Shown here in pieces: positions 1 to 64,000 of a stretch of 64,000 nt of DNA. The stretch is from Deltaproteobacteria bacterium. Its GTDB lineage: Bacteria > Myxococcota_A > UBA9160 > UBA4427. The stretch lies in NCBI GenBank assembly GCA_029261835.1, contig JAJDAO010000039.1, positions 62,001-126,000 of the forward strand, written 5' to 3'. The notes below the pieces were generated by a model that was not told the DNA's origin, did not search any database, and was given only the letters and a program-made list of their open reading frames with translations. The first letter of the stretch is position 1. Every line of letters begins with the position of its first letter. The position numbers and the translations under genes were made by a program.

Positions 1-432
1 CTGAATCTGCTGGCCGACCTGCAAGACGAGCTCGGACTCGCGTACCTCTTCATCACACACGATCTCGGCGTCGTGCGCTATCTCGCCGACCGTGTGGCGG
101 TGATGTACCTGGGGCAGATCGTCGAGTCCGGTCCCACCGAGCAGATATTCAGCTCGCCCCAACACCCCTATACCCAGGCTCTGCTGGCGGCCGTGCCGTC
201 GGCCGATCCCGGGCGGCGCAGCGGCGCTCCCCCGGTGAGCGGGGACGTTCCCTCACCCTCAAGTCCGCCACCGGGCTGCCGTTTTCACACCCGCTGCCCA
301 CATGTGACCGAGCGCTGCCGGCGTGAGATGCCCCAGCCCGTCAGCCTGGACGACCGCGTCATCCGATGTTTTCTCGCCTCGCCCGGCGGCGGCGCTGCCG
401 AGGGGGCCGGGCAGGGCGGGGAGAACCCGTAG
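1..432 (+). CDS. Oligo/dipeptide ABC transporter ATPase, C-terminal part
   Basis: The gene starts before the window and 143 codons are visible. The protein opens just before the switch-histidine motif ([20 protein letters not shown]), which places it after the Walker B box of an ABC ATPase. It ends with the extension typical of the peptide/nickel transporter subfamily ([12 protein letters not shown], then GCRFHTRCP with paired cysteines and a proline-rich tail). In the OppF/DppF family this cytoplasmic subunit hydrolyses ATP to drive peptide uptake. The matching permease and binding protein would lie upstream. The fold assignment is secure; the substrate is not determinable here. Confidence 0.9.
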
Positions 433-524
433 GGCTTCTCGGAGTCAGTGCCCAGTCGGCCACCAGCAGAATTAAGGCCGGCCGCCCGACTGGTCGATGA
501 GGTCGAAGTCAAGGAGAGCATCGG

Positions 525-1484
525 ATGCACGATCGACCCAAGGTCGGAGAGATCCTGCTCCAGGCGGGCCTGATCGACGAGCTGCAGCTCAAGGCTGCTC
601 TCGGGGAGCAGACACGCTGGGGGCGTCGCCTCGGTGTAGCGCTGGTCAAGCTCGGCTTCGTAGAGGAGCGGAACCTGACGCGCGCCCTGGCGGCCCAGCT
701 CGACTTGCCGGTCGCGAGGCTGGCGGGCAAGCGCATCCGCCAGACTGTATTGGATCTGGTGCCCGCGGCGGTAGCGGAACGGAGCATGGTGGTTCCGCTC
801 TTCGTCAAGAAGGAGGCAGGCGCGGCGTCTCTCTTCCTGGGCATGGAGGATCCGAGCGATTTGGCCGTGCTGGACGAGCTCTCGTTTCGTACTGGCATGC
901 AGGTCAAGCCGGTGATGGTCTGCCCTTCAGAGCTTGCTGAGGCCATCGATCTCTACTATCGCCACGCGGCGCCCGGCGAGTCGCCCGATGCCTCTGATGG
1001 CTTGGGTGCCGCCGACGATCTGTGGAGCACGCCCGAGCTGGAGCTGGACGAAGAGAGGACGGAGCCGGTGATCGAAGAGTATCCGGCCGAAGCAGTGCCA
1101 GTGCAGTCGAGCAGTGCGGAGCGTGTCATCACGTCGGGAACCGAAGAATTGGTCCTGCACTGGACGCCGCCCGAGACCGACGATGTGATGGACGTGACGG
1201 AGGAAGAGACGTTGCCCGATGTCGAAGACGCGTCCACGCATTCCGCTGTGACGTCGACTTTGCATTCGGAGCATTCGGACGAAAGACGCGCCGTGCTCCG
1301 TGATACCGCCGTCGAGCCGTCACGGGGCGGTGGGTCGACTGGAGCCCCGAGCCCCTATGAGCTCAAGACTCGCCAGATTCTTCGCGCTCTGACTCAGCTC
1401 CTGATCGAGAAGGGCGTGATGACGCGAGAGGATTTCCACGCTCGGGTGCGCGATCTCCAGGAGACCGAGTCCGAGCGCCGATGA
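525..1484 (+). CDS. Stand-alone MshEN (GspE N-terminal) domain protein
   Basis: A 319-residue protein. Residues 5-150 match the MshEN/T2SSE N-terminal fold: VGEILLQAGLIDELQLKAAL, then GVALVKLGFVEERNLTRALA, and a C-terminal half with a DPSDLAVLDELSFRTG-like segment. In type II secretion and type IV pilus ATPases this domain precedes the motor, and some versions bind c-di-GMP. Here no ATPase follows. Residues 150-275 are an acidic, Glu/Asp/Ser/Thr-rich linker, and residues 277-319 form a helical tail (YELKTRQILRALTQLLIEKG). An AAGGAGAG ribosome binding site sits about 7 bases before the ATG. I infer an adaptor or sensor role; the partner is unknown. Confidence 0.8.
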   Translation: MHDRPKVGEILLQAGLIDELQLKAALGEQTRWGRRLGVALVKLGFVEERNLTRALAAQLDLPVARLAGKRIRQTVLDLVPAAVAERSMVVPLFVKKEAGAASLFLGMEDPSDLAVLDELSFRTGMQVKPVMVCPSELAEAIDLYYRHAAPGESPDASDGLGAADDLWSTPELELDEERTEPVIEEYPAEAVPVQSSSAERVITSGTEELVLHWTPPETDDVMDVTEEETLPDVEDASTHSAVTSTLHSEHSDERRAVLRDTAVEPSRGGGSTGAPSPYELKTRQILRALTQLLIEKGVMTREDFHARVRDLQETESERR

Positions 1485-1616
1485 TCCTCCTCCCTTGACA
1501 CCAACACGAGACGCGGCAACCTGCCGCCCTCGCATCACTTGTACCCAGTGGGCGGATCTGGTGCTCTCGTGTGCTGGAACCGGGAGTCTGGGTCGCGACC
1601 GGAACGGAGCAGCAGC

Positions 1617-1925
1617 ATGCGACTCGAGTACGCCATCGAACTGTCGAAGATCGAAACCCCTCGCTTTTCGGTAGAAGCGGTAGAGGGGATCGGCAAGCTC
1701 TTCACGCTCGCCACGCTCGTGCTCAATGTGCTGGACATCAAGGACACAGCCGAGATCGTCTTTCACGGCTTGAACCCGGAAGATCCTGAGCGCAAGATCG
1801 CCGGCTTCCGAGAGATCATGGAGAGCTGCACTGGCGGCGATTCTGTGCGCTTCGAAGAGGGGACGAGCGGTCGAGTTCCCGGATCTTCCAGCTCCTTCCA
1901 ATGGCTGATCGTGCGTCGTGCCTGA
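1617..1925 (+). CDS. Hypothetical protein, about 102 aa
   Basis: I do not recognise a family. The frame shows strong G/C preference at third codon positions and begins MRLEYAIELSKIETPRFS. An upstream in-frame start at 1539 exists, but the codons before 1617 (Arg/Ser/Gly-rich) look non-coding, so the internal ATG is preferred. The protein is predicted soluble with mixed alpha/beta character and no signal peptide. It stands alone between the MshEN gene and a lipoprotein gene. An antisense frame covers the same DNA with poorer composition. Confidence 0.5.
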   Translation: MRLEYAIELSKIETPRFSVEAVEGIGKLFTLATLVLNVLDIKDTAEIVFHGLNPEDPERKIAGFREIMESCTGGDSVRFEEGTSGRVPGSSSSFQWLIVRRA

Positions 1926-2226
1926 TGCGGGTCGTCCTCTTCGCTGGGCCCACGACAGAGGCGCGCGGACAGAGGCCGGGGCATCGCGGTGTTGCTGCGC
2001 AAGGAGACGCTCGAGCTTGCATTCGGTTGGCGGTGGTGACTTCGGCTGAACTGTGACATCCTGCTCCAGTGAGGGGCGGCGAGGCGGCCCCGAAAGCCCC
2101 TCGGCACTTCGCCGATAGCGGGCGATTGTGATCCCAGAAGCCCAGTGCGATGTGAAGAACGGCTGTTTGCGTCTGGCAGCGGTCTCGCATTGACTCAGGT
2201 TTCAGGCCGATGACATGGAGTACCCG
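1926..2226. other. Intergenic stretch, no gene recognised
   Basis: About 300 bases between the hypothetical gene and the lipoprotein gene. I see no RNA gene, no repeat and no convincing terminator. Confidence 0.5.
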
Positions 2227-3030
2227 ATGCGCAGCGAAATAGCGAAGAGAAGGGCCCGACGAGAGGAGCGAGGCGTTGTCTCGATCGCACTCGGGCTGAT
2301 CGTCATGATGTTCCTGAGCGGCTGTGCGGGCGCCGATGCCATCGAGCCGACAGAGACCGCCCCGGTGATCGCCCAAGCGGCGGGTGCAGTCTCCTCTGGC
2401 CAGCAAGCGGCCATCACCGGCCAGGTCGTCGAGACCATGGCGACGGGCGGCTACACCTACGTTCAGGTCGACACGGGTCAAGAGAAGATCTGGGCCGCAG
2501 CGCCCCAGTTCTCAGTCGCAGTCGGAGACACGGTCACGGTGCCGCCTGGAGCGCCGATGCGCGGATACCACAGCAAGACTCTGAATCGCACCTTCGACAT
2601 GGTCTACTTCGTCGCGGCCGTTCAGGTGGCGGGTGCCTCCGCTGCCGATCCGCGACCGGGGGACCAGCATTCGGGTGCTCCTCGTGCTTCGCTGTCGGCA
2701 GTGGGCGACGTTTCGGGTGTCGAGAAGGCCGAAGGCGGAAGCACCATTGCCGAGGTCTTCGATCGCAAGAGCGATCTCTCGGGCAAGGAGGTCACCATTC
2801 GCGGCAAGGTCGTCAAGTACTCTCCGCGGGTGATGGGCAAGAACTGGATTCATCTGAGAGACGGCACTGCGGGAGCACAGGGTGGCAATGATCTGACCGT
2901 GACCACCAGCGGAGTCGCGGCGCTCGGAGATGTCATTGTGGTCCGTGGCATGCTCTCGATTGATCGCGACTTCGGCTATGGCTACAAGTACGAAGTAATG
3001 GTGGAAGACGCCAGCATCGTCACGGATTGA
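2227..3030 (+). CDS. Lipoprotein with OB-fold-like domain
   Basis: The N-terminus has basic residues, a hydrophobic stretch (VVSIALGLIVMMF) and a lipobox LSGC, so the mature protein should be lipidated. The C-terminal 90 residues (KEVTIRGKVVKYSPRVMGKN, WIHLRDGT, DVIVVRGML) resemble the OB-fold 'DNA-binding protein' family often found with redox lipoproteins in deltaproteobacteria. A related beta-rich segment (ITGQVVETMATGGYTYVQVD) lies in the first half, so there may be two such domains. ATG at 2227 is chosen because GGAG lies six bases upstream; an ATG at 2215 is also possible. Despite the family name, an exported lipoprotein probably does not bind DNA. Confidence 0.75.
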   Translation: MRSEIAKRRARREERGVVSIALGLIVMMFLSGCAGADAIEPTETAPVIAQAAGAVSSGQQAAITGQVVETMATGGYTYVQVDTGQEKIWAAAPQFSVAVGDTVTVPPGAPMRGYHSKTLNRTFDMVYFVAAVQVAGASAADPRPGDQHSGAPRASLSAVGDVSGVEKAEGGSTIAEVFDRKSDLSGKEVTIRGKVVKYSPRVMGKNWIHLRDGTAGAQGGNDLTVTTSGVAALGDVIVVRGMLSIDRDFGYGYKYEVMVEDASIVTD

Positions 3031-3061
3031 GAGCGACGATGCATACCGGCTCGCGCCGGTT

Positions 3062-4009
3062 TCATCCCCTGCCTCCATCGATATCTCGCCAGCAATCGGC
3101 GAAGTGGCGAAATAGTATCGCGTCGTTCTCGCCGGTCCGATTCTCGTTGCGGTAGAGAGAACGCGTGCCGCGTGTCGTCCACGAATCGATTCGTGAGTAG
3201 CAGTTGTCGAATGGAACGACGTAGCGCTCGACACGATTGCGGGCGAGGTGACCGGCGAACCAGACGTCATCGCAGTAGAAGGCCTGATCGGGAGCGTCGC
3301 TGTAGTCGAAGACGTCGCGCGTGAAGAAGCGCGGCTTGACGAGGAAGCCAGCGCTTCCCTGCATGATCTCAACGCGTTGCAGGTGCTGGATGTGGGTGCC
3401 ATAGAGCGTGTCGCGGCTCTCGGCATGGAAGTTGGCGGGGATCCGAAAGCCCCTGGAACACAGCGCCGCGTCCGGGAGCTTCTGGCTGTGGCTCAGCAAG
3501 GTCTCAAGCATATTCCTCGGGTAGATCTGGTCATCATCGACCACGATGATGCAGGATTCCGGATCGGTCTCGCGCGCGAGAGTCGGGATGAGCTTTGTCG
3601 CCGGCCCGTGATCTTGGTCGCACGCCACTCGTTCGACGCACGACAGCCGCTGTAGGGACTCCGGTATCTCGTACTGGCACTGCTCGCGGCGCGCATAGCG
3701 GGGGATGTTCAAGTAGATGGCGTCGGCACGGCGAGTCTGATCGAGCAGGGAGTTCAGCGTCGGCCCGAGTCGTGCAATGCGATCTGGAATCGTAGTGAGC
3801 GAAAGGACGACGCGAGCGCCGCCCTCGCACCTCGGCAGCGTCTTGTTTCGCTCTTGGAGTGATTCGGAGGCAGTACAGTGCAGGGCGACGAAGCGACTCA
3901 GCTCTTTCATCCTCTGGACGGGTCGGGGTCTACTGACTCTCATAGTCCTCGTCATCCGGGCTGGCTTCGCGCAGTCCAGCTTCGAAACACGGCCGTCGCA
4001 TTGTGGCAC
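3062..4009 (-). CDS. Glycosyltransferase family 2-like protein
   Basis: The protein contains VVLSLTTIPDRIARLGPTLN followed by a DDDQIYP motif (about residues 165-175), the acidic metal and sugar-nucleotide site expected of a GT-A fold, and a later CDDVWFAGHLARN. The start is uncertain: a GTG at 4009 has AGGAG about eight bases upstream, but the first 65 residues are not conserved-looking and internal ATGs exist. No membrane segment is seen, so it is probably cytoplasmic. It is divergent from the next glycosyltransferase gene, which suggests a small polysaccharide or glycan module. Donor and acceptor are unknown. Confidence 0.7.
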   Translation of the reverse strand: MPQCDGRVSKLDCAKPARMTRTMRVSRPRPVQRMKELSRFVALHCTASESLQERNKTLPRCEGGARVVLSLTTIPDRIARLGPTLNSLLDQTRRADAIYLNIPRYARREQCQYEIPESLQRLSCVERVACDQDHGPATKLIPTLARETDPESCIIVVDDDQIYPRNMLETLLSHSQKLPDAALCSRGFRIPANFHAESRDTLYGTHIQHLQRVEIMQGSAGFLVKPRFFTRDVFDYSDAPDQAFYCDDVWFAGHLARNRVERYVVPFDNCYSRIDSWTTRGTRSLYRNENRTGENDAILFRHFADCWRDIDGGRG

Positions 4010-4122
4010 GTAGCTTGCTCCTGCTCAAAGTCTCGCCTCCCCCGGAGGTATAGGCGATTCCGAGCGGCCCGCATCTTAGCAGCCGGCGCTCAGCATCGCT
4101 GCTACGATGCCGCGCGCATTCT

Positions 4123-4950
4123 ATGGGCCACCATCTCGTCATCGCTGCCATCTTCAGGCGGGAGAACCCCTACCTGAGAGAGTGGCTTGAATTCCACCGG
4201 CTCGTCGGCGTGGATCACTTCTACTTGTACGACGATGATGGGGGGGCCGAGACTCGAGCATTGCTGAAGCCCTACGTCGAGTCGGGTCTGGTCACCCTGC
4301 ACCCGTGGACCCACCTGGACGGTACGAGGCACGACCGAAAGACGCGATTTCACGGGCGTGACAAGAATCACATGGCGTTCGGCCATGCGGCCAAGAACTA
4401 CCGGCATCGATTCGACTGGATCATGAAGATCGACCTCGACGAGTTCCTGGTGCCGCTCAAGGGCGAGAGTATACCGGCGCTGCTCGAGCAGTACGATCGA
4501 CGGCGTATCAAGGGGATCCGGATTCCGCGCATCAACTTCGGCGACTGCGGGCACCGGACGAAGCCCGAGGGGCTGGTCATCGAGTCCTACACGCGGCGAG
4601 AGGCCGAGCCGTCCGATCACAAGGACCTCGGCAATAACGCGTTTCTCCACTCGAACAGCTTCACCAACAACGCTCATAGTTGGGGCTATTGGTGGTTCAA
4701 GCGAGGTCGTGTCGTGCGCGAGCGAGAAGTTCATGACATGCGTGTGCATCACTATTACACCAAGTCGTTCGAGGAGTATCTCAAACGCCAGAATACGCCC
4801 GGTACTCGGCCGATCAGCGAAGAGGGCTTCCGCGCGAAGAACGCCGGGCGCAACGACGTATTGGACGAGCGTTTGTTGCGCTTCGTGCCGGAAGTCCGTC
4901 GACGTCTCGCCCGGTCGCCGGTCGTGTCGGTAGACGTCGCCGCGCGCTGA
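4123..4950 (+). CDS. Glycosyltransferase family 92-like protein
   Basis: A 275-residue protein matching the DUF23/GT92-like bacterial family: an N-terminal NPYLREWLEFHRLVGVDHFY, a DDDGGAETRALLKPYVESG segment, and the catalytic DxD-type region FDWIMKIDLDEFLVPL near residues 100-115. Late conserved elements include NNAHSWGYWWFKRG and the HHYYTKSFEEYL tail. These proteins transfer a sugar from a nucleotide donor to a surface glycan. No transmembrane segment is visible. It diverges from the adjacent glycosyltransferase, with 113 bases between their starts. The start is a plain ATG with a weak ribosome binding site. Confidence 0.8.
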   Translation: MGHHLVIAAIFRRENPYLREWLEFHRLVGVDHFYLYDDDGGAETRALLKPYVESGLVTLHPWTHLDGTRHDRKTRFHGRDKNHMAFGHAAKNYRHRFDWIMKIDLDEFLVPLKGESIPALLEQYDRRRIKGIRIPRINFGDCGHRTKPEGLVIESYTRREAEPSDHKDLGNNAFLHSNSFTNNAHSWGYWWFKRGRVVREREVHDMRVHHYYTKSFEEYLKRQNTPGTRPISEEGFRAKNAGRNDVLDERLLRFVPEVRRRLARSPVVSVDVAAR

Positions 4951-5028
4951 TCCGCTCGTCTCGGTCCAGCCTCGGCCGGCGGGGCGATTCTGCTTGCTGA
5001 CCACGCATGGCTCAATGGTCGTTGAATC

Positions 5029-5496
5029 ATGATGCCTGAGAACTCGTTCTACTTTGCCTATGGTTCCAATATGTCGAGCGCGCGTCTACGCGCCCGGATT
5101 CCCGGTGCGAGTTCGCTGGGCCGAGCCTGGCTGGCGGACCGGCAGCTGGTCTTCAACAAGCCCTCAGCCGACGGATCGGGCAAGGCGAATCTCAGCTGCC
5201 AGCCGGGCGCGAGGAGCTGGGGTGTGGTCTACCGACTCGCTCCGGCCGATTGGACGAGACTGGACGACTACGAGCCCGGCTATGCGCGCGTGACCTGTAG
5301 AGTCGTGCGGGACGGCGGTCGACGGCTAACGGCGCAGACGTACGTCTTCGAGAGTACAGGCGGGGAGATCCAACCCTTCGACTGGTATCTGGCTCTCCTG
5401 CTGGCCGGGGCCCGCGAACACGACCTGCCGCGCGCCTACGTCGAGACCTTGCGCGCCGTGTCGACAAGCGTCGCGGAGTCGCCGGAATGCTTCTAG
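5029..5496 (+). CDS. Gamma-glutamylcyclotransferase-like protein
   Basis: A 155-residue protein with the fold's signature at the N-terminus (FYFAYGSNM) and the conserved acidic residue in YEPGYARVTC, the position of the catalytic Glu in this superfamily (GGCT/AIG2-like). Such enzymes convert gamma-glutamyl amino acids to 5-oxoproline and the free amino acid. Other family hallmarks are RAWLADRQLVFNK and GVVYRLAPADWTRLDDYE. It is cytoplasmic and full length. Two adjacent ATG codons (5029, 5032) could start it. The next gene begins 29 bases downstream and may be co-transcribed. Confidence 0.82.
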   Translation: MMPENSFYFAYGSNMSSARLRARIPGASSLGRAWLADRQLVFNKPSADGSGKANLSCQPGARSWGVVYRLAPADWTRLDDYEPGYARVTCRVVRDGGRRLTAQTYVFESTGGEIQPFDWYLALLLAGAREHDLPRAYVETLRAVSTSVAESPECF

Positions 5497-5524
5497 CTTC
5501 CGATCGGACAGGCGGAGTCACCCC

Positions 5525-6265
5525 ATGTACGAGCTTGCACCGGGCGTGCACGTCGAGCGATGCGAGATCCGCTTCTACGGCTTCCGACTAGAGACGCGGA
5601 TGGCCGTGGTTCTGCTGCCCGGCGGTGAGTTGCTTCTCTATTCGCCGGTATGGCTCAGCGAGAAACTCCGCGGCGAACTGGATCACCTCGGCCGCGTGGC
5701 CTTCATCCTTTCGCCCAACAAGATTCACAACCAGACGTTGCCCCAGTATCGGGCCGCCTATCCGACGGCCGCGATCTTCGCACCTCCCGGACTACCCAGC
5801 CGCCGCCCGGACATCGAGTTCTCGGCAGTTCTGGCTGCGGAGCCGCGGCCGGAGTGGTCGGGAGTGCTCGATCAGGCGCTGACGCAGGGAAACGTCTTCT
5901 TCTCCGAGGTTCTCCTCTTTCACCGGCACTCACGCACATTGCTGGTGGCGGATTTGGTCGAGAACATCGCTTCCTCGACTACCTCTCGATTTGCCTATCT
6001 GCTCTGCTGGCCGTTCGGGATCCGAAAGCGCCCGATGCCCTCCCCGGAGTTTCGCCTGTATACGCACGACGCGGATGCCGCTCGCCACTCGCTCGCGAAA
6101 GCTCGCGATTGGCCGATCGAACGGATCTTCCTCTGCCACGGAGAGCTGATCGATCGGGACGCCAAGGCCGTCTTCGAAACGGTCTGCGAGGAACTTGTCG
6201 CGGGCGCGAGTAGCCACAGGCACACTGCGAAGCGTGTGCTGAGAGCGCTGGCAGCCCTTCAGTAG
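5525..6265 (+). CDS. DUF4336-type metallo-hydrolase-like protein
   Basis: A 246-residue protein resembling the DUF4336 family, thought to have a metallo-beta-lactamase-like fold. The N-terminal half is LETRMAVVLLPGGELLLYSP, LGRVAFILSPNKIHNQTL and AAYPTAAIFAPPGL. The middle has the LFHRHSRTLLVADLVENI segment, and the C-terminus has IFLCHGELI. The metal-ligand histidines are not fully canonical, so catalysis is uncertain. A GGAG ribosome binding site lies seven bases before the ATG. It probably shares a transcript with the upstream cyclotransferase gene. Confidence 0.65.
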   Translation: MYELAPGVHVERCEIRFYGFRLETRMAVVLLPGGELLLYSPVWLSEKLRGELDHLGRVAFILSPNKIHNQTLPQYRAAYPTAAIFAPPGLPSRRPDIEFSAVLAAEPRPEWSGVLDQALTQGNVFFSEVLLFHRHSRTLLVADLVENIASSTTSRFAYLLCWPFGIRKRPMPSPEFRLYTHDADAARHSLAKARDWPIERIFLCHGELIDRDAKAVFETVCEELVAGASSHRHTAKRVLRALAALQ

Positions 6266-6303
6266 CTGCAAGCCATGGCTCGATCTCCCACGCGCACCAC
6301 CGG

Positions 6304-7083
6304 TCAACGCATCATCTCTCCGCCATTCACCATCAGCGTCTGCCCGGTGATGCTCCGCGCCCGCTCGGATGCCAGCAGGATGGCCGCCTCGGCCACCTCC
6401 TCGTCGGGCACGATTTCGCCTAGCGGGATGTTGTGCGTGATCTCCTCGACGATCGACTCCTGCGAGCGATCCTCCGCCTGGGCACGAATCTTGACGAAGG
6501 CTTGCACGGGTGGGCCCCACATCCAGCTCGGAACGACCATGTTGACGCGGATGCGATGCGCGCCGAGCTCGTCCGCCAGGTAGTACATGGCTGAGAGCAG
6601 GGCGCCCTTGGAGGCGGCGTAGCCCGCCTGCGGAAGTTGGGGCTGGTACATCGACTGTGAACCGATCAGCACGATGGATCCGCCTCCCGCCGCCTTCAGG
6701 CACGGCGCGATGGCACGGATCAACGTCATGCTACCGATCACATTCGTGTCGTAGGCGCGTCGCCATTGCTCGAAATCGCTGTCCTCGAGACCGCCGAAGG
6801 CGGCTTCGTATGCCGCCACCTGCACGACCGCGTCAATGCGGCCGAAGCGCTTCACCCCCAGCTCCGCCAGAGCGCCGCAGTCCTCGGCGCAGGTGATGTC
6901 ACCGCGCGCCCACGCGACGCGTTCGCCCGACGCGTCGAGTTCTGCGGCGGTCTGTTCCAGCACCGACTCGGTGCGGGCGGCCAGGACGACGCTCGCCCCG
7001 TCGCGCAGCGCGAGCCGAGCAACCTCGCGGCCCAGGCCCGCGCCGACACCGGACACGACGACGGTGCGATTCTCGAGAATCAT
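6304..7083 (-). CDS. SDR family NAD(P)-dependent oxidoreductase
   Basis: A classical short-chain dehydrogenase/reductase of 259 residues. The dinucleotide-binding motif SGVGAGLG is at residues 11-18. Catalytic residues appear as Ser142 and Tyr155-x-x-x-Lys159 (GYAASKG), with the structural Asn in DTNVIGSMT (about residue 114). The C-terminus ends in the usual SITGQTLMVNGG element. The substrate is not readable. It is transcribed divergently from a TetR regulator 105 bases away, so that regulator is the likely controller. A terpenoid, steroid or aromatic substrate would be typical of such pairs, but this is inference. Confidence 0.88.
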   Translation of the reverse strand: MILENRTVVVSGVGAGLGREVARLALRDGASVVLAARTESVLEQTAAELDASGERVAWARGDITCAEDCGALAELGVKRFGRIDAVVQVAAYEAAFGGLEDSDFEQWRRAYDTNVIGSMTLIRAIAPCLKAAGGGSIVLIGSQSMYQPQLPQAGYAASKGALLSAMYYLADELGAHRIRVNMVVPSWMWGPPVQAFVKIRAQAEDRSQESIVEEITHNIPLGEIVPDEEVAEAAILLASERARSITGQTLMVNGGEMMR

Positions 7084-7188
7084 GCGGAGAGCTCCTTCTT
7101 CTTGTGCTGCCCGCGCGTGCTGCCCGCGCTGGCGGAGGGTTTACGTTTACGGATATTATGTAATGCTCATGCTACACGAACTGAGCTT
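7084..7188. promoter_or_regulatory. Divergent SDR/TetR control region
   Basis: The 105 bases between the two divergent starts are AT-rich compared with their surroundings. An imperfect inverted repeat TTACGGATATTATGTAA lies at about 7147-7163, with perfect outer arms TTAC/GTAA, directly upstream of the TetR start. This is a plausible TetR operator; no half-site consensus is known for this protein. Confidence 0.35.
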
Positions 7189-7815
7189 ATGTCAATAGCT
7201 CCCTCGCACAGACGCAGCACCGCCGCCGATCGCCCCGCGTGGGCCGGCGACCCACCGCAGCGATCCGCTGCCAAGGCACGCTTGCTCGAGGCTGCAGCCG
7301 TCTGCATCGCACGCGACGGCTTGTCGGCGCTGGGCATCACGGCCGTTGCGAGCGAGGCGGGGGTTAGTCGGCCTACGGTCTACCGCTACTTCAAGGATCG
7401 TCAGACGCTGGTGCAGGCGGCCCTGCTGCACGCGGCGGGTGTGTCGATCCAGGGCATGAGAGATCGTCTGGAGCGCCTGGAGCGACCGGCCGATCGGGCC
7501 ATCGAAGTCGTGCTGACGGCGGTTCGGCAGGTGCCCGATAGCCCCGTACTGGGGGAGCTCTGGAGGGCCGCCACGCTCGACTCCTCTGCGCTGCGCGGAT
7601 TCACCGGCCCGCCGTCGATTGCGCTCAGTCGCGAGGCGATGCGGCCGCTCGTCGAATCTGCCGGCTGGAGCGAGAGCGAAGCGGATGAGGCGATCGAGGT
7701 GATCCTGCGCTTCATCGTCTCTCTGCTCGCGACCCCGGAGCCGAATCGCAGCGAGCCCGAGCTTCGCGTCTTCCTGGTGCGGCGGCTGCTTCCTGCACTC
7801 GGGTTGGTCGGCTGA
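7189..7815 (+). CDS. TetR/AcrR family transcriptional regulator
   Basis: A 208-residue protein. The helix-turn-helix is at about residues 30-75 (AKARLLEAAAVCIARDGLSA, then VASEAGVSRPTVYRYFKDR), the standard TetR DNA-binding unit. The C-terminal ligand-binding half is all-helical and unspecific in sequence. ATG at 7189 is chosen because the HTH begins 30 residues later, as in the family; longer upstream frames run antisense through the SDR gene. Divergence from the SDR gene suggests it represses that enzyme and itself until an effector binds. Confidence 0.88.
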   Translation: MSIAPSHRRSTAADRPAWAGDPPQRSAAKARLLEAAAVCIARDGLSALGITAVASEAGVSRPTVYRYFKDRQTLVQAALLHAAGVSIQGMRDRLERLERPADRAIEVVLTAVRQVPDSPVLGELWRAATLDSSALRGFTGPPSIALSREAMRPLVESAGWSESEADEAIEVILRFIVSLLATPEPNRSEPELRVFLVRRLLPALGLVG

Positions 7816-7930
7816 GCTCAATCCGGCTTTCTCTCGAAGCTCGCGGGTCTCGTATCTCTTCTGTGTCGACACGCTGCTCGGGAACCGGTGACTCGTAGCT
7901 CCTGCCACCTGACTGTGGGATGCTGTCAGG

Positions 7931-9574
7931 GTGAATATGCATCGCGAGAAGCTGTGGGCGTGGCGTAGCGAGATCGTCGTCGTCGTCGCGGCGGTTCTCT
8001 GCCTGCTGGCGCCGCGGTTGGCTCCACCCGTGCTGGCGGCCGGCCTGCTGCATTTGTTGATGAGAGGTCTGCCGGTCGAGGGGAAGCGCGCGTCAGCCGA
8101 GACCCTCTGGGATGGGACGGCGCTGCTGGCGTCTGCTCTCGTCTTCGTGATTCAATACCAGCTGATTACGCAGGGAACGGGTCAGCTCTTCGTTCATGAA
8201 CTCCTCGGTGGGGCGTTCGACTCGTTGGCGTCCGGTCTGCTGCAGGGCAGCTCGCAGATCGATCCAGCGTCGATTCGCTGGGAGGGTCTCGAAGTCGCCG
8301 GGCGAACGCACATGTACTTCGGCCCCTGGCCCGCCCTTCTGCGAATGCCGCTGCATGCGCTCGTTCCCGGATTCGAGGGGCAGTGGTCCAGGCTGTCGTG
8401 CTACGCCGCCGCGGTTCTGACTCTGTGCGCTTTCAGTCGGCTGGCGGCCGCTCGGCTCGGACAGAACCGATGGCTTCGCATCGAGGATCGGCGTTTCCTG
8501 CTGCTCATCTCGATTCTGGGCTTCGGATTGGCGACGCCGCTCGCCTTCATGATGTTCTCGGGTCCCATCTATCACGAGGCGATTCTCTGGGCGCTCTGCG
8601 GCTCCACCTGGTCTCTCCATCTCGCGCTCTCAATCTTCGATTCCTCTGATCGCGCGCTCCCGGCACTCTGCGCGCTCTCTTGCGCGGTCGGCGTGACCCT
8701 GCTCGCACGAGTCACGTTCGGCGCTCCGCTCTACGGCGTGCTGCTGCTCGCGGCTCTGTCGCGGCTGCGTCCCCTATCCCGCCGTCCAAGCCTCGTTCAA
8801 GTCGGGCGCGTCCTGCTGTGTCTGCTGCCGGCGGTCGTCATGTTGATCTTTCAGCTCTGGTACAACGCTGATCGCTTCGGCTCGGCCACCACCCTGGCGG
8901 ACTATCACCGCCTCGAATACCTCGTGAAGAATCGGGACTCCTGGGCGAGCTTCCAGAACTCGGGGCCGCTGAATCCCCGGCGTTTCCCCACGGCGGCCGC
9001 CAATTACTTCGGCGTGCGGGCCGAGTACTTCTCAGCTTCCTTTCCCTGGATTCGCGTAGCGCGCCCGAGCTATCCGGATCGAAGTCTGTATCCGCGGATG
9101 TTCAACTCCCAGGTCGTGTCTCTCTCGATCGTTTCCGCCTGGATCGTGTTCTCGGCGCCCATCGGTTGGCTCTACCTGCTTCGCCGTAGGGGGGACTGGC
9201 TCCTCAAGCTCTGTGGCCTTGGGCTGTTGACCGAGTTCCTCCTGGTCGCCTGCTTCTTCATCATGGAACAGCGATACGCAGTCGATTTCTTCCCAGCCTT
9301 CGTCTTTGGCTATGCGTTCTTTCTGAGAGAAGCGGGATTGCACCGGCCGCTGCGTGGTGCCGGTCTCGTGTTAGCCAGAATCATGCTGTGCGCGACACTG
9401 TTCTCGAGCTTCGCCACACTCTCCAGTACGCTCTCAGCGATTCCGGTCAGTGGACCCTTCGTCAGCCAGAGCTACAAGCGAGTGTGGCTGGATCGCTTTC
9501 GAGCGGTCGATGTCGCACTGGCGAAGATCATTCCTGGCGGGACGGCAGAGCCGCCTCAGGCCGGCGTGCGCTAG
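7931..9574 (+). CDS. Polytopic membrane protein, possibly GT-C-like
   Basis: A 547-residue protein with about ten to twelve predicted membrane segments, starting at SEIVVVVAAVLCLLAPRLAP and recurring to the C-terminus. Large loops include one around residues 100-140 (IRWEGLEVAGRTHMYFGPWP) and one around residues 330-390. The pattern is reminiscent of GT-C glycosyltransferases and other uncharacterised envelope proteins, but I see no clear catalytic Asp/Glu signature, so the function is unassigned. The GTG at 7931 and the ATG at 7937 are alternative starts. Its stop overlaps tail-to-tail by four bases with the following oppositely oriented oxidoreductase gene. Confidence 0.7.
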   Translation: MNMHREKLWAWRSEIVVVVAAVLCLLAPRLAPPVLAAGLLHLLMRGLPVEGKRASAETLWDGTALLASALVFVIQYQLITQGTGQLFVHELLGGAFDSLASGLLQGSSQIDPASIRWEGLEVAGRTHMYFGPWPALLRMPLHALVPGFEGQWSRLSCYAAAVLTLCAFSRLAAARLGQNRWLRIEDRRFLLLISILGFGLATPLAFMMFSGPIYHEAILWALCGSTWSLHLALSIFDSSDRALPALCALSCAVGVTLLARVTFGAPLYGVLLLAALSRLRPLSRRPSLVQVGRVLLCLLPAVVMLIFQLWYNADRFGSATTLADYHRLEYLVKNRDSWASFQNSGPLNPRRFPTAAANYFGVRAEYFSASFPWIRVARPSYPDRSLYPRMFNSQVVSLSIVSAWIVFSAPIGWLYLLRRRGDWLLKLCGLGLLTEFLLVACFFIMEQRYAVDFFPAFVFGYAFFLREAGLHRPLRGAGLVLARIMLCATLFSSFATLSSTLSAIPVSGPFVSQSYKRVWLDRFRAVDVALAKIIPGGTAEPPQAGVR

Positions 9575-11103
9575 CGGTCACGTTCGAGGAAGTCTCCCAC
9601 CACGCCTGCCGCGATGTAGCCCGGGCCGCCGAGGATCATCCCGCCTGGGTACAGCGATGCGCCGCCGACAAAGAGGCCGGGGATCGGCGTTTCACTCTGT
9701 GAGCAGAGGTGGTTCGGCCGCAAGAACCCGAGCTGCAGTGTGTTGTAGGCGCCGTGCTTGAAGGAGCCGCGTTTCATGCTGGTTAGCTTCGCCTCGATGT
9801 CCCGCGGCGTATGCTCTCTTCGGAAGACGATGTCATCCACGTCCGCGTACTCGCGAAGCAGCGCGATCACACTGTCGCCGAACGCCGTAGCCTCCGTCTG
9901 CCAGGGCTGGTCGTAGTTGACCACCGCCTCGGCCCGGATCAACTCGTGTCCGGGTGGCGCCATGGTTCGGTCGAAGCGAGTGGGGAGCGTCGCGTGGAGC
10001 CAACGGCACTCGCTCTCCCGGCCGGAGTCGACCCGCTCCAGGTGCTGGTGTAGCTCGTCCTCGCTCTCGAGGCCGCACAGTACGATCATCGCGTCATTGA
10101 CTCTGTCATCGTTGGCCCGGTAGCGCACGCGGCCGTGAATGCCGAGATGGAGGCCGAACAGGCTCCTCTCCTCCCACTCCCAGGCCTTCGCCGCGTGGCG
10201 TAGGTCTTCCGGCAGCTTCTCCTCACCGATCAGCTGTAGGAAGGTCTGCTCGGGGTTGAGAGTCGAGATCACGGCCCGCGCTTCGAAGCGCCGGCCGTCC
10301 TGCGTCTGCACGCCCACCGCGCGGCCGTCTTGCATCAGGATTTCACTGGCCTCGCTCATGTCGAGCACCGTTCCGCCGTCGCGCAGAAAGGAGCGGTAGA
10401 TGGCCGAGGACAAGCGGTGGGAGCCACCCTTGACGAGCCCCGCACCGAGCAAGCGGCACAGATAGAGCGGGAAGAGGAAGCCGAGCGGATCGTCGAGATT
10501 CAGGCCCCACATGGCGGGGAAGGCGAGGAGCGCCATACGCACGCGCGGATCGCTGAAGCCATACTCGTCGATCAGCTCGACGAAGCTGTGCTCCGAAATC
10601 TCTCCGAGGCGCGCGCCGACCGGCGTCTTGTCGAACTCGATCATCTGGTCGACGGCCGGCTCGGGAAGCTGGTAGGTCATTGGGATCAGATACTGATCCA
10701 ACATCGGCTGGAACTCATCCCACATGCGTCGGTAGGCGAGGGCGTCTGCCGGGCAGAGTGTCTCGATCGAGCGGGCTGTTGCGGCCGGGTCGCCCGAGAA
10801 GAGGAGCGAGCTGCCGTCGCGGTAGGGGAAGGCGACCCCGATCTCGGGGTGGAGATAGCGCACTCCGAGGGCGGATAGATTGAGGTCTCGCTGGGCGGGC
10901 ATCAGGTCGGCCATCATGTGGTAGACGGCGTGGAGATTGAGCCTGAAGCCGTAGTACTCGTCGGTGTTGAGTCCACCTCCCGTCTCATGGCGTCGCTCGA
11001 GAAGCAGCACCCTGCTTCCAGCCTTGGCGAGGTACGCGCCGGCCAGAAGCCCGTTTGGGCCGCCGCCGATCACGATGACGTCGTAGCGGCTCGCGTTGCT
11101 CAT
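9571..11103 (-). CDS. FAD-dependent amine-oxidase/phytoene-desaturase-like oxidoreductase
   Basis: A 510-residue flavoprotein. The N-terminal Rossmann motif is VIVIGGGPNGLLAGAYLAKA (about residues 9-28) with a following LLLERR acidic end. The C-terminus has the second FAD-binding signature (GLFVGGASLYPGGMILGG). This architecture is shared by carotenoid desaturases/isomerases and PYROXD2-like proteins. Its start codon overlaps the stop of the upstream gene as TAATG, so the two are translationally coupled. The pair are paralogues and may act together on one hydrophobic substrate. No carotenoid synthase gene is nearby, so a carotenoid role is not assumed. Confidence 0.85.
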   Translation of the reverse strand: MSNASRYDVIVIGGGPNGLLAGAYLAKAGSRVLLLERRHETGGGLNTDEYYGFRLNLHAVYHMMADLMPAQRDLNLSALGVRYLHPEIGVAFPYRDGSSLLFSGDPAATARSIETLCPADALAYRRMWDEFQPMLDQYLIPMTYQLPEPAVDQMIEFDKTPVGARLGEISEHSFVELIDEYGFSDPRVRMALLAFPAMWGLNLDDPLGFLFPLYLCRLLGAGLVKGGSHRLSSAIYRSFLRDGGTVLDMSEASEILMQDGRAVGVQTQDGRRFEARAVISTLNPEQTFLQLIGEEKLPEDLRHAAKAWEWEERSLFGLHLGIHGRVRYRANDDRVNDAMIVLCGLESEDELHQHLERVDSGRESECRWLHATLPTRFDRTMAPPGHELIRAEAVVNYDQPWQTEATAFGDSVIALLREYADVDDIVFRREHTPRDIEAKLTSMKRGSFKHGAYNTLQLGFLRPNHLCSQSETPIPGLFVGGASLYPGGMILGGPGYIAAGVVGDFLERDR

Positions 11104-12845
11104 TACCGTATGCCTCCCGCTCCGCTCGTCTTCCACTTGTCGTCGATGCCGAGATTCAGCGGAATGCGCATGACGTTGGCCAGAAACCAGCCGAAGGGCT
11201 GAGCCGCCCACCAATCCTTGTCTCGGCAGCCCCGGTCCTCCGCCACCTCGACCGCCGCGAGATACCCGGTGGCCAGGTGTGTGGCGCCGTAGGGATGGAT
11301 CGAGTTGGAGAGATAGAGCCCGGGCATGAAGCTGCGCGAGACTCCGTTCTCCACCACGCCCGGGAGCGGCCGATTCGCGCCGTACTGCTCCGGGATGGCG
11401 CTGCCCCCGATCATGTTGCCGCGAACGGCCGACGGGTTGCTGTTCTCCTGGTCCATCGGCGTATTGACGTGCCGTTCGAGGATCAGGTCCTTGAAGCCCG
11501 GCGCGTACTCCTCATAGCGATCCGTCATCGCGTCGGCCAGTGCCTCGCCGAGCCCCTGTCGCCAAGTGTCCCAACCGGCGAGTCGCCGACCGCGCCAACG
11601 GCGAGGACGAGGTGGCACGCTCATCCAGGCGAAGACGGTGTGGCAGCCGTCCGGCGCCTGGGTCGGATCGGCGCGGGTGGTGTTGAACCAACCGCCCATC
11701 GCCTTGTCGGGGATGACGCCGGTCATCGCCTCGCCCTGGCCGTTGCGGATCTCGTCCAGCGTTTCACCGCCGAAGTACCCGACCCAGGAGCGCTGGATTG
11801 CTGCATCGTAGTCGGCCGACGCGAAGACCGGATCTCCCTTGAGCGCGTAGTAGATGCCCAGGAGCTGCGGGTCATCGTAGTTGAAGTACTTGATACGCCG
11901 CGCCCACTCGGGCCCGATCACATCCTCGCCGAGCAAGCGCAGGAAGGTTGGGACGAGTGTGAGGTTCGAGATGATCGTCTTGGCGCGAATCTCCTCGCCC
12001 GGCAGCAACGCCTCCTCGGCGAGTCGGATGCCGCAGGCGCGGCCATCCTCGACCAGGATCTTGTCGACCGGACAGGTGGTCCAGATTTCCCCGCCCTGTG
12101 CGACGAAGCACTTGACCAGCGCGTGGGTCAGCGCGTGGGATCCGCCGCGGGCTGTGTGGACCGCCATCGGGCTCATGCCGCACAGCCCCAGCACCTGCGG
12201 GCCGACCCGCCTGTTGAGCGGCCATTGCCCGGTGAACTCGCCCAGTGCGCCCGGCACGGTACGCACGTGCTCGCACTCGAAGATCACCTCGAGCAGCTCG
12301 AAGCCCGTCATGCGGCCGACATCGTCACCGCTGAGCGGTACACCGAGAGACTTGAGGAGGCCGTCATTGAAGGCCGAGACGCGGTCGGCCAGCTCACCGG
12401 TCGGTCGGTCGAAGAGGTTCCGCCGATTGATTTCGAGTGCCTCGCCGCCGTGTTCCATGTTATAGGCAGCAATCCTGTCGAGCACGCTGGCATCGTGCTC
12501 GGAGTGCCGCGCGACACTGTCCCGAGTGAGCGCCGGATCGAGCCCCTGCACGGTGTTCTGTCCATCCAAGAAGGGCTTCGCGAAGATGACATCCGTGCCG
12601 CGCAGTTCGAGTCCGTAGTGCTCGAGCTCGAGATCGGCCATGGCAGGGCTCATGGCGGGCACCAGCCAAGCGGCGTGCGTGTTGTGCAGATAGCCCGGAA
12701 GCCCGAGTTCGACGGTGTCACAGTGCGCGCCGCATTGGCCGCGTGCTTCGAAGATCCCGACCGAGAGGCCAGCCTTCTGCAGATAGGCAGCGGCGGTCAA
12801 GCCGTTGATGCCGCCGCCGATCAAAATCACATCGTAGTCTTTCAT
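11103..12845 (-). CDS. FAD-dependent amine-oxidase/phytoene-desaturase-like oxidoreductase
   Basis: A 580-residue protein with the N-terminal FAD motif DVILIGGGINGLTAAAYLQK (residues 5-24) and EARGQCGAHCDTVE directly after it. The closing segment (GLYLSNSIHPYGATHLATGY) is the second FAD contact. It is about 70 residues longer than its downstream paralogue, with inserts in the substrate domain. Start ATG 12845 is chosen because the Rossmann beta-strand begins at residue 4; upstream codons are low-complexity. First gene of a two-gene operon with the coupled oxidoreductase. The reaction is not identifiable from sequence alone. Confidence 0.85.
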   Translation of the reverse strand: MKDYDVILIGGGINGLTAAAYLQKAGLSVGIFEARGQCGAHCDTVELGLPGYLHNTHAAWLVPAMSPAMADLELEHYGLELRGTDVIFAKPFLDGQNTVQGLDPALTRDSVARHSEHDASVLDRIAAYNMEHGGEALEINRRNLFDRPTGELADRVSAFNDGLLKSLGVPLSGDDVGRMTGFELLEVIFECEHVRTVPGALGEFTGQWPLNRRVGPQVLGLCGMSPMAVHTARGGSHALTHALVKCFVAQGGEIWTTCPVDKILVEDGRACGIRLAEEALLPGEEIRAKTIISNLTLVPTFLRLLGEDVIGPEWARRIKYFNYDDPQLLGIYYALKGDPVFASADYDAAIQRSWVGYFGGETLDEIRNGQGEAMTGVIPDKAMGGWFNTTRADPTQAPDGCHTVFAWMSVPPRPRRWRGRRLAGWDTWRQGLGEALADAMTDRYEEYAPGFKDLILERHVNTPMDQENSNPSAVRGNMIGGSAIPEQYGANRPLPGVVENGVSRSFMPGLYLSNSIHPYGATHLATGYLAAVEVAEDRGCRDKDWWAAQPFGWFLANVMRIPLNLGIDDKWKTSGAGGIR

Positions 12846-13297
12846 CTCGCCCGCCCCTGTCTCCACTCGCCGTATCGGGTGTGTGCCTTCAGCTGGCCGT
12901 GACATTGGGCGTGAGACGCTCGCATGCACAGTCAGGCCGTGTATCCCAAATGGCGCGTAGAGGCAAGAAGCGGTCGCCTTCACCCCGGCCTTGCGTGCGT
13001 TCTCGCAAGCCGGCCGCCTTGTGCGTAGTGGGTGTCGCCTATCCCAAATCGACTTGCTTCGCAAGCAGAGGCTCGCTTCGGTGGCCACAGCGAGCGCGAC
13101 GACACAATCTCCGGCAATGCGCCCCGACTTCCAGTTGAGAGTTGCGCGTGATCTGCGCAAGACGCGTCGTACGTGCTGCATGCGCGAGCGGGCAGGCGGG
13201 GGGACGCAGGGATCAGCGACCTGCGCCATACTCCGAACGGGAAAGTTCGCGGGGCGCGTAGGTGCTGCCGGTGGAACGGCCGCAAGGAGGTCTTCTC
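12846..13297. other. Divergent intergenic region between oxidoreductase operon and next operon
   Basis: About 450 bases with no convincing gene on either strand. The 10-mer TATCCCAAAT occurs twice about 100 bases apart (near 12945 and 13040), and a small hairpin CTTGCTTCGCAAG lies near 13053. AAGGAGG at 13284-13290 is the ribosome binding site of the next gene. Promoters for both operons should lie here. Confidence 0.4.
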
Positions 13298-13714
13298 ATG
13301 AGACTCAAATCTCGCGGGCTGGGTCGCAAAGAGCTGGTAATGGACTTTCGCGAGTACGATGTGGTTCGCGAGGATGACGAACTCGTAGTCGTCGGGACGA
13401 TCCGAGATCCCGTGAACTGGGAGTTCTCGATTCGAATGTGCGAGGACGACATCACCGGTATCACGCGCCTGCTGCTGCGCAAGCCGATGATCATGTACCT
13501 GCTTCGCAGCTTGTTTCGCCGCACGAAGCACCATCATTGGACGCAGGAGCGCTCGGAACACATCGAAGAGGGACAGCGTCGGCTGGCCACCGCCAAGCAG
13601 AAGGCCGCCGACAGAATCCGCGAGCATCAGGAGGCTCAGAAGGCGGCGGAGCAGCCTGGGGCGGGCGCCGCAGCAGCCGGCGAAGCGAGCCGTTCCGCAG
13701 CACGCGGCGCTTGA
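13298..13714 (+). CDS. Hypothetical protein, 138 aa
   Basis: No family recognised. The N-terminal 60 residues (MDFREYDVVREDDELVVVGT, WEFSIRMCEDD) look like a small beta-rich domain. Residues 65-85 hold a short hydrophobic patch (MIMYLLRSLF), followed by a long charged helix and an Ala/Gly/Pro-rich tail (QPGAGAAAAGEASRSA). A strong ribosome binding site, AAGGAGG, sits seven bases upstream of the ATG. The stop overlaps a possible TTG start of the carboxylesterase gene (TTGA), which suggests coupling. Confidence 0.7.
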   Translation: MRLKSRGLGRKELVMDFREYDVVREDDELVVVGTIRDPVNWEFSIRMCEDDITGITRLLLRKPMIMYLLRSLFRRTKHHHWTQERSEHIEEGQRRLATAKQKAADRIREHQEAQKAAEQPGAGAAAAGEASRSAARGA

Positions 13715-15615
13715 TATTGCTCGGCGGTACTCGACGGGGGCGTCGTTTCGATCCGCATGGCGAACCGCAGGGCTGGCGGGTGTACGCGCTCTTCTTCCTG
13801 CTTCTTCTGCCACCGCTCGTGGCTGGCGCCTGTCGACCGTCTCTGCCCGAATTGCCGCCGGCGCTCGTCTCGGATTCGAATCGTCACACACGGTATGGAG
13901 ACGTCGTGGGCTTCGTCAGTGGCGACGGTGCGCATGTCTGGCGCGGCATTCCGTACGCCTCGCCACCGGTCGCTGAGCGGCGTTGGCGCGCTCCCCAGGA
14001 ACCGCAGCCCTGGCGGGAAGCGAGGGCCTCCGGCGCGTTCGGCCCTGAGTGCATCCAGCTCGCCGGCCCGCTCGGATCCAGAGCGCCTGAAGGAGAGCCG
14101 GTCGGTGATGAGGACTGTCTCTACCTCAACGTCTTCGCTCCACGGCTCGAAGCCGACGCGCTGGGGCGCGAGGGCACCCGGCTGCCGGTGATGTTCTGGA
14201 TTCACGGCGGCGGCAACACGATCGGCAGCGCCAATGTCTACGACGGCAGCCGTCTCGCGGTGGGGCAGAACGTCGTCGTGGTCACGATGAACTATCGCCT
14301 TGGCGTCTTCGGCTGGTTTGCACACCGGGCGCTGCGCTCGGGTGATACGAGCCCTCAGGATCGCTCGGGCAACTTCGGCACGCTCGATCTGGTACGTGCG
14401 TTGCGGTGGGTGCAGAACAACATTGCGGCATTCGGCGGTGATCCCGAGCGAGTGACGATCTTCGGTGAGTCGGCTGGCGGAAGCAATGTCTTCTCGCTCT
14501 TGCTGTCTCCCGAGGCGCGTGGCCTCTTCCACGGTGCCATCGTTCAGAGCGGAGTCATGGGTACGGTCGATCTTGGCGAGGCAGAGCGCTTTGCCGACGA
14601 ATCCCAGCCCGGGCATCGCTTCAGCTCGAACGAGGTGATTCTCGAGATGCTGCAGCGGCGCGGTCTGGCGGCGGATCGCGCAGCGGCGAAGGCCGCGGTC
14701 GCCGCTATGAACGACGTGCAGCTACGAACCCTTCTGCGGGCCGCGAGCGCCCACGAGCTCGTCGATCTCTACGAGGGCAGTCGCTTCGGAGGCATGTACT
14801 CGATTCCCCGCCTGCTACGCGACGGTGTCGTGCTTCCGTTGGAGGAGCCACTGCACACATTCACATCGCAGGCAGGCTACAACCGCGTGCCCGTCATTCT
14901 GGGCAGCAACCGCGACGAGAACAAGCTCTTTCATCTCTTCGGCTCACGCTTCGTAACGCGCATGTTCCGCATTCCGCTGTGGTTCAACGACGAGCGGCGC
15001 TACCAACTCGAGGCGGAGTACGCGGCTCTGATGTGGAAGGCGACGGCGGTAGACGAGCCGGCCAGCGCGATGCGTGTCTCGCAGGGCGCGAGCGTCTACG
15101 CCTACCGCTTCGATTGGGACGAGGAGCCGCGGGCCCTCTTCGCGGACCTCTCGAAGATGCTCGGTGCGGCCCACGCGCTGGAGATTCCCTTCGTCTTTGG
15201 GCGACTGAGCTTCCCGGTTGGCGGTCGTTTCTTGTTCGACGATGAGAATCGTCCAGCCGCACGGCAGCTCTCGCGTGCCATGATGTCCTACTGGGCGCAG
15301 TTCGCCTACACCGGCAGTCCGGGTCGCGGCACGGAGGGCCGATTGCCAGACTGGAAGCCGTGGGCCGAGGAGGGCGTGTCTGCGCCCCGACTCATGCTCT
15401 TCGACACAGAACGGGACGGTGGTCTGCGAATGACATCCGAGCGGATGACTCGAGAGAATGTCATCCGCCAAGTCGCGCTGGACTCGCGCTTCGGCGATTG
15501 GCGCGAGCGTTGCGAAGTCTATCGTGAGTTCGTGAAGCGACGCGCTCGCATGAGTGTCGCGCAGTACGAATCTATCGGGGACGGAGCTTGCCGGGAAGTT
15601 TCCCTCGACGAGTGA
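13711..15615 (+). CDS. Type-B carboxylesterase, exported
   Basis: An alpha/beta-hydrolase of the COesterase family. After a hydrophobic export signal (ALFFLLLLPPLVAGAC, lipobox-like ending) come GDEDCLYLNVFAP, the oxyanion-hole motif WIHGGG, and the nucleophile elbow FGESAGG. The catalytic His is likely in AAHALEIPFVFG. It should hydrolyse carboxylic esters in the envelope. The start is uncertain: TTG 13711 overlaps the previous stop, while GTG 13780 sits close to the signal. Length is in the normal range for the family. It probably shares a transcript with the upstream 138-aa gene. Confidence 0.85.
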   Translation: MILLGGTRRGRRFDPHGEPQGWRVYALFFLLLLPPLVAGACRPSLPELPPALVSDSNRHTRYGDVVGFVSGDGAHVWRGIPYASPPVAERRWRAPQEPQPWREARASGAFGPECIQLAGPLGSRAPEGEPVGDEDCLYLNVFAPRLEADALGREGTRLPVMFWIHGGGNTIGSANVYDGSRLAVGQNVVVVTMNYRLGVFGWFAHRALRSGDTSPQDRSGNFGTLDLVRALRWVQNNIAAFGGDPERVTIFGESAGGSNVFSLLLSPEARGLFHGAIVQSGVMGTVDLGEAERFADESQPGHRFSSNEVILEMLQRRGLAADRAAAKAAVAAMNDVQLRTLLRAASAHELVDLYEGSRFGGMYSIPRLLRDGVVLPLEEPLHTFTSQAGYNRVPVILGSNRDENKLFHLFGSRFVTRMFRIPLWFNDERRYQLEAEYAALMWKATAVDEPASAMRVSQGASVYAYRFDWDEEPRALFADLSKMLGAAHALEIPFVFGRLSFPVGGRFLFDDENRPAARQLSRAMMSYWAQFAYTGSPGRGTEGRLPDWKPWAEEGVSAPRLMLFDTERDGGLRMTSERMTRENVIRQVALDSRFGDWRERCEVYREFVKRRARMSVAQYESIGDGACREVSLDE

Positions 15616-15633
15616 TGGCAAGGTTGCCCCACG

Positions 15634-17202
15634 TCATTCAGCCGAAGCGTCTGGACAATCGCTGCCGCGCCAGATGTGCCCGCGTTTCAGACTGAGACGA
15701 ATGACGCGGCGGCGAGCCGCCGCGTTGCCGCCGCCGAATGGCAGCCGCCGGCTGTAGCGCCGCAGGGCCGCCTCGCGGTCGCCGGCCGGCAGAACGGCTT
15801 CCGCCAGTGAGGCGTTGAGCTGCGCGAGCTCCAGAATGCGCTGCTTTGCCGAGAGGCGACGCGGGAAGCGAACGCCCTCGAGGTCGACGAGACAGGGCTC
15901 GATACGGTCACCTCGCCGAGCGAATCGAATATTGCTCGCCTTGAGGTCCCCGTGCTGGACACCGGCGACGTGCAGACGAAGCAGCAACCCGCACAGCGCG
16001 TCGGAGAGAGACCCGGGCGGTAGATCGGAGAGTGCCTCCGCATCAGCCGCAGAGATCTCGCCGACGCTCTCGAGAATCGACCATGAGCGTTGGGGTAGGC
16101 CGAGGTACCTGCGTTCCAGAAAGGCGAGCGGGGTCGCAGCCGCGATGCCACGCACAGCCAGTCCGTGCCCCGCGCGCCAGGCTCTGCGGCCCGGCGAGCC
16201 GCGAAGGAGATCTGCCAGCCGACGTCGCACATCGCTCTGGTTGACTTCCTTCACCACGACGCGTCCGACCGTGGCCTGGAGCGACGTGATGCGGCACCTC
16301 TCATCGCTCTGCAGCAGGCGGTCGTCCTGCGCCCGTACAGCCGCCCGGTGTTCTGCCAGCAGCGCGCGCAACTCGACTTCGGGCAGACTCGGCCGCCGCA
16401 GTCCCTTGCCCTCCTCCAAGCGAAACGCGGCCTGCTGCTGGCCCGCTCGAGTACAGCGGCGGGTGCGGTTGCGCTGATGGCGCAGCGCCGCACGGCGGGA
16501 CGCCTCGGCTACATCGCGCAGGGCACGCCGGGCCTTGGGCGTGCGCGTCTCGCGCAGCCCGAGGGCACACTTGCGCAGGCGCAGGCGATCGCCGCGTGAT
16601 ACGCCGAGCCGGGCCAGTGTGTAGTCGAGCAAGCCGAGGTCGCGAGAGCGCCGCGGCGAACGGATTCTGAAGCGCCGCGCGCGCTGGAAGTCGAGGAGTA
16701 CCGGGCCATGCGGGCCGCTGGCGATGTTGCCGGGGTGGAGGTCTCCGTGCGTGAAGCCCGCCGCGTGCAGCCGACGAACGGCATTGCCCAGGTCGACCAG
16801 CAGAGCCCGTCGCGCCCCGCCGCTCTGCTGCAGCAGAGCGTGCAGATTCTGGCCGGCTACGTACTCCTCGACGACGACCTCGTCGCCGCTCGGCAGTCGA
16901 GCACGGCCCAGCGGCTCGGGGACGGCGAGCCCGGCCTCGTGCAGGCCTCGCAGTGATCGCCACTCGCGCTGAGCTGCGGAAGCGCCGAGGCGCCGCTTGA
17001 TTCGCTCACGCCATGGGTGGCGCGCCGTGTCGACACGGAAGAGTTTAACGAGCAGGTCCGGTGAGGATGCGAGCGGCAGTCGCACGAGTCGTCGTTCCGC
17101 GCCGTCCGCCACCACGCTGGATTCGGCGACGCCCGACAGCCATGCTTCGACGGCGATGCGAACGCTGGGTTTGCCGAAGTGCCAATGCATGGGCTCGCTC
17201 AC
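15634..17202 (-). CDS. Tandem WaaP/Kdo-kinase-like protein (two kinase domains)
   Basis: A 522-residue protein with two lipopolysaccharide-kinase-like halves. The first carries a VVVEEYVAGQNL hinge, the catalytic loop HGDLHPGNI and a metal-binding LLDFQRAR (about residues 170-195). The second repeats this as HGDLKASNI and LVDLEGVRF (about residues 430-460). WaaP-family enzymes phosphorylate LPS core sugars at the inner membrane; two in one chain is unusual. The GTG start overlaps the stop of the upstream glycosyltransferase (GTGA), so the genes are coupled, and the context supports lipid A-core or other surface-glycan assembly. Both Asp residues of each active site are present. Confidence 0.82.
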   Translation of the reverse strand: MSEPMHWHFGKPSVRIAVEAWLSGVAESSVVADGAERRLVRLPLASSPDLLVKLFRVDTARHPWRERIKRRLGASAAQREWRSLRGLHEAGLAVPEPLGRARLPSGDEVVVEEYVAGQNLHALLQQSGGARRALLVDLGNAVRRLHAAGFTHGDLHPGNIASGPHGPVLLDFQRARRFRIRSPRRSRDLGLLDYTLARLGVSRGDRLRLRKCALGLRETRTPKARRALRDVAEASRRAALRHQRNRTRRCTRAGQQQAAFRLEEGKGLRRPSLPEVELRALLAEHRAAVRAQDDRLLQSDERCRITSLQATVGRVVVKEVNQSDVRRRLADLLRGSPGRRAWRAGHGLAVRGIAAATPLAFLERRYLGLPQRSWSILESVGEISAADAEALSDLPPGSLSDALCGLLLRLHVAGVQHGDLKASNIRFARRGDRIEPCLVDLEGVRFPRRLSAKQRILELAQLNASLAEAVLPAGDREAALRRYSRRLPFGGGNAAARRRVIRLSLKRGHIWRGSDCPDASAE

Positions 17203-18368
17203 GCTTCTTCCGCCGGGCCGTACGTCGCTGAGAGGCGCTCGGCGGCGACGCGCTGGTAGAGCTCGCGTAGCCGAGTCGCGTGCTGGTCCCATCCGTGCTG
17301 CAACGCGATCGCCCGCCCGCGCTCGCCCATCTCTCGTCGTGTATCGCTGTCGGATAGAGCATCCATTGCCCGCGCGAAGGCGGCCGTGTCCTCGGGGTCG
17401 TCGATAACCACCGCGGCATCTGCAACCACCTCCGCCGAGCCATTGGCCGCGCTCGTCACCACCGGTCGCGCGCTGGCCGCGGCCTCCAGGCAGACATTGG
17501 CGAAGGCGTCGTAGCGCGTCGGCAGCAGCAGGGCGTCTGCGGCCGCGTAGAGTGCGGGCATATCGCTGCGCACGCCGAGAAAGCGCACGCGGTTCTCGAT
17601 GCCGAGTCGCCGCGCGAGACGTCGCCAGCGAGCGGGATGGTCGCGACCGGCGACCCAGAGCCGCGCCCGCTCGTTGCGGCACAGCGCCAACGCGTGCAGC
17701 GCCGTGTCGAGACCCTTGCGGCGGCCTCCGGAGCCAGCGAAGAGCCAGACGACAGCCTCTTCCTCTGCAAGCTGGAGGCGAATGCGCCTCGCGTCGGCCG
17801 CCTGGCCTCGCGGGTCGAATCGTTCGTAGTCGACGCCGTTCGGGATCACCACGAGGCGGTCGGTCGGAACGCCGCCCCGCGTGGCGATCTCATCGCGCAC
17901 CATCGTCGACGCGCATTGAATGAGCTGGTCGGAATCGTCGAAGATGCTCGACTCCATGCACAGAAGCGTGATGTGCCGCGGAGAAAGCCGCCGCAGCGTG
18001 GCTCCGAGCGGGCCATAGGCCCGGGTCATGTAGTCGGCGTGGCTGCCGCCGCCCGCTCGGTAGATGTGTTGGTGGCGCGCCCGGCAGAAGCCGTGCACCA
18101 CGTCGCAGGCGGGCTCGAGCCGGCGCAGCAATCCGCCGGCGCGCCGCGAAAAGGCGAGCACACGCAGCGGCTGCCAGAAGCCCGGCACCTTCAGGTGATG
18201 GACGGTTACCCCTCGGGGCGTCTCGGCTGGATCCGGTTCGGCGCCCTCTCGCGCCACGACGTGCACTTCATCGCCACCACGCGCCAGAGCGCGCGCCACT
18301 TGCCAGGCGACCTGCTCGACGCCACCGCCCGCCGCTTGGAATCGCTCGACGACGAGGGCGATGCGCAT
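17199..18368 (-). CDS. Glycosyltransferase family 4 (WaaG-like)
   Basis: A 389-residue GT-B enzyme. The N-terminal acceptor domain starts MRIALVVERFQAAGGGVEQV, the usual GT4 opening. The C-terminal donor domain has VIPNGVDYERF, LFAGSGGRRKGLDTAL and the PTRYDAFANVCLEA nucleotide-sugar site. A WaaG-like assignment (LPS core glucosyltransferase) fits the overall layout and the overlap with a WaaP-like kinase gene, the same partnership seen in LPS core operons. The exact sugar cannot be read. It acts on the cytoplasmic face of the inner membrane. Start ATG 18368 fits the conserved N-terminus. Confidence 0.87.
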   Translation of the reverse strand: MRIALVVERFQAAGGGVEQVAWQVARALARGGDEVHVVAREGAEPDPAETPRGVTVHHLKVPGFWQPLRVLAFSRRAGGLLRRLEPACDVVHGFCRARHQHIYRAGGGSHADYMTRAYGPLGATLRRLSPRHITLLCMESSIFDDSDQLIQCASTMVRDEIATRGGVPTDRLVVIPNGVDYERFDPRGQAADARRIRLQLAEEEAVVWLFAGSGGRRKGLDTALHALALCRNERARLWVAGRDHPARWRRLARRLGIENRVRFLGVRSDMPALYAAADALLLPTRYDAFANVCLEAAASARPVVTSAANGSAEVVADAAVVIDDPEDTAAFARAMDALSDSDTRREMGERGRAIALQHGWDQHATRLRELYQRVAAERLSATYGPAEEA

Positions 18369-18391
18369 CAGTCGGCGAGGTCGGGCGGCGT

Positions 18392-18703
18392 TCAGCCGCC
18401 CCGGCCGGCTCGTCGGCGGGCCAGCCAGCCGGCCGCCAGCACGCTGGCGCCGAAGCCCGCGGCAGAGCCCAGCGGGTCCGCTCGTCGCCTCGGGCAGCCC
18501 AGCGGCGTGCAATCGCGACTCTGCGCGTGATCGGTCGCGCTGTCGCTCGCTGTCGGGATTGCCCGGGAGGCGGTGGTCGCCGCAGCCGGGAGCGCGCTTC
18601 CCAGCACGAGGAGCAGCGCGCCAGCCAGCCCAAGCGTGCACGCGAGGACGGGGCGAATCTGTCGTATTCGCCAGTTCGGATACTCGATCTCACGGCTTGC
18701 CAT
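18392..18703 (-). CDS. Small secreted/membrane protein, 103 aa
   Basis: Unrecognised. The protein has an N-terminal signal-like segment (PVLACTLGLAGALLLVLGSA, ending ALPAAA), a Ser/Thr/Asp-rich middle, and a C-terminal hydrophobic segment followed by arginines (GASVLAAGWLARRRAGRGG). This tripartite tail resembles a membrane anchor or sorting signal. It ends 23 bases upstream of the GT4 start and runs in the same direction, so it is probably the first gene of that operon. A longer upstream frame exists but is Arg-rich and not credible. Confidence 0.5.
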   Translation of the reverse strand: MASREIEYPNWRIRQIRPVLACTLGLAGALLLVLGSALPAAATTASRAIPTASDSATDHAQSRDCTPLGCPRRRADPLGSAAGFGASVLAAGWLARRRAGRGG

Positions 18704-18900
18704 GCGAGGGAGGATATCTCTCTCGGTGGAGATCGTGCCACTCGGGTCCCGCGGATCGCCCCGCTCCGGTTGACTCCTGGCGCGCACTCTACTTAATATT
18801 CTGCGCGCGCTTGGTGTGTTGCGCCCCAGAGCTGCCGCCAAGTGGGTCAGCAGTGGTCCCATCCGCTCATGCGCCTTCGATTCGAGCACTCAGGAATCCG

Positions 18901-19548
18901 ATGTCCACCTCTTCTCCCGAACGAACGCGCCACGGGCGCGACAAGCGGCAGCTGATTCTCGACGCGGCGATCGCAGTCTTTGCCCGCACCGGCTATCACA
19001 GATCACGGGTCTCGGACATCGCCCGGGAGGCCGGCATCGCCTACGGCCTCGTCTACCACTATTTCAAGAACAAGGAGCAGATTCTCGACACGATCTTCGA
19101 AGAGCAGTGGTCGAGTTTGCTCGACGCCCTCGAGGCGATCGCCGCCGGCGCCAATTCCACCGAGGACAAGCTGCTCTCCATCGCCGCGCTCATCCTCAAC
19201 GCCTACCGGGTGCGCAGTGACTGGGTCAAAGTGCTGGTCTTCGAGATCCAGCGCTCGTCGCGCTTTTCCGATCCCGATCAGATCCGCGCGATGGGGCGGC
19301 TGTTTCAGATCGTTGCCCGTATTCTGCGTGAAGGCCAGCAGGCGGGTGAGCTACGAGGCGATCTCGATCCCGATGTGGCCTGCTATGTGTTCATCGGCGG
19401 TCTGGATATCGTTGTGACGACGCGCGTCTTGAATGTGATCAAGATCGAGGGAGGCAGCCAGCAAGAAGCCCAGTACTACCTCAAAGTGGCGCGTACCGTC
19501 GTCGATCTCTTCCTGAACGGTTTCGCCGCTGGGGAAGGCAAAGCATGA
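18901..19548 (+). CDS. TetR family transcriptional regulator
   Basis: A 215-residue protein. The DNA-binding domain is at residues 12-60 (RDKRQLILDAAIAVFARTGY, SDIAREAGIAYGLVYHYFKN), followed by a helical effector domain like those of FadR/YsiA-type regulators. Its stop overlaps the start of an ABC ATPase gene as ATGA, so it is the first gene of the operon it probably controls. The longer reading frame upstream of ATG 18901 runs antisense to the small secreted protein and is rejected. Confidence 0.9.
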   Translation: MSTSSPERTRHGRDKRQLILDAAIAVFARTGYHRSRVSDIAREAGIAYGLVYHYFKNKEQILDTIFEEQWSSLLDALEAIAAGANSTEDKLLSIAALILNAYRVRSDWVKVLVFEIQRSSRFSDPDQIRAMGRLFQIVARILREGQQAGELRGDLDPDVACYVFIGGLDIVVTTRVLNVIKIEGGSQQEAQYYLKVARTVVDLFLNGFAAGEGKA

Positions 19549-20339
19549 GCGCTGCGGGCGCCGATACAGCCGAGGTCGCAATAGAAGTTCGTGGCCTCGG
19601 GAAGCGGTATGGTGAGATCGAGGCCGTGCGTGACCTCTCATTCGATGTGGCGTGCGGTGAGGTGGTGGGCTTCCTCGGCCCGAACGGGGCGGGCAAGACC
19701 ACGACCCTGCGAATCCTGACGGGCTTCATCCCCGCCAGCGACGGTCGCGCCTCGATCGCGGGGCACGATGTCTTCGACGAGCCGCTCGCCGCGCGCCGCG
19801 CCGTGGGCTACCTGCCCGAGACACCGCCGCTCTACCCGGAGATGACGGTCGAGGCCTTTCTAAGATTCGTGGCCGCCATCAAGGACGTGCCCCGTGCGCG
19901 ACGTCGTGAGGCCGTGGAGCGCGCTGCGGAACGCTGCGGCTTGCAGGACGTACGTCGCCGGACGATCGGCGCGCTCTCCAAGGGCTACCGGCAGCGCGTC
20001 GGCCTGGCGCAGGCCATCGTTCATGACCCGCCGGTGCTGGTGCTGGATGAGCCCACCGTTGGCCTCGACCCGATTCAGATCCGCGAGATTCGGGACCTGA
20101 TCGCCGAGCTGGCGTCGCCCGCTCACGGCGTGAAGCGTCAGACGGTGATTCTCTCCAGCCACATCCTCAACGAGGTGCAGGCAATCTGCCAGCGCGTGAT
20201 CTTGATCGATCGCGGCAGGAAGGCGCTCGATCAGTCGCTCGAGGAGCTCACCGCGGGTGGCCACAGCCTCGAGGAGGTCTTCGCCCGCGTGACACTGCGC
20301 GATGAGTCGCAGACGCCCGCTGCGGAGGGGCCGCCGTGA
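19545..20339 (+). CDS. ABC transporter ATP-binding protein (GldA-like)
   Basis: A 264-residue ATPase with Walker A GPNGAGKT (residues 45-52), signature LSKGYRQRVGLAQ, Walker B VLVLDEPTVGLDP and the switch region VILSSHILNEV. The order ATPase, six-helix permease, Gld-type auxiliary protein and DUF4340 protein matches the uncharacterised transport system related to gliding-motility GldA/F/G. It overlaps the regulator upstream and the permease downstream by four bases each (ATGA and GTGA). It likely works at the inner membrane; the substrate is unknown. Confidence 0.92.
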   Translation: MSAAGADTAEVAIEVRGLGKRYGEIEAVRDLSFDVACGEVVGFLGPNGAGKTTTLRILTGFIPASDGRASIAGHDVFDEPLAARRAVGYLPETPPLYPEMTVEAFLRFVAAIKDVPRARRREAVERAAERCGLQDVRRRTIGALSKGYRQRVGLAQAIVHDPPVLVLDEPTVGLDPIQIREIRDLIAELASPAHGVKRQTVILSSHILNEVQAICQRVILIDRGRKALDQSLEELTAGGHSLEEVFARVTLRDESQTPAAEGPP

Positions 20340-21136
20340 GACACGTCGGAGCCATCGCACAGCGCGAGCTGCGCTCGCTCTTCGTCTCACCGGTGGCCTA
20401 CGTGGTCTTGACGCTGTGGGCGGTGCTGGCCGGTACCTTCTTCCTCTCGAACCTGCTCTCCTTTCAGGAGCAGCTCGTGCGGGCCCAGCAGTTCCAGGCC
20501 TTCGATCGACTGGCCGAGATGAATCTGAACGATTCACTGATTGCGCCGTTCATCGGCGCCATGTGGATCGTGATGCTCTTTCTGCTCCCCGCCGTGACGA
20601 TGGGACTCTTCGCCAGCGAGAAGGCAAACGGCACCGATGAACTCTTGCTCACGAGCCCCCTCACCGTTTGGGAGATCGTGATCGGAAAGTTCGCGGCCGC
20701 GGCGGCATTCGCGCTCTTGATGACCGTGATCGCCGCGTTCTTTCCGGCTGTGCTCTTCGTCTACGGCGATCCTGAGATTGGCAAGACGGCCGCCGGTCTG
20801 CTGGGTCTGGCGCTGGTGAGTGTCGCCTACGTGTCGGTTGGCGCCTTCGCTTCCTCGGTGACTCGGAATCAGCTCATCGCCTTCATTCTGGCCCTCGTAC
20901 TATTGCTGGTGCTGGGGCTGATGCTGCCCTTCCTGGTGGAGATCAGCCTGTCGGGAAGCGATCCGGCTGCCACTCGTACCGTCGCCGCTTTCATGCGCTA
21001 CGTGGCGACGGGCATCCATTTCGAGAATCTGCTGTCGGGTTTGGTCGACACGGCGGATCTCGTCTACTTCGGCGTGGTGGTCGGAAGCTTCCTGCTGCTC
21101 GCCAAGACGGCGGTGGAGTCGAGCCGATGGCGCTGA
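20336..21136 (+). CDS. ABC-2 type permease (GldF-like)
   Basis: A 266-residue inner-membrane protein with six predicted helices, beginning SPVAYVVLTLWAVLAGTFFL. It has the conserved ATM-like FASEKANGTDELLLTSPLTV segment of this permease family between helices two and three. The GTG start overlaps the ATPase stop. It forms the channel half of the Gld-like ABC complex. Length and topology are normal for the family. Confidence 0.9.
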   Translation: MRHVGAIAQRELRSLFVSPVAYVVLTLWAVLAGTFFLSNLLSFQEQLVRAQQFQAFDRLAEMNLNDSLIAPFIGAMWIVMLFLLPAVTMGLFASEKANGTDELLLTSPLTVWEIVIGKFAAAAAFALLMTVIAAFFPAVLFVYGDPEIGKTAAGLLGLALVSVAYVSVGAFASSVTRNQLIAFILALVLLLVLGLMLPFLVEISLSGSDPAATRTVAAFMRYVATGIHFENLLSGLVDTADLVYFGVVVGSFLLLAKTAVESSRWR

Positions 21137-21164
21137 ATCGACACGACATAGCGGCGGTGGCGCG

Positions 21165-22742
21165 GTGAGCGGGCTGGCGGCACTGCTCGGGGGGCTCGGG
21201 CTCGTCGCAGTGGCGTTCGGTCTGCTGAGCGCGCTGGTCGCGATCTTCCAGCCGGTCACCGACCTCAGCTGGCTCGTCGGAAATCTGGCCATCGGCGTGG
21301 TGCTGCTCAGTGCTTCGCTGTTCGTCGGCTTCGACAGCGTGCGCGAGCACCTACGCTCCGGCGGGACGCGGCGGGCCGGCAAGTACGGCGGCAGCGCGAT
21401 CCTCTCGACCCTATTGGGGATCATCCTTCTCGGCATGCTCGGATTCCTCGCCGATCGCCATCCGCTACGCCTCGACTGGAGCGAGGACCGAATCAACACG
21501 CTGACCGAGCAGAGCCTCGATTTGCTGTCGCGTATCGAGGGGGACGTGAGGCTTCGTGCCTTCTTTCTGGAGTCGGAGATGCCGGCGGCCAGTGACCTGC
21601 TCGATCGCTACGCCTACGCGAGCGATCGCGTCACGCTGGAGTTCATCGACCCCAATTCGGTGCCGATGCTGGTGGAAGACCTCGAACTCGATCCCGAGGC
21701 CCTGGCCCGGGGTCTGGCGCGCGTCGAGATTGGTGACGCCGCCGTGGTGGTGACCGAGTTCGAGGAGTCGGAGGTCACGAACGCGCTGCTCAAGCTGACG
21801 CGCAGTGGAGGCAAGAGGGTCTACTTCCTGGACGGGCACAACGAGCGCCTGATCGCCAATCAGGCCGGGGAGGCCGCAGAGGCCAAGGAGAGCGCGGGCC
21901 GCGCTGCCGATGCCCTGCGAAACGAGACGTACGGGGTCGAGAGCCTCAACCTCGCCTCTCGCGGCGACGTGCCCGAGGATGCGGATGTACTGGTCGTGGC
22001 CGGCCCGACGCGCGTCCTGTTCGAGCATGAACTCGACGCGTTGCGTCGTTACATGGATGGCGGTGGGTCACTGCTGCTGCTGATCGACCCGCGTGCTCAG
22101 ACGAATCTCTACGACCTGCTGGGCGAGTGGGGCGTCGCGCTGGGCGACGATGTGGTGGTCGATCAGAGCCTCGCGCTCTTCGGGCAGGCGACGAGCCCGT
22201 TCGCCGCGGGCTATTCGCCCGATCATCCCATCACCGCCGAGATGCGCGAGACGACGCTCTTCCCGATGGTGCGCAGCGTCGCGGCACGGGCAGACTCGGA
22301 GAGTCGCTACGAAGCGATCGTGCTCAGCGGCGAGGATTCCTGGGCCGAGCGCGATCTCGACGGCTGGCGCCGCACAGGTCGCGCAGTATTCGACGAGCGC
22401 GATCTGACGGGCCCCGTCCCGATTGCGCTGGCGGGAAGCCCAAACTCGTCCGCCGGTGATGACGAGGCGCGGCTGGTGGTTGTGGGTGACTCGGACTTCG
22501 CCAGCAACGAGTTCATCGAGAGCTTCCGCAATCGCGATCTCTTCCTCAATGCGGTGAATTGGCTGATGGGTGATATCGAACAGATCTCGCTGCGTCCCCG
22601 CCTGGCGCGCGCGTCACGCTTCCGGCTCGATGGCGCGCAGTTCCGGCGTATTCAATACCTCTCGCTCTTCGTGCTTCCCGAGGCCATCGCGGTGCTGGGT
22701 GTCTTCACGTGGTGGCTACGGCGAGAAAGCGGGAGGCGCTGA
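21165..22742 (+). CDS. Gld-type auxiliary protein (GldG-like, ABC_transp_aux)
   Basis: A 525-residue protein with two N-terminal membrane helices, a third hydrophobic segment near residues 80-100, and a large extracytoplasmic domain. It has the family's hallmark at DWSEDRINTLTEQSLDLLSR, a VYFLDGHNE motif, and LLLLIDPRAQTNLYDLLGEW. A final transmembrane helix is at the C-terminus (LSLFVLPEAIAVLGVFTWWL), followed by RRESGRR. In Bacteroidota the related GldG serves gliding motility, but in proteobacteria the role is unknown. The GTG start has no strong ribosome binding site. Confidence 0.88.
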   Translation: MSGLAALLGGLGLVAVAFGLLSALVAIFQPVTDLSWLVGNLAIGVVLLSASLFVGFDSVREHLRSGGTRRAGKYGGSAILSTLLGIILLGMLGFLADRHPLRLDWSEDRINTLTEQSLDLLSRIEGDVRLRAFFLESEMPAASDLLDRYAYASDRVTLEFIDPNSVPMLVEDLELDPEALARGLARVEIGDAAVVVTEFEESEVTNALLKLTRSGGKRVYFLDGHNERLIANQAGEAAEAKESAGRAADALRNETYGVESLNLASRGDVPEDADVLVVAGPTRVLFEHELDALRRYMDGGGSLLLLIDPRAQTNLYDLLGEWGVALGDDVVVDQSLALFGQATSPFAAGYSPDHPITAEMRETTLFPMVRSVAARADSESRYEAIVLSGEDSWAERDLDGWRRTGRAVFDERDLTGPVPIALAGSPNSSAGDDEARLVVVGDSDFASNEFIESFRNRDLFLNAVNWLMGDIEQISLRPRLARASRFRLDGAQFRRIQYLSLFVLPEAIAVLGVFTWWLRRESGRR

Positions 22743-22746
22743 CGCC

Positions 22747-24192
22747 GTGCGTCCCCGCACCACCGGCATTCTCTTTCTGGTGGCAGTGCTGCTGGGGGCC
22801 TTCATCTATCTCCACGAGTTTCGCGGCGGTGAGGAGCGCGGCGCCATGCAGGCGGAGAGCAAGCGTCTCTTCCCCGATGTCGAAGCCTCGCAGATCGACC
22901 GGATCACCCTCACGGCGAGCGACGGCCAGCGAGCTCATCTGGAGCGGAGCGAGGGACGCTGGCGGCTGACATCCCCGCTGCGTTTCGCCGGCGACGAGGT
23001 CACGCTCGACGGTATGGCGAGCACGCTCGCGCAGCTCGAGATCGAGGGGCGTGTCCAGCCCGCTGGCGCCGCCGAGGATTTCGGTTTGGCGGATGAGGCC
23101 GACGCGCTGATCTTCGAGGTCGCCGGCAAGCGGCGCGGCCTGCGCATTGGCAGACGCACGCCGGTGGGTTCCAACACTTATGTCAAGACACTCTCGGACG
23201 AAGCGATCGTCTACCTGCAGACATGGCGCATCAACGCTCTCAGCAAGAGCTTGAGCGAGTTGCGCGACAGGCGCGTGCTCGACTTCGATACCGCGTCGGT
23301 TCAGCACGTGTCGGTTCGTTGGCCGGATGGCCGCGCGGAGCTCGAGCGACGAGAGTCGCACTGGTGGCTCGTCGAACCGCTGACGGAGCCAGCCGACAGC
23401 TCGACATTGGAGACGCTGCTCTCCGACCTCGCGTTCCTGCGCGCCGATGGCTTCGTCGACGAGCAAGCGGCGGACGAAGAGCTGGGGCTCACGTCGCCCC
23501 GCTTCCAGGTGCTGCTGAGCGGTGCCGACGACGCAGGCGAACCGTTCAAGCTGGGCTTCGCCGTTGGTGCGCAGCGCGCGGGCAAGCTGGTCGCGCGCGG
23601 CAAGGGCGGAACTCTCTACGCGCTCTCGCAAGAACGTCTCGATGACTTCCCGCGAGACCTTGTCGCCTACCGCCAAAAACGGCTGGCGCATTTCGAGGCG
23701 GCCGACGCCCGCAGCTTCGAGCTCGTCTTCAACGATTCTGCCGGGGCGTCGCATCGTGTGCAGGGCGAGCTGTTGGAGAGCGGTTGGGTCACGGCGCCCG
23801 AAACGATGGCGGACGGCAAGGCCGGAGCGCTGGTGGCCGAACTCGGCCGGCTCGAGGCGATCGATATCGTGGCCGAGGAGCTGGGTAGCACGGAGCTCGC
23901 CGCCGTCGGTCTCTCGCCTCCGCGGGTGGTGATTCGCGTCTGGGGTGAGGGGGCGGCATTGCGAGCCCACGTCGCAATCGGCCTGCTCGAGCCCGGTCGC
24001 GGCCTGCTGGCCCAGCGGATCGGTTCGCCCGTCGTCTACCGCCTCCACGAGTCACTCGCCGCTCAGATCCCCGCGAGCCACGAAGCCTTCGAGGCGGATT
24101 TCCTGCCGGCGAACGCGGATGTCGAGGCGGATGCGAATGCGGAACCGGATCCAGAGCTGGGGGATCTGCTGGCGGAGCCCGGCACCGGCTGA
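22747..24192 (+). CDS. DUF4340 domain protein, membrane-anchored
   Basis: A 481-residue protein with an N-terminal anchor (GILFLVAVLLGAFIYLHEF) and a long extracytoplasmic part built of repeated DUF4340-type units: DRITLTASDGQRAHLERSEG, RWRLTSPLRF, then later a second and third version (HVSVRWPDGRAELERRESHW, FELVFNDSAG). This family routinely follows GldG-like genes. The GTG at 22747 starts four bases after the upstream stop; codons before it belong to the previous gene's tail in another frame. It is probably a periplasmic partner of the ABC system. Confidence 0.85.
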   Translation: MRPRTTGILFLVAVLLGAFIYLHEFRGGEERGAMQAESKRLFPDVEASQIDRITLTASDGQRAHLERSEGRWRLTSPLRFAGDEVTLDGMASTLAQLEIEGRVQPAGAAEDFGLADEADALIFEVAGKRRGLRIGRRTPVGSNTYVKTLSDEAIVYLQTWRINALSKSLSELRDRRVLDFDTASVQHVSVRWPDGRAELERRESHWWLVEPLTEPADSSTLETLLSDLAFLRADGFVDEQAADEELGLTSPRFQVLLSGADDAGEPFKLGFAVGAQRAGKLVARGKGGTLYALSQERLDDFPRDLVAYRQKRLAHFEAADARSFELVFNDSAGASHRVQGELLESGWVTAPETMADGKAGALVAELGRLEAIDIVAEELGSTELAAVGLSPPRVVIRVWGEGAALRAHVAIGLLEPGRGLLAQRIGSPVVYRLHESLAAQIPASHEAFEADFLPANADVEADANAEPDPELGDLLAEPGTG

Positions 24193-24256
24193 CGGGTCGG
24201 CGCCGCGCGTACCGCTACACTGCGGCCGTTAGCAACTATCAGCAGAGGAGTCGACC

Positions 24257-25090
24257 GTGGGATATCGCTGTTTCGAGCTGGAGATCGACAAGGGCGTTGC
24301 ACATCTTCAGCTGAGTCGACCCGACGAGCTCAACACTCTGTGTCGGGAGTTTTGGACTGAGCTGCCCGAGATCGTCGGCCGGCTGGATCACGAGGGGAGC
24401 GCGCGGGTGATCGTGATCTCCTCGACCGGGCGGCACTTCACCGCCGGCCTGGATCTGGGTCTTCTCGCTGGCAGCAGCGTCGACGGTGAAACGGAGGTCG
24501 GGCGCGCACGGGCCAATCTGCGCTCGCTCGTGCTCCATCTGCAGGAGACCTTCAGCTGCTTCGAGAGGGCGCGCATGCCGGTCATCGCCGCGATTCAAGG
24601 TGGCTGTGTGGGTGGTGGCGTAGACCTCATCACCGCCTGTGACATGCGCTACTGCAGCGAAGATGCCTTCTTCTGCGTGCAGGAAATCAACATTGGCATC
24701 ACGGCCGATGTCGGCACGCTGCAGAGACTGCCCAAGATCGTGCCCGATGGCGTGGCGAGGGAGCTGGCCTACACGGGGCGTCGCATGCCGGCTGCTCGTG
24801 CCAGAGAGATCGGGCTCGTGAATGAGGTCTACCCGAGCCAGGAGGCGATGCTCGTCGGCGTGATGGAGATCGCTCATGAGATCGCCGAGCGCTCGCCGCT
24901 GGCCGTCTGGGGCAGCAAGGAGATGCTCAATTACAGTCGTGACCACAGCGTGGCGGAGAGCCTCAACTTCATCGCGACCTGGCAGAGCGGCATGTTTCAG
25001 CCTCAGGACGTGTTGGAGGCCTTTCAAGCCAGGCAGGAGAAACGCGCGCCGGTGTTCGAAGACTTGCCCCTCCGCCGCAAGGAGTTCTGA
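24257..25090 (+). CDS. Crotonase, delta(3,5)-delta(2,4)-dienoyl-CoA isomerase type
   Basis: A 277-residue enoyl-CoA hydratase/isomerase family protein. Its core (IQGGCVGGGVDLITACDMRY, VQEINIGITADVGTLQRLPK) is that of ECH1-like dienoyl-CoA isomerases. The three acidic residues used by the rat enzyme (Asp176, Glu196, Asp204) correspond here to Asp123, Glu143 and Asp151. The enzyme shifts double bonds during beta-oxidation of unsaturated fatty acids with odd-position bonds. The oxyanion-hole segment FTAGLDLG is intact. The GTG start has AGAGGAG six bases upstream. It is a single-gene unit and probably cytoplasmic. Confidence 0.88.
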   Translation: MGYRCFELEIDKGVAHLQLSRPDELNTLCREFWTELPEIVGRLDHEGSARVIVISSTGRHFTAGLDLGLLAGSSVDGETEVGRARANLRSLVLHLQETFSCFERARMPVIAAIQGGCVGGGVDLITACDMRYCSEDAFFCVQEINIGITADVGTLQRLPKIVPDGVARELAYTGRRMPAARAREIGLVNEVYPSQEAMLVGVMEIAHEIAERSPLAVWGSKEMLNYSRDHSVAESLNFIATWQSGMFQPQDVLEAFQARQEKRAPVFEDLPLRRKEF

Positions 25091-25124
25091 GACTTCGGGT
25101 CGCGGCAGAGCCGAGCCCGCGGCG

Positions 25125-27419
25125 TCAGCCGCCGTGTCGCTCGAGCGCGGCGACAGCCTCCAGCTTGCCGGCAGCTCTCGCCGCCTTGAGAGCCGTCTGG
25201 CCACCGACCGACTCGATCTTGGGATCGGCGCCGTGCTCGAGCAAGCGCTCGAGCACGGCGAGGTTGCCCTGCTGGGCGGCCATCAGGAGAGGTGTTGCGC
25301 CATGTTCGTTTCTGGCGTCGATCTCGGCACCCGCCTCGAGAAGAAACGTGGCCATCTGCGCCTTGCCGCCGAAGGCGGCGAAGTGGAGAGGCGTGAGCCT
25401 CCCGTCGTTCGAGGCGTTGACGTTCGCGCCGCGCGCGAGCAGCAGCTCGGCGGTCGCGATCTGCCCGGTCAGCGCGGCGCTGTGCAGCGGTGTCGAGCCC
25501 GCTGAGCCTCGGACCTCGACGTCGACGCCGGCGTCGAGCATCCCGCTCGCAACCTCGCGGTAGCCCTTCTTGACGGCGAGATGCAGCGCGCTGTCGTCCT
25601 CGTGGCCAAGGACGGCGGCAGCCGCCCCGCCGCGCAGCAGCAGCCCAGCGAGCTCGGCGTCGTCTTGGAAGACAGCCCAGAAGAGCGGCGTCCAGCCCGC
25701 CTCGTCTCGCATGTCGGGGTCCGCTCCGGCCTCGAGCAGGGCACGCACGACTTCATGGTGCCCCTTCTTGACGGCGAGGTGCAGTGTCCCGGCGCCCTCC
25801 GGATTTCGCGTGTCGGTGCCAGCGCCATGGGCGACCAGGAGCGTTACCAGAGCTGCGTCGGGCTCGAGGACGGCAAGAAGCAGAGGTGTCCATCCCTCTC
25901 GATAGCGCGCGTTGGCGTCCCCGCCCGCTTCGAGCAAGATGCGCACCGTTTCGACGTGGCTGTTGGCAGCGGCAGCGTGTAGCGGCGTGCCGTTCTCCTG
26001 ATCCAACGCGTCGACCTCGGCGCCGGCCGCGAGCAGCACCCGCACGACCTCGAGATTGCCGGTGCGCGCCGCGATGTGGAGCGCGGTGTCGCCCTCATCG
26101 TTGCGTGTTTCCGGGTCGAAGCCCCGCGAGAGCAGCGCTTCCGCGATGGCGCCATGGCGCGTCAGTGCAACGACGTGCAGCGGCGTCCAGCCGCTGCGCA
26201 CGGTCGCACCGGCGTCTGCGTTCGCCTCGAGGAGCTGCTCCATCACCTCTGTGCGCTGGGCGAAGACGGCGACATGCAGCGGTGTCCAGTCGTTCTTCGC
26301 GCGTGCGTCGATATCGGCGCCGTGCTGGAGCAGGAGGGCCACCACGTCCTCGTGTCCCGGCCAGACGGCGGCATGCAGAGGCGTGGCTCCATCGTTTCGC
26401 TTCGCTTCGAGCTCGGCACCGTGTACGATGAGGAGGTCGGCGGCAGCCGTATGGCCCGCCCTGGCGGCCCGGTGCAGCGGTGTCTCCTCGTCGGGACCTC
26501 GCACCGCCGGGCTGGCGCCGAGGCTCAGCAGCAATGCCATGGTCTCGATGCGCCCACGCTCGGCAGCGAAGTGCAGGGGTGTCATGCCCTGTTCGTCGGA
26601 CGCATCGAGAGTCGCACCGTGACTGTGCAACGTCTCGATCATCTCGAGATGTTCGTTTGCGGCCGCGACGTAGAGGGGTGTCGAGCCATCGCGGCTGCGC
26701 GCATCGATCGCCTCGCCTCGCGCGATCAGCAGCTCGGCCAGCTCTGCACCTCCGCCCTGTGCGACGATGTGCAGGGGCGCCCAGCCTTCGCGGGCCAGGC
26801 GAGAGAAGTCGGCACCGGCTGCCAGGAGTACGCGTGCGGCCGCGACGTGGCCCCGCTGGGCGGCGAGGTAGAGCGGGGTCCATCCGCCGCGCGTCGGCCC
26901 ATCTGCTACCGCGCCCATCGCCAGCAGGGTCTCGAGCACATGGGCGTGTCCAGCGGCTGCGGCGCCGTGCAGCGCCGTCCAGCCTTCGATCGTCTGCCGC
27001 CGAATGTCACTGCCGTGCTCCAGCAAGAGCGCGACGAGCGGGGCGTGGCCGTGTTCGGCGGCGAGATGGAGTGCCGTGATGCCATCGCGCAGCTCGAGAT
27101 CGACGCGGGCGCCGCGCTCGAGCAGCAGCCGGGCGGTCTGCAGATGCCCCAGCCGGGCCGCAAGTTGGAGCGGTGTGATGCCGTCGTGACCTCTGAGGTC
27201 GACCTGTGCGCCCGCGGTGATGAGCGAGCCAACCGTCTCCAGCTCTGCGTGTCGCACGGCGGAGTGGAGCGCGTGCTCTCCCGCCGCGGGTTCGAGACAG
27301 CCTGTCAGTGCGAGGCACAGGAGAAGGCTTCGTGCAGCGCCCGCGGCTACGCCAGCGCTCGTGCGGGCGCTTTCGATTCGCTGCAGCGGCTTCGCACCGC
27401 TCACCCACGAAGTCGGCAT
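25125..27419 (-). CDS. Long ankyrin-repeat lipoprotein, about 21 repeats
   Basis: A 764-residue protein with an N-terminal lipobox (SLLLCLALTGC, Cys41), so it is probably lipid-anchored in the envelope. From about residue 48 to the end it is an almost unbroken array of roughly 21 ankyrin repeats of 33 residues (for example DGITPLQLAARLGHLQTARL and the recurring TPLHxAA core). Ankyrin stacks bind proteins; no enzymatic domain is present. The repeats are regular but diverged, which argues for an old array. It lies downstream of and opposite to the crotonase gene. The partner is unknown. Confidence 0.9.
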   Translation of the reverse strand: MPTSWVSGAKPLQRIESARTSAGVAAGAARSLLLCLALTGCLEPAAGEHALHSAVRHAELETVGSLITAGAQVDLRGHDGITPLQLAARLGHLQTARLLLERGARVDLELRDGITALHLAAEHGHAPLVALLLEHGSDIRRQTIEGWTALHGAAAAGHAHVLETLLAMGAVADGPTRGGWTPLYLAAQRGHVAAARVLLAAGADFSRLAREGWAPLHIVAQGGGAELAELLIARGEAIDARSRDGSTPLYVAAANEHLEMIETLHSHGATLDASDEQGMTPLHFAAERGRIETMALLLSLGASPAVRGPDEETPLHRAARAGHTAAADLLIVHGAELEAKRNDGATPLHAAVWPGHEDVVALLLQHGADIDARAKNDWTPLHVAVFAQRTEVMEQLLEANADAGATVRSGWTPLHVVALTRHGAIAEALLSRGFDPETRNDEGDTALHIAARTGNLEVVRVLLAAGAEVDALDQENGTPLHAAAANSHVETVRILLEAGGDANARYREGWTPLLLAVLEPDAALVTLLVAHGAGTDTRNPEGAGTLHLAVKKGHHEVVRALLEAGADPDMRDEAGWTPLFWAVFQDDAELAGLLLRGGAAAAVLGHEDDSALHLAVKKGYREVASGMLDAGVDVEVRGSAGSTPLHSAALTGQIATAELLLARGANVNASNDGRLTPLHFAAFGGKAQMATFLLEAGAEIDARNEHGATPLLMAAQQGNLAVLERLLEHGADPKIESVGGQTALKAARAAGKLEAVAALERHGG

Positions 27420-27451
27420 CTGAGGCTCTGCTCCCCCTCGAAGTGCGCTGG

Positions 27452-28255
27452 TCAGCTTGCCAGATTGGCCAACATCGCCTCGTGAAGTCGGCCGTTGCTT
27501 GCCACGACGTCAGACCCGTTGCTCGGCGGTGGGCCACCGGTGATCCCACTGACGCATCCCCCGGCCTCTTCGACCAGCAGGATGCCCGCGGCCACGTCCC
27601 AGGCGTGCAGCTTGAGCTCCCAGTAGCCGTCGAGTCTCCCGGCTGCGACATAGCAAAGATCCAGCGCTGCACTGCCGTCGCGCCGGACACCGCGCGCCGA
27701 TTTCAGCATGCGGGCGAAGCTCTCGAGATTGTCCTCGCGGCTGCGGTGCACGTCGTAGGCAAAGCCCGTGGCCAGCAGCGCCTGGCCGAGGTCGTCTCGC
27801 GAAGACACCGCGAGCCGCCGCTCGCCCAGCCAGGCGCCGTTTCCCTCGATGGCGTGGAAGAGTTCGTCGAGTAGCGGGTCGTAGACGACGGCCACTGCCC
27901 TCTGACCGCAGCGCTCGACGCCAATGGAGACGCAGAAGCGGGGAAAACCGTGGGCGTAGTTGGTCGTGCCGTCGAGCGGGTCGATGATCCAGCGCCAGGT
28001 GGCATCGCGCCGCTCGCGTCCGCCACCCTCTTCGGCGAGAATCGCGTCGGCGGGCCGCGCGCGTTCGATGCCGGCCACGATCGCCGCTTCACACTCGCGA
28101 TCGACCTCAGTGACCAGGTCGATGCTGGCGCTCTTGGTGTCGACGTCGAGCCGCGTCTCGTAGCGATCGCGCTGGATCTCGCCGGCCTGGCGTGCGAGCG
28201 AGAGGGCGAGATCGTGTATCTCGAGTCGCTCCGCTTCGATCGTTTCCCGCTCCAT
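27452..28255 (-). CDS. Inositol monophosphatase family protein
   Basis: A 267-residue enzyme with the metal-binding motifs of the IMPase superfamily: the Glu of ILAEEGGG, the IIDPLDGTTNYAHGFP box, and the late AWDVAAGILLVEEAGG. It hydrolyses sugar or inositol monophosphates in the cytoplasm. The start ATG at 28255 fits the family length. It runs in the same direction as tatD, metG and holB upstream, with 37 bases to the TatD gene, so it may share their transcript. Confidence 0.92.
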   Translation of the reverse strand: MERETIEAERLEIHDLALSLARQAGEIQRDRYETRLDVDTKSASIDLVTEVDRECEAAIVAGIERARPADAILAEEGGGRERRDATWRWIIDPLDGTTNYAHGFPRFCVSIGVERCGQRAVAVVYDPLLDELFHAIEGNGAWLGERRLAVSSRDDLGQALLATGFAYDVHRSREDNLESFARMLKSARGVRRDGSAALDLCYVAAGRLDGYWELKLHAWDVAAGILLVEEAGGCVSGITGGPPPSNGSDVVASNGRLHEAMLANLAS

Positions 28256-28292
28256 CGCACCGCCCTCTCGATCTCGTCGCTGGTCAGCCGCC

Positions 28293-29081
28293 TCAGCTCG
28301 GCAGGCGAAAGAAGCGGTAGGCGTTTTGAGTCGTCACGCGTGCCATCTCCTCGGCTGGTAGTTCGTGGAGCTCTGCCAGTTGCTCGCCCACGATGGTGAC
28401 CCAAGCGGGCTCGTTTCGCCTTCCCCGCCTGCCCTGCGGCGCGAGGAAGGGCGCGTCGGTCTCGATCATCAGACGCTCCAGCGGCAGCCCGCGCGCCACC
28501 TCTCGCAGCGCGCCGCTCGCCTTGAATGTGAGGATGCCCGAGAATGACACGTGGAAGCCCGCATCCAGCGCCCGCAGCGCGAAGTCGAGCGTACCCGTGT
28601 AGCAGTGCAGGACGCCCTGCAGCTCCCCCCGACCTTCGGACAGCCAGATGTCGAGCAGCTCCTCGTAGGCTTCGGGGCCATCGCTGCGCGCGTGGACCGT
28701 AACGGGCAGATCGAGTTCTCGAGCAAGGCTTACCTGCTCCGCGAAGACGCGCCGCTGGGTCTCGCAGTCCGAATGCATGTAGTGATAGTCGAGACCGCAC
28801 TCACCGAGCCCGACGACGGCGGGATCCGCCAGCCACTCGCGCAATGCACGACGCCCCGGGTCATCGAGCGCGCTGGCCTCGTGGGGGTGCACGCCGACGG
28901 TCGCGTGGATGCGAGGATCGCGGCTGGCCAAGGCGACTGCGTCCGCGTTTCCCTTCACGCCGTAGCCCGATCCGATCGCGATCATGCGCTCGACCCCGGC
29001 TGCCGCGGCCCGGTCGACCACCTGCTCGCGATCGTCGTCGTACTTGGGCGCCGTGAGGTGACAGTGACTGTCGAGCCACAT
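28293..29081 (-). CDS. TatD family hydrolase (YcfH-like)
   Basis: A 262-residue metal-dependent DNase/hydrolase. Metal ligands are visible as DSHCHL (residues 4-9), GECGLDYHY, the His in PVTVHAR, HCYTG and ETDAPFLAP. It begins MWLDSHCHLTAP; longer frames upstream lie inside metG. The gene follows metG by four bases and precedes the inositol phosphatase. The arrangement metG-tatD next to holB is a common bacterial cluster, which supports the assignment. Confidence 0.93.
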   Translation of the reverse strand: MWLDSHCHLTAPKYDDDREQVVDRAAAAGVERMIAIGSGYGVKGNADAVALASRDPRIHATVGVHPHEASALDDPGRRALREWLADPAVVGLGECGLDYHYMHSDCETQRRVFAEQVSLARELDLPVTVHARSDGPEAYEELLDIWLSEGRGELQGVLHCYTGTLDFALRALDAGFHVSFSGILTFKASGALREVARGLPLERLMIETDAPFLAPQGRRGRRNEPAWVTIVGEQLAELHELPAEEMARVTTQNAYRFFRLPS

Positions 29082-29085
29082 GGCG

Positions 29086-30645
29086 CTACTCCGACTCTGC
29101 GTCGAGATCCACTCGCGGAAACAGGGGCGCTCCCTTCGTGGTCGGGGAGCCGGGTGGAATCCCGCCCCAAGAAGCGCTCTGCGGCAATTGAGCACCGTCG
29201 AGTTCGCCTTCGATGCCGAGTCGACGCAGTATCTCGTCGGCGCTCTGCGGCATGAAGGGAGAGAGCAGAATCGCGATGATGCGCAGGGCTTCGCAGCAGG
29301 TGTAGAGCGTCGTGTCCACGCGCCCGGCCAGCTCGGCGTCCTTGGCGGCTTTCCACGGCTCACGCAGCTCGAGATAGCGGTTGCTGGCGTCGACCAGGGC
29401 GAAGATGGCCTCGAGTGCGCGCTGTGGGCGCATGGCACGCATCTGGACATCAACCTCGGCAACGGCGCGCTCGGCGACGGCAATGACCTCGCTCTCGGGC
29501 CCCTCGCTCTCAGTGGGCTCGGGCACACGGCCGTTCGCGAAGCGCTTGGTCATGTTCAGGCTGCGACTGACGAGATTGCCCAGATTGTTGGCCAGGTCGG
29601 CGTTGTTGCGGCCGACCAGAAGCTCCTCGCTGAAGTTCGAGTCCAGGCCGAAGGCCATGTCGCGCAGCAGGAAGTAGCGGAAGACCTCGAATCCGTACTT
29701 CTCCTTCATGATCAGTGGAGAGATCATGTTGCCCAGGCTCTTGGAGACCTTGCGATCATCCACGTTCCAGTAGCCGTGCACATTCAAGTGCCGGGCAGGC
29801 TCGAGTCCGATGGCACGAAGCATCGTGGGCCAGAAGATGGCATGGGGCTTCAGGATGTCCTTGGCGATCAAGTGCTCGGCGCTGGCCCAGAACTCGGCGA
29901 AGTCGGGGCCGTCGGGGTAGCCGATACCGGTCAGATAGTTGATCAAAGCATCGAACCAGACGTAGCAGACGTAGTTCTCGTCAAAAGGAAGCTCGATGCC
30001 CCAGTCGAGCCGGCTCTTCGGTCGAGAGATGCAGAGGTCGCCCCCGAGGCCGCTCTCCTCACGGAGCATCGCGAGCACTTCATTGCGGTAACGCTCCGGC
30101 CGGATGAAGTCCGGGTGCTTCTCGATGTGCCGGGTGAGCCAGTCGAAGTGGTTGCCCATCTTGAAGAAGTAGTTGGCCTCCGTGCGTTTCTCGGGGGCGC
30201 GTTCGTGATCGCGGCAGCGTCCGTCGACGAGGTCCCGGTCGGTCAGGAATCGCTCGCAGCCGACGCAGTATTTTCCTTCGTATTCCCGGAACTCGATTTC
30301 GCCCGCGTCGTAGACCCGCTGCAGGATGCCTTGCACGACGCTCTTGTGGCCGGGCTCTGTGGTGCGGATGAAGCGATCGTACGAGAGGCCGAGCTCGTCC
30401 CAGGTTTGGCGAAACAGGTTCGAGTAGTGCTCGGCCACTCGTCGAGCACTCTGGCCTCGCGCCTCGGCAACTTCGAGCACCTTCTCGCCGTGTTCGTCGG
30501 TTCCCGTCAGAAAGAAGCTTCGCTCTCCGCACAGTCGGTGATATCGAACCATCGTGTCGACGACCACGCTGGTGTACGTGTGGCCGATATGTGGCTCCGC
30601 ATTGACGTAGTAGATGGGCGTTGTGAGGTAGAAGGACTCACTCAC
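29086..30645 (-). CDS. metG: Methionyl-tRNA synthetase
   Basis: A 519-residue class I aminoacyl-tRNA synthetase that charges tRNA-Met. The HIGH signature is at EPHIGHTYTSV, the KMSKS loop reads KVSKSLGN, and a zinc knuckle YCVGCERF with a later C and H is inserted in the connective domain. The anticodon-binding helical domain (FSEELLVGRNNADLANNLGN) follows. There is no C-terminal dimerisation/tRNA-binding domain, so it is the short form. The GTG start overlaps the holB stop as GTGA, showing coupling. Confidence 0.96.
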   Translation of the reverse strand: MSESFYLTTPIYYVNAEPHIGHTYTSVVVDTMVRYHRLCGERSFFLTGTDEHGEKVLEVAEARGQSARRVAEHYSNLFRQTWDELGLSYDRFIRTTEPGHKSVVQGILQRVYDAGEIEFREYEGKYCVGCERFLTDRDLVDGRCRDHERAPEKRTEANYFFKMGNHFDWLTRHIEKHPDFIRPERYRNEVLAMLREESGLGGDLCISRPKSRLDWGIELPFDENYVCYVWFDALINYLTGIGYPDGPDFAEFWASAEHLIAKDILKPHAIFWPTMLRAIGLEPARHLNVHGYWNVDDRKVSKSLGNMISPLIMKEKYGFEVFRYFLLRDMAFGLDSNFSEELLVGRNNADLANNLGNLVSRSLNMTKRFANGRVPEPTESEGPESEVIAVAERAVAEVDVQMRAMRPQRALEAIFALVDASNRYLELREPWKAAKDAELAGRVDTTLYTCCEALRIIAILLSPFMPQSADEILRRLGIEGELDGAQLPQSASWGGIPPGSPTTKGAPLFPRVDLDAESE

Positions 30646-31550
30646 CGCGATACGGCCTCCCGCACGGCGAACAGGCTTCGCTCCGCGATCATCTGAGGAT
30701 TGGCATTTCGCTGTATCAAGTCGCGGCGGCACCTCGACAGCACGTGGAGGGCGTCGAGTTCTGCACGTACCTCCGCATCGCCCGCGTGGACGCAGCGGGT
30801 CACGCACTCCCGCAGCCACGCGGAGCCGACCTCCAACAAGCTCTGTACCTGCGCGGCCGCGCTGGCGCGGTTCCCCCGGTACTCCTCGGCCCAGTCGAGC
30901 AGCTCCGGCAACCCGAGCTTCTCGATCGCATCGAGGCGGGCGACCAGCTCGCCGAACTCCTCCGGCAGATCGGGTGCTCGCAGCCGGATGCGCTCTTCGG
31001 CGGGGAACGCGACGCGGACGCAGCGCGAGCGAATCGTCGCCAGCAGCGCCGCCGCACTGCGTGAGACCAGAACGATGCAGGTGCGGTCGGGCGGCTCTTC
31101 GAGGAGGCGCAGCAGCGCGTTCTGAGCCTCCTGGCCGAGCCACTCCGCATCGGCGATGACCGCGACGCGCCAGCCGCCTTCATTGGCGCCCACGCGAACG
31201 GCCCGCTGCAGCGCGCGAATCTGGTCGATGCGAACGCGCGTACCCTGCGCACCGCGCTGCGTCCAGAAGAGATCCGGGTGCTCGCCGATATGCCGGTAGA
31301 GAGGGCCGTGCTTGCCAGTGCCGTCGATCTCCACCTCTTCTGCTGTGTCGCGCGAGCGGTGACAGGCGGCGCACTGCTCGCAGGGCTTCGTCGCGGCCGC
31401 ATCGCCCGCACACGCCAGGCCCCGGGCGAATTCGGTCGCGGCAAGGCGCGGCCTGTCGCCGGCACCGGAGATCAGGTAGGCGGAGTGGATTCGCCCGCTC
31501 TCCAGGGAATTGCGGAGAAGCATCGTCGGCTGCGTCGGATCTCCCGGCAT
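30642..31550 (-). CDS. holB: DNA polymerase III delta-prime subunit
   Basis: A 302-residue clamp-loader AAA+ protein. It starts MPGDPTQPTMLLRNSLESGR with AYLISGAGDRPRLAATEFAR, where the P-loop lysine is missing, as is normal for delta-prime. The zinc module CEQCAACHR follows at about residues 55-65. The sensor region ALLRLLEEPPDRTCIVLVSR is present. It helps load the sliding clamp at the replication fork. It is the first gene of the holB-metG-tatD-IMPase run, overlapping metG by four bases. Confidence 0.88.
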   Translation of the reverse strand: MPGDPTQPTMLLRNSLESGRIHSAYLISGAGDRPRLAATEFARGLACAGDAAATKPCEQCAACHRSRDTAEEVEIDGTGKHGPLYRHIGEHPDLFWTQRGAQGTRVRIDQIRALQRAVRVGANEGGWRVAVIADAEWLGQEAQNALLRLLEEPPDRTCIVLVSRSAAALLATIRSRCVRVAFPAEERIRLRAPDLPEEFGELVARLDAIEKLGLPELLDWAEEYRGNRASAAAQVQSLLEVGSAWLRECVTRCVHAGDAEVRAELDALHVLSRCRRDLIQRNANPQMIAERSLFAVREAVSR

Positions 31551-31782
31551 CGGCGCGGCAGTCTAGCAGGGTCCTGCTAGCGCGGATCATTCACCCGCGG
31601 CGGAGAACGGCGCTTCTCAGCGGAGCGCTGACCCCGCACCCCCCGGGTTCACGCCAGCGCAGTTCTGCGTGCAAGCTCCGATGGGCCAACGAAATTCCGA
31701 AACTACTGCTCAAGAGTGAAGGGGAGTGGCCGAAGTGGGAGAGTGCAACCGCAACCCCAGAAACCAGCAGAGGAAGACATCC

Positions 31783-32277
31783 ATGGCGATCAGCGGCTTC
31801 GGTCGAGGGAAGGGTGAGGGGATGACGAGCAGCTCGACTACGGCGCCGCCGGCATCAACGGGTATGGGCGGGCTCACCGCCTTCATCGATCAGGGGTCCG
31901 AATTCGAGGGCAAGCTCTCATTCAAGGACACAGTTCGCATCGATGGCGCCTTTCGAGGCGAGATCACCAGCGAAAACACGCTGATCGTCGGCGAGACCGG
32001 AGAAATCGAGGCCACCATCAAATCCACCGTGGTCGTGATCAGTGGCACCGTTGCCGGTGACATCCACGCCAGTCGGCAGATCATTCTGAACAAGACCGCG
32101 AGCGTGCAGGGCGACCTCGAGACGCCTTCCATCGTGGTCGAGGAGGGCGCCGTCTTCAACGGAACTCTCAGCATGAAGCACCCCGCGGCCGGTACTGGCA
32201 AGCCGGAGCGTGACCTGAAGGCCGTCAAGGCTGGAGAGCCGGGAGACGCGTCGAATGCGGCTGGGAGCGGCAAGTAG
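31783..32277 (+). CDS. Bactofilin (polymer-forming cytoskeletal protein)
   Basis: A 164-residue protein whose central 100 residues form the bactofilin beta-helix: FIDQGSEFEGKLSFKDTVRI, DGAFRGEITSENTLIVGETG, ISGTVAGDIHASRQIILNKT. The flanking tails are Gly/Ser-rich and disordered, as usual. Bactofilins polymerise without nucleotide and organise envelope or chromosome-segregation functions. ATG 31783 is chosen over 31726 because an AGAGGAAG ribosome binding site lies about eight bases upstream. A single-gene unit. Confidence 0.92.
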   Translation: MAISGFGRGKGEGMTSSSTTAPPASTGMGGLTAFIDQGSEFEGKLSFKDTVRIDGAFRGEITSENTLIVGETGEIEATIKSTVVVISGTVAGDIHASRQIILNKTASVQGDLETPSIVVEEGAVFNGTLSMKHPAAGTGKPERDLKAVKAGEPGDASNAAGSGK

Positions 32278-32374
32278 CCCGCGCGCGGCCTCGCTCGAGC
32301 CGATCGCCGAGCGCATCACCTGAGGATCGGGTCTCGCGACCGCATCGAGACAGAGGCCGATGACCGGGCGCCGC

Positions 32375-32632
32375 TCAGACCGCGATCACCTCGCTGATTC
32401 CCTGGATCGCCCTGCGCAGCGGCTCTTCGATCGCGACGCGTAGAGTGGCGAGGCGTGCCGGGCAGCGGGCGCACTCGCCCTGGAGCGCGACGCGCACAGT
32501 ACCGTCCGCGTCGATACCGACGAGCTCGAGATTCCCTCCGTCTGCCACCAGGCCCGGTCGGAGTCGGTCGATCAGCGCCTCCACTTCTTCTCGCGGGGGT
32601 GCCGGTACGTGCAACGTAGGTTCTTGGGACAT
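32375..32632 (-). CDS. NifU C-terminal-like Fe-S scaffold protein
   Basis: An 85-residue protein corresponding to the NifU C-terminal (Nfu) domain: LRPGLVADGGNLELVGIDAD, then the Fe-S ligand pair CARCP and a helix VAIEEPLRRAIQ. Nfu proteins bind a 4Fe-4S cluster between two subunits and deliver it to targets. The canonical CxxC is intact. It stands opposite the molybdopterin genes, whose pathway uses an Fe-S enzyme (MoaA), though a functional link is inference. Confidence 0.88.
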   Translation of the reverse strand: MSQEPTLHVPAPPREEVEALIDRLRPGLVADGGNLELVGIDADGTVRVALQGECARCPARLATLRVAIEEPLRRAIQGISEVIAV

Positions 32633-32700
32633 GCTTGCGAGATCGGCCGTCCCGCTCGAGTCATTGAGGTGTTTCGGCCGCCGGGTTAGCCTCTGCCCGC

Positions 32701-33369
32701 ATGGAAGTACGGGTCAGGCTATTCGGCGCGTTGCGCGAGGAGGTCGGCTCCCGCGAGATTACGCTGGAGTTGGAGCCGGGCGCCTGCGTCACGGACCTGC
32801 GCCGGATGCTGGCCGGCAAGTACGACTCGATCAACCGACTGGCGGACCGACTGGCGGTGTCGGTCAATCTCGAGCTGGTCGGCCCCGACGAGCTGCTGCA
32901 CGATGGCGACGAGGTTGCCCTGCTGCCGCCGGTATCCGGGGGAGCGGGAGCGCCTCGCCTCTGCACTCTCTCCGACCAGCCGTTGGACGAGGGTGAGGTG
33001 ATCGCGCGCGTCGCAGGCGCGGATATCGGTGGCGTGGTTTCCTTCGTCGGCACCGTGCGCGATCACTCGCGTGGGCGGGCCATCGAGTATCTCGACTACG
33101 AGGCCTACCCCGACATGGCCGAGCGCGAGATGCAGAAGATCTGCCAGGAGACGGCGCAGCGTTGGCCCGGAACGCGTCTGGCCATCGCCCACCGCGTCGG
33201 ACGCCTCGAGATCGGGGAGCTGGCGGTCGTCGTTGTCGCCGCCGCGCCGCATCGCGGCGAGGCCTTCGACGCCTGTCGACATGCCATCGATACGCTCAAA
33301 GTCACGGTTCCCATCTGGAAGAAGGAGGTGGCGACGGACGGCGAGTACTGGGTCGACGATCACGCATGA
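32701..33369 (+). CDS. MoaD-MoaE fusion, molybdopterin synthase
   Basis: A 222-residue fusion of the two molybdopterin synthase subunits. Residues 1-81 are MoaD (small, ubiquitin-like), ending in the Gly80-Gly81 that normally forms the C-terminal thiocarboxylate. Residues 85-222 are MoaE (large), with the catalytic lysines in DTLKVTVPIWKKE (Lys200 and Lys207) and a SFVGTVRDHSRG active-site loop. The enzyme adds sulfur to cPMP to make molybdopterin. The GG is internal, so cleavage after Gly81 is probably needed, as reported for mycobacterial MoaX. It overlaps moaB downstream. Confidence 0.9.
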   Translation: MEVRVRLFGALREEVGSREITLELEPGACVTDLRRMLAGKYDSINRLADRLAVSVNLELVGPDELLHDGDEVALLPPVSGGAGAPRLCTLSDQPLDEGEVIARVAGADIGGVVSFVGTVRDHSRGRAIEYLDYEAYPDMAEREMQKICQETAQRWPGTRLAIAHRVGRLEIGELAVVVVAAAPHRGEAFDACRHAIDTLKVTVPIWKKEVATDGEYWVDDHA

Positions 33370-33902
33370 GCGAGCGCGAGCCCAAGCCGTCTGACCACGG
33401 GCATCACCACCGCCGCGCCGCGCCGACCCGCGTTCCGACCCTGGTCATCACAGTGAGCGACACGCGCACACTCGAGACGGATACGGGCGGCGCCCTCGTG
33501 GTGGAGCATCTCGAGGCCGCTGGTCACGAGGTCGTCTCCCGACACATCGTCAAGGATGAGCCCGAGCAGATCACGGCTGCCGTTGCTGAGGCGCTCGGGC
33601 GGGACGCCGTGCGCGCCGTCATCCTGACCGGCGGAACGGGTGTGGCCCCCCGCGATATAACACCAGATAGCGTCGAGCCGTTACTGGAGCGCAGCGTGCC
33701 CGGCTTCGGTGAGCTGTTTCGCGCTCTCTCGTACCAGGAGATCGGCTCCGCCGCGCTGCTTTCACGTGCGCTGGCCGGTCTGGCAGGTGGGCGGGTGGTA
33801 TTCGTCATCCCGGGCTCGCGCGGTGCGGTGCGCCTGGCGATGGAGAAGCTGATCCTCCCGGAGCTCGGACACCTGGCTGGAGAGGCCGTCAAGACGCGCT
33901 GA
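33366..33902 (+). CDS. moaB: MoaB/Mog-type molybdopterin adenylyltransferase-like protein
   Basis: A 178-residue MoaB/MogA-fold protein: [18 protein letters not shown] at the N-terminus, the substrate-binding [19 protein letters not shown], and the late [19 protein letters not shown]. It belongs to molybdenum cofactor synthesis; MoaB-type proteins adenylate molybdopterin in some organisms and are inactive in E. coli. A His-rich tract ([10 protein letters not shown], residues 10-19) precedes the fold. Its ATG overlaps the MoaD-MoaE stop (ATGA), supporting one operon. Confidence 0.88.
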
Positions 33903-33924
33903 AGACGCGCCGATAGGGTTCTTC

Positions 33925-35235
33925 GTGCCGACGAATCCGCCCAGCTCACGCACCCGGTCAGCAATCCTGCTGCTCGCCCTCCTGCTGGTGGTGCCTGCTC
34001 GACTGGGCGCCGAGACCTTCGTCTGGGTCGACGAGCAAGGCGTCACGCATCTCAGCGACGATGCCACTGCGGCTCCGGAAGGGGCGCGCCGCAGCGATGG
34101 CGACGATGTCGACCGCCTGCGGGCGCTCTGGGGCACCGATCTGACCGGCCCCGTTCCTCGAACGCCCCCCGGCAGCTCGAGCAGTCGTGAAGGCCGCGTG
34201 CTGCGCCTGCTGGCGGGCGCCGTGCACGATCTGAAGCGCGGCGAGCGCGCGCGTGCCACCGCCGCCCTGAACAGCGCCTTGCGTCTGGCGCCGCGTCGCC
34301 CGGAGCCCCACTGGTACCTCGCGCTGCTCGCTCGCGAGCGCGGCCGCTACCAGAGCGCGGCCGAGCACCTGCGCGACTTCCTCGCGACGGCCGGTCCCGA
34401 GCTTGCGAGCTGGCGGGTCTCGGCAGAGCAGCGTCTGGAGTTTCTGCGCGACGAGCGCCGGTTGGCGGACGAGAGCTTGGCGCGTGCGCCGCTACGGCTC
34501 CTGCGCACCGAGAGCCCGCACTTTCGAATCCAGCTCGATTCCGAGCTCTCGCAGGCGAGTGCCGGCTACGCCAGTCGGGCACTGAACTATCTCGAGGGGG
34601 CACGCGAGAGCGTGTCAGCACAGATTGGTGTCGAGCCGCTCGAGCCGCTGGGCGTCGTCTTCTACGGCAAGGCGGCCTATGCACGTGCTCATCGTCATCG
34701 CTTCTCGTTTCAGACAGTGGGCTTCTTCGACGGCCGCATTCACGTCTCGTCTCCCGCGCATCCCTCCGGCACGCTTCGCCCCCTCCTCTTCCACGAGTAC
34801 ACCCACGCCGTCTTTCGCGATCACACCGGAGGAGACCGGCCCTATTGGCTGAACGAAGGGCTCGCTGAGCAGATCGAGCGAGGCGCTCGCAAGCACCCGG
34901 CCTCCACCCGAAGCGAGCGAGCCAGTCTGCGCGCGGCCATCACGGCCGGCGAGTGGATCCCGCTGCGACGATTGGCGCCGAGCTTCTCGGGCCTCTCGGA
35001 TGCCCGCGCCCGATCGGCCTATCTGGAAGCGGTCGTCGTCGTGGAGTGGATCTCGGCACGGACCGAGCGCGCCGAGCGCGCGCGGCTGCTGGAGAGCATT
35101 GGAGAAGGGCTCTCGGCCGATCAGGCGCTCTACGGAATCCTGGGGCTCGACACGGATGGTATCGACCAGGCGGTGCGCGAGTCGATCCTCGCGGAGTTTC
35201 CCGCGGTCGAGCCGGCGGCGCAGGGCACACGCTGA
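33925..35235 (+). CDS. Exported gluzincin-type peptidase with DUF4124 and TPR-like segments
   Basis: A 436-residue protein with a signal peptide ([18 protein letters not shown]), a short DUF4124-like stretch directly after it ([16 protein letters not shown]), and a TPR-like helical region (residues 95-180). The C-terminal half is a peptidase-MA-like domain with the zinc motif HEYTH at residues 290-294 and the third ligand Glu in NEGLAE (about residue 311). It is likely a periplasmic or surface metalloprotease. The GTG start at 33925 lies 22 bases after moaB. The substrate is unknown. Confidence 0.82.
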
Positions 35236-35254
35236 TCCGGGCGGAAGCCCGCTC

Positions 35255-35944
35255 TCAGCCGCGTGCCTCCTCGTCCTCCAGGCGGCAGGCCTCGAGCAGG
35301 ACTTCGGTCACGCTGGCCTGGATGGTCGGCTCCGCCGTCTCGTCACAGGGACCGAAGCGGAACTGACCTTCGCTCGTGGCGACGATCGAGATGGCTGCGT
35401 CGAAGCCGAGGCGCTTCTCTGTCTCGGCGTGAATGGGTCGTCCCGCCTCGAACCAGACAGAGGCTTTGCCACTCGCGGAGACGATGTCGAGTCGCCCGCT
35501 GTTGCTTCCCATCTCGATTAGCTGGAAGACGGCGGAGGGCGGGACCTCTGAGAGGTCTCCGCCAAAGGACTGCTTCGTCTCGGCCGGACGCTGGCAGACG
35601 ATCGTGCGTGCCGCGTCGGCATCGCCCCAGTCCGCTGTCGCGGTGGAGGCGATTTCGCAGAAGGTGATGGCGCCGGAGCCGATCTCGATGCGGTCGCCCG
35701 GGCTGAGCCGTTGCGACCCCTCGACTTGCTGGCCGTTGACGAAGGTGCCGTTCGTGCTCTCCAAATCGTAGAGCACGAAGCCGCCCTGCTCGAAGCGAAC
35801 TTCGGCGTGCCGGCGAGAGACGTCGTCCCGGCGCAGCGGGAACTCACAGCTCGGGTGGCGGCCGATCGCGACCGGGCCGTGTGTCCCCAATCGCAGCGGC
35901 GGCAGTGGCGGGCAGAAGAGCATGGCGGTGCGTTCTTCGGTCAT
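35255..35944 (-). CDS. FHA domain protein with DUF4388 (PatA-like) domain
   Basis: A 229-residue cytoplasmic signalling protein. Residues 10-90 are a forkhead-associated domain (AIGRHPSCEFPLRRDDVSRR, HAEVRF, DLESTNGTFVNG), which binds phosphothreonine. Residues 125-225 match DUF4388 (GDLSEVPPSAVFQLIEMGSN, then GKASVWFEAGRPIHAE), common in deltaproteobacterial regulators. It is the last gene downstream of rpoH and DUF192 in the same direction. ATG 35944 is preferred to a longer start at 35977. Confidence 0.88.
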   Translation of the reverse strand: MTEERTAMLFCPPLPPLRLGTHGPVAIGRHPSCEFPLRRDDVSRRHAEVRFEQGGFVLYDLESTNGTFVNGQQVEGSQRLSPGDRIEIGSGAITFCEIASTATADWGDADAARTIVCQRPAETKQSFGGDLSEVPPSAVFQLIEMGSNSGRLDIVSASGKASVWFEAGRPIHAETEKRLGFDAAISIVATSEGQFRFGPCDETAEPTIQASVTEVLLEACRLEDEEARG

Positions 35945-35989
35945 GGCCTCTGAGCAATCGGCTGAGGCCGGACTCACCTTGAGAGTCGG

Positions 35990-36448
35990 CTAGCGCTCGA
36001 TCTCGACCCGGTCGCCGATTCGCCAGCCGTGCGACTGGGCGTAGCCGGCCGGCACCTCCAGGATCGTCTCGCTCAGCTCCCGGGGGCGCACAGTGGGGCC
36101 ATTTCCCCCTGGGACATGTTGTACCCGGTGCGCGATGTCCACGACCCGGTCGTCGCGTATCCAGATGATGTCGATGTCGAATCGCATCCCCTTCATCCAG
36201 AAGGCGTAGAAACTCGCTTCGTCGTAGACGAAGAGCATCCCCTGGTTCCAGCCCAGCGAGTCGCGCTCCCCAAGGCCGCGGGCCTGCTGCGCGGGCGTGA
36301 GCGCCAGCTCGGCCGCCACTCGCTGACCACGGATCGTGACCCAGGCCTCGGGTGTCTGCTCGACCGGTGGCTGCTCGCTGCCGCCGCAGGCGGTCGTTGC
36401 CGACACGAGTGCCAGAAGAAGAGCCCAGTGGAGCCCGCCGCCGCTCAC
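35990..36448 (-). CDS. DUF192 lipoprotein
   Basis: A 152-residue lipoprotein: a short signal (LLLALVSATTACG) with a cysteine near residue 21, then a DUF192 domain (ELALTPAQQARGLGERDSLG, FWMKGMRFDIDIIWI, AQSHGWRIGDRVEI). The family has a small beta-barrel of unknown function and often occurs as a periplasmic protein. The GTG start overlaps the rpoH stop as GTGA, so it is translated from the rpoH transcript. Confidence 0.87.
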   Translation of the reverse strand: MSGGGLHWALLLALVSATTACGGSEQPPVEQTPEAWVTIRGQRVAAELALTPAQQARGLGERDSLGWNQGMLFVYDEASFYAFWMKGMRFDIDIIWIRDDRVVDIAHRVQHVPGGNGPTVRPRELSETILEVPAGYAQSHGWRIGDRVEIER

Positions 36449-37674
36449 TTGTCCTTGGGCGGCGTGTGGTATTCGAAGTCCACCATGCTCTCCTGCACGT
36501 AGCGCCGCAGCCCCTCGACGATGCGCGCTTCGAGCTGACGCACGCGCTCGCGGGTGATTCCGAACTCCTCGCCCATGTCCGCCAGCGTGCGCGGCTCTTC
36601 GGCCAGGACGCGCTCGCGCAGGATGCGCTGGTCGCGCTCCCCGAGCTCAGCGGCGTACGCCTCGACCTTCTCCGCGACGACGCGGTGCAGCTGAAGGTCG
36701 CCCACCTCGGTCTCGGCGTCTGCACCCGCCGTCGCAAAAGCGTCGCCGACCGTGATGCCGCCGCTCTCGGCGCGCCGCGCGGGCGCATCGAGATAGGTGT
36801 CGGGACGCGACAGCCGATTTTCCATCTCGAGGACATCCTGCTCGCTGACGTCGAGACGCTCGGCGATCAGCTTCGGCTCCGCGTCGAATCCCTCGCGCTG
36901 CAGCCTGGCCTTCTCCTTGTTGAGGCGAAAGAAGAGCTTGCGCGAGGCCCGCGTGGTCCCGAGCCGCACGCTGCGCATGTTGTCCAGGATGTACTTGAGG
37001 ATGTAGGCACGGATCCAATAGACCGCGTAGGACGAGAGCTTGACGCCCTGGTATGGGTCGTAGCGTTGGACCGCCTCCATCAAGCCGATGTTGCCCTCCT
37101 GGATCAGGTCGAGCGTGTTGGTCCAAGCCCGCCGGTACTCCATGGCGATCTTCACCACCAGTCGCAGATTGGCGAGTACCAGATGTCGAGCGGCGTCGAC
37201 GTCGCCCGACTCGCGCCAGCGCACGGCCAGCTCGTGCTCGTCCTCGCGCGAAATCGGCGCGTGATGGCGCAGCTGCGCCATGTAGCGGGTCAGGGCGGAG
37301 ACCTGCCCCTTTCCCGCCGGCACGATCTCCGAGTCGCCGGGCAGCTTCGGCACAAGAGCGCTGCCCACGTCGATCGCTTCGGGCTCGTCCGTGATGATGG
37401 GAGAGCCGTCGGCGAGGGCTACGCTGTCGTGCGTCTCTTGCGACTCGATTTCGACCAGGTTCTCGGGGTCGCCGTCCGCGTCGCGCGGATCGCCCGCCAG
37501 CAGATCGGCCGGGATCGACTCGTCCGCCGGCTCCGCATCGTCCTGCTCCGGCGCGTTACCCGCTTCGCTCTTTTCGAGATGCTGTCCACGACGGCGCCCG
37601 CCGTCCTCCTTGCTCTCGTCGGTGACGGGGACGGCTTTGGCGAGCGGAACGACTTCGGGATCGCGGTTGCTCAC
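36445..37674 (-). CDS. rpoH: RpoH-family RNA polymerase sigma factor with long N-terminal extension
   Basis: A 409-residue sigma-70 family factor. The core from about residue 130 has the RpoH hallmarks: ALTRYMAQLRHHAPISREDE in region 1.2, LDLIQEGNIGLMEAVQRYDP in region 2, SSYAVYWIRAYILKYILDNM in 2.4, and an HTH in region 4 (LADMGEEFGITRERVRQLEA). About 125 acidic, probably disordered residues precede it, which is not usual for sigma-32. In E. coli this family directs heat-shock transcription. GTG 37674 is chosen for its AAGGA six bases upstream; TTG 37689 is an alternative. Confidence 0.88.
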   Translation of the reverse strand: MSNRDPEVVPLAKAVPVTDESKEDGGRRRGQHLEKSEAGNAPEQDDAEPADESIPADLLAGDPRDADGDPENLVEIESQETHDSVALADGSPIITDEPEAIDVGSALVPKLPGDSEIVPAGKGQVSALTRYMAQLRHHAPISREDEHELAVRWRESGDVDAARHLVLANLRLVVKIAMEYRRAWTNTLDLIQEGNIGLMEAVQRYDPYQGVKLSSYAVYWIRAYILKYILDNMRSVRLGTTRASRKLFFRLNKEKARLQREGFDAEPKLIAERLDVSEQDVLEMENRLSRPDTYLDAPARRAESGGITVGDAFATAGADAETEVGDLQLHRVVAEKVEAYAAELGERDQRILRERVLAEEPRTLADMGEEFGITRERVRQLEARIVEGLRRYVQESMVDFEYHTPPKDK

Positions 37675-37734
37675 GCTCCATCCTTGCAAGGCTGGGGGAC
37701 GCGGTGAACGTTGAGGAACATAGCAGACACCAAA

Positions 37735-37764
37735 GGCGGACTTGGTGGTGTCACCAAGCCCGCC
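37735..37764 (-). terminator. Strong hairpin between cytochrome c and rpoH
   Basis: A 30-base inverted repeat: seven perfect pairs around a GTGT loop, one mismatch, then five more GC-rich pairs. It lies just downstream of the cytochrome gene on the minus strand and just upstream of rpoH. The T-tract is weak on either strand (TTTGG on minus), so it may be a terminator or an RNA-stabilising hairpin. Confidence 0.5.
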
Positions 37765-37787
37765 TCTTTCGGTCGTATTGCCAACAT

Positions 37788-37813
37788 GGGTGTACCGCGA
37801 CGGGTGTACCGCG
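37788..37813. repeat. Tandem 12-base direct repeat
   Basis: GGGTGTACCGCG occurs twice with a 14-base period (37788-37799 and 37802-37813), between the hairpin and the cytochrome c stop. Its spacing of about 1.3 helical turns could suit protein binding, but it may be incidental. Confidence 0.5.
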
Positions 37814-37842
37814 CGTCTTGCGCGCCGCGCGCGAGTCGTCGG

Positions 37843-38223
37843 CTACTTCTTCAGCGTTCGAATGTAGGCGACGATGTTCGCGATCTGTTCCTCGCTCAGT
37901 GTGGGCCAAGGGGCCATCAGGGCGGAGCCGCCGAACTCCATCCCGCCCTTCTGTATCACGGTCTTGAGATCGACATCAGTGCCCTTCGCGCCGTCCCCAT
38001 CGGTGTCGAACATGAACTCGCCCACGGAGAAGTCTCGCGGCGGCGGCTGGAGGGCCACGCCGACCGGGCCGTCTCCGGCCCCTGTTACGCCGTGGCAGAT
38101 GAGGCAGTTGATCTCGTAGAGAGGCTTGCCCGCCGCGGCGTCTCCCTCGGCGAGGCCGCTGCCCGGCAGGCCCACGGTCAGCGATACAGCGATTGTGGCG
38201 GCAATGGTAAGCGTGCGATTCAC
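37843..38223 (-). CDS. Periplasmic c-type cytochrome
   Basis: A 126-residue protein with a signal peptide (LTIAATIAVSLTVGLPGSGL, cleavage after LA) and a single haem site CLICH at residues 40-44. Met103 in ALMAPWP is the probable sixth ligand. Size and layout match class I cytochrome c. It carries electrons in the periplasm; partners are not encoded nearby. Start ATG at 38223. It is followed by the strong hairpin described above. Confidence 0.9.
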   Translation of the reverse strand: MNRTLTIAATIAVSLTVGLPGSGLAEGDAAAGKPLYEINCLICHGVTGAGDGPVGVALQPPPRDFSVGEFMFDTDGDGAKGTDVDLKTVIQKGGMEFGGSALMAPWPTLSEEQIANIVAYIRTLKK

Positions 38224-38312
38224 CTTCGTTTTCTCCTTCGAATCACCGAGCGAGGCGCGCTCATCGTCCGGAATGAGGCGCGGAGGTTAGGCGCGTGACC
38301 CCGGAGCGTCAA

Positions 38313-39872
38313 TCACCGCTCGGCGGCCAGGCGAGCCCGCAGCCAGGCGAGCAGCAGGCGTACACCAACCCCGGTCCCCCCGCCCCGATGATAGGGTGTC
38401 GTCCTGGCGGTCCAGCCCGTGCCTGCGATGTCGAGATGTACCCACGGGACCTCGCCGACGAATTCGCCGAGAAAGGCCCCGGCGGTCGACACGCCGGCGT
38501 CTTTGCCCGCTGCATTCTTGAGATCGGCCACATTGCTGCGTATCGCTTGCCTGTGTTCAGCGAGTAGCGGCATTGGCCAGACGCGTTCGCCCGCGGCCTC
38601 ACCCGCCGCCCGCAGCGCCTCGACCAGCTTCTCGTCGTTGCCCAGTGCCGCTGTGGCCCACGGCCCGAGCGCGACCATCGCCGCGCCGGTGAGAGTTGCG
38701 ATGTCGACAATCGCCGCCGGCTCGAACTCGCTACATGCATAGTGGAGTGCATCGGCCAGAACGACGCGCCCCTCGGCGTCCGTGTTGACCACCTCGATGG
38801 CCTTGCCCGCCATGCTGCGCACGATGTCTCCGGGACGGTAGGCCGCGCCGCTCGGCATGTTCTCCGCCGCGACCGCGATGCCGACCACGTGCAGTGGCAG
38901 GTCGAGCAACGCGATGGCGCGCATGGCGCCGAGCACGGCTGCCGCGCCCGACATATCGTGCTTCATCTCCTGCATGTTGGGGGCGGGCTTGAGCGAGAGA
39001 CCGCCCGAGTCGAAGGTGATCCCCTTGCCCACCAGGCAGACTGGCTGCTGCCGGCCGCGCTTGCGCGCCGGGCGGCGATGCTCGAGCACGATCAATGCCG
39101 GCGGATTGCTGCTTCCTCCGCCGACGGCGAGAAGCCCGTTCATGCCGCGTCTCTCGAGCTCCGCCGTCCGCATCACCCGGCAGTCGAGACCGACTTCGCG
39201 GGCCAGCTTGCGGGCGGCCTTCGCCAACGCGCTCGGCGGGAGTTCGTTGGGAGGCTCGTTCGAGAGACTGCGCGCCAGGTTCTGGCTCTCGGCCATCACG
39301 ACTGCCCGCTTCGTGGCCCGGCGAACTTCGCTCGCGCTCGCGAGCCTGTCGAATAGCAGGGCTACGGATTTCAAGTTGCCGACCCGGGGCTTCTTCTTCC
39401 GGTATCGGTCGAAGCGGTAGGCGCCCAGGCAGATGCCCTCGGCCAGGGCCGCCGCACATTCCTCGGCGCCAAGGCGTCGAACGGTTGGAGCCAGGATCGC
39501 GACCCGCGAGATCTCCTTGCCCTCGCAGTGGCGGAGTGCGCGTGCTCCCAGTCGGCGCAACCGCTCGGCATCGATCTCGTCGGGCTTGCCGAGCCCGAGC
39601 AGGAGCACGCGCCGCACGTCACCGGCCCGGCTCTCATCGGGATAGAGGAGCAGCGTCTCCGAGTCGCGACCGGAGAAGTCGCCGGTCGACAGCACGCCGC
39701 GGATGATGCCGCCAAGGCTTCGATCCAGCGCGGCGATTCTCCGCGGCAGGCTCGCCGCTGTTCGCTTGCGCGGCGAGTTCGGACCGTTCTTGGATCCGTC
39801 CCCCGGCATGGGGACCACCAGGAGATCGGCCCTTACTTCGCTTGCTGTGCCGGTCTTGATCGAGACCTGCAT
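38313..39872 (-). CDS. pepA: Leucyl aminopeptidase (M17)
   Basis: A 519-residue cytosol aminopeptidase. The M17 signature NTDAEGRVVLADALHY carries the metal-binding Asp and Glu, and the other metal-ligand motif GKGITFDSGGLSLKP holds the catalytic lysine. The N-terminal 160 residues are the usual variable domain. It removes N-terminal residues in peptide turnover and usually forms hexamers. Start ATG at 39872 fits the family. It stands upstream of, and divergent from, the tol operon. Confidence 0.95.
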   Translation of the reverse strand: MQVSIKTGTASEVRADLLVVPMPGDGSKNGPNSPRKRTAASLPRRIAALDRSLGGIIRGVLSTGDFSGRDSETLLLYPDESRAGDVRRVLLLGLGKPDEIDAERLRRLGARALRHCEGKEISRVAILAPTVRRLGAEECAAALAEGICLGAYRFDRYRKKKPRVGNLKSVALLFDRLASASEVRRATKRAVVMAESQNLARSLSNEPPNELPPSALAKAARKLAREVGLDCRVMRTAELERRGMNGLLAVGGGSSNPPALIVLEHRRPARKRGRQQPVCLVGKGITFDSGGLSLKPAPNMQEMKHDMSGAAAVLGAMRAIALLDLPLHVVGIAVAAENMPSGAAYRPGDIVRSMAGKAIEVVNTDAEGRVVLADALHYACSEFEPAAIVDIATLTGAAMVALGPWATAALGNDEKLVEALRAAGEAAGERVWPMPLLAEHRQAIRSNVADLKNAAGKDAGVSTAGAFLGEFVGEVPWVHLDIAGTGWTARTTPYHRGGGTGVGVRLLLAWLRARLAAER

Positions 39873-40130
39873 CGCTCCTCCTCGCTTCTTCTCGCAGCCT
39901 GCGATGATTCATCGGTGGGATGCTGCGCAGGCCGGCATCGCCATCTCCTCGCCTTCATCCGTTCGCGTCCGGACACTCGGTTGCTTGAACGTGCCAGATC
40001 GCTCTCCTAGACTCTGCCGTCGTTCGACCGCTCGCACGAGGAGCTGGTTGCGGGGCGGCGCCTGTTGCCGAGACCCGTGGCGCCTTCTCGGGCTCGCATG
40101 CTGCGAGCGGGTTGTCTTGGGGGGCGACAA

Positions 40131-40838
40131 GTGGGCTTCGACGTTCTGGACTTGATTCTTCAGGCCGGCCTGATCGTCAAGCTCGTGCTCCTCGTTCTGG
40201 CCGTCTTCTCGGTCGCTTCCTGGGGAATCATCGTCGCCAAGTGGCTCGAGCTGCGGGCTGCGATGCAGGATAGCGAGGCTTTCCTCGAGGTCTATCACCA
40301 CGAGCCTTTCGAGGAGGCTTTCGAGGCTGGCCGCCAGCTCGACCGCAGTCCGCTGAGCGTGATCTTCCTGACGGGCTGCAACGAGATCAGCCGCTTCGCC
40401 AAGATCGACGGCCAGTCGGCGGCGGCGCGACTCGACGCGCAGCAGACCCGCACGGTCTCGAAGGTCATCGGCTGGACCGCCAGTCGCGAGCGGCAAAGGC
40501 TCGAGAGGGGGCTCACCTTCCTCGCCACGGTCGGAAGCGCGGCGCCCTTCATTGGCCTGTTCGGGACCGTGATCGGGATCATCAGCACCTTTCAGGGGAT
40601 CGGCCGCGCGGGCAACGCGAGCTTGGCCGTGGTCGGGCCCGGCATCGCGGAGGCATTGGTCGCCACTGCGGTCGGCTTGCTGGCTGCCATTCCAGCCACG
40701 ATGGCGTACAACGCCTTCGTGGCCAGGATCGACGCCATCGCGGCCTCGGTCGAGCTCTATGTGAGCGAGCTCGACGAAGACATCGCGCATCTGGGAAGTC
40801 AAGGCGGACCCTCTCGGGCTCGGTCCGCGGGCGCCTGA
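40131..40838 (+). CDS. tolQ: TolQ, Tol system proton channel subunit
   Basis: A 235-residue inner-membrane protein of the MotA/TolQ/ExbB family: a first helix (VKLVLLVLAVFSVASWGIIV), a large cytoplasmic loop, then two helices with FLATVGSAAPFIGLFGTVIG and VATAVGLLAAIPATMAYNAF. The TolQ/TolR complex uses the proton gradient to energise outer-membrane constriction at division. GTG 40131 gives the standard length; upstream codons are Arg-rich. It abuts tolR exactly. Confidence 0.92.
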   Translation: MGFDVLDLILQAGLIVKLVLLVLAVFSVASWGIIVAKWLELRAAMQDSEAFLEVYHHEPFEEAFEAGRQLDRSPLSVIFLTGCNEISRFAKIDGQSAAARLDAQQTRTVSKVIGWTASRERQRLERGLTFLATVGSAAPFIGLFGTVIGIISTFQGIGRAGNASLAVVGPGIAEALVATAVGLLAAIPATMAYNAFVARIDAIAASVELYVSELDEDIAHLGSQGGPSRARSAGA

Positions 40839-41255
40839 GTGGCTGCGGAACTGACTGCTGGGCGTGGGGGGCGGCGTGCGAAAGCCGAGATCAACGTCAC
40901 GCCTTTCGTCGACGTCATGTTAGTGCTGCTCATCATCTTCCTGGTGACGGCTCCCTTGATGCAGCAGGGCATGGACGTCGATCTTCCGGAGACCAACACC
41001 CAGCCGCTACGGGTCCGCGACGCGCCGCTGATTCTCACGGTCAAGAAGGACGGCCAGTACTACCTCGGCCGCAAGCAGGTGGCGGCCGAGAAGCTGCAGG
41101 GCAAGCTAGAGGCGGTCTTCGAGGCGAGGGGGTCCAAGGAGATCTTTCTGCGCGCCGATCGCAATGCTCCGTACGGTGTCGTCGTCAAGGCCATGGCGGC
41201 GGCTCGTCTGGCAGGTGCCAAGAAGCTCGGCATCGTGACCGAGCCGGAGCGTTGA
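40839..41255 (+). CDS. tolR: TolR (ExbD/TolR family)
   Basis: A 138-residue protein with a single transmembrane helix carrying the essential Asp (INVTPFVDVMLVLLIIFLVT) and a C-terminal periplasmic domain (EIFLRADRNAPYGVVVKAMA). It is the proton-path partner of TolQ. The GTG start follows the tolQ stop with no gap, a sign of tight coupling. Confidence 0.94.
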   Translation: MAAELTAGRGGRRAKAEINVTPFVDVMLVLLIIFLVTAPLMQQGMDVDLPETNTQPLRVRDAPLILTVKKDGQYYLGRKQVAAEKLQGKLEAVFEARGSKEIFLRADRNAPYGVVVKAMAAARLAGAKKLGIVTEPER

Positions 41256-41335
41256 TCGGTGGCGCGGTGCGGATCGGGAACCGATCGCGGCTCGCGGTGG
41301 TCGCTTGATACAGGTGCTGAAGGGAAGGGCGGGCA

Positions 41336-42112
41336 GTGGTGGCGCTGAGCAACATGGAGTGGCTGGGGGAGCCGTCCGAAGAGCAGCGACGGCGGCTGCG
41401 CCAGACCGTGCTGCTCTCCGTGCTGTGTCATCTCAGCCTGGTGCCCGCTCTCGTCTGGGCCCCGGCGCCGCCGCCACTCATCCTGCCGCCGGCCATCTCG
41501 GTCGATCTGATCGCCGCCCTGCCTGCTCCGCACAAGCCACCGGCTGCCGCGCCGCCGCCGCCGGTGGCTCGACCGGAGCCGAAGGTCCGCATTCTGCCCA
41601 AGCAGGCCCCAGCCGCTACCCGCAAGCCACGCGTGAAGCCGAAGCCGAAGCCCGAGCCGCTGGTTCGCCGCCGCCCGCGTCCCGAAGAGCTCAGCTATGA
41701 CGATGCGCTGGCCAAGCTGAGGAACGACCTCGGCGAGCAGGCTCCGCCACCGCCCAAGCCGGCGACCGCGCCGGCGGCCCAGCCGGCCACGCCCTCGCTC
41801 ACCGGCGCCGCGGCCGGCCAGGGCGTGCGACTGCCGCCAGAGGTCGCCAGCTGGATCCTCTCGGTGAGACGACACATCCGATCGGTCTTGATCACACCGC
41901 CGGAGTTTCGCGATCGCGGGTTGGCGGCGGAGCTCGAGATGGAGGTCTCCGCCGACGGCCGCGTGATCGGGACGCCCGAGGTGATTCGGTCGTCGGGGGA
42001 TCCCTATTACGATGACAATGCCGTTCGGGCGATTCTCAAGGCAGCTCCGCTGCCGGCTCCGCCCAGGGCAGGCCGTTGGCCGATCATCTTCACACCGGAG
42101 GAGCGCGGCTAA
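41336..42112 (+). CDS. tolA: TolA/TonB-type energy transducer
   Basis: A 258-residue protein with one membrane helix near the N-terminus (VLLSVLCHLSLVPALVWAP), a proline- and lysine-rich spacer (residues 60-150), and a TonB/TolA C-terminal domain (ELEMEVSADGRVIGTPEVIR, YYDDNAVRAILKAAPLP). Its position between tolR and tolB argues for TolA, although the C-terminal pattern is TonB-like. It spans the periplasm and transmits energy from TolQR. It overlaps tolB by one base (TAATG). Confidence 0.85.
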   Translation: MVALSNMEWLGEPSEEQRRRLRQTVLLSVLCHLSLVPALVWAPAPPPLILPPAISVDLIAALPAPHKPPAAAPPPPVARPEPKVRILPKQAPAATRKPRVKPKPKPEPLVRRRPRPEELSYDDALAKLRNDLGEQAPPPPKPATAPAAQPATPSLTGAAAGQGVRLPPEVASWILSVRRHIRSVLITPPEFRDRGLAAELEMEVSADGRVIGTPEVIRSSGDPYYDDNAVRAILKAAPLPAPPRAGRWPIIFTPEERG

Positions 42113-43443
42113 TGCGCTGGAACACCTGGCCGTGTCTCATCGCGGTGCTCGCACTTCTGCTGCCATGGCTCGCGCTGGCCGAGGATTCGCGGCCGCCCAT
42201 CGTCGTGACGCCCGGCCAGGGCAAGGCCTTTCGGGCCGCCGTGCAGCTCTTTCTGGACGAAGCACAGCCGATCGACCCGAAGCGCGCACCCGAGCTGCGC
42301 TCTCTGGTCGGCGAGGGCTTGACCTTTTCGGGCGTGCTGCTGCCGCTGGCAGATGAGGCCTTTCTCGGCGACCTCGCGACAAGCAAATTCCGTGACGGCC
42401 CTCGCTTCGACTGCGTCGACTGGACCCAGAGCGGTGCCGATGCGCTGGTTGAGGGGAAGGTCTCGCGCGAGGAGAAGCAGCTCGTCATCGAGTACCAGGT
42501 GTGGGACACCGCGCGCTGTAAACGTCTGGAGCGGGGCCGGCTCGCGGGGCCGGATCGCGAGATGATCCGCCTTGCGAAGTTGCTGGCTGACGACGTGGTC
42601 GAGGCGCTGACCGGCATGCCCGGCGCGGCGGGCAGCGAGATCGCCTTCATCTCCGATCGCAGCGGGGAGCGCCAGGTTTGGGTGATGGACGCCGATGGCA
42701 GTCGCCAGCGCGTTGCCACCCGCGGCGGGAGCATCAAGGCCTTTCCGGACTGGATGCCGGACGGCAAGGCGATTCTCTACACCGCCTACGATGCCAAAGG
42801 TGTGCCGGGTCTGAAGCTGACATCGCGGGGCGAATACCGCGCGGGCTCCTTGCTGACGCGCGTGCTCGTTGGCCTGCCCAAGTACCGCGGCGTATTCGGA
42901 CCGACGGGTCGCCATCTCGCGATGGTGAGCAGCCTGGACGGCTCCGCGGAGATCTACCGCGTCGATCGCAGTGGCGAAGGGCTGCGGCGCCTCACGCAGA
43001 ACGCTGCCATCGACATCTCACCCACGTGGTCGCCCGACGGTAGCCAGATCGCGTTCGTTTCCGATCGCTCCGGTGCGCCGCAGATCTACCTCATGAATCG
43101 AGACGGCGGAGCGCTGCGCCGCCTCACCTTCAACGGCAGCTACAACACCTCGCCGAGTTGGTCGCCGGACGGTCGCTGGATCGCCTACGAGACGCGCGTC
43201 GAGGGCCAGTTCGATCTCTGGCTGATCGATCCGAGCGGCGAGGTCAACGTGCCGCTCGCGACACATCGGCGCAGCGACGAGTCGCCGGCCTGGTCGCCGG
43301 ACGGCCGCATGCTCGCCTTCAGCTCGACGCGGCGCGGTCGAGCCGACATTTACGTGATCGATCTGGGCGGAGAGAACCTCAAGCGGCTCACGAAGGGACA
43401 CGGAAACAACTTGCAGCCCTCTTGGGGGCCGTTTGCACGCTAG
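42112..43443 (+). CDS. tolB: TolB, periplasmic beta-propeller
   Basis: A 443-residue exported protein: signal peptide (CLIAVLALLLPWLALA), an N-terminal domain, and a six-bladed beta-propeller built from repeated WSPDG units (TWSPDGSQIAFVSDRSG, SWSPDGRWIAYETR, AWSPDGRMLAFSSTRRG). In the Tol-Pal system TolB binds Pal and TolA. The ATG overlaps the tolA stop. Pal, which normally follows, is absent here. Confidence 0.94.
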   Translation: MRWNTWPCLIAVLALLLPWLALAEDSRPPIVVTPGQGKAFRAAVQLFLDEAQPIDPKRAPELRSLVGEGLTFSGVLLPLADEAFLGDLATSKFRDGPRFDCVDWTQSGADALVEGKVSREEKQLVIEYQVWDTARCKRLERGRLAGPDREMIRLAKLLADDVVEALTGMPGAAGSEIAFISDRSGERQVWVMDADGSRQRVATRGGSIKAFPDWMPDGKAILYTAYDAKGVPGLKLTSRGEYRAGSLLTRVLVGLPKYRGVFGPTGRHLAMVSSLDGSAEIYRVDRSGEGLRRLTQNAAIDISPTWSPDGSQIAFVSDRSGAPQIYLMNRDGGALRRLTFNGSYNTSPSWSPDGRWIAYETRVEGQFDLWLIDPSGEVNVPLATHRRSDESPAWSPDGRMLAFSSTRRGRADIYVIDLGGENLKRLTKGHGNNLQPSWGPFAR

Positions 43444-43489
43444 ACTGCGCTCTCCTCATGGGGGGGGTCGCGGTGTTGGGAGCGAGGCG

Positions 43490-44320
43490 ATGAGAGAGAC
43501 GATGAGCGTCGAAGCTGACGGGCAACGGGGGGCGGCGGGTCGCGCTGCCGACGAGTCTGTCTTCCTGCGGGGCATCGGTGTGCTGTTGCTGCTGCTGTTG
43601 TTCGGCGCGGGCTGTGCCACACAGGGCGACTTCCGCAAGCTCGAGGAGCGCATGCTCGACGCCGCCCGCGCGCGCGACGCGCAGCCCGATCCCTTCGAGC
43701 GAATCGCTGCTCTTGCCCAGGAGATCGAGGCTCTGCGCGAGGAGCAACGCCAGCTCAAGGGCGAGCTCGAGGTTGCTCAGAAGACGGCCGGGGATGCGCT
43801 GGCGGAATCTCGCAAGCTAAGGACGGCGGCGGTGGCACCGCCGAACGGGGACGCGCCCGGGCCGGCCGGAGGCCAACCGCAGCCGGCGGGCGAGACGGCA
43901 CCCGAGGATCTCCTGCCGCGGGACGCCACCACCTCGGCCGAGGTTCTGGCTTATCAGGACGCTCTGGCGGCCTGGCGCGGACAGGACCACAAGGCCTGCA
44001 TTGACCAGTTTCGGAAGTTCCTGCAAACTTATCCGGCTTCGCCCTACGCAGACGACGCCGCCTATTGGATGGCCGACTGCCATTTCAAGCAGGGGGACTA
44101 CAGAGTTGCGGTGCTGCGCTTCAACGATGTGGTTCGTGTCTATCCAGGAGGAAACAAGGCGCCCGACGCGCTCTATCGCCAGGGGGAATCGCTGCTCAAG
44201 TTGGGGCCGGGCTTCTACGATGCAGCGAGAACCGTTTTCAAGCAGGTATTGAAGGAGTATCCGGAGTCCGCGCGGGCTCGGGAGGCGCATCAGCAACTCG
44301 AGGCGATCGGCAGCGGATAG
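43490..44320 (+). CDS. cpoB: CpoB/YbgF-like cell-division coordinator, lipoprotein form
   Basis: A 276-residue protein with a hydrophobic segment and lipobox (GIGVLLLLLLFGAGC), a coiled coil (residues 60-100, EIEALREEQRQLKGELEVAQ) and three TPR-like repeats at the C-terminus (AYQDALAAWRGQDHKACIDQ, YADDAAYWMADCHFKQGDY). YbgF/CpoB links peptidoglycan synthesis with Tol constriction. In E. coli it is periplasmic; here it looks lipid-anchored. It follows tolB by about 46 bases. ATG 43490 is preferred. Confidence 0.87.
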   Translation: MRETMSVEADGQRGAAGRAADESVFLRGIGVLLLLLLFGAGCATQGDFRKLEERMLDAARARDAQPDPFERIAALAQEIEALREEQRQLKGELEVAQKTAGDALAESRKLRTAAVAPPNGDAPGPAGGQPQPAGETAPEDLLPRDATTSAEVLAYQDALAAWRGQDHKACIDQFRKFLQTYPASPYADDAAYWMADCHFKQGDYRVAVLRFNDVVRVYPGGNKAPDALYRQGESLLKLGPGFYDAARTVFKQVLKEYPESARAREAHQQLEAIGSG

Positions 44321-44352
44321 CTGGTGTCGCAGTCGCAGAAGGACGAGGAGCT

Positions 44353-44396
44353 GGCTACAGGCTACGAGTTACACGCTGCAAGCAACAAGCTACAAA
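44353..44396. repeat. Short degenerate repeat cluster
   Basis: The units GGCTACAGGCTAC, GCTGCAAGC and AAGCTACAAAG follow each other with small changes, a low-complexity pattern of the 'caagctacaagc' kind seen in intergenic regions of several bacteria. It lies between cpoB and the DksA-like gene. Confidence 0.45.
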
Positions 44397-44483
44397 GAGA
44401 GGTCCACAACCCATTCCCGATGACCGGGTCGCAGGCGACATCGGCGTCGTCCGGGGATGGCAGACTCACGGTGAGGTAAGGCG

Positions 44484-44846
44484 TTGAAGAAGCGCGACAT
44501 GCTGCGATTCAAGAAGCTCCTGCTCGAGCAGCGAGACGAACTTCTGACGAGCGCCAGGAAGACACTGTCGGGCGACATCCATCTCGACCCGGACGACTTC
44601 CCGGACGAGATCGATACCGCCTCCTCCGAGATGAATCTCGCCTTTCAGGGACGCCTGCGCGAGCGCGAGCGAGGCCTGCTCGGCAAGATCAACGGTGCGC
44701 TGGACAAGATCGAACGCGGCGTCTTCGGGGAGTGCGAGAGCTGCGGCGAGCAGATCTCCGTCAAGCGTATCCGGGCGCGGCCGGTGGCCCAGCTCTGCAT
44801 CGACTGCAAGTCCGAGCAGGAGCAGCAGGAGCGCCGCGAGAGCTGA
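44484..44846 (+). CDS. DksA/TraR-family zinc-finger regulator
   Basis: A 120-residue protein: an N-terminal coiled coil (FKKLLLEQRDELLTSARKTL), the acidic tip region DPDDFPDEIDTASSEMN, and a C-terminal four-cysteine zinc finger (GECESCGEQISVKRI, ARPVAQLCIDCKSEQE). DksA binds the RNA polymerase secondary channel and works with ppGpp. The TTG start has GAGGTAAGG upstream. Length and cysteine spacing are typical of DksA. Confidence 0.93.
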   Translation: MKKRDMLRFKKLLLEQRDELLTSARKTLSGDIHLDPDDFPDEIDTASSEMNLAFQGRLRERERGLLGKINGALDKIERGVFGECESCGEQISVKRIRARPVAQLCIDCKSEQEQQERRES

Positions 44847-44880
44847 GGGCCTGGCCTCCGGTGCCCCCGCGCGGGTCCCT

Positions 44881-45951
44881 ATGTGCATCGCCGAGTACGT
44901 GCTCGGAATCGAGAGTTCTTGCGACGAGATGGCGGCCGCGGTCGTGCGCGGTGGCCGCGAGATCCTCTCGAGCGTGGTGCACGGTCAGGTCGAGGTGCAC
45001 TCGCCCTACGGCGGTGTGGTGCCGGAGCTGGCGTCTCGCGATCACGTGCGCGCGGTGTCGGCCGTGGTCGAGCGGGCGCTGACACAAGCCGACCTGACGC
45101 CGGCCCGGCTCGACGGCGTGGCGGTCACGGCCGGGCCCGGGCTGCTGGGCTCGCTGCTGGTCGGGCTCTCGTTCGGCAAGGCGCTGGCCTACCGCGCCGG
45201 GCTGCCCGTCGTGGGCGTCCACCACCTGGCCGGGCATCTGGTTGCCGCCGAGCTGGCCGAGAGCAGCCTGCGACCGCCCTATCTCGGGCTGGTCGTCTCC
45301 GGCGGCCACACGGCCCTCTACCACGTGGTCGAAGGGGCCGAGCCGCAGCTGCTGGGAGAGACACGCGATGACGCCGTCGGCGAGGCCTTCGACAAAGTGG
45401 CCAAGCTGCTCGGGCTGGGCTTTCCCGGCGGCCCGGCCGTCTCCGCGGCCGCGGCACAGGGGAATCCCGAGGCGGTGGCTTTTCCGCGTCCCATGGCGAA
45501 GAAGCCCGGGCTGGACTTCTCCTACAGCGGGCTCAAGACAGCGGTCGCCATCGAGGTGAAGCGCCGCGGCGGACTCGCGGCCATGGACACTGCGCAGGTC
45601 GCCGACGTGGCCGCCTGCTTCGAGCTGGCGGCCGTCGAGTCGCTGGTCCAGCGCGCGCGGCGCGCGCTGCGCGTCGAGGGTGCGGGGCGGCTGGCGGTGG
45701 TGGGTGGCGTGGCGGCCAACCGGCTGCTGCGCGAGCACATGGCGGCGGCGGCCAAGCGGGACGGCTTCGCGCTCGTGTTCCCCCCGATCGATCTGTGCAC
45801 CGACAACGCGGTGATGATCGCCGCCGCCGGCGCGCGTTTGCTGGGCCGCGGCGAGCGCGACTCCCTCGGCCTGAACGCCTTCTCCCGCGTGGCCGTGGGG
45901 CAGGCACCCTGGCGGCCGGGCCGTGCTGAGCGCGGCGGCGAGCTCACGTGA
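44881..45951 (+). CDS. tsaD: TsaD, tRNA threonylcarbamoyladenosine synthase subunit
   Basis: A 356-residue ASKHA-fold protein (YgjD/Gcp). It begins MCIAEYVLGIESSCDEMAAA, carries the metal-binding VHHLAGHLV, the nucleotide-binding VVSGGHTALYHV, and the late VVGGVAANRLLREHM. With TsaB and TsaE it makes t6A at position 37 of ANN-reading tRNAs. It is essential in most bacteria. Start ATG 44881 matches the conserved N-terminus. It overlaps rsmA by four bases. Confidence 0.96.
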   Translation: MCIAEYVLGIESSCDEMAAAVVRGGREILSSVVHGQVEVHSPYGGVVPELASRDHVRAVSAVVERALTQADLTPARLDGVAVTAGPGLLGSLLVGLSFGKALAYRAGLPVVGVHHLAGHLVAAELAESSLRPPYLGLVVSGGHTALYHVVEGAEPQLLGETRDDAVGEAFDKVAKLLGLGFPGGPAVSAAAAQGNPEAVAFPRPMAKKPGLDFSYSGLKTAVAIEVKRRGGLAAMDTAQVADVAACFELAAVESLVQRARRALRVEGAGRLAVVGGVAANRLLREHMAAAAKRDGFALVFPPIDLCTDNAVMIAAAGARLLGRGERDSLGLNAFSRVAVGQAPWRPGRAERGGELT

Positions 45952-46808
45952 GCCGCGCGATTCGAGATCTGCTCGAGCGGCACCGGCTGCGTCTGACACG
46001 CGAGCTGGGGCAGAACTTCCTGCGCGATGAAGCGCTGGCACCGCGGCTCGCTTCATTGGCCGGCGTCGAGCCCGGCGACAGCGTCATCGAGGTGGGGACG
46101 GGGCTCGGCGTGCTCACGCGCGCGCTGGCGGCGCGTGCCCGTCGCGTGGTGAGCATCGAGATCGACTCCGGGCTGGTGCGGGTACTCACGGCCGAGAAGC
46201 TCTTGCCGTCCAACGTCGAGCTCATCCACGCCGATGCGCTCGAGCTGTCGCTCGCTGAGCTCGTGCAGCGCCTCGAGCCGCCGGTGCGTGTTGTCGCCAA
46301 CCTGCCGTACTCGGCCGCTACGCCGCTGCTGCGCCGCCTGCTGGATCTGCGCGAGCGACTGGCCGACTGGTCGGTGATGGTACAGCGCGAGCTGGCGCAG
46401 CGTCTGCTGGCCAAGTGCGGCGGCCGCGAATACGGCTCTTTCGCGGTGCTCCACCAGCTCACCGTCGATCTGGCGGAGCAGCTCGAGCTGGCACCCGACA
46501 GCTTCTTCCCGGCGCCCAAAGTGCATTCGAGCTTCGTGCGAATCTGGCCGCGTCGCACGCCGCTGCTCGAAGCGGGTGAGCTCGTTCGCGTCGAGCGCGT
46601 GGTGCGCGCCGCCTTCGCGCAGCGCCGCAAGACCATTGCGAACTGCCTGCGGGCCGGCGGCTTCGCGCCCGGCGGTGCGCGCGCGGGTATCGAGCGGGCA
46701 TTGCGCGCGGCGGGCATCGAGCCCACGGCCCGCGCCGAGGCCGTCGACCCAGCGCGCCTGCTCGCCCTCGCCAGGGCGTTGATGCCGGTCCTGGAGCCCG
46801 ATGACTGA
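45948..46808 (+). CDS. rsmA: 16S rRNA dimethyladenosine transferase
   Basis: A 286-residue KsgA/RsmA methyltransferase that dimethylates two adjacent adenosines near the 3' end of 16S rRNA. The SAM-binding VIEVGTGLGVLTRALAARA is at residues 45-63, and the catalytic NLPYSAATPL follows at about residues 120-130. The C-terminal helical domain ends AVDPARLLALARALMP. The GTG start overlaps the tsaD stop. A small gene overlaps its end. Confidence 0.95.
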   Translation: MSRAIRDLLERHRLRLTRELGQNFLRDEALAPRLASLAGVEPGDSVIEVGTGLGVLTRALAARARRVVSIEIDSGLVRVLTAEKLLPSNVELIHADALELSLAELVQRLEPPVRVVANLPYSAATPLLRRLLDLRERLADWSVMVQRELAQRLLAKCGGREYGSFAVLHQLTVDLAEQLELAPDSFFPAPKVHSSFVRIWPRRTPLLEAGELVRVERVVRAAFAQRRKTIANCLRAGGFAPGGARAGIERALRAAGIEPTARAEAVDPARLLALARALMPVLEPDD

Positions 46809-47103
46809 CGCCGAGATTCTGGAGAGCCTGTTCGAGCTCGCCCGCGAGGCGGGCATCGAGGTGCGCCTGGTGGGGTCGGCCTCGGGTGGGGAGGAGGGGC
46901 CTGCGCCGAGCAGTGGCGTCTGCCGCGTGAGGGGCGAACTCTGGGTCGTGCTGGCGCGATCCGAGCCACCGGAGCTACAGATCGACGTCTTGGCCGCTGC
47001 GCTGAGAAGCCATGCAGCGGCGCTCATCGAGGAGCGCTTCCTGCCGCCTGCTGTGCGGGCCCGGGTCGAGCGGGCGCGTCCGCGCGGGCCCGGAACGGCT
47101 TGA
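46801..47103 (+). CDS. Small hypothetical protein overlapping rsmA
   Basis: A 100-residue, predicted soluble protein starting MTDAEILESLFELAREAGIE. No family recognised. It starts inside rsmA by eight bases, and its GC-rich codon usage matches the neighbours, so it is probably real and translationally coupled. Its stop coincides with the -35 element of the downstream leader promoter. Confidence 0.6.
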   Translation: MTDAEILESLFELAREAGIEVRLVGSASGGEEGPAPSSGVCRVRGELWVVLARSEPPELQIDVLAAALRSHAAALIEERFLPPAVRARVERARPRGPGTA

Positions 47104-47431
47104 CCGGGGGGCGCCCGACACTCTAAACTCGCGGCGTTTGAGGGGCACCGCAGGTCGCGGGCCCCATCGAAGACGAAGGCCCGGGCGCCCAGCGCCGGGA
47201 AGACAGAGAGTAGTTCCTCTAGATCGCCCAATAGCACGCTTGGATCTCCATCGACCTCGGCCGTGTCAGCGCTGCCATCGAGGGCAGCAACGACAGCAAG
47301 AGAATCGAGTACGGAGACCGAGACGGGGGCGAGACGCGGGAACCAAGGCAGGTTCAGGAAGGCCTCGACGCCTTTGAACGGCCTCGCCCCGCGCGCCTCC
47401 GGATGTGATCCGGCAGGCGCTTTTTTTGTTT
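47100..47431 (+). promoter_or_regulatory. Candidate panB leader RNA with promoter and attenuator
   Basis: The 375 bases between the small gene and panB hold no convincing protein but several RNA signs. TTGACC at 47100-47105 is a near-perfect -35 box with weak -10 candidates 16-18 bases later. Inside lie a hairpin with stem GCTGCC/GGCAGC extended by TGTC/GACA (about 47265-47300) and a CCCGGGCGC/GCGCCGGG arm. It ends in a strong intrinsic terminator 48 bases before panB. A leader of this size with a terminator ahead of a pantothenate operon fits the 'pan' leader RNA class known from deltaproteobacteria, but I have not matched a consensus. Confidence 0.45.
47393..47431 (+). terminator. Intrinsic terminator upstream of panB
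   Basis: GCGCCT plus CCGGAT pair with ATCCGG plus AGGCGC (one bulged C, GTG loop), twelve pairs in all, followed directly by seven T, one G and four more T. The best-looking rho-independent terminator I noticed in the window. It lies inside the panB leader, so it may act as an attenuator. Confidence 0.85.
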
Positions 47432-47478
47432 TCCGACGCTGAGATCGACGCCGCCCGGGAAGAACGGGAGGCAACCCC

Positions 47479-48306
47479 ATGTCCACCGTGACCGCTTCCT
47501 CCAGCCGGGAGCACCGCATTACCGTGCGTTCTCTGGCCGACCGCAAGCGCAAGGGCCAGCCGATCACCATGCTGACGGCCTACGACTTCACCTTCGCCCG
47601 CATTTTCGACAGCGCTGGTGTGGACCTGCTGCTCGTGGGAGATTCACTCGGAAACGTCGTGCAGGGCTGTGACACCACGTTGCCTGTCACGCTCGACGAG
47701 GTGATCTACCACACTCGCCTGGTGGTCCGCGGCGTGCACCGCAGCCTCGTGGTCGGCGATATGCCCTTCGGCAGCTATCAGGTGGGTCCGGAGGACGCCG
47801 TGCGCAGCGCCATCCGCATGGTGAAGGAGGGCGGCGCCCACGCGGTGAAGCTCGAGGGTGGCACACAGGTCGCCGCGTCGATCGAGCGCATCGTCAGCGC
47901 CCAGATTCCGGTGATGGGGCACGTCGGCCTCACGCCGCAGTCGGTCAACCGGATGGGCGGCTTCCGCGTGCAGGGCCGAGGCGAATCCGGTCGTGCCCGA
48001 GTGCTGGAGGACGCTCTGGCGGTCGAGCAGGCGGGTGCCTTCGCGGTCGTGCTCGAGGGGATTCCCGCGGCGCTCGGCCGGGAGATCAGCCGCCGGCTGC
48101 GGATCCCGACGATCGGCATCGGCGCCGGTGTGGACTGCGACGGCCAGGTGCTCGTGATGCACGACCTGCTGGGACTGAACGACTGGACACCCAGCTTCGT
48201 GAAGCCGTACGCCAACCTCGGGGCGTTGGCCTCACAGGCCGTGCGCGCCTTCAGCGATGAAGTGACCAACCGCAAGTTCCCCGACGAGGCGCACTCCTAC
48301 AGCTAG
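47479..48306 (+). CDS. panB: Ketopantoate hydroxymethyltransferase
   Basis: A 275-residue TIM-barrel enzyme that makes ketopantoate in pantothenate synthesis. Family motifs: ITMLTAYDFTFARIFDSAGV, LLVGDSLGNVVQG, VGDMPFGSYQVGPEDAVRSA, VMGHVGLTPQSVNRMGGF, and GIGAGVDCDGQVLVMHDLLG. First gene of panB-panC-panD. A GGGAGGC ribosome binding site precedes the ATG, and the leader upstream carries the terminator. Confidence 0.96.
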   Translation: MSTVTASSSREHRITVRSLADRKRKGQPITMLTAYDFTFARIFDSAGVDLLLVGDSLGNVVQGCDTTLPVTLDEVIYHTRLVVRGVHRSLVVGDMPFGSYQVGPEDAVRSAIRMVKEGGAHAVKLEGGTQVAASIERIVSAQIPVMGHVGLTPQSVNRMGGFRVQGRGESGRARVLEDALAVEQAGAFAVVLEGIPAALGREISRRLRIPTIGIGAGVDCDGQVLVMHDLLGLNDWTPSFVKPYANLGALASQAVRAFSDEVTNRKFPDEAHSYS

Positions 48307-48328
48307 CGCGGGGTGGGGCGGGAAGAGG

Positions 48329-49237
48329 ATGATGGATTCGCTACGGGTCATTACCACGGTTCGCGAGCTGCAGGCCGAGGCGGAGCGCGAGCGTCGCGCC
48401 GGTCGGCGTATCGCGCTCGTGCCGACCATGGGCGCCCTTCACGCCGGGCACCTGTCGCTGGTGAAGGTCGCCCGCGAGCGAGCCGAGCGCGTCTGGGTGT
48501 CGCTCTTCGTCAATCCGACCCAGTTCAACGATCCCAAGGATTTCGAGACGTATCCGCAAGATCTCTCGAAAGACCTCGAGCTTTGCCGCAGCCGCGGTGT
48601 CGATCTGGTCTTCGCCCCGAGCGCCGCCGAGCTGTATCCCGAGGACGCGCAGACCTGGGTCGACGTGGAGCGGCTCAGCCAGCCGCTCTGTGGCGCCAAT
48701 CGACCGGGGCATTTCCGCGGCGTCACCACCGTGGTGGCGAGGCTCTTCCTGGCCGCTCGGCCGCACGTCGCGGTCTTCGGCCAGAAGGACTTCCAGCAGC
48801 TCGCCGTGATCCGGCGTATGGAGCGCGATCTCGGCTTCGGAATCGACATCGTGGGGGCGCCGACAGTGCGCGAGCCGGACGGGCTGGCGCTCTCGAGCCG
48901 CAATGTCCGGCTCGGGCCGCTGGCCCGCCAGCAGGCGCTGGCGCTCGTCGCCGCCCTCGACGCCGCGCAGAACGCGCTCGACCAGGGCTGCCGGCAGCGC
49001 GACGAGCTGCTCGCAGGGGTTCGCGAGACCATCGCCGGGGCCTCGCAGGCTTCGCTCGACTACGCCGAGCTGCGCGATCCCGACAGTCTGGAGCTCGCCC
49101 CCAGCGTATTGGCCGGGCCCAGCCTGCTGGCGCTCGCCGTGTGCTTCCGCCCGGATCCCGATGGCCGGGGCGGTGAAGTTCGCTTGATCGACAACCGGGT
49201 GCTGTGTCCACAGCCCCAAACGGAGGACCGGGCATGA
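48329..49237 (+). CDS. panC: Pantothenate synthetase
   Basis: A 302-residue enzyme that joins pantoate and beta-alanine with ATP. The signature starts [20 protein letters not shown] (about residues 31-50), with [19 protein letters not shown], the [15 protein letters not shown] active-site segment and the SSRN-type loop [11 protein letters not shown]. Two adjacent ATGs (48329, 48332) could start it. Its stop overlaps the panD start (ATGA). Confidence 0.96.
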
Positions 49238-49584
49238 CCCGTACCATGCTCAAGTCGAAGATCCACCGCGCCACCGTTACGGAGGCCAATATCGAATACG
49301 AGGGCTCGGTCACCATCGACCAGGACCTGCTCGATGCCGCCGACATGCTGGCCTACGAGAAGGTGGATATCTGGAACTGCACCAGCGGCAACCGCCTCAG
49401 CACCTACGTGATCGAGGGTGAGCGCGGCTCGGGCGAGATCTGCATCAACGGGGCGGCCGCCCATCTGATGAAGCCCGGCGACCTGGTGATCATCGCCAGC
49501 TTCGTCGAGGCGAGTGAGGATGAAGCCCGGCGCTGGCGGGCCAAGCGGATCTTCGTCGACGGCGAGAACCGCATCCGCCACTGA
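49234..49584 (+). CDS. panD: Aspartate 1-decarboxylase proenzyme
   Basis: A 116-residue pyruvoyl-dependent enzyme that makes beta-alanine for PanC. With the ATG that overlaps the panC stop, the self-cleavage site falls exactly at Gly24-Ser25 (YEGSVTID), the same numbering as in E. coli, which fixes the start. The other hallmark, [20 protein letters not shown], is present. It completes a full panBCD operon. Confidence 0.96.
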
Positions 49585-49654
49585 CGATTGCGCTCTGCAA
49601 GCCCCGGCTCACAATCGCCGATTGCGGGCAGGCCGCGCGCGTTAGAATTCGGCG

Positions 49655-50137
49655 ATGACGGCGGACGGCGACGGCAAGAAGATCATCGCGCGCAACCGGC
49701 GGGCGCGGTACGAGTACGAGGTGCTCGATACCGTCGAGGCCGGCATCGCGCTGCTCGGTCCCGAGGTGAAGTCGCTTCGCGAGGGTCGGGCCAATCTCGG
49801 CGATGCCTACGGCGTCGTCCGCGGTGGCGAGATATTCCTGCACAAGCTGCACATCAGCGCCTACGATCCCGCCACGCGTGAGAACGCGGACCCGCAGCGA
49901 ACTCGGCGCCTGTTGCTGCATAAGAGCGAGATCCGGAAGTACGAAGGACGCGTTGCAGAACGAGGGTTTACGCTCGTTCCGCTCAGTCTCTACTTCAAGC
50001 ATGGCCGGGCCAAGGTGGAGCTGGCCTTGGTACGCGGCAAGCGGCTCTACGACCGGCGAGAGGACATCAAGCGTCGCGATGCCGACCGCGAGGCCGAGCG
50101 CGCCATGCGGGGGCGCGGGGGGCGACGGGGTCGTTGA
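49655..50137 (+). CDS. smpB: SmpB, tmRNA-binding protein
   Basis: A 160-residue trans-translation factor: IARNRRARYEYEVLDTVEAG at the start, GIALLGPEVKSLREGRANLG, and a basic C-terminal tail (DRREDIKRRDADREAERAMR) that acts as the ribosome decoding probe. It rescues stalled ribosomes together with the tmRNA encoded 3.7 kb downstream. It overlaps the next gene by four bases (TTGA). Confidence 0.95.
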   Translation: MTADGDGKKIIARNRRARYEYEVLDTVEAGIALLGPEVKSLREGRANLGDAYGVVRGGEIFLHKLHISAYDPATRENADPQRTRRLLLHKSEIRKYEGRVAERGFTLVPLSLYFKHGRAKVELALVRGKRLYDRREDIKRRDADREAERAMRGRGGRRGR

Positions 50138-51501
50138 GCGCTCGCTGTCTCGCGTTGGCTGCACTGCTCGCGGCCCTGCTGGTGATCGCGGGGTGCGGGG
50201 CGCGGTCGCCGGGGGCGCCGGGCGGCGAGCGAGACGGCGTCGCGAGCGTCGCCTCGCAGCGGCCCTATCCGCCCTATCAGCCCGATCGGCGCGACTACGC
50301 GAGCTTTCGCGAGGCCAACCCGGAGCTGCTCGAGCCCAACTACCTGCCCTTCATGGTGCACCGCTTCGAGAGCGACGCGGCGGTTGGCGATGCGCTGGTC
50401 TTCTGCCGTTGGTTCGCGGGCGGCATGCCGATCGCGGTCTACATCGAGCCGCCCGTGATTGCCGCAGCGCTGCAGGACGAGTTCAACCCGCGTCGCCCGG
50501 AGGACTATGTCGAGGCGGTGGCCGAGTCGTTGGGGGTCTGGGAGCGCGAGCTCGAAGGGCTGGTGAGTTTCCGTCGCGTCGATGAGCCGGCGGCGGCCGC
50601 GCTGACGCTGCGCATCGTGGGAGAGGAGGGCCCGGTGCCGGTGGCGGATCGTCAGCGGCTCGGTGTCGCGGAGGCGCTCCAGGCGGCCTGCCGGTCGTAC
50701 GGCTGGGATGGTGAGGCCCAGCGCATGCTGGTGCGCTTCGAGCTCCCGATGCTGGTGATTCATCTGGCGGACGAGCGGGGCCTGCTGCCGCCGAGTCTGG
50801 TGCGGCGCATCGCCATTCACGAACTCGGACACGCGCTCGGCATGCGCGGCCACAGTCCGAGCCGAGGCGACGTGATGTACCCGGTACTGAGCGATGCACC
50901 GGGGCACGACGAGCTTTCGCTACAGGACGTGAATTCATTCCTCTCGCTCTACCGCCTGCCCAATGGCGCACACCTGGCAGATCTTCCGCCGGGCGGCCCG
51001 GCCGCTCGCCTGCCCCCCGCCCCGCCCAGCGGAGCGCCGATGCTGGCGATGGCGCCTCACGTCGACGCCAGGCGGGGATTCGAGCTGCACCTGCCAGCGG
51101 GCTGGCTCCGCATCGAGGAGCCGCGCGGTCTCTTCATCGCCAATGGCCCGAGCTGGGACTACGACGTGTCACTGCGCATCTTCGTCTGGCCCTCTCCCAG
51201 CATCGAGGACTTCCTGCGCTGCTGCTCGCGCGGACTGCTGGCCGGCAGCTGGTTTCGCGAGCGGGCGTTCGTCGTGGTGAAGGGCCGACGAGCACTCAAG
51301 CTGCGTGTAGAGGATGCGGAGGGGCGGCTGGCACAGCAGTATCTCTTCATCGAGCTGGGCGATGGCAGGGTCATGATGATTGCGGCCGAGAGCCCGGTGG
51401 AGTACGAGCAGGCCTGGCAGCCGTGGTTTCAGGTGTGTCTGAACTCGCTCGAGATCTGGCCGCCGGTCGGTGCCGGCACGCCGGGTTCGAGCGAACGGTG
51501 A
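50134..51501 (+). CDS. Metzincin-type metalloprotease lipoprotein
   Basis: A 455-residue protein with a lipoprotein signal (ALLAALLVIAGC). Residues 215-260 hold the extended zinc motif HELGHALGMRGH (HExxHxxGxxH) followed by VMYPV, the expected Met-turn, so it is a matrixin/metzincin-like protease. The C-terminal third (LHLPAGWLRIEEPRGLFIAN) is a beta-rich domain of unknown role. The TTG start overlaps the smpB stop. It is probably anchored in the outer membrane; the substrate is unknown. Confidence 0.82.
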   Translation: MSARCLALAALLAALLVIAGCGARSPGAPGGERDGVASVASQRPYPPYQPDRRDYASFREANPELLEPNYLPFMVHRFESDAAVGDALVFCRWFAGGMPIAVYIEPPVIAAALQDEFNPRRPEDYVEAVAESLGVWERELEGLVSFRRVDEPAAAALTLRIVGEEGPVPVADRQRLGVAEALQAACRSYGWDGEAQRMLVRFELPMLVIHLADERGLLPPSLVRRIAIHELGHALGMRGHSPSRGDVMYPVLSDAPGHDELSLQDVNSFLSLYRLPNGAHLADLPPGGPAARLPPAPPSGAPMLAMAPHVDARRGFELHLPAGWLRIEEPRGLFIANGPSWDYDVSLRIFVWPSPSIEDFLRCCSRGLLAGSWFRERAFVVVKGRRALKLRVEDAEGRLAQQYLFIELGDGRVMMIAAESPVEYEQAWQPWFQVCLNSLEIWPPVGAGTPGSSER

Positions 51502-51520
51502 ACCAGAAGGGGGTCGATCG

Positions 51521-51931
51521 ATGGGGTTCTTGATCAAAGCGGGCATGGGCTTGCTGTTGCTCGCCGTGCTCTTCATCGGCTTCATCATGGTGGCGAGCGA
51601 GCTGGCCGGTGAGACCATCACGCTGCGCAGCTACCGCGCGGACGGCCTGGCGCAGGAGACGTCACTCTGGGTCGTTGAGGACCAGGGGCAGCTCTGGATC
51701 CGCGCCGGCCAGCCGGATTCGAAGTGGTTGGCCCGGATCCGCGCGCGGCCGGAAGTCGATGTGACCCGCGCCGGCCAAGAGAAGCACTACCGCGCCGTCG
51801 TCGTGCCCGGCCAGCTCGCTCGCATCAATCGGCTGATGGCCGAGCGCTATGGCTGGGTGGATCGCGCGCTCGGTATGCTGCGCGACAGCTCGGCCAGCGT
51901 GCCGATTCGCCTCGAGGTCATTCGCCGCTGA
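51521..51931 (+). CDS. Membrane-anchored PNPOx-like/DUF385-like protein
   Basis: A 136-residue protein with an N-terminal membrane helix (MGLLLLAVLFIGFIMVASEL) and a domain resembling flavin- or deazaflavin-binding nitroreductase-like proteins (LWVVEDQGQLWIRAGQPDSK, WLARIRARPEVDVTRAGQ). Family members bind F420 or flavin; cofactor residues cannot be confirmed here. ATG 51521 is chosen over an in-frame start at 51470 in the previous gene. Confidence 0.6.
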   Translation: MGFLIKAGMGLLLLAVLFIGFIMVASELAGETITLRSYRADGLAQETSLWVVEDQGQLWIRAGQPDSKWLARIRARPEVDVTRAGQEKHYRAVVVPGQLARINRLMAERYGWVDRALGMLRDSSASVPIRLEVIRR

Positions 51932-52240
51932 TCGTCTGCGGCGCTGACCAGATCATGGGCAGAGCCCATGACCTGCGGGAGCCCCCCCCCGCCGGAGTGG
52001 TCTTCCCGCCGGTCTTGCTCCCTGCCGTCGAGAATTCCCGTAGACTGCGTTTGAAGGCAATCGTTCGAGCGATTCTGGCCTACAAATCGCACCAGCGGGG
52101 GCGTCCGGGCTTTTCCCGAGCGGGATTCATGCCGATGGAGGCTGGAGGGCGGACGCCAACCAGGCGACGGGAGACCTGCCATCGACATCGCACGCGGCCA
52201 GCTTGCGCGCAACACACGCATCGCCAGCGCCCTGCTCGAG
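51932..52240. other. Intergenic stretch with a perfect hairpin
   Basis: No gene seen. A perfect 8-bp stem TCATGGGC/GCCCATGA with an AGA loop lies at 51953-51971, just after the preceding stop. It lacks a T-tract, so it is more likely an RNA-end hairpin than a standard terminator. The start of the next gene may extend back into this stretch: GGGAG at 52169-52173 precedes an in-frame ATC at 52181. Confidence 0.45.
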
Positions 52241-53806
52241 GTGCTGGGCGCATCGGGTGACGTGGCCGCGCGCGCGCGGGCGCTGCGCGCCATCGGCGCG
52301 GAGGGCGGCGGCCTGCGCCGGACCGAGGGCTGGCTGTCGGCGCAGAGCCTGACCGCCATGCTGCGTGCAGTGCGGCTCGACCGGCGGCAGGCGCGGCGCG
52401 TGGGGCAGGCGCTGGTGCGGCCCGACGGAGTCGGGCTTGCGCTCTGCTACGGCGGGCTCGCCACACCGGAGAAGACGTATCGCCGCGCCGACCAGCTGCT
52501 GGCGCGCGAGGCCGAAGTGGCGCGCTACGAGCCGCGCGAGATCAGCGGCGAGCGCGGCCGCATGCTGTTTCACCCGCCGCCCGAAGGCCACGCCGAACGG
52601 CTCGAGCCCGAACTCGGCGCGTTGCTGTGCGGCGTGCGCGAGGGCATGCTCGAGGCCGTACCGCTGCTCTTTGGCCTGTTGCCCGCCCGAGTGCGAGAGC
52701 GCGACTGCGCCTACCGCAGCGGGGCCGAGTGCTGCGTCTTCGAGCTGAGCTGGAGCCGCACACAGCGCCGCGGCCTGATCGCCGGAGCGCTGGCGGGCGT
52801 ACCGATGGCTGCGGGCAGCGCCATCGTCGCCATGCGAGCCGGCCTGCCGGGCTGGGCCAGCGCGCTCGCTGGGCTCGGCGCGCTGCTGCTGGCGGCGGCC
52901 GCCGGCCGCTCGCTCGACCTGGCGCGCCAGCTCGAGGCCGTTGCCGGCTCGCGCCGCGGGCAGCTCGCGCTGCTCGACCAGCTCGACAAGAGCCTGGCCG
53001 AGAAGATGGACGAGCTCGCCAAGGTGGGTTCAGCCAATGCGCCCGAAGCTGCGAGCGCCGGTCCGGCGACGGACATTCACGGCTTGGTACCGGTGGGCGG
53101 CGAGCGGCGGGGCGGGCAGGGCGGCGCCGACGGCACGGGTGCTGCCGATGCGGCCCGCAGTCTACGCGAATCCGTGTCCGAGCTGCGCGGTGGCCTGGCC
53201 GAGCTCCAGATGGCGCTCGGCGATCCGGCTGGCGATGCGAGCCGGCGCGAAGAGCGGCTGCGCGAGTGCGCCGCCCACGGCCGGCGCATCGAAGCGCTGG
53301 CGGTCGAGCTCGACCGCCGTCTGCACGGCGGCGAGCGGCTCCGCGAACGCCGGGGCCTGGCCGCCATCATCGAACGCGTCGTGGCCGGCCTGCGCGACGA
53401 GCTGCCGGGTGGTCCCGCGCTCGCGCTCGACCTCGCATCCGAGACCCCGGCCGCACTCTGTGACGAGGCGCAGATCGAGTACGTACTGGAGCAGCTCGTG
53501 CGCAACGCCGCCGAGGCGGCGGGCCAGCAGGGCAGCGTCCGCGTCGCGCTGAGCGCGACACCGACAGGCGTCGAAGTGGCCGTAGAAGACGACGGCGAGG
53601 GCATCGAGCAGCAGGCGGTCGACGAGGTCTTCGACCCCTTCTCCGCCCCACAAACGCTCGGCCGGGACACCAGCTTCGGTCTGCCCGTCTGCTACCGCAT
53701 CGTCGAGGAGCACGGCGGCGAGCTGCAGGTCCAGAGCGCCGAGGGCCGCGGTACCCGCGTATCGGTGCTTCTGCCGCTGGCGCTCGCGGAGGGTCCGCTT
53801 GCGTGA
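52241..53806 (+). CDS. Histidine-kinase-like sensor lacking the H-box histidine
   Basis: A 521-residue protein. Residues 85-172 form a V4R-like sensor ending in CAYRSGAECCVFELSWS; two membrane helices follow (178-200, 205-222) and a coiled coil. The ATPase half is intact: EQLVRNAAEAA (N box), EDDGEGIEQQ (G1), FGLPVCYRIVEEHGG (G2). The dimerisation helix reads SVSELRGGLAEL at about residues 311-322, where a kinase would have the phospho-accepting His; Ser occupies that place. It may be a pseudokinase or use another residue. GTG 52241 lacks a clear ribosome binding site, so the N-terminus may be longer. Confidence 0.75.
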   Translation: MLGASGDVAARARALRAIGAEGGGLRRTEGWLSAQSLTAMLRAVRLDRRQARRVGQALVRPDGVGLALCYGGLATPEKTYRRADQLLAREAEVARYEPREISGERGRMLFHPPPEGHAERLEPELGALLCGVREGMLEAVPLLFGLLPARVRERDCAYRSGAECCVFELSWSRTQRRGLIAGALAGVPMAAGSAIVAMRAGLPGWASALAGLGALLLAAAAGRSLDLARQLEAVAGSRRGQLALLDQLDKSLAEKMDELAKVGSANAPEAASAGPATDIHGLVPVGGERRGGQGGADGTGAADAARSLRESVSELRGGLAELQMALGDPAGDASRREERLRECAAHGRRIEALAVELDRRLHGGERLRERRGLAAIIERVVAGLRDELPGGPALALDLASETPAALCDEAQIEYVLEQLVRNAAEAAGQQGSVRVALSATPTGVEVAVEDDGEGIEQQAVDEVFDPFSAPQTLGRDTSFGLPVCYRIVEEHGGELQVQSAEGRGTRVSVLLPLALAEGPLA

Positions 53807-53835
53807 TGGGGCTCGCGTTCTACCCTCTACGGGTT

Positions 53836-54202
53836 GGGGGCGACTTGGCTTCGACGGGTGGTCGAAGGTGAGCGCTGCGTGCCGAGGTCGTCACACTCCT
53901 CGTTAAACAGGTGGCACTGTTGGTAGCTTTATAGATGCCGACGATAACTACGCACTCGCTGCCTAGCTGAAACTGGGTTAGCGACATCCGTCCGTGACGT
54001 CTTCTAGCGGGTCGCGGGTGTCATTAGAAGGCTGGTCTCCGAACGCTTCTCGGCCGTAACCGGAGACGAGACCGACGTCGAGATAGGTCGTGCCCCTCCC
54101 GTCCTCGCGACAGGCACAACCGAATTCGAGCGAGGACTACGCACGTAGACGCGCTGATTGGACACCATGCGGACGCGGGTTCGATTCCCGCCGCCTCCAC
54201 CA
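53836..54202 (+). ncRNA. ssrA: Transfer-messenger RNA
   Basis: 367 nt. The 5' end GGGGGCGACTTGGCTTCGACG and the 3' end GGTTCGATTCCCGCCGCCTC followed by CACCA are classic tmRNA termini; GGGGGCG pairs fully with CGCCTCC to form the acceptor stem. The tag frame starts at the resume codon GCC (53937) and encodes ADDNYALAA followed by TAG (53964-53966), giving the conserved ALAA degradation ending. With SmpB it rescues stalled ribosomes. Its 3' end is duplicated downstream. Confidence 0.97.
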
Positions 54203-54204
54203 AA
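54180..54204 (+). repeat. attL-like site in the 3' end of ssrA
   Basis: Twenty-five bases from the T-loop through the CCA end of tmRNA, repeated exactly at 55650-55674 in the same orientation. Duplication of a tmRNA 3' end is the usual result of integration by tyrosine recombinases that target ssrA. Confidence 0.75.
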
Positions 54205-54271
54205 TCTCCCTCAATTTCAGAGACTCGACTCTGGAGTTGCGCCCCCAAAAAAAATGCTGCGACCTCGGGGG

Positions 54272-55420
54272 TCACCGATCCGCGACGAGCTCCTCCTGTA
54301 CATCCAGGCCACCGAGGGTGCGCCGGATGTCCCGCACGATCCATGCGACCCAGCCCGCAAAGGCGAGCCCGACCAGCACTGTCGGCACGAAGGCCAGTGC
54401 AGCGGCCCAGATCGCCAGGAAGAGCAGCCAGCGCGAAGAGGCGGCAGCGAAGCGCGAGGGAACCGATCGCACACCGGGCGAGTACGCGAAGGACCTCACT
54501 CCCAGGAACCAGCCGTTCGCAATCAACGCGGCGAGGAAGAGGGCTCGCGGCGGCGGCGCTTGATCGATCACGGGGTCGTCGTCGTGCGCCGCATCTCCAG
54601 CGGCGTCGCCGGCTCCGAGCGATCTCTCGATGGCACCCCACGCGTGCTGGGGCGTGGGTCGCGCGAGCGTGCCGTTCAGGTTCTCGGCCGACGGCACCGA
54701 GCGCCAGCGGTAGAGAACGCGGCCTGCGTTCGTCAGGGCCAGCACGCCCGGCTGGAAGTAGCCCTTCGGATGCTCGACCTCCCAGTCCGCCCCGCGTTGC
54801 AGGAACTCAAGGTCGCCCCTGTTCGCATAGAGGGTCAGCCAACCGCGCTCGCTGCAGGTTCTCGAGATCTCCTGATGGGGGTCACCGACGTTCTCGAAGT
54901 CGAGCTCCCAGTGTTCGTGAGCCTGATCGGCCAGATGCTGCGGCTCGCTGGTGATGGCATAGACCTCGCCACCCGCGGCGCGGATCTTCTCGACCACTCC
55001 CTCGTTCATGTAGCTCCGCAACTCGGAGCGACACGGAGGTCACCAGAAGCCTCGGTAGAAGAGCAGGACGACGAAGGCGTGTTGCGAGAGACTTTCGTCG
55101 AGCCAACGAAGGCGGGGCCCCGGCGGCGGGTCGAGCTCCGCCTGCGGCTTCGCGCCCTGCGGTGCCAGGGCAGAATCGGCGAACTCGACTTCCCACGTAT
55201 CGACTGCGCCGCTGACCCGAAACGATCGTTGCTCGCAGCGATCGCCGCCGCACAGGATGAGCCGTAGCTCGTCCGACCCACTCAGCGCCTCGTCTGCATC
55301 GAGGATGCCCGTCACCTTGAACTCGTCTTCGGCCGCATCAGCGGACGCGTTGAACCACGCGAGTGCGGCATCGACGCGCGGCTTCAACGCTTCGGGAATC
55401 GTCTCGCTGACTTGTGGCAT
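54272..55420 (-). CDS. Selenocysteine-containing peroxiredoxin-like protein (UxxC)
   Basis: A single 382-residue frame on the minus strand interrupted by one TGA (55042-55040). Before it: FVVLLFYRGFW; after it, in the same frame: PPCRSELRSYMNEG. In AhpC/TSA-like proteins this site reads W-C-x-x-C, so the TGA replaces the first Cys and gives U127-P-P-C130. A perfect SECIS-like hairpin follows. A strong AAGGAGG precedes ATG 55420. Residues 100-230 are the thioredoxin-fold domain (EVYAITSEPQHLADQ); two to three membrane helices at the C-terminus anchor it. Likely a thiol/selenol peroxidase or disulfide oxidoreductase. The alternative is a split pseudogene. Confidence 0.82.
55013..55042 (-). promoter_or_regulatory. 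SECIS-like hairpin of the peroxiredoxin-like gene
   Basis: Ten bases after the TGA begins a perfect 6-bp stem GCTCCG/CGGAGC (55029-55013 on the minus strand) closing an AGTTG loop. The loop has G second and U third; 17 bases separate the UGA from that G, within the 16-37 range given for bacterial SECIS elements. Confidence 0.7.
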
Positions 55421-55649
55421 CACCGCCTCCTTCCGTAGCCCTCGAGCCCAGTACATGGCGACCACCTGGGTAGGGGAGATCGTACCGCCAGCGGAGCCCT
55501 CCCCACCGGCCATGCGACGAGAGTGGCAGGAAGGATGAAGACGCCCGCGTGCCGCTGCATCCCCTCGTCCCCCTGCACTCCACGCGCACTCCACTTGCGG
55601 TGGATCTAAGTACTTGAAATTGTTGGGTTTCCATTAGTACGACGCAGGT

Positions 55650-55674
55650 TTCGATTCCCGCCGCCTCCACCAAA
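55650..55674 (+). repeat. attR-like duplicate of the ssrA 3' end
   Basis: An exact 25-base copy of 54180-54204, including the CCA and two following A. The bases just upstream (GACGCAGGT versus GACGCGGGT) are also similar. It bounds a 1.47-kb segment holding only the selenoprotein gene. Confidence 0.75.
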
Positions 55675-56063
55675 AATGCAATAGAACCAAAGGCTTAACC
55701 TGCCTAGCTGCGATCCTCCAAGAACCCGCATCCGCAGCTCAGACACCCAGCGAATCCGATGCGTTGCACGTGAGTCGTTCGAGAGCGAGACAAGCTCTCG
55801 CGGGATTCTGGCCGACCAGCCGGATTCCTTCGCAGTGTCGGCCTGTACAAGCAGATGAAGCGGTACGGGATCGAGTGGGCGGACTTCGTCGCGCGAGGGA
55901 TACACGGGGCCGATTCGGGCAATAGCCTTTCCCCGCACCGGGGGGGTTGCCGATCCTTTCCATCGAATAGAACGGCTGGCACAAGGAACGCTGCCGTTCG
56001 CGGTGCGGCGCTCGAATCGAACGGCGGATCGACCGCTCGATTCGAGCGCCATTTTCCTGACGA
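55675..56063. other. Intergenic region after attR; possible HTH gene remnant
   Basis: No intact gene. A perfect 7-bp hairpin CGAGAGC/GCTCTCG lies at 55780-55800. From about 55830 a short plus-strand frame reads SVGLYKQMKRYGIEWADF, which resembles the last helix of a Fis-type HTH (LYKxMKRYGI) and may be the relic of a sigma-54 activator. It has no start and no domain upstream. Confidence 0.3.
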
Positions 56064-59214
<3,151 letters not shown>

Positions 59215-59305
59215 CTTCTTCTCCATGTGCGGCGCGGCGATCGCGCCGGGGCCTTGGTCTTCTTGATGGGGCCAATATCGGACTCGATGATCGATCAGTC
59301 CAATT

Positions 59306-59322
59306 GATAATAATTTAGTATC
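59306..59322. promoter_or_regulatory. Candidate OxyR operator between prx-grx and oxyR
   Basis: GATAATAATTTAGTATC has the outer GATA and TATC arms at the same 17-base spacing as the OxyR half motif (GATAG-N7-CTATC), 15 bases before the oxyR ATG. The surrounding 60 bases are strikingly AT-rich. One half-site only is clear; the second is weak. Confidence 0.45.
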
Positions 59323-59337
59323 CGATAACTTTAAGTA

Positions 59338-60225
59338 ATGAATAAGCCAACCTTGAGACAGCTCGAGTACATCGTTGCCGTAGCGGATCACGGCCATTTT
59401 GGTCGAGCGGCGGCCGCCTGTTTCGTGACCCAACCCGCTTTGAGTACGCAGATCCGCCAGCTTGAAAGCCTGGTTGAAGCGCAGATTTTCGAACGGGGTC
59501 GGCGTCAAGTGTTGCAGACAGCTCTCGGTGCCGAATGCGTCGAACGTGCGCGACGCGTGATTCTGCAAGTCGATGAACTCGTCGAGGCGACTCGGGTCGC
59601 CCGTCAGACTCTGACCGGCGATTTGCGCATGGGTGTGATTCCGACGGTGGGTCCGTACTTGCTAGCCCGGGTGTTGCCGGCGGTCCGTCGAAAACACAAA
59701 GGGCTCCGTCCGCTTCTGCGAGAGGACCCGACGGCGAGACTTGTCTCGGAACTCAAGGCGGGTCGGCTCGATGTCTTACTTCTCGCCCTCGAGGCTGATC
59801 TTGGAGACGCCCAAACCCTGCCGCTGTTCCAAGACGACTTCCATGTCGTGATGCCCCGAGGCCATGCGCTCGCGACGAAGAAAAGCGTGCGCGAGTCGGA
59901 TCTCGTTGGTGAGCAGGTCTTGCTTCTCGACGACGGCCATTGACTGCGCAATCAGGCCCTCGCCGTGTGCGGGACAGAAACTGTCAACGAGATTGTGGAT
60001 CTTAGAGCCACGAGTCTCAGCACTTTGACTCAGATGTTGACGAGCACCGGGGCGCTCACGCTGCTCCCCGAACTCTCGTTGCCCGTGGAAACCCGTGGTC
60101 GTCGCGACCTCGTGGTGCGAAGCTTTCGTGCCCCTGCACCTTACCGAACGATCGGCCTCGCTTGGCGGCGAACGAATCCGCGCGCCGCGGAGTACCGGGT
60201 CTTGGCGGAGAGCCTGACGATCTAG
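59338..60225 (+). CDS. oxyR: OxyR, LysR-type peroxide sensor with in-frame TGA at the sensing cysteine
   Basis: A 295-residue LysR regulator if codon 202 (TGA, 59941-59943) is read through. The N-terminal HTH (FGRAAAACFVTQPALSTQIR) and the regulatory domain are OxyR-like. Around the TGA the frame reads LLLDDGH-U-LRNQALAVC, matching E. coli LMLEDGH-C199-LRDQAMGFC208: the TGA is exactly at the H2O2-sensing Cys199, and the second Cys is kept nine residues later (Cys211). The frame continues to the normal end (GALTLLPELSLP, RTIGLAWRR). A SECIS-like hairpin follows. The alternative is a nonsense mutation that silenced the gene; the intact downstream half argues against it. Confidence 0.85.
59941..59973 (+). 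promoter_or_regulatory. SECIS-like hairpin of oxyR
   Basis: After the TGA, C58-C59 pair with G72-G73 (last two digits of 599xx), U60 bulges, C61-G62-C63 pair with G69-C70-G71, and the loop is CGTGT. The G lies 21 bases after the UGA. A bulged U three pairs below a loop carrying G-U is the exact feature set SelB needs in E. coli fdhF. Confidence 0.7.
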
Positions 60226-60755
60226 GAAGTGTCATGGAGCACGGTGAGGGCGCTCCCGGGCGAGCATTGACCTGCCCCAGTCTGTCGTACCAGTCCCTAT
60301 GTTAGTCCAAGCAGCAGTTTCTCTTCCCTCGGCCCGGGCCACTGCACCGTCTCGGGTGCCGGTGGACGGTAGCTCAGCGAGCTGTGGGGCTTCGTCGCCT
60401 ACTACACCAACGAGCGCTACAACGAGTCGCTTGACAATGTGACGCCCGCTGACGTCTACTTCGGAAGGCACTATGCGGTGCTGTCAGAGCGAGCGAAGAT
60501 CAAGCGGCAGACGATGCAGAAACGGAAGAAGGAGTATCTGGCCGAGAAGGCCGCCTAGGAAGGAATCCGAAACCGTCTCTTAGCGCAGAGCATCTCAAGT
60601 CCGAAATACTTCGACGACGTACACAACAAGGCAAAGAGAAAGGTTGAGCCTTGCGTTACCCAGGTGGTAGGGTGCTCTAGGCTTGGGGCGAGATTTCCCG
60701 AGGATCGAGACCTGCGACCGCCGACGGTCGGGGAGAGCCGGAGAGGGGAGTTCGA
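60226..60755. other. Gene-poor stretch after oxyR
   Basis: About 530 bases with one recognisable item, the transposase remnant at 60373-60558. No promoter or RNA gene is evident. GGGGAG about seven bases before the next ATG is the ribosome binding site of the PEP-CTERM gene. Confidence 0.5.
60373..60558 (+). pseudogene. Remnant of an IS3/IS481-type transposase C-terminus
   Basis: An open frame of 61 codons reads VAYYTNERYNESLDNVTPAD and continues with VYFGRHYAVLSERAKIKRQT, the last part of a DDE integrase-core transposase (normally YNNERYHESLxNVTPADVYF). It has a stop just upstream and no catalytic D-D-E part. It marks past insertion activity beside the peroxide cluster. Confidence 0.7.
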
Positions 60756-62249
60756 ATGGCTGGGCGGAAACGAACTGACCTTCGAAACACTCGGCGTGTC
60801 GTCTCCGCAAGCCTGCTGCTAACCGGCCTCGCGCCTTTCGCATTCCATTCCGCTGCATCTGTAGCCGCGCCACTCGTCGCCGACGACTTTAACGTAGTCA
60901 ATGCAGGTGGTACGGGCTGGGCGGCCGGCAGCAACTGGGGCGGCGTGCTCACTTACCTTACAAGTAATCCAATCGACTCCAACGGCCTCCAACACGTTCG
61001 CACCAGCGAGTACGTGTTCGCCACGCGGGAGATCGACCCCACCGCCGCAGCCACACTGGACGCTTCTGACGACGTCTGGATCGCCTTCGATGCGCGCCGA
61101 GATTTCCTTCAGTCGACCAGCCAATTCGCAGGCATCAGCCTCCAAGCGAGTGGCGCCGAGCGGTTCTTTCTTGGCGGACCTTCTGACACCGTGCCGTGGG
61201 GCGGAGACGCCGCCGGCGAGGCCAGCGTGCCGGGAGCTACGCCGGCCGGCGCGGAGTGGAACGCGGTGATGGCCCACCTCGACTTCCTAGGCGGCACCTT
61301 CGACATCTATGTCAACGGAACTCTGCAGGCCTCCGACGCGAATATGCCACTACGCGGCTGGAACGAGGTCCGCATCGCCAGCGGCGGTGCACCCGCGAAT
61401 CGCCTCTTCGTCGACCGACTCCGCATCGGTACCACGCGCATCGACGTCGAGGCGCTTTCGGGCCCACGCTTCGTGGCTGCGCAATGGAGCGACGATACGG
61501 TACGCCTGCTCGACGCCAACCGATCCGACACTGGAGGATTCGCAGCCGACGCCACCGATCCGAACGGTATCGCGACCGACGGCGTGAATGTCTACACCGC
61601 CCACTTTTCGACGGAGGACATGATCGTACATGACTTCGACGGGAATGAGGTAAACCGCTGGTCAGTGGCATCGCTCTCTGGAGCCCAGGGACTCGAACTG
61701 GTGGAGGACGAAATCGCGGTCGTACACTCCGCGGGCATTGCGTTCCTCGACCGTCAAACAGGTGCCGTGCTCCGAAACCTTTCCTACAGCTGCCCGTTTG
61801 TCTCTCCAGAAGGCCTTGCCTATGACGGTACGTCGCTATGGATCAGTTGCGGAGCGACGCTCGAGCAGATCGACCCGAACACAGCCGCCTCTGTGTCCAG
61901 CATCCCCAATGCATCGAGCGGGTGTACTTATGGCGGGACCGGTATCACGGTCAGCGCGCCGGGCGAGCTGACCCTCGCTTGCACACATGGCGACTGGTAC
62001 CGCGTCGCTGCAGCGGACGGCTCCGTGATCGACAGTGGCAACAACGGCGCGGACATGTATGGAATCAAGTACGTGCCCGAGCCAGGAATGATCGCCCTGC
62101 TAGGCGCCGGAATCGCCCTCTTGACCGGCCTGGGCCGCCGTCGGGGCTCAGCACTCCCCACGTTGGGGCCGCTTTCGAGGCCCAGCGCCCCCATCGCCTC
62201 ATCCTTCTCCGCCCCGATACCGGGCCCTATTGACGCAGAGGGGCCTTGA
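60756..62249 (+). CDS. PEP-CTERM sorting-domain protein
   Basis: A 497-residue exported protein: N-terminal signal (SASLLLTGLAPFAFHSAASV), a LamG-like beta domain (residues 40-230), then a beta-propeller-like part with repeated DPNGIATDGVNVYTAH and SPEGLAYDGTSLWIS units. Near residues 440-464 is the exosortase signal VPEPGMIALLGAGIALLTGL followed by GRRRG. Unusually, about 33 residues follow the RRR, where PEP-CTERM proteins normally end. It is a likely surface or matrix protein; an exosortase must exist elsewhere. Confidence 0.87.
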   Translation: MAGRKRTDLRNTRRVVSASLLLTGLAPFAFHSAASVAAPLVADDFNVVNAGGTGWAAGSNWGGVLTYLTSNPIDSNGLQHVRTSEYVFATREIDPTAAATLDASDDVWIAFDARRDFLQSTSQFAGISLQASGAERFFLGGPSDTVPWGGDAAGEASVPGATPAGAEWNAVMAHLDFLGGTFDIYVNGTLQASDANMPLRGWNEVRIASGGAPANRLFVDRLRIGTTRIDVEALSGPRFVAAQWSDDTVRLLDANRSDTGGFAADATDPNGIATDGVNVYTAHFSTEDMIVHDFDGNEVNRWSVASLSGAQGLELVEDEIAVVHSAGIAFLDRQTGAVLRNLSYSCPFVSPEGLAYDGTSLWISCGATLEQIDPNTAASVSSIPNASSGCTYGGTGITVSAPGELTLACTHGDWYRVAAADGSVIDSGNNGADMYGIKYVPEPGMIALLGAGIALLTGLGRRRGSALPTLGPLSRPSAPIASSFSAPIPGPIDAEGP

Positions 62250-62344
62250 TCGCCTTACCCCCCGGATGCCGGCTAAGGCGTCGGCGGCCGTCGGACGGAG
62301 CGGGGTTTATCGAGGTCTCCTTTCGGCGAAGGTCAGCGTGCAGC

Positions 62345-62965
62345 CTACGCGAGCAGCCGCTCGAGGTAGGCGACCTGCATTTCGACCAGCTCGTCGAGCA
62401 GGGGCTTGCGGCGACTGCGAGGGCCCGTGAACGCCGCATCCAGCATGGCGATGGCGGTCTCGAGCAGCATCGCGGAGGCGAGTCGCGCGCGCCGCGGTTC
62501 GAGCGTGGCCGAGCGAGCGCAGAGAGCGCGCGCGAGACGCGAAGCCAGGCGCCGCGTGTCCTCGACCTCGATCTCGCGCAGCTCGGGTAGCGAGTGCAGC
62601 GCAGCCCGGATCCCGAGCCCGCCGGGGAAGCTCGCCACGCGGGTAACGAAGTCGGCCACGTACCCGGACCACACCTCGCGAAGGTCCGTGTGCGGATCGG
62701 CGAGCGCCGCGTCGTCGAACCAGGTGGCCCAGGCCTCGGCCAGGCGTCGCGCCAGCTCGCGGAGGATCGCGACCTTGTTCGGGAAGTAGCGGTAGACGGT
62801 GCGCACGCGCACGTCCGCCCGCTCGGCGAGCAGGTTCGTGTTGAAGGCGTCGATCCCCAGCTCCGCGAGCAGATCGGCAGCCGTGGCCAGGATGTGATCG
62901 ACGGTCTCGCGCGACCGCCCCTGCTGGGGTGTGCTCCGAAGCTGGGCTTTTCGAGCGGTTGCCAC
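62345..62965 (-). CDS. TetR family transcriptional regulator
   Basis: A 206-residue protein with a TetR HTH at residues 20-65 (SRETVDHILATAADLLAELG, LLAERADVRVRTVYRYFPNK) and a helical effector domain. It is divergent from an FAD oxidoreductase gene 98 bases away and is probably its regulator. Length is normal. Confidence 0.9.
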   Translation of the reverse strand: MATARKAQLRSTPQQGRSRETVDHILATAADLLAELGIDAFNTNLLAERADVRVRTVYRYFPNKVAILRELARRLAEAWATWFDDAALADPHTDLREVWSGYVADFVTRVASFPGGLGIRAALHSLPELREIEVEDTRRLASRLARALCARSATLEPRRARLASAMLLETAIAMLDAAFTGPRSRRKPLLDELVEMQVAYLERLLA

Positions 62966-62972
62966 GAGTTCC

Positions 62973-63002
62973 TTGACCCCCCAACAAAAGGTAGCATATA
63001 CT
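62973..63002 (+). promoter_or_regulatory. Sigma-70-like promoter for the FAD oxidoreductase gene
   Basis: TTGACC (62973-62978), 18 bases, then TATACT (62997-63002), about 62 bases upstream of the ATG. It lies in the short TetR/oxidoreductase divergent region, so the TetR protein could block it. Confidence 0.55.
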
Positions 63003-63063
63003 CCCCTTCATGATCAATCTGCTCGGCGCGCCCGCAGGCGCACCGGGGAGAAAGGACTCTGAG

Positions 63064-64000
63064 ATGAGTGAAGGCATCCCCGCCTCGAATCCCTGGCTCG
63101 CGGAGCCCGTGCAACCCGCACGGCCGCTCGAGGGTGACATCCAGGCTGACGTTGCCGTCCTCGGGGCCGGCTATACGGGCCTCTCGACCGCGCTCGCCTT
63201 GCGCGAGGCCGGAATCGACGTTGTGGTCCTCGAGCGGGACCATGCCGGCGCGGGCGCGAGCGGGTGCAACTCGGGCCATCTCTCGACGACCGTTGGGAGT
63301 CCGGCGAAAGCGCTGGTACGCTCGCTCGGAGAGGCGGGCGCACGCGCGTTCTACCGCTTCTGCGACGAGGCGGTGGCATACACCGAGCGGCGCATGCAGA
63401 CGCTCGGCATCGAGGCCGACTACGCTGCAAGCGGGAACCTGGTGGCCTCCGTGCATCCCGATCACGACCGGAAGCTGGAGGCCGAGGCGCAGGCCCGGCG
63501 CGTTCTCGGAGCCCGCGTCGTGTTCCTTTCCGGCGCCGATCTGCGCGAGCGCGCGATCCCCGCTGCGTTTCGCTGCGCGATGCTCCAGGAGCCGGGGGGA
63601 GTGCTCGATCCCGGCAAGTACGCGCGCGGACTCCGCGATGCCGCGCTGCGGGCATCCGTCCGCATCTTCGAGCAGACGCCTGTGGAGCGCATCGAAGATG
63701 GAGTGCCCGTGCGCGCCGTGACGCCGAAGGGCGTCGTCAAGGCCGACGCCCTCGTCATCGCCACCAACGCCTTCACGCCGTCCCTCGGCCGCCTCCGACG
63801 CGCACTGGTTCCGCTGCGCGTCTGCTGCGTAGAGACGGAGCCCCTCTCTCCGGACGAACGCAGGGCCATCGGCTGGAAGGGACAGGAGGGGATCGCAACG
63901 ACGCACGCCATTCCCGAGAGCTACCGCTGGACGCCGCGCGGCGGGATCGCCGCTGGCACGCGGATGGTTCGCTACGCCCGGAACAGCGCTCTCTCGACGA
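63064..64000 (+). CDS. FAD-dependent oxidoreductase (DAO family), 5' part
   Basis: The first 312 residues; the gene runs off the window. After NPWLAEPVQPARPLEGDIQA comes the FAD-binding VAVLGAGYTGLSTALALREA (GxGxxG) and VVLERDHAGAGASGCNSGHL, typical of glycine/D-amino acid oxidase-like flavoproteins (PuuB-like). A substrate domain follows. AAAGGA lies seven bases before ATG 63064; an in-frame ATG at 63010 is the alternative start. It may use a small amine or amino acid. Confidence 0.87.
   Translation, partial: MSEGIPASNPWLAEPVQPARPLEGDIQADVAVLGAGYTGLSTALALREAGIDVVVLERDHAGAGASGCNSGHLSTTVGSPAKALVRSLGEAGARAFYRFCDEAVAYTERRMQTLGIEADYAASGNLVASVHPDHDRKLEAEAQARRVLGARVVFLSGADLRERAIPAAFRCAMLQEPGGVLDPGKYARGLRDAALRASVRIFEQTPVERIEDGVPVRAVTPKGVVKADALVIATNAFTPSLGRLRRALVPLRVCCVETEPLSPDERRAIGWKGQEGIATTHAIPESYRWTPRGGIAAGTRMVRYARNSALST

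What the first reader, a model, noticed from the sequence alone, without database searches (positions are those of the whole stretch)
59338..60225. OxyR with selenocysteine at the peroxide-sensing position
Seen: one continuous OxyR frame is broken only by TGA at codon 202, flanked by DDGH and LRNQALAVC. Known: in E. coli OxyR this site is Cys199 in EDGH-C-LRDQ, the residue oxidised by H2O2, with Cys208 nine residues on; here Cys211 is also nine on. The TGA is followed by a hairpin with a bulged U, three upper pairs and a G-U loop, as in the fdhF SECIS. Inference: a selenol sensor forming a U202-C211 selenenyl-sulfide. I do not recall a described selenocysteine OxyR.
Basis: partly seen in the sequence, partly recalled or inferred. 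Interest (0 to 1): 0.95.

Follow-up and report, generated by a model that had tools for sequence, protein, structure and literature searches.

The report
Peroxide-sensing OxyR using selenocysteine
A bacterial gene for the hydrogen-peroxide sensor OxyR carries a UGA codon, predicted to be read as selenocysteine, exactly where ordinary OxyR has its sensing cysteine; the same UGA sits at the same codon in four related genomes, so some bacteria likely wire selenium into a gene-control protein.

Summary
One OxyR frame (59338-60225) is interrupted only by TGA at codon 202, which aligns with Cys199 of E. coli OxyR; Cys211 aligns with Cys208. The genome holds selA, selB, selD (itself with an in-frame TGA) and tRNA-Sec. 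Four other genomes of the order have the same single TGA at the same codon; 19 of the 25 matches in that search have TGC/TGT there. The part behind the TGA is under purifying selection, and synonymous sites just behind it are constrained within each Sec subclade, not across subclades and not in Cys pairs. All five genes lie divergent to a peroxiredoxin gene. Of 120 listed short database homologues 105 end exactly before this codon, so a stop there recurs in about 100 clusters; their DNA was not seen. A quick tree needs at least 5 Sec/Cys switches. Two selenoprotein catalogues (119 and 87 families) list no OxyR. Selenocysteine insertion, the selenenyl-sulfide and faster sensing are untested. 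Verdict: a real, probably widespread Sec form of OxyR; new variant of a known kind.

The parts
59338..60225 (+). oxyR, predicted selenoprotein, 295 residues with Sec at 202; LysR HTH_1 (res. 6-64) and LysR_substrate (res. 90-293)
59941..59943 (+). TGA at codon 202, predicted Sec codon at the peroxide-sensing position
59968..59970 (+). TGC, Cys211, aligned with the second (resolving) cysteine of E. coli OxyR
59956..59975 (+). candidate bSECIS hairpin, loop with GU starting 20 nt after the UGA
   Evidence: not diagnostic alone; synonymous constraint within subclades
59295..59307 (+). T-N11-A box TCAGTCCAATTGA between oxyR and the divergent peroxiredoxin gene; predicted OxyR (LysR-type) site
58480..59214 (-). 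divergent peroxiredoxin-glutaredoxin fusion (Redoxin + Glutaredoxin); start at 59214 or 59226; predicted OxyR target
56064..58289 (-). haem peroxidase (PF00141, two stretches), KatG-like; N-terminus looks like a signal peptide (impression); downstream of the peroxiredoxin gene; predicted same operon or regulon

Best explanation
The gene encodes OxyR whose sensing cysteine codon is replaced by UGA, which the genome's selenocysteine machinery is predicted to decode as selenocysteine. Shown by the sequence: an OxyR frame intact but for one TGA, at the codon of E. coli Cys199, with Cys211 nine residues on; homologues of selA, selB, selD and a tRNA-Sec gene in the same genome; the same codon in four other genomes; selection on the protein downstream of it. 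Inferred: SelB delivers Sec-tRNA at this UGA with help of the hairpin behind it; H2O2 oxidises the selenol of U202 to a selenenic acid; Cys211 condenses with it to a selenenyl-sulfide, which switches the regulatory domain as the C199-C208 disulfide does in E. coli; the switched protein acts at the T-N11-A box on the divergent peroxiredoxin(-glutaredoxin) gene and perhaps on the peroxidase gene beyond; glutaredoxin likely resets it.
For: TGA at the same codon in 5 of 25 matches found in 97 genomes, 19 with TGC/TGT, 1 with CAT. Machinery in own genome: tRNA-Sec 65.7 bits and ARAGORN tRNA-SeC(tca), selB 304.9 bits with SelB winged-helix domains, beside seryl-tRNA synthetase, selA 507.8 bits, selD 318.8 bits with its own in-frame TGA. 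The genome also has a peroxiredoxin frame with TPT-TGA. Purifying selection after the TGA: pN/pS 0.31-0.46 in the five Sec pairs compared. Synonymous constraint in codons 203-214: L009/L010 9 of 9 identical codons against 78 of 191 elsewhere (p 0.0004); the three pairs among L011, L012, L014 have 11, 11 and 10 of 12 (p 0.005-0.03); 0 of 15 Cys pairs (six of nine Cys loci loaded) below 0.05. 105 of 120 listed short homologues end exactly at ..GH. TGA ends 46 of 62 open stretches of 300 codons or more in the window (all six frames, many not genes), so no reassignment is apparent. Divergent peroxiredoxin motif in 5 of 5 Sec and 1 of 24 Cys loci.
Against: No protein-level evidence exists here. The hairpin does not separate Sec from Cys genes, and in the window's own gene it folds at -6.4 kcal/mol, short of the -7.5 of the published bSECIS model. 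The six Sec pairs across subclades show no synonymous excess, and the 203-214 stretch was chosen after an alignment had been seen. In G061 (78% complete) no tRNA-Sec was found at E<=1e-9 and no selD over cut-off; selB is over cut-off in 3 of the 5 Sec-oxyR genomes, with partial matches starting at the first bases of a contig in the other two. The own genome is a 104-contig assembly with 2.05% contamination. For the database proteins other than those of the five genomes, neither the stop codon nor the frame behind it was seen.
Confidence: 0.9

Rival explanations
1. Degenerate oxyR: the TGA is a nonsense mutation (or base-call error) and the second half is decaying; the Cys-type copy elsewhere in the genome does the work.
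For: The own genome does hold a second, uninterrupted OxyR with TGC at this codon (L033, 56% identical).
Against: Same TGA at the same codon in four other genomes whose proteins are 55-70% identical to the window's; pN/pS after the TGA 0.31-0.46, before it 0.28-0.42, in five Sec pairs (an uninterrupted Cys pair: 0.56 and 0.38); no other stop in the aligned part of any of the five; the exact end recurs in about 100 protein clusters.
Confidence: 0.02
2. UGA is read through, but by another amino acid: Cys (a tRNA-Cys or altered tRNA-Sec reading UGA) or Trp by suppression.
For: Cys at this place would give an ordinary OxyR; recoding of UGA to Cys is known in some bacteria (recalled, no call).
Against: selA, selB, selD and tRNA-Sec are present, ARAGORN types the tRNA as tRNA-SeC, selD and a peroxiredoxin carry TGA at positions known for Sec (motifs UxxK and TxxU), and no reassignment of TGA is apparent in the window.
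Confidence: 0.04
3. UGA acts mainly as a programmed stop: the 201-residue protein (DNA-binding domain plus half of the regulatory domain) is the working product, for example as a repressor.
For: Gene callers end the protein there (P0020 and relatives); without selenium the UGA should terminate.
Against: The downstream part stays under purifying selection, which needs a full-length product at least part of the time.
Confidence: 0.04

Closest known systems
OxyR of E. coli and its Cys-type relatives (LysR-type peroxide sensor; PDB 1i69, 1i6a)
   Same: Domain order, the DGH-x-LR-Q motif, second cysteine nine residues on, IPTVGPY and the His before the sensing residue (their roles are recalled)
   Different: TGA in place of the sensing cysteine codon; divergent to a peroxiredoxin(-glutaredoxin) gene
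Sec-containing peroxiredoxins and other Sec/Cys paired selenoprotein families (PMC13188914 Table 1)
   Same: Sec alternates with Cys at one redox position; same machinery; the same genome has a TPT-TGA peroxiredoxin
   Different: No entry there is OxyR or LysR; the only one named as regulatory is a putative regulatory protein of the FmdB family
LysR_Se / HrsM (selenium-specific LysR regulator; PMC9312934 passages; model NF040786)
   Same: LysR-type, linked with selenium
   Different: The passages seen describe a regulator of selenium genes, not a selenoprotein; the window protein scores 92.4 bits against a cut-off of 250 for NF040786
One-cysteine OxyR of Deinococcus radiodurans (PMC2225504, title and abstract start in a listing)
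   Same: OxyR with a changed cysteine pair
   Different: There a single cysteine; here the sensing cysteine codon is UGA and the partner cysteine is kept

Membership tests
OxyR (LysR-type peroxide sensor) | LysR HTH plus LysR_substrate domain over the whole length | tested here: met
   Pfam HTH_1 67.2 bits, LysR_substrate 126.2 bits
OxyR (LysR-type peroxide sensor) | Best named family is OxyR | tested here: met
   PRK11151 OxyR is best of 48 NCBIfam families, but 245.3 bits is under its curated cut-off of 329; best PDB matches are OxyR
OxyR (LysR-type peroxide sensor) | Sensing cysteine in DGH-C-LR | tested here: not met
   TGA at that codon in the window's gene; met only if Sec counts as its chalcogen analogue
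OxyR (LysR-type peroxide sensor) | Resolving cysteine nine residues on | tested here: met
   TGC at codon 211; TGC in 5 of 5 Sec genes
OxyR (LysR-type peroxide sensor) | H2O2-dependent activation of defence genes | not testable with these tools
   Only the neighbourhood was seen: peroxiredoxin in 5 of 5 Sec loci, peroxidase in the window, a ferritin-family gene behind the peroxiredoxin in G076
Bacterial selenoprotein | In-frame TGA with homology on both sides | tested here: met
Bacterial selenoprotein | Cys homologues at the same column | tested here: met
   19 of 25 matches; 116 of the 120 listed proteins (of 5279), the other 4 end before it (whose count of 117 includes the query)
Bacterial selenoprotein | selA, selB, selD, tRNA-Sec in the genome | tested here: met
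Bacterial selenoprotein | bSECIS hairpin behind the UGA | tested here: inconclusive
   Present in 5 of 5, but the filter also passes 26 of 39 Cys genes; synonymous constraint supports it within subclades only
Bacterial selenoprotein | Selenium in the protein | not testable with these tools
   none

The most novel reading that the evidence does not exclude
A widespread class of selenoprotein transcription factors: in many bacterial lineages OxyR senses peroxide with a selenol (U202-C211 selenenyl-sulfide), giving a faster and more easily reset switch, and because its synthesis needs selenium the whole peroxide regulon is gated by selenium supply, the 201-residue stop product acting when selenium is short.
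Probability: 0.3. Interest if true: 0.95.

Novelty: new variant of a known kind. Interest (0 to 1): 0.87.

Why it matters
OxyR is the textbook thiol switch. A natural Sec form, interleaved with Cys forms among close relatives, makes a long-standing question directly testable: what Sec adds over Cys in sensing rather than in catalysis. It would put selenium into a DNA-binding regulator; neither catalogue read names one (each has a putative regulatory protein of the FmdB family). It also matters for annotation: in the database searched, about 100 clusters of these proteins end at residue 200 or so. A selenol OxyR domain could also serve in peroxide probes such as HyPer, which is built on OxyR (passage).

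Tried and rejected
Hairpin as proof of selenocysteine: rejected, since the same filter passes 26 of 39 Cys genes; three further Cys-at-202 loci then held (L030, L065, L067) were left out of that set. Pseudogene and sequencing error: rejected on five genomes and pN/pS. Change of genetic code: not apparent, TGA ends 46 of 62 long open stretches, though many of these are not genes. Machinery as a marker of Sec-OxyR: it is not one, as tRNA-Sec is also found in 7 of the 10 genomes with Cys-OxyR that I gave, against 4 of 5 with Sec-OxyR.

Tree: quick method, N-terminal part only, 34 of the 35 short proteins ending in GH (the 134-residue one dropped) and 81 of 116 full-length Cys rows (the first 45 and every second one after); 49 of 112 inner branches have support under 80; 13 changes, of which well-supported branches force 5. 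Rooted at the midpoint for drawing only, so it does not say which state came first.

Breadth: the one genome-contig scan gave 34 loci: 1 with TGA, 17 with TGC/TGT, 12 with other codons, 4 without this column; the TGA one has the same oxyR as G076. The relatives (97 genomes), order (79) and phylum (377) searches overlap and gave the same five TGA genes; only 6 candidates a genome were scored. In one search, 24 of the 25 Cys loci from those searches were given (L030 left out). NCBIfam on three frames beside the tRNA-Sec gene found no sel gene there. No structure was predicted: a model cannot hold Sec and the fold is known.

Literature on novelty: nine searches. Seen: PMC13188914 outline, sections 5 and 7 (parts 1-2 of 3) and passages; PMC9312934 section with Table 1 and passages; PMC12013277, PMC2398784, PMC8115020, PMC11639659, PMC8586653 passages; other papers only as listings. 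Of 96 papers with both OxyR and selenocysteine only 30 were listed. Preprints and most subscription papers are not held, so an earlier report cannot be excluded.

Full report
What is there. The window holds an OxyR frame at 59338-60225 (+), ATG to TAG, with one TGA at codon 202. Pfam finds HTH_1 and LysR_substrate along it and NCBIfam's best family is OxyR, although under that model's cut-off. Against the E. coli OxyR chain 1i6a, codon 202 falls on the cysteine of DGHCLRDQ and residue 211 on the next cysteine.

Conservation. A protein search of 97 genomes (own included) gave 25 matches at E<=1e-50; 5 have exactly one stop, a TGA, in all five at column 202: the window, G076 (70% identical), G013 (59%), G004 (58%), G061 (55%). 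Of the other 20, 19 have TGC or TGT there, including a second OxyR of the window's own genome (L033), and one has CAT and does not look like OxyR at this site. At E<=1e-75 the order search (79 genomes) added nothing and the phylum search (377) six loci, all TGC. A DNA pattern for this motif hits 5 of 377 genomes, the same five, with 0 hits for the pattern read backwards.

Machinery. The own genome has tRNA-Sec, SelB with its winged-helix domains beside seryl-tRNA synthetase, SelA and SelD, whose gene has its own TGA followed by a hairpin with a GUC loop. A peroxiredoxin frame with TPT-TGA lies on another contig. Among the 5 Sec-oxyR genomes selA is over cut-off in 5, tRNA-Sec in 4, selD in 4, selB in 3 with partial matches at contig starts in the others. 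tRNA-Sec is also in 7 of 10 genomes with Cys-OxyR, so the machinery permits Sec-OxyR but does not predict it. TGA ends 46 of 62 open stretches of at least 300 codons in the window.

Selection. Nei-Gojobori counts give pN/pS 0.28-0.42 before and 0.31-0.46 after the TGA in five Sec pairs; a Cys pair gives 0.38 and 0.56, and window against own Cys copy 0.43 and 0.51. Behind the TGA, codons 203-214 are nearly frozen at synonymous sites in each Sec subclade: 9 of 9 identical against 78 of 191 elsewhere for the window and G076 (p 0.0004), and 11, 11 and 10 of 12 in the three pairs of the other subclade (p 0.005-0.03). The six pairs across subclades show nothing, nor do 15 Cys pairs. A SECIS that differs between subclades would leave this trace; the stretch was, however, picked after an alignment had been seen.

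Hairpin. In G076 the 24-nt piece folds as GCCC-U-CGC-(CGUGU)-GCG-GGGC at -12.1 kcal/mol; in G004, G013 and G061 related hairpins fold at -9.8 to -10.0; in the window's gene at -6.4, in a slightly different register. Candidate loops start 20-21 nt behind the UGA and hold GU in all five, inside the published model (spacing 16-37 nt, G then G or U; PMC13188914 section 5), except that -6.4 misses its limit of -7.5. Longer pieces do not always fold this way. In this GC-rich DNA 26 of 39 Cys genes pass my filter too, so the hairpin alone proves nothing.

Breadth. Asking the protein database only for short proteins (70-222 residues), one query gave 53 hits, 35 ending exactly at GH; a profile of eleven pieces gave 580 hits, of which 120 are listed; 105 of these end there, 12 hold the Cys and 3 are other. 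Query pieces ending at GH and the length limit favour such hits, so this is no prevalence, but the exact common end needs a stop codon at the sensing position. Together 103 clusters of at least 190 residues, 40-92% identical in pairs, form 22 groups at 70% identity by single linkage. Some begin like gamma-type OxyR (MNLQDLRYVV; resemblance recalled); one lies on a 4.7 Mb contig. Four of them match the contig lengths of G076, G004, G013 and G061. On a quick tree Sec and Cys rows are mixed: 13 changes, at least 5 forced by well-supported branches. For all but the five genomes the stop codon itself was not seen.

Neighbourhood. All five Sec genes are divergent to a peroxiredoxin gene with PGAFTPTC; the motif search (1200 nt upstream, other strand) finds it in 1 of 24 Cys loci. 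A glutaredoxin domain is fused in 4 of 5; in G076 the peroxiredoxin ends without it and a ferritin-family gene follows. In the window a PF00141 peroxidase follows; no peroxidase turned up among the neighbouring frames that I tested in the other four. TCCAATTGA lies 39-47 nt before the aligned start in 5 of 5 Sec loci and 33-36 nt before it in 3 of 24 Cys loci; with its flank it makes a T-N11-A box in the window, the usual LysR-type form (recalled).

How it likely works. In E. coli, C199 is oxidised by H2O2, moves and bonds with C208, and glutaredoxin 1 helps reset it (PMC8115020 passages). Here the same path with a selenol is inferred. A table passage in PMC11639659 gives 35.4 for free Sec and 2.9 for free Cys with H2O2, and about 5x10^4 for OxyR (units not in the passage), so a faster sensor is plausible but not shown; the protein context dominates the rate.

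Novelty. Table 1 of PMC13188914 (119 families) and of PMC9312934 list no OxyR; term searches inside PMC13188914, PMC12013277 and PMC2398784 find neither OxyR nor LysR. Nine paper searches showed no report of a Sec OxyR among what was listed; not all papers were listed or held. I file it as a new variant of OxyR, which would also be a new selenoprotein family.

Noticed in passing
G000:C88:55279-55749 (L117): Peroxiredoxin frame with TGA at TPT-U, probably another selenoprotein of the same genome.
   Followed up: partly
G000:C98:20944-21870 (L057): selD with in-frame TGA, itself a predicted selenoprotein, followed by a hairpin with a GUC loop.
   Followed up: yes
G000:C83, L110:6778-7686: Second OxyR of the same genome, Cys type, 56% identical, no divergent peroxiredoxin motif found; a histidine kinase gene lies about 1.7 kb away. 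Why both are kept is open.
   Followed up: partly
window 60373-60559 (+): Short frame behind oxyR that looks like the tail of an insertion-sequence transposase (impression only; no Pfam match).
   Followed up: partly
window 53836-54202 (+): tmRNA gene, tag ADDNYALAA.
   Followed up: no
P0245, P0241, P0158, P0159 (protein database): Short OxyR of another type (starts such as MTLQNLRYVV) ending at GH, P0245 on a 4.7 Mb contig: Sec-OxyR may exist far from this phylum.
   Followed up: no
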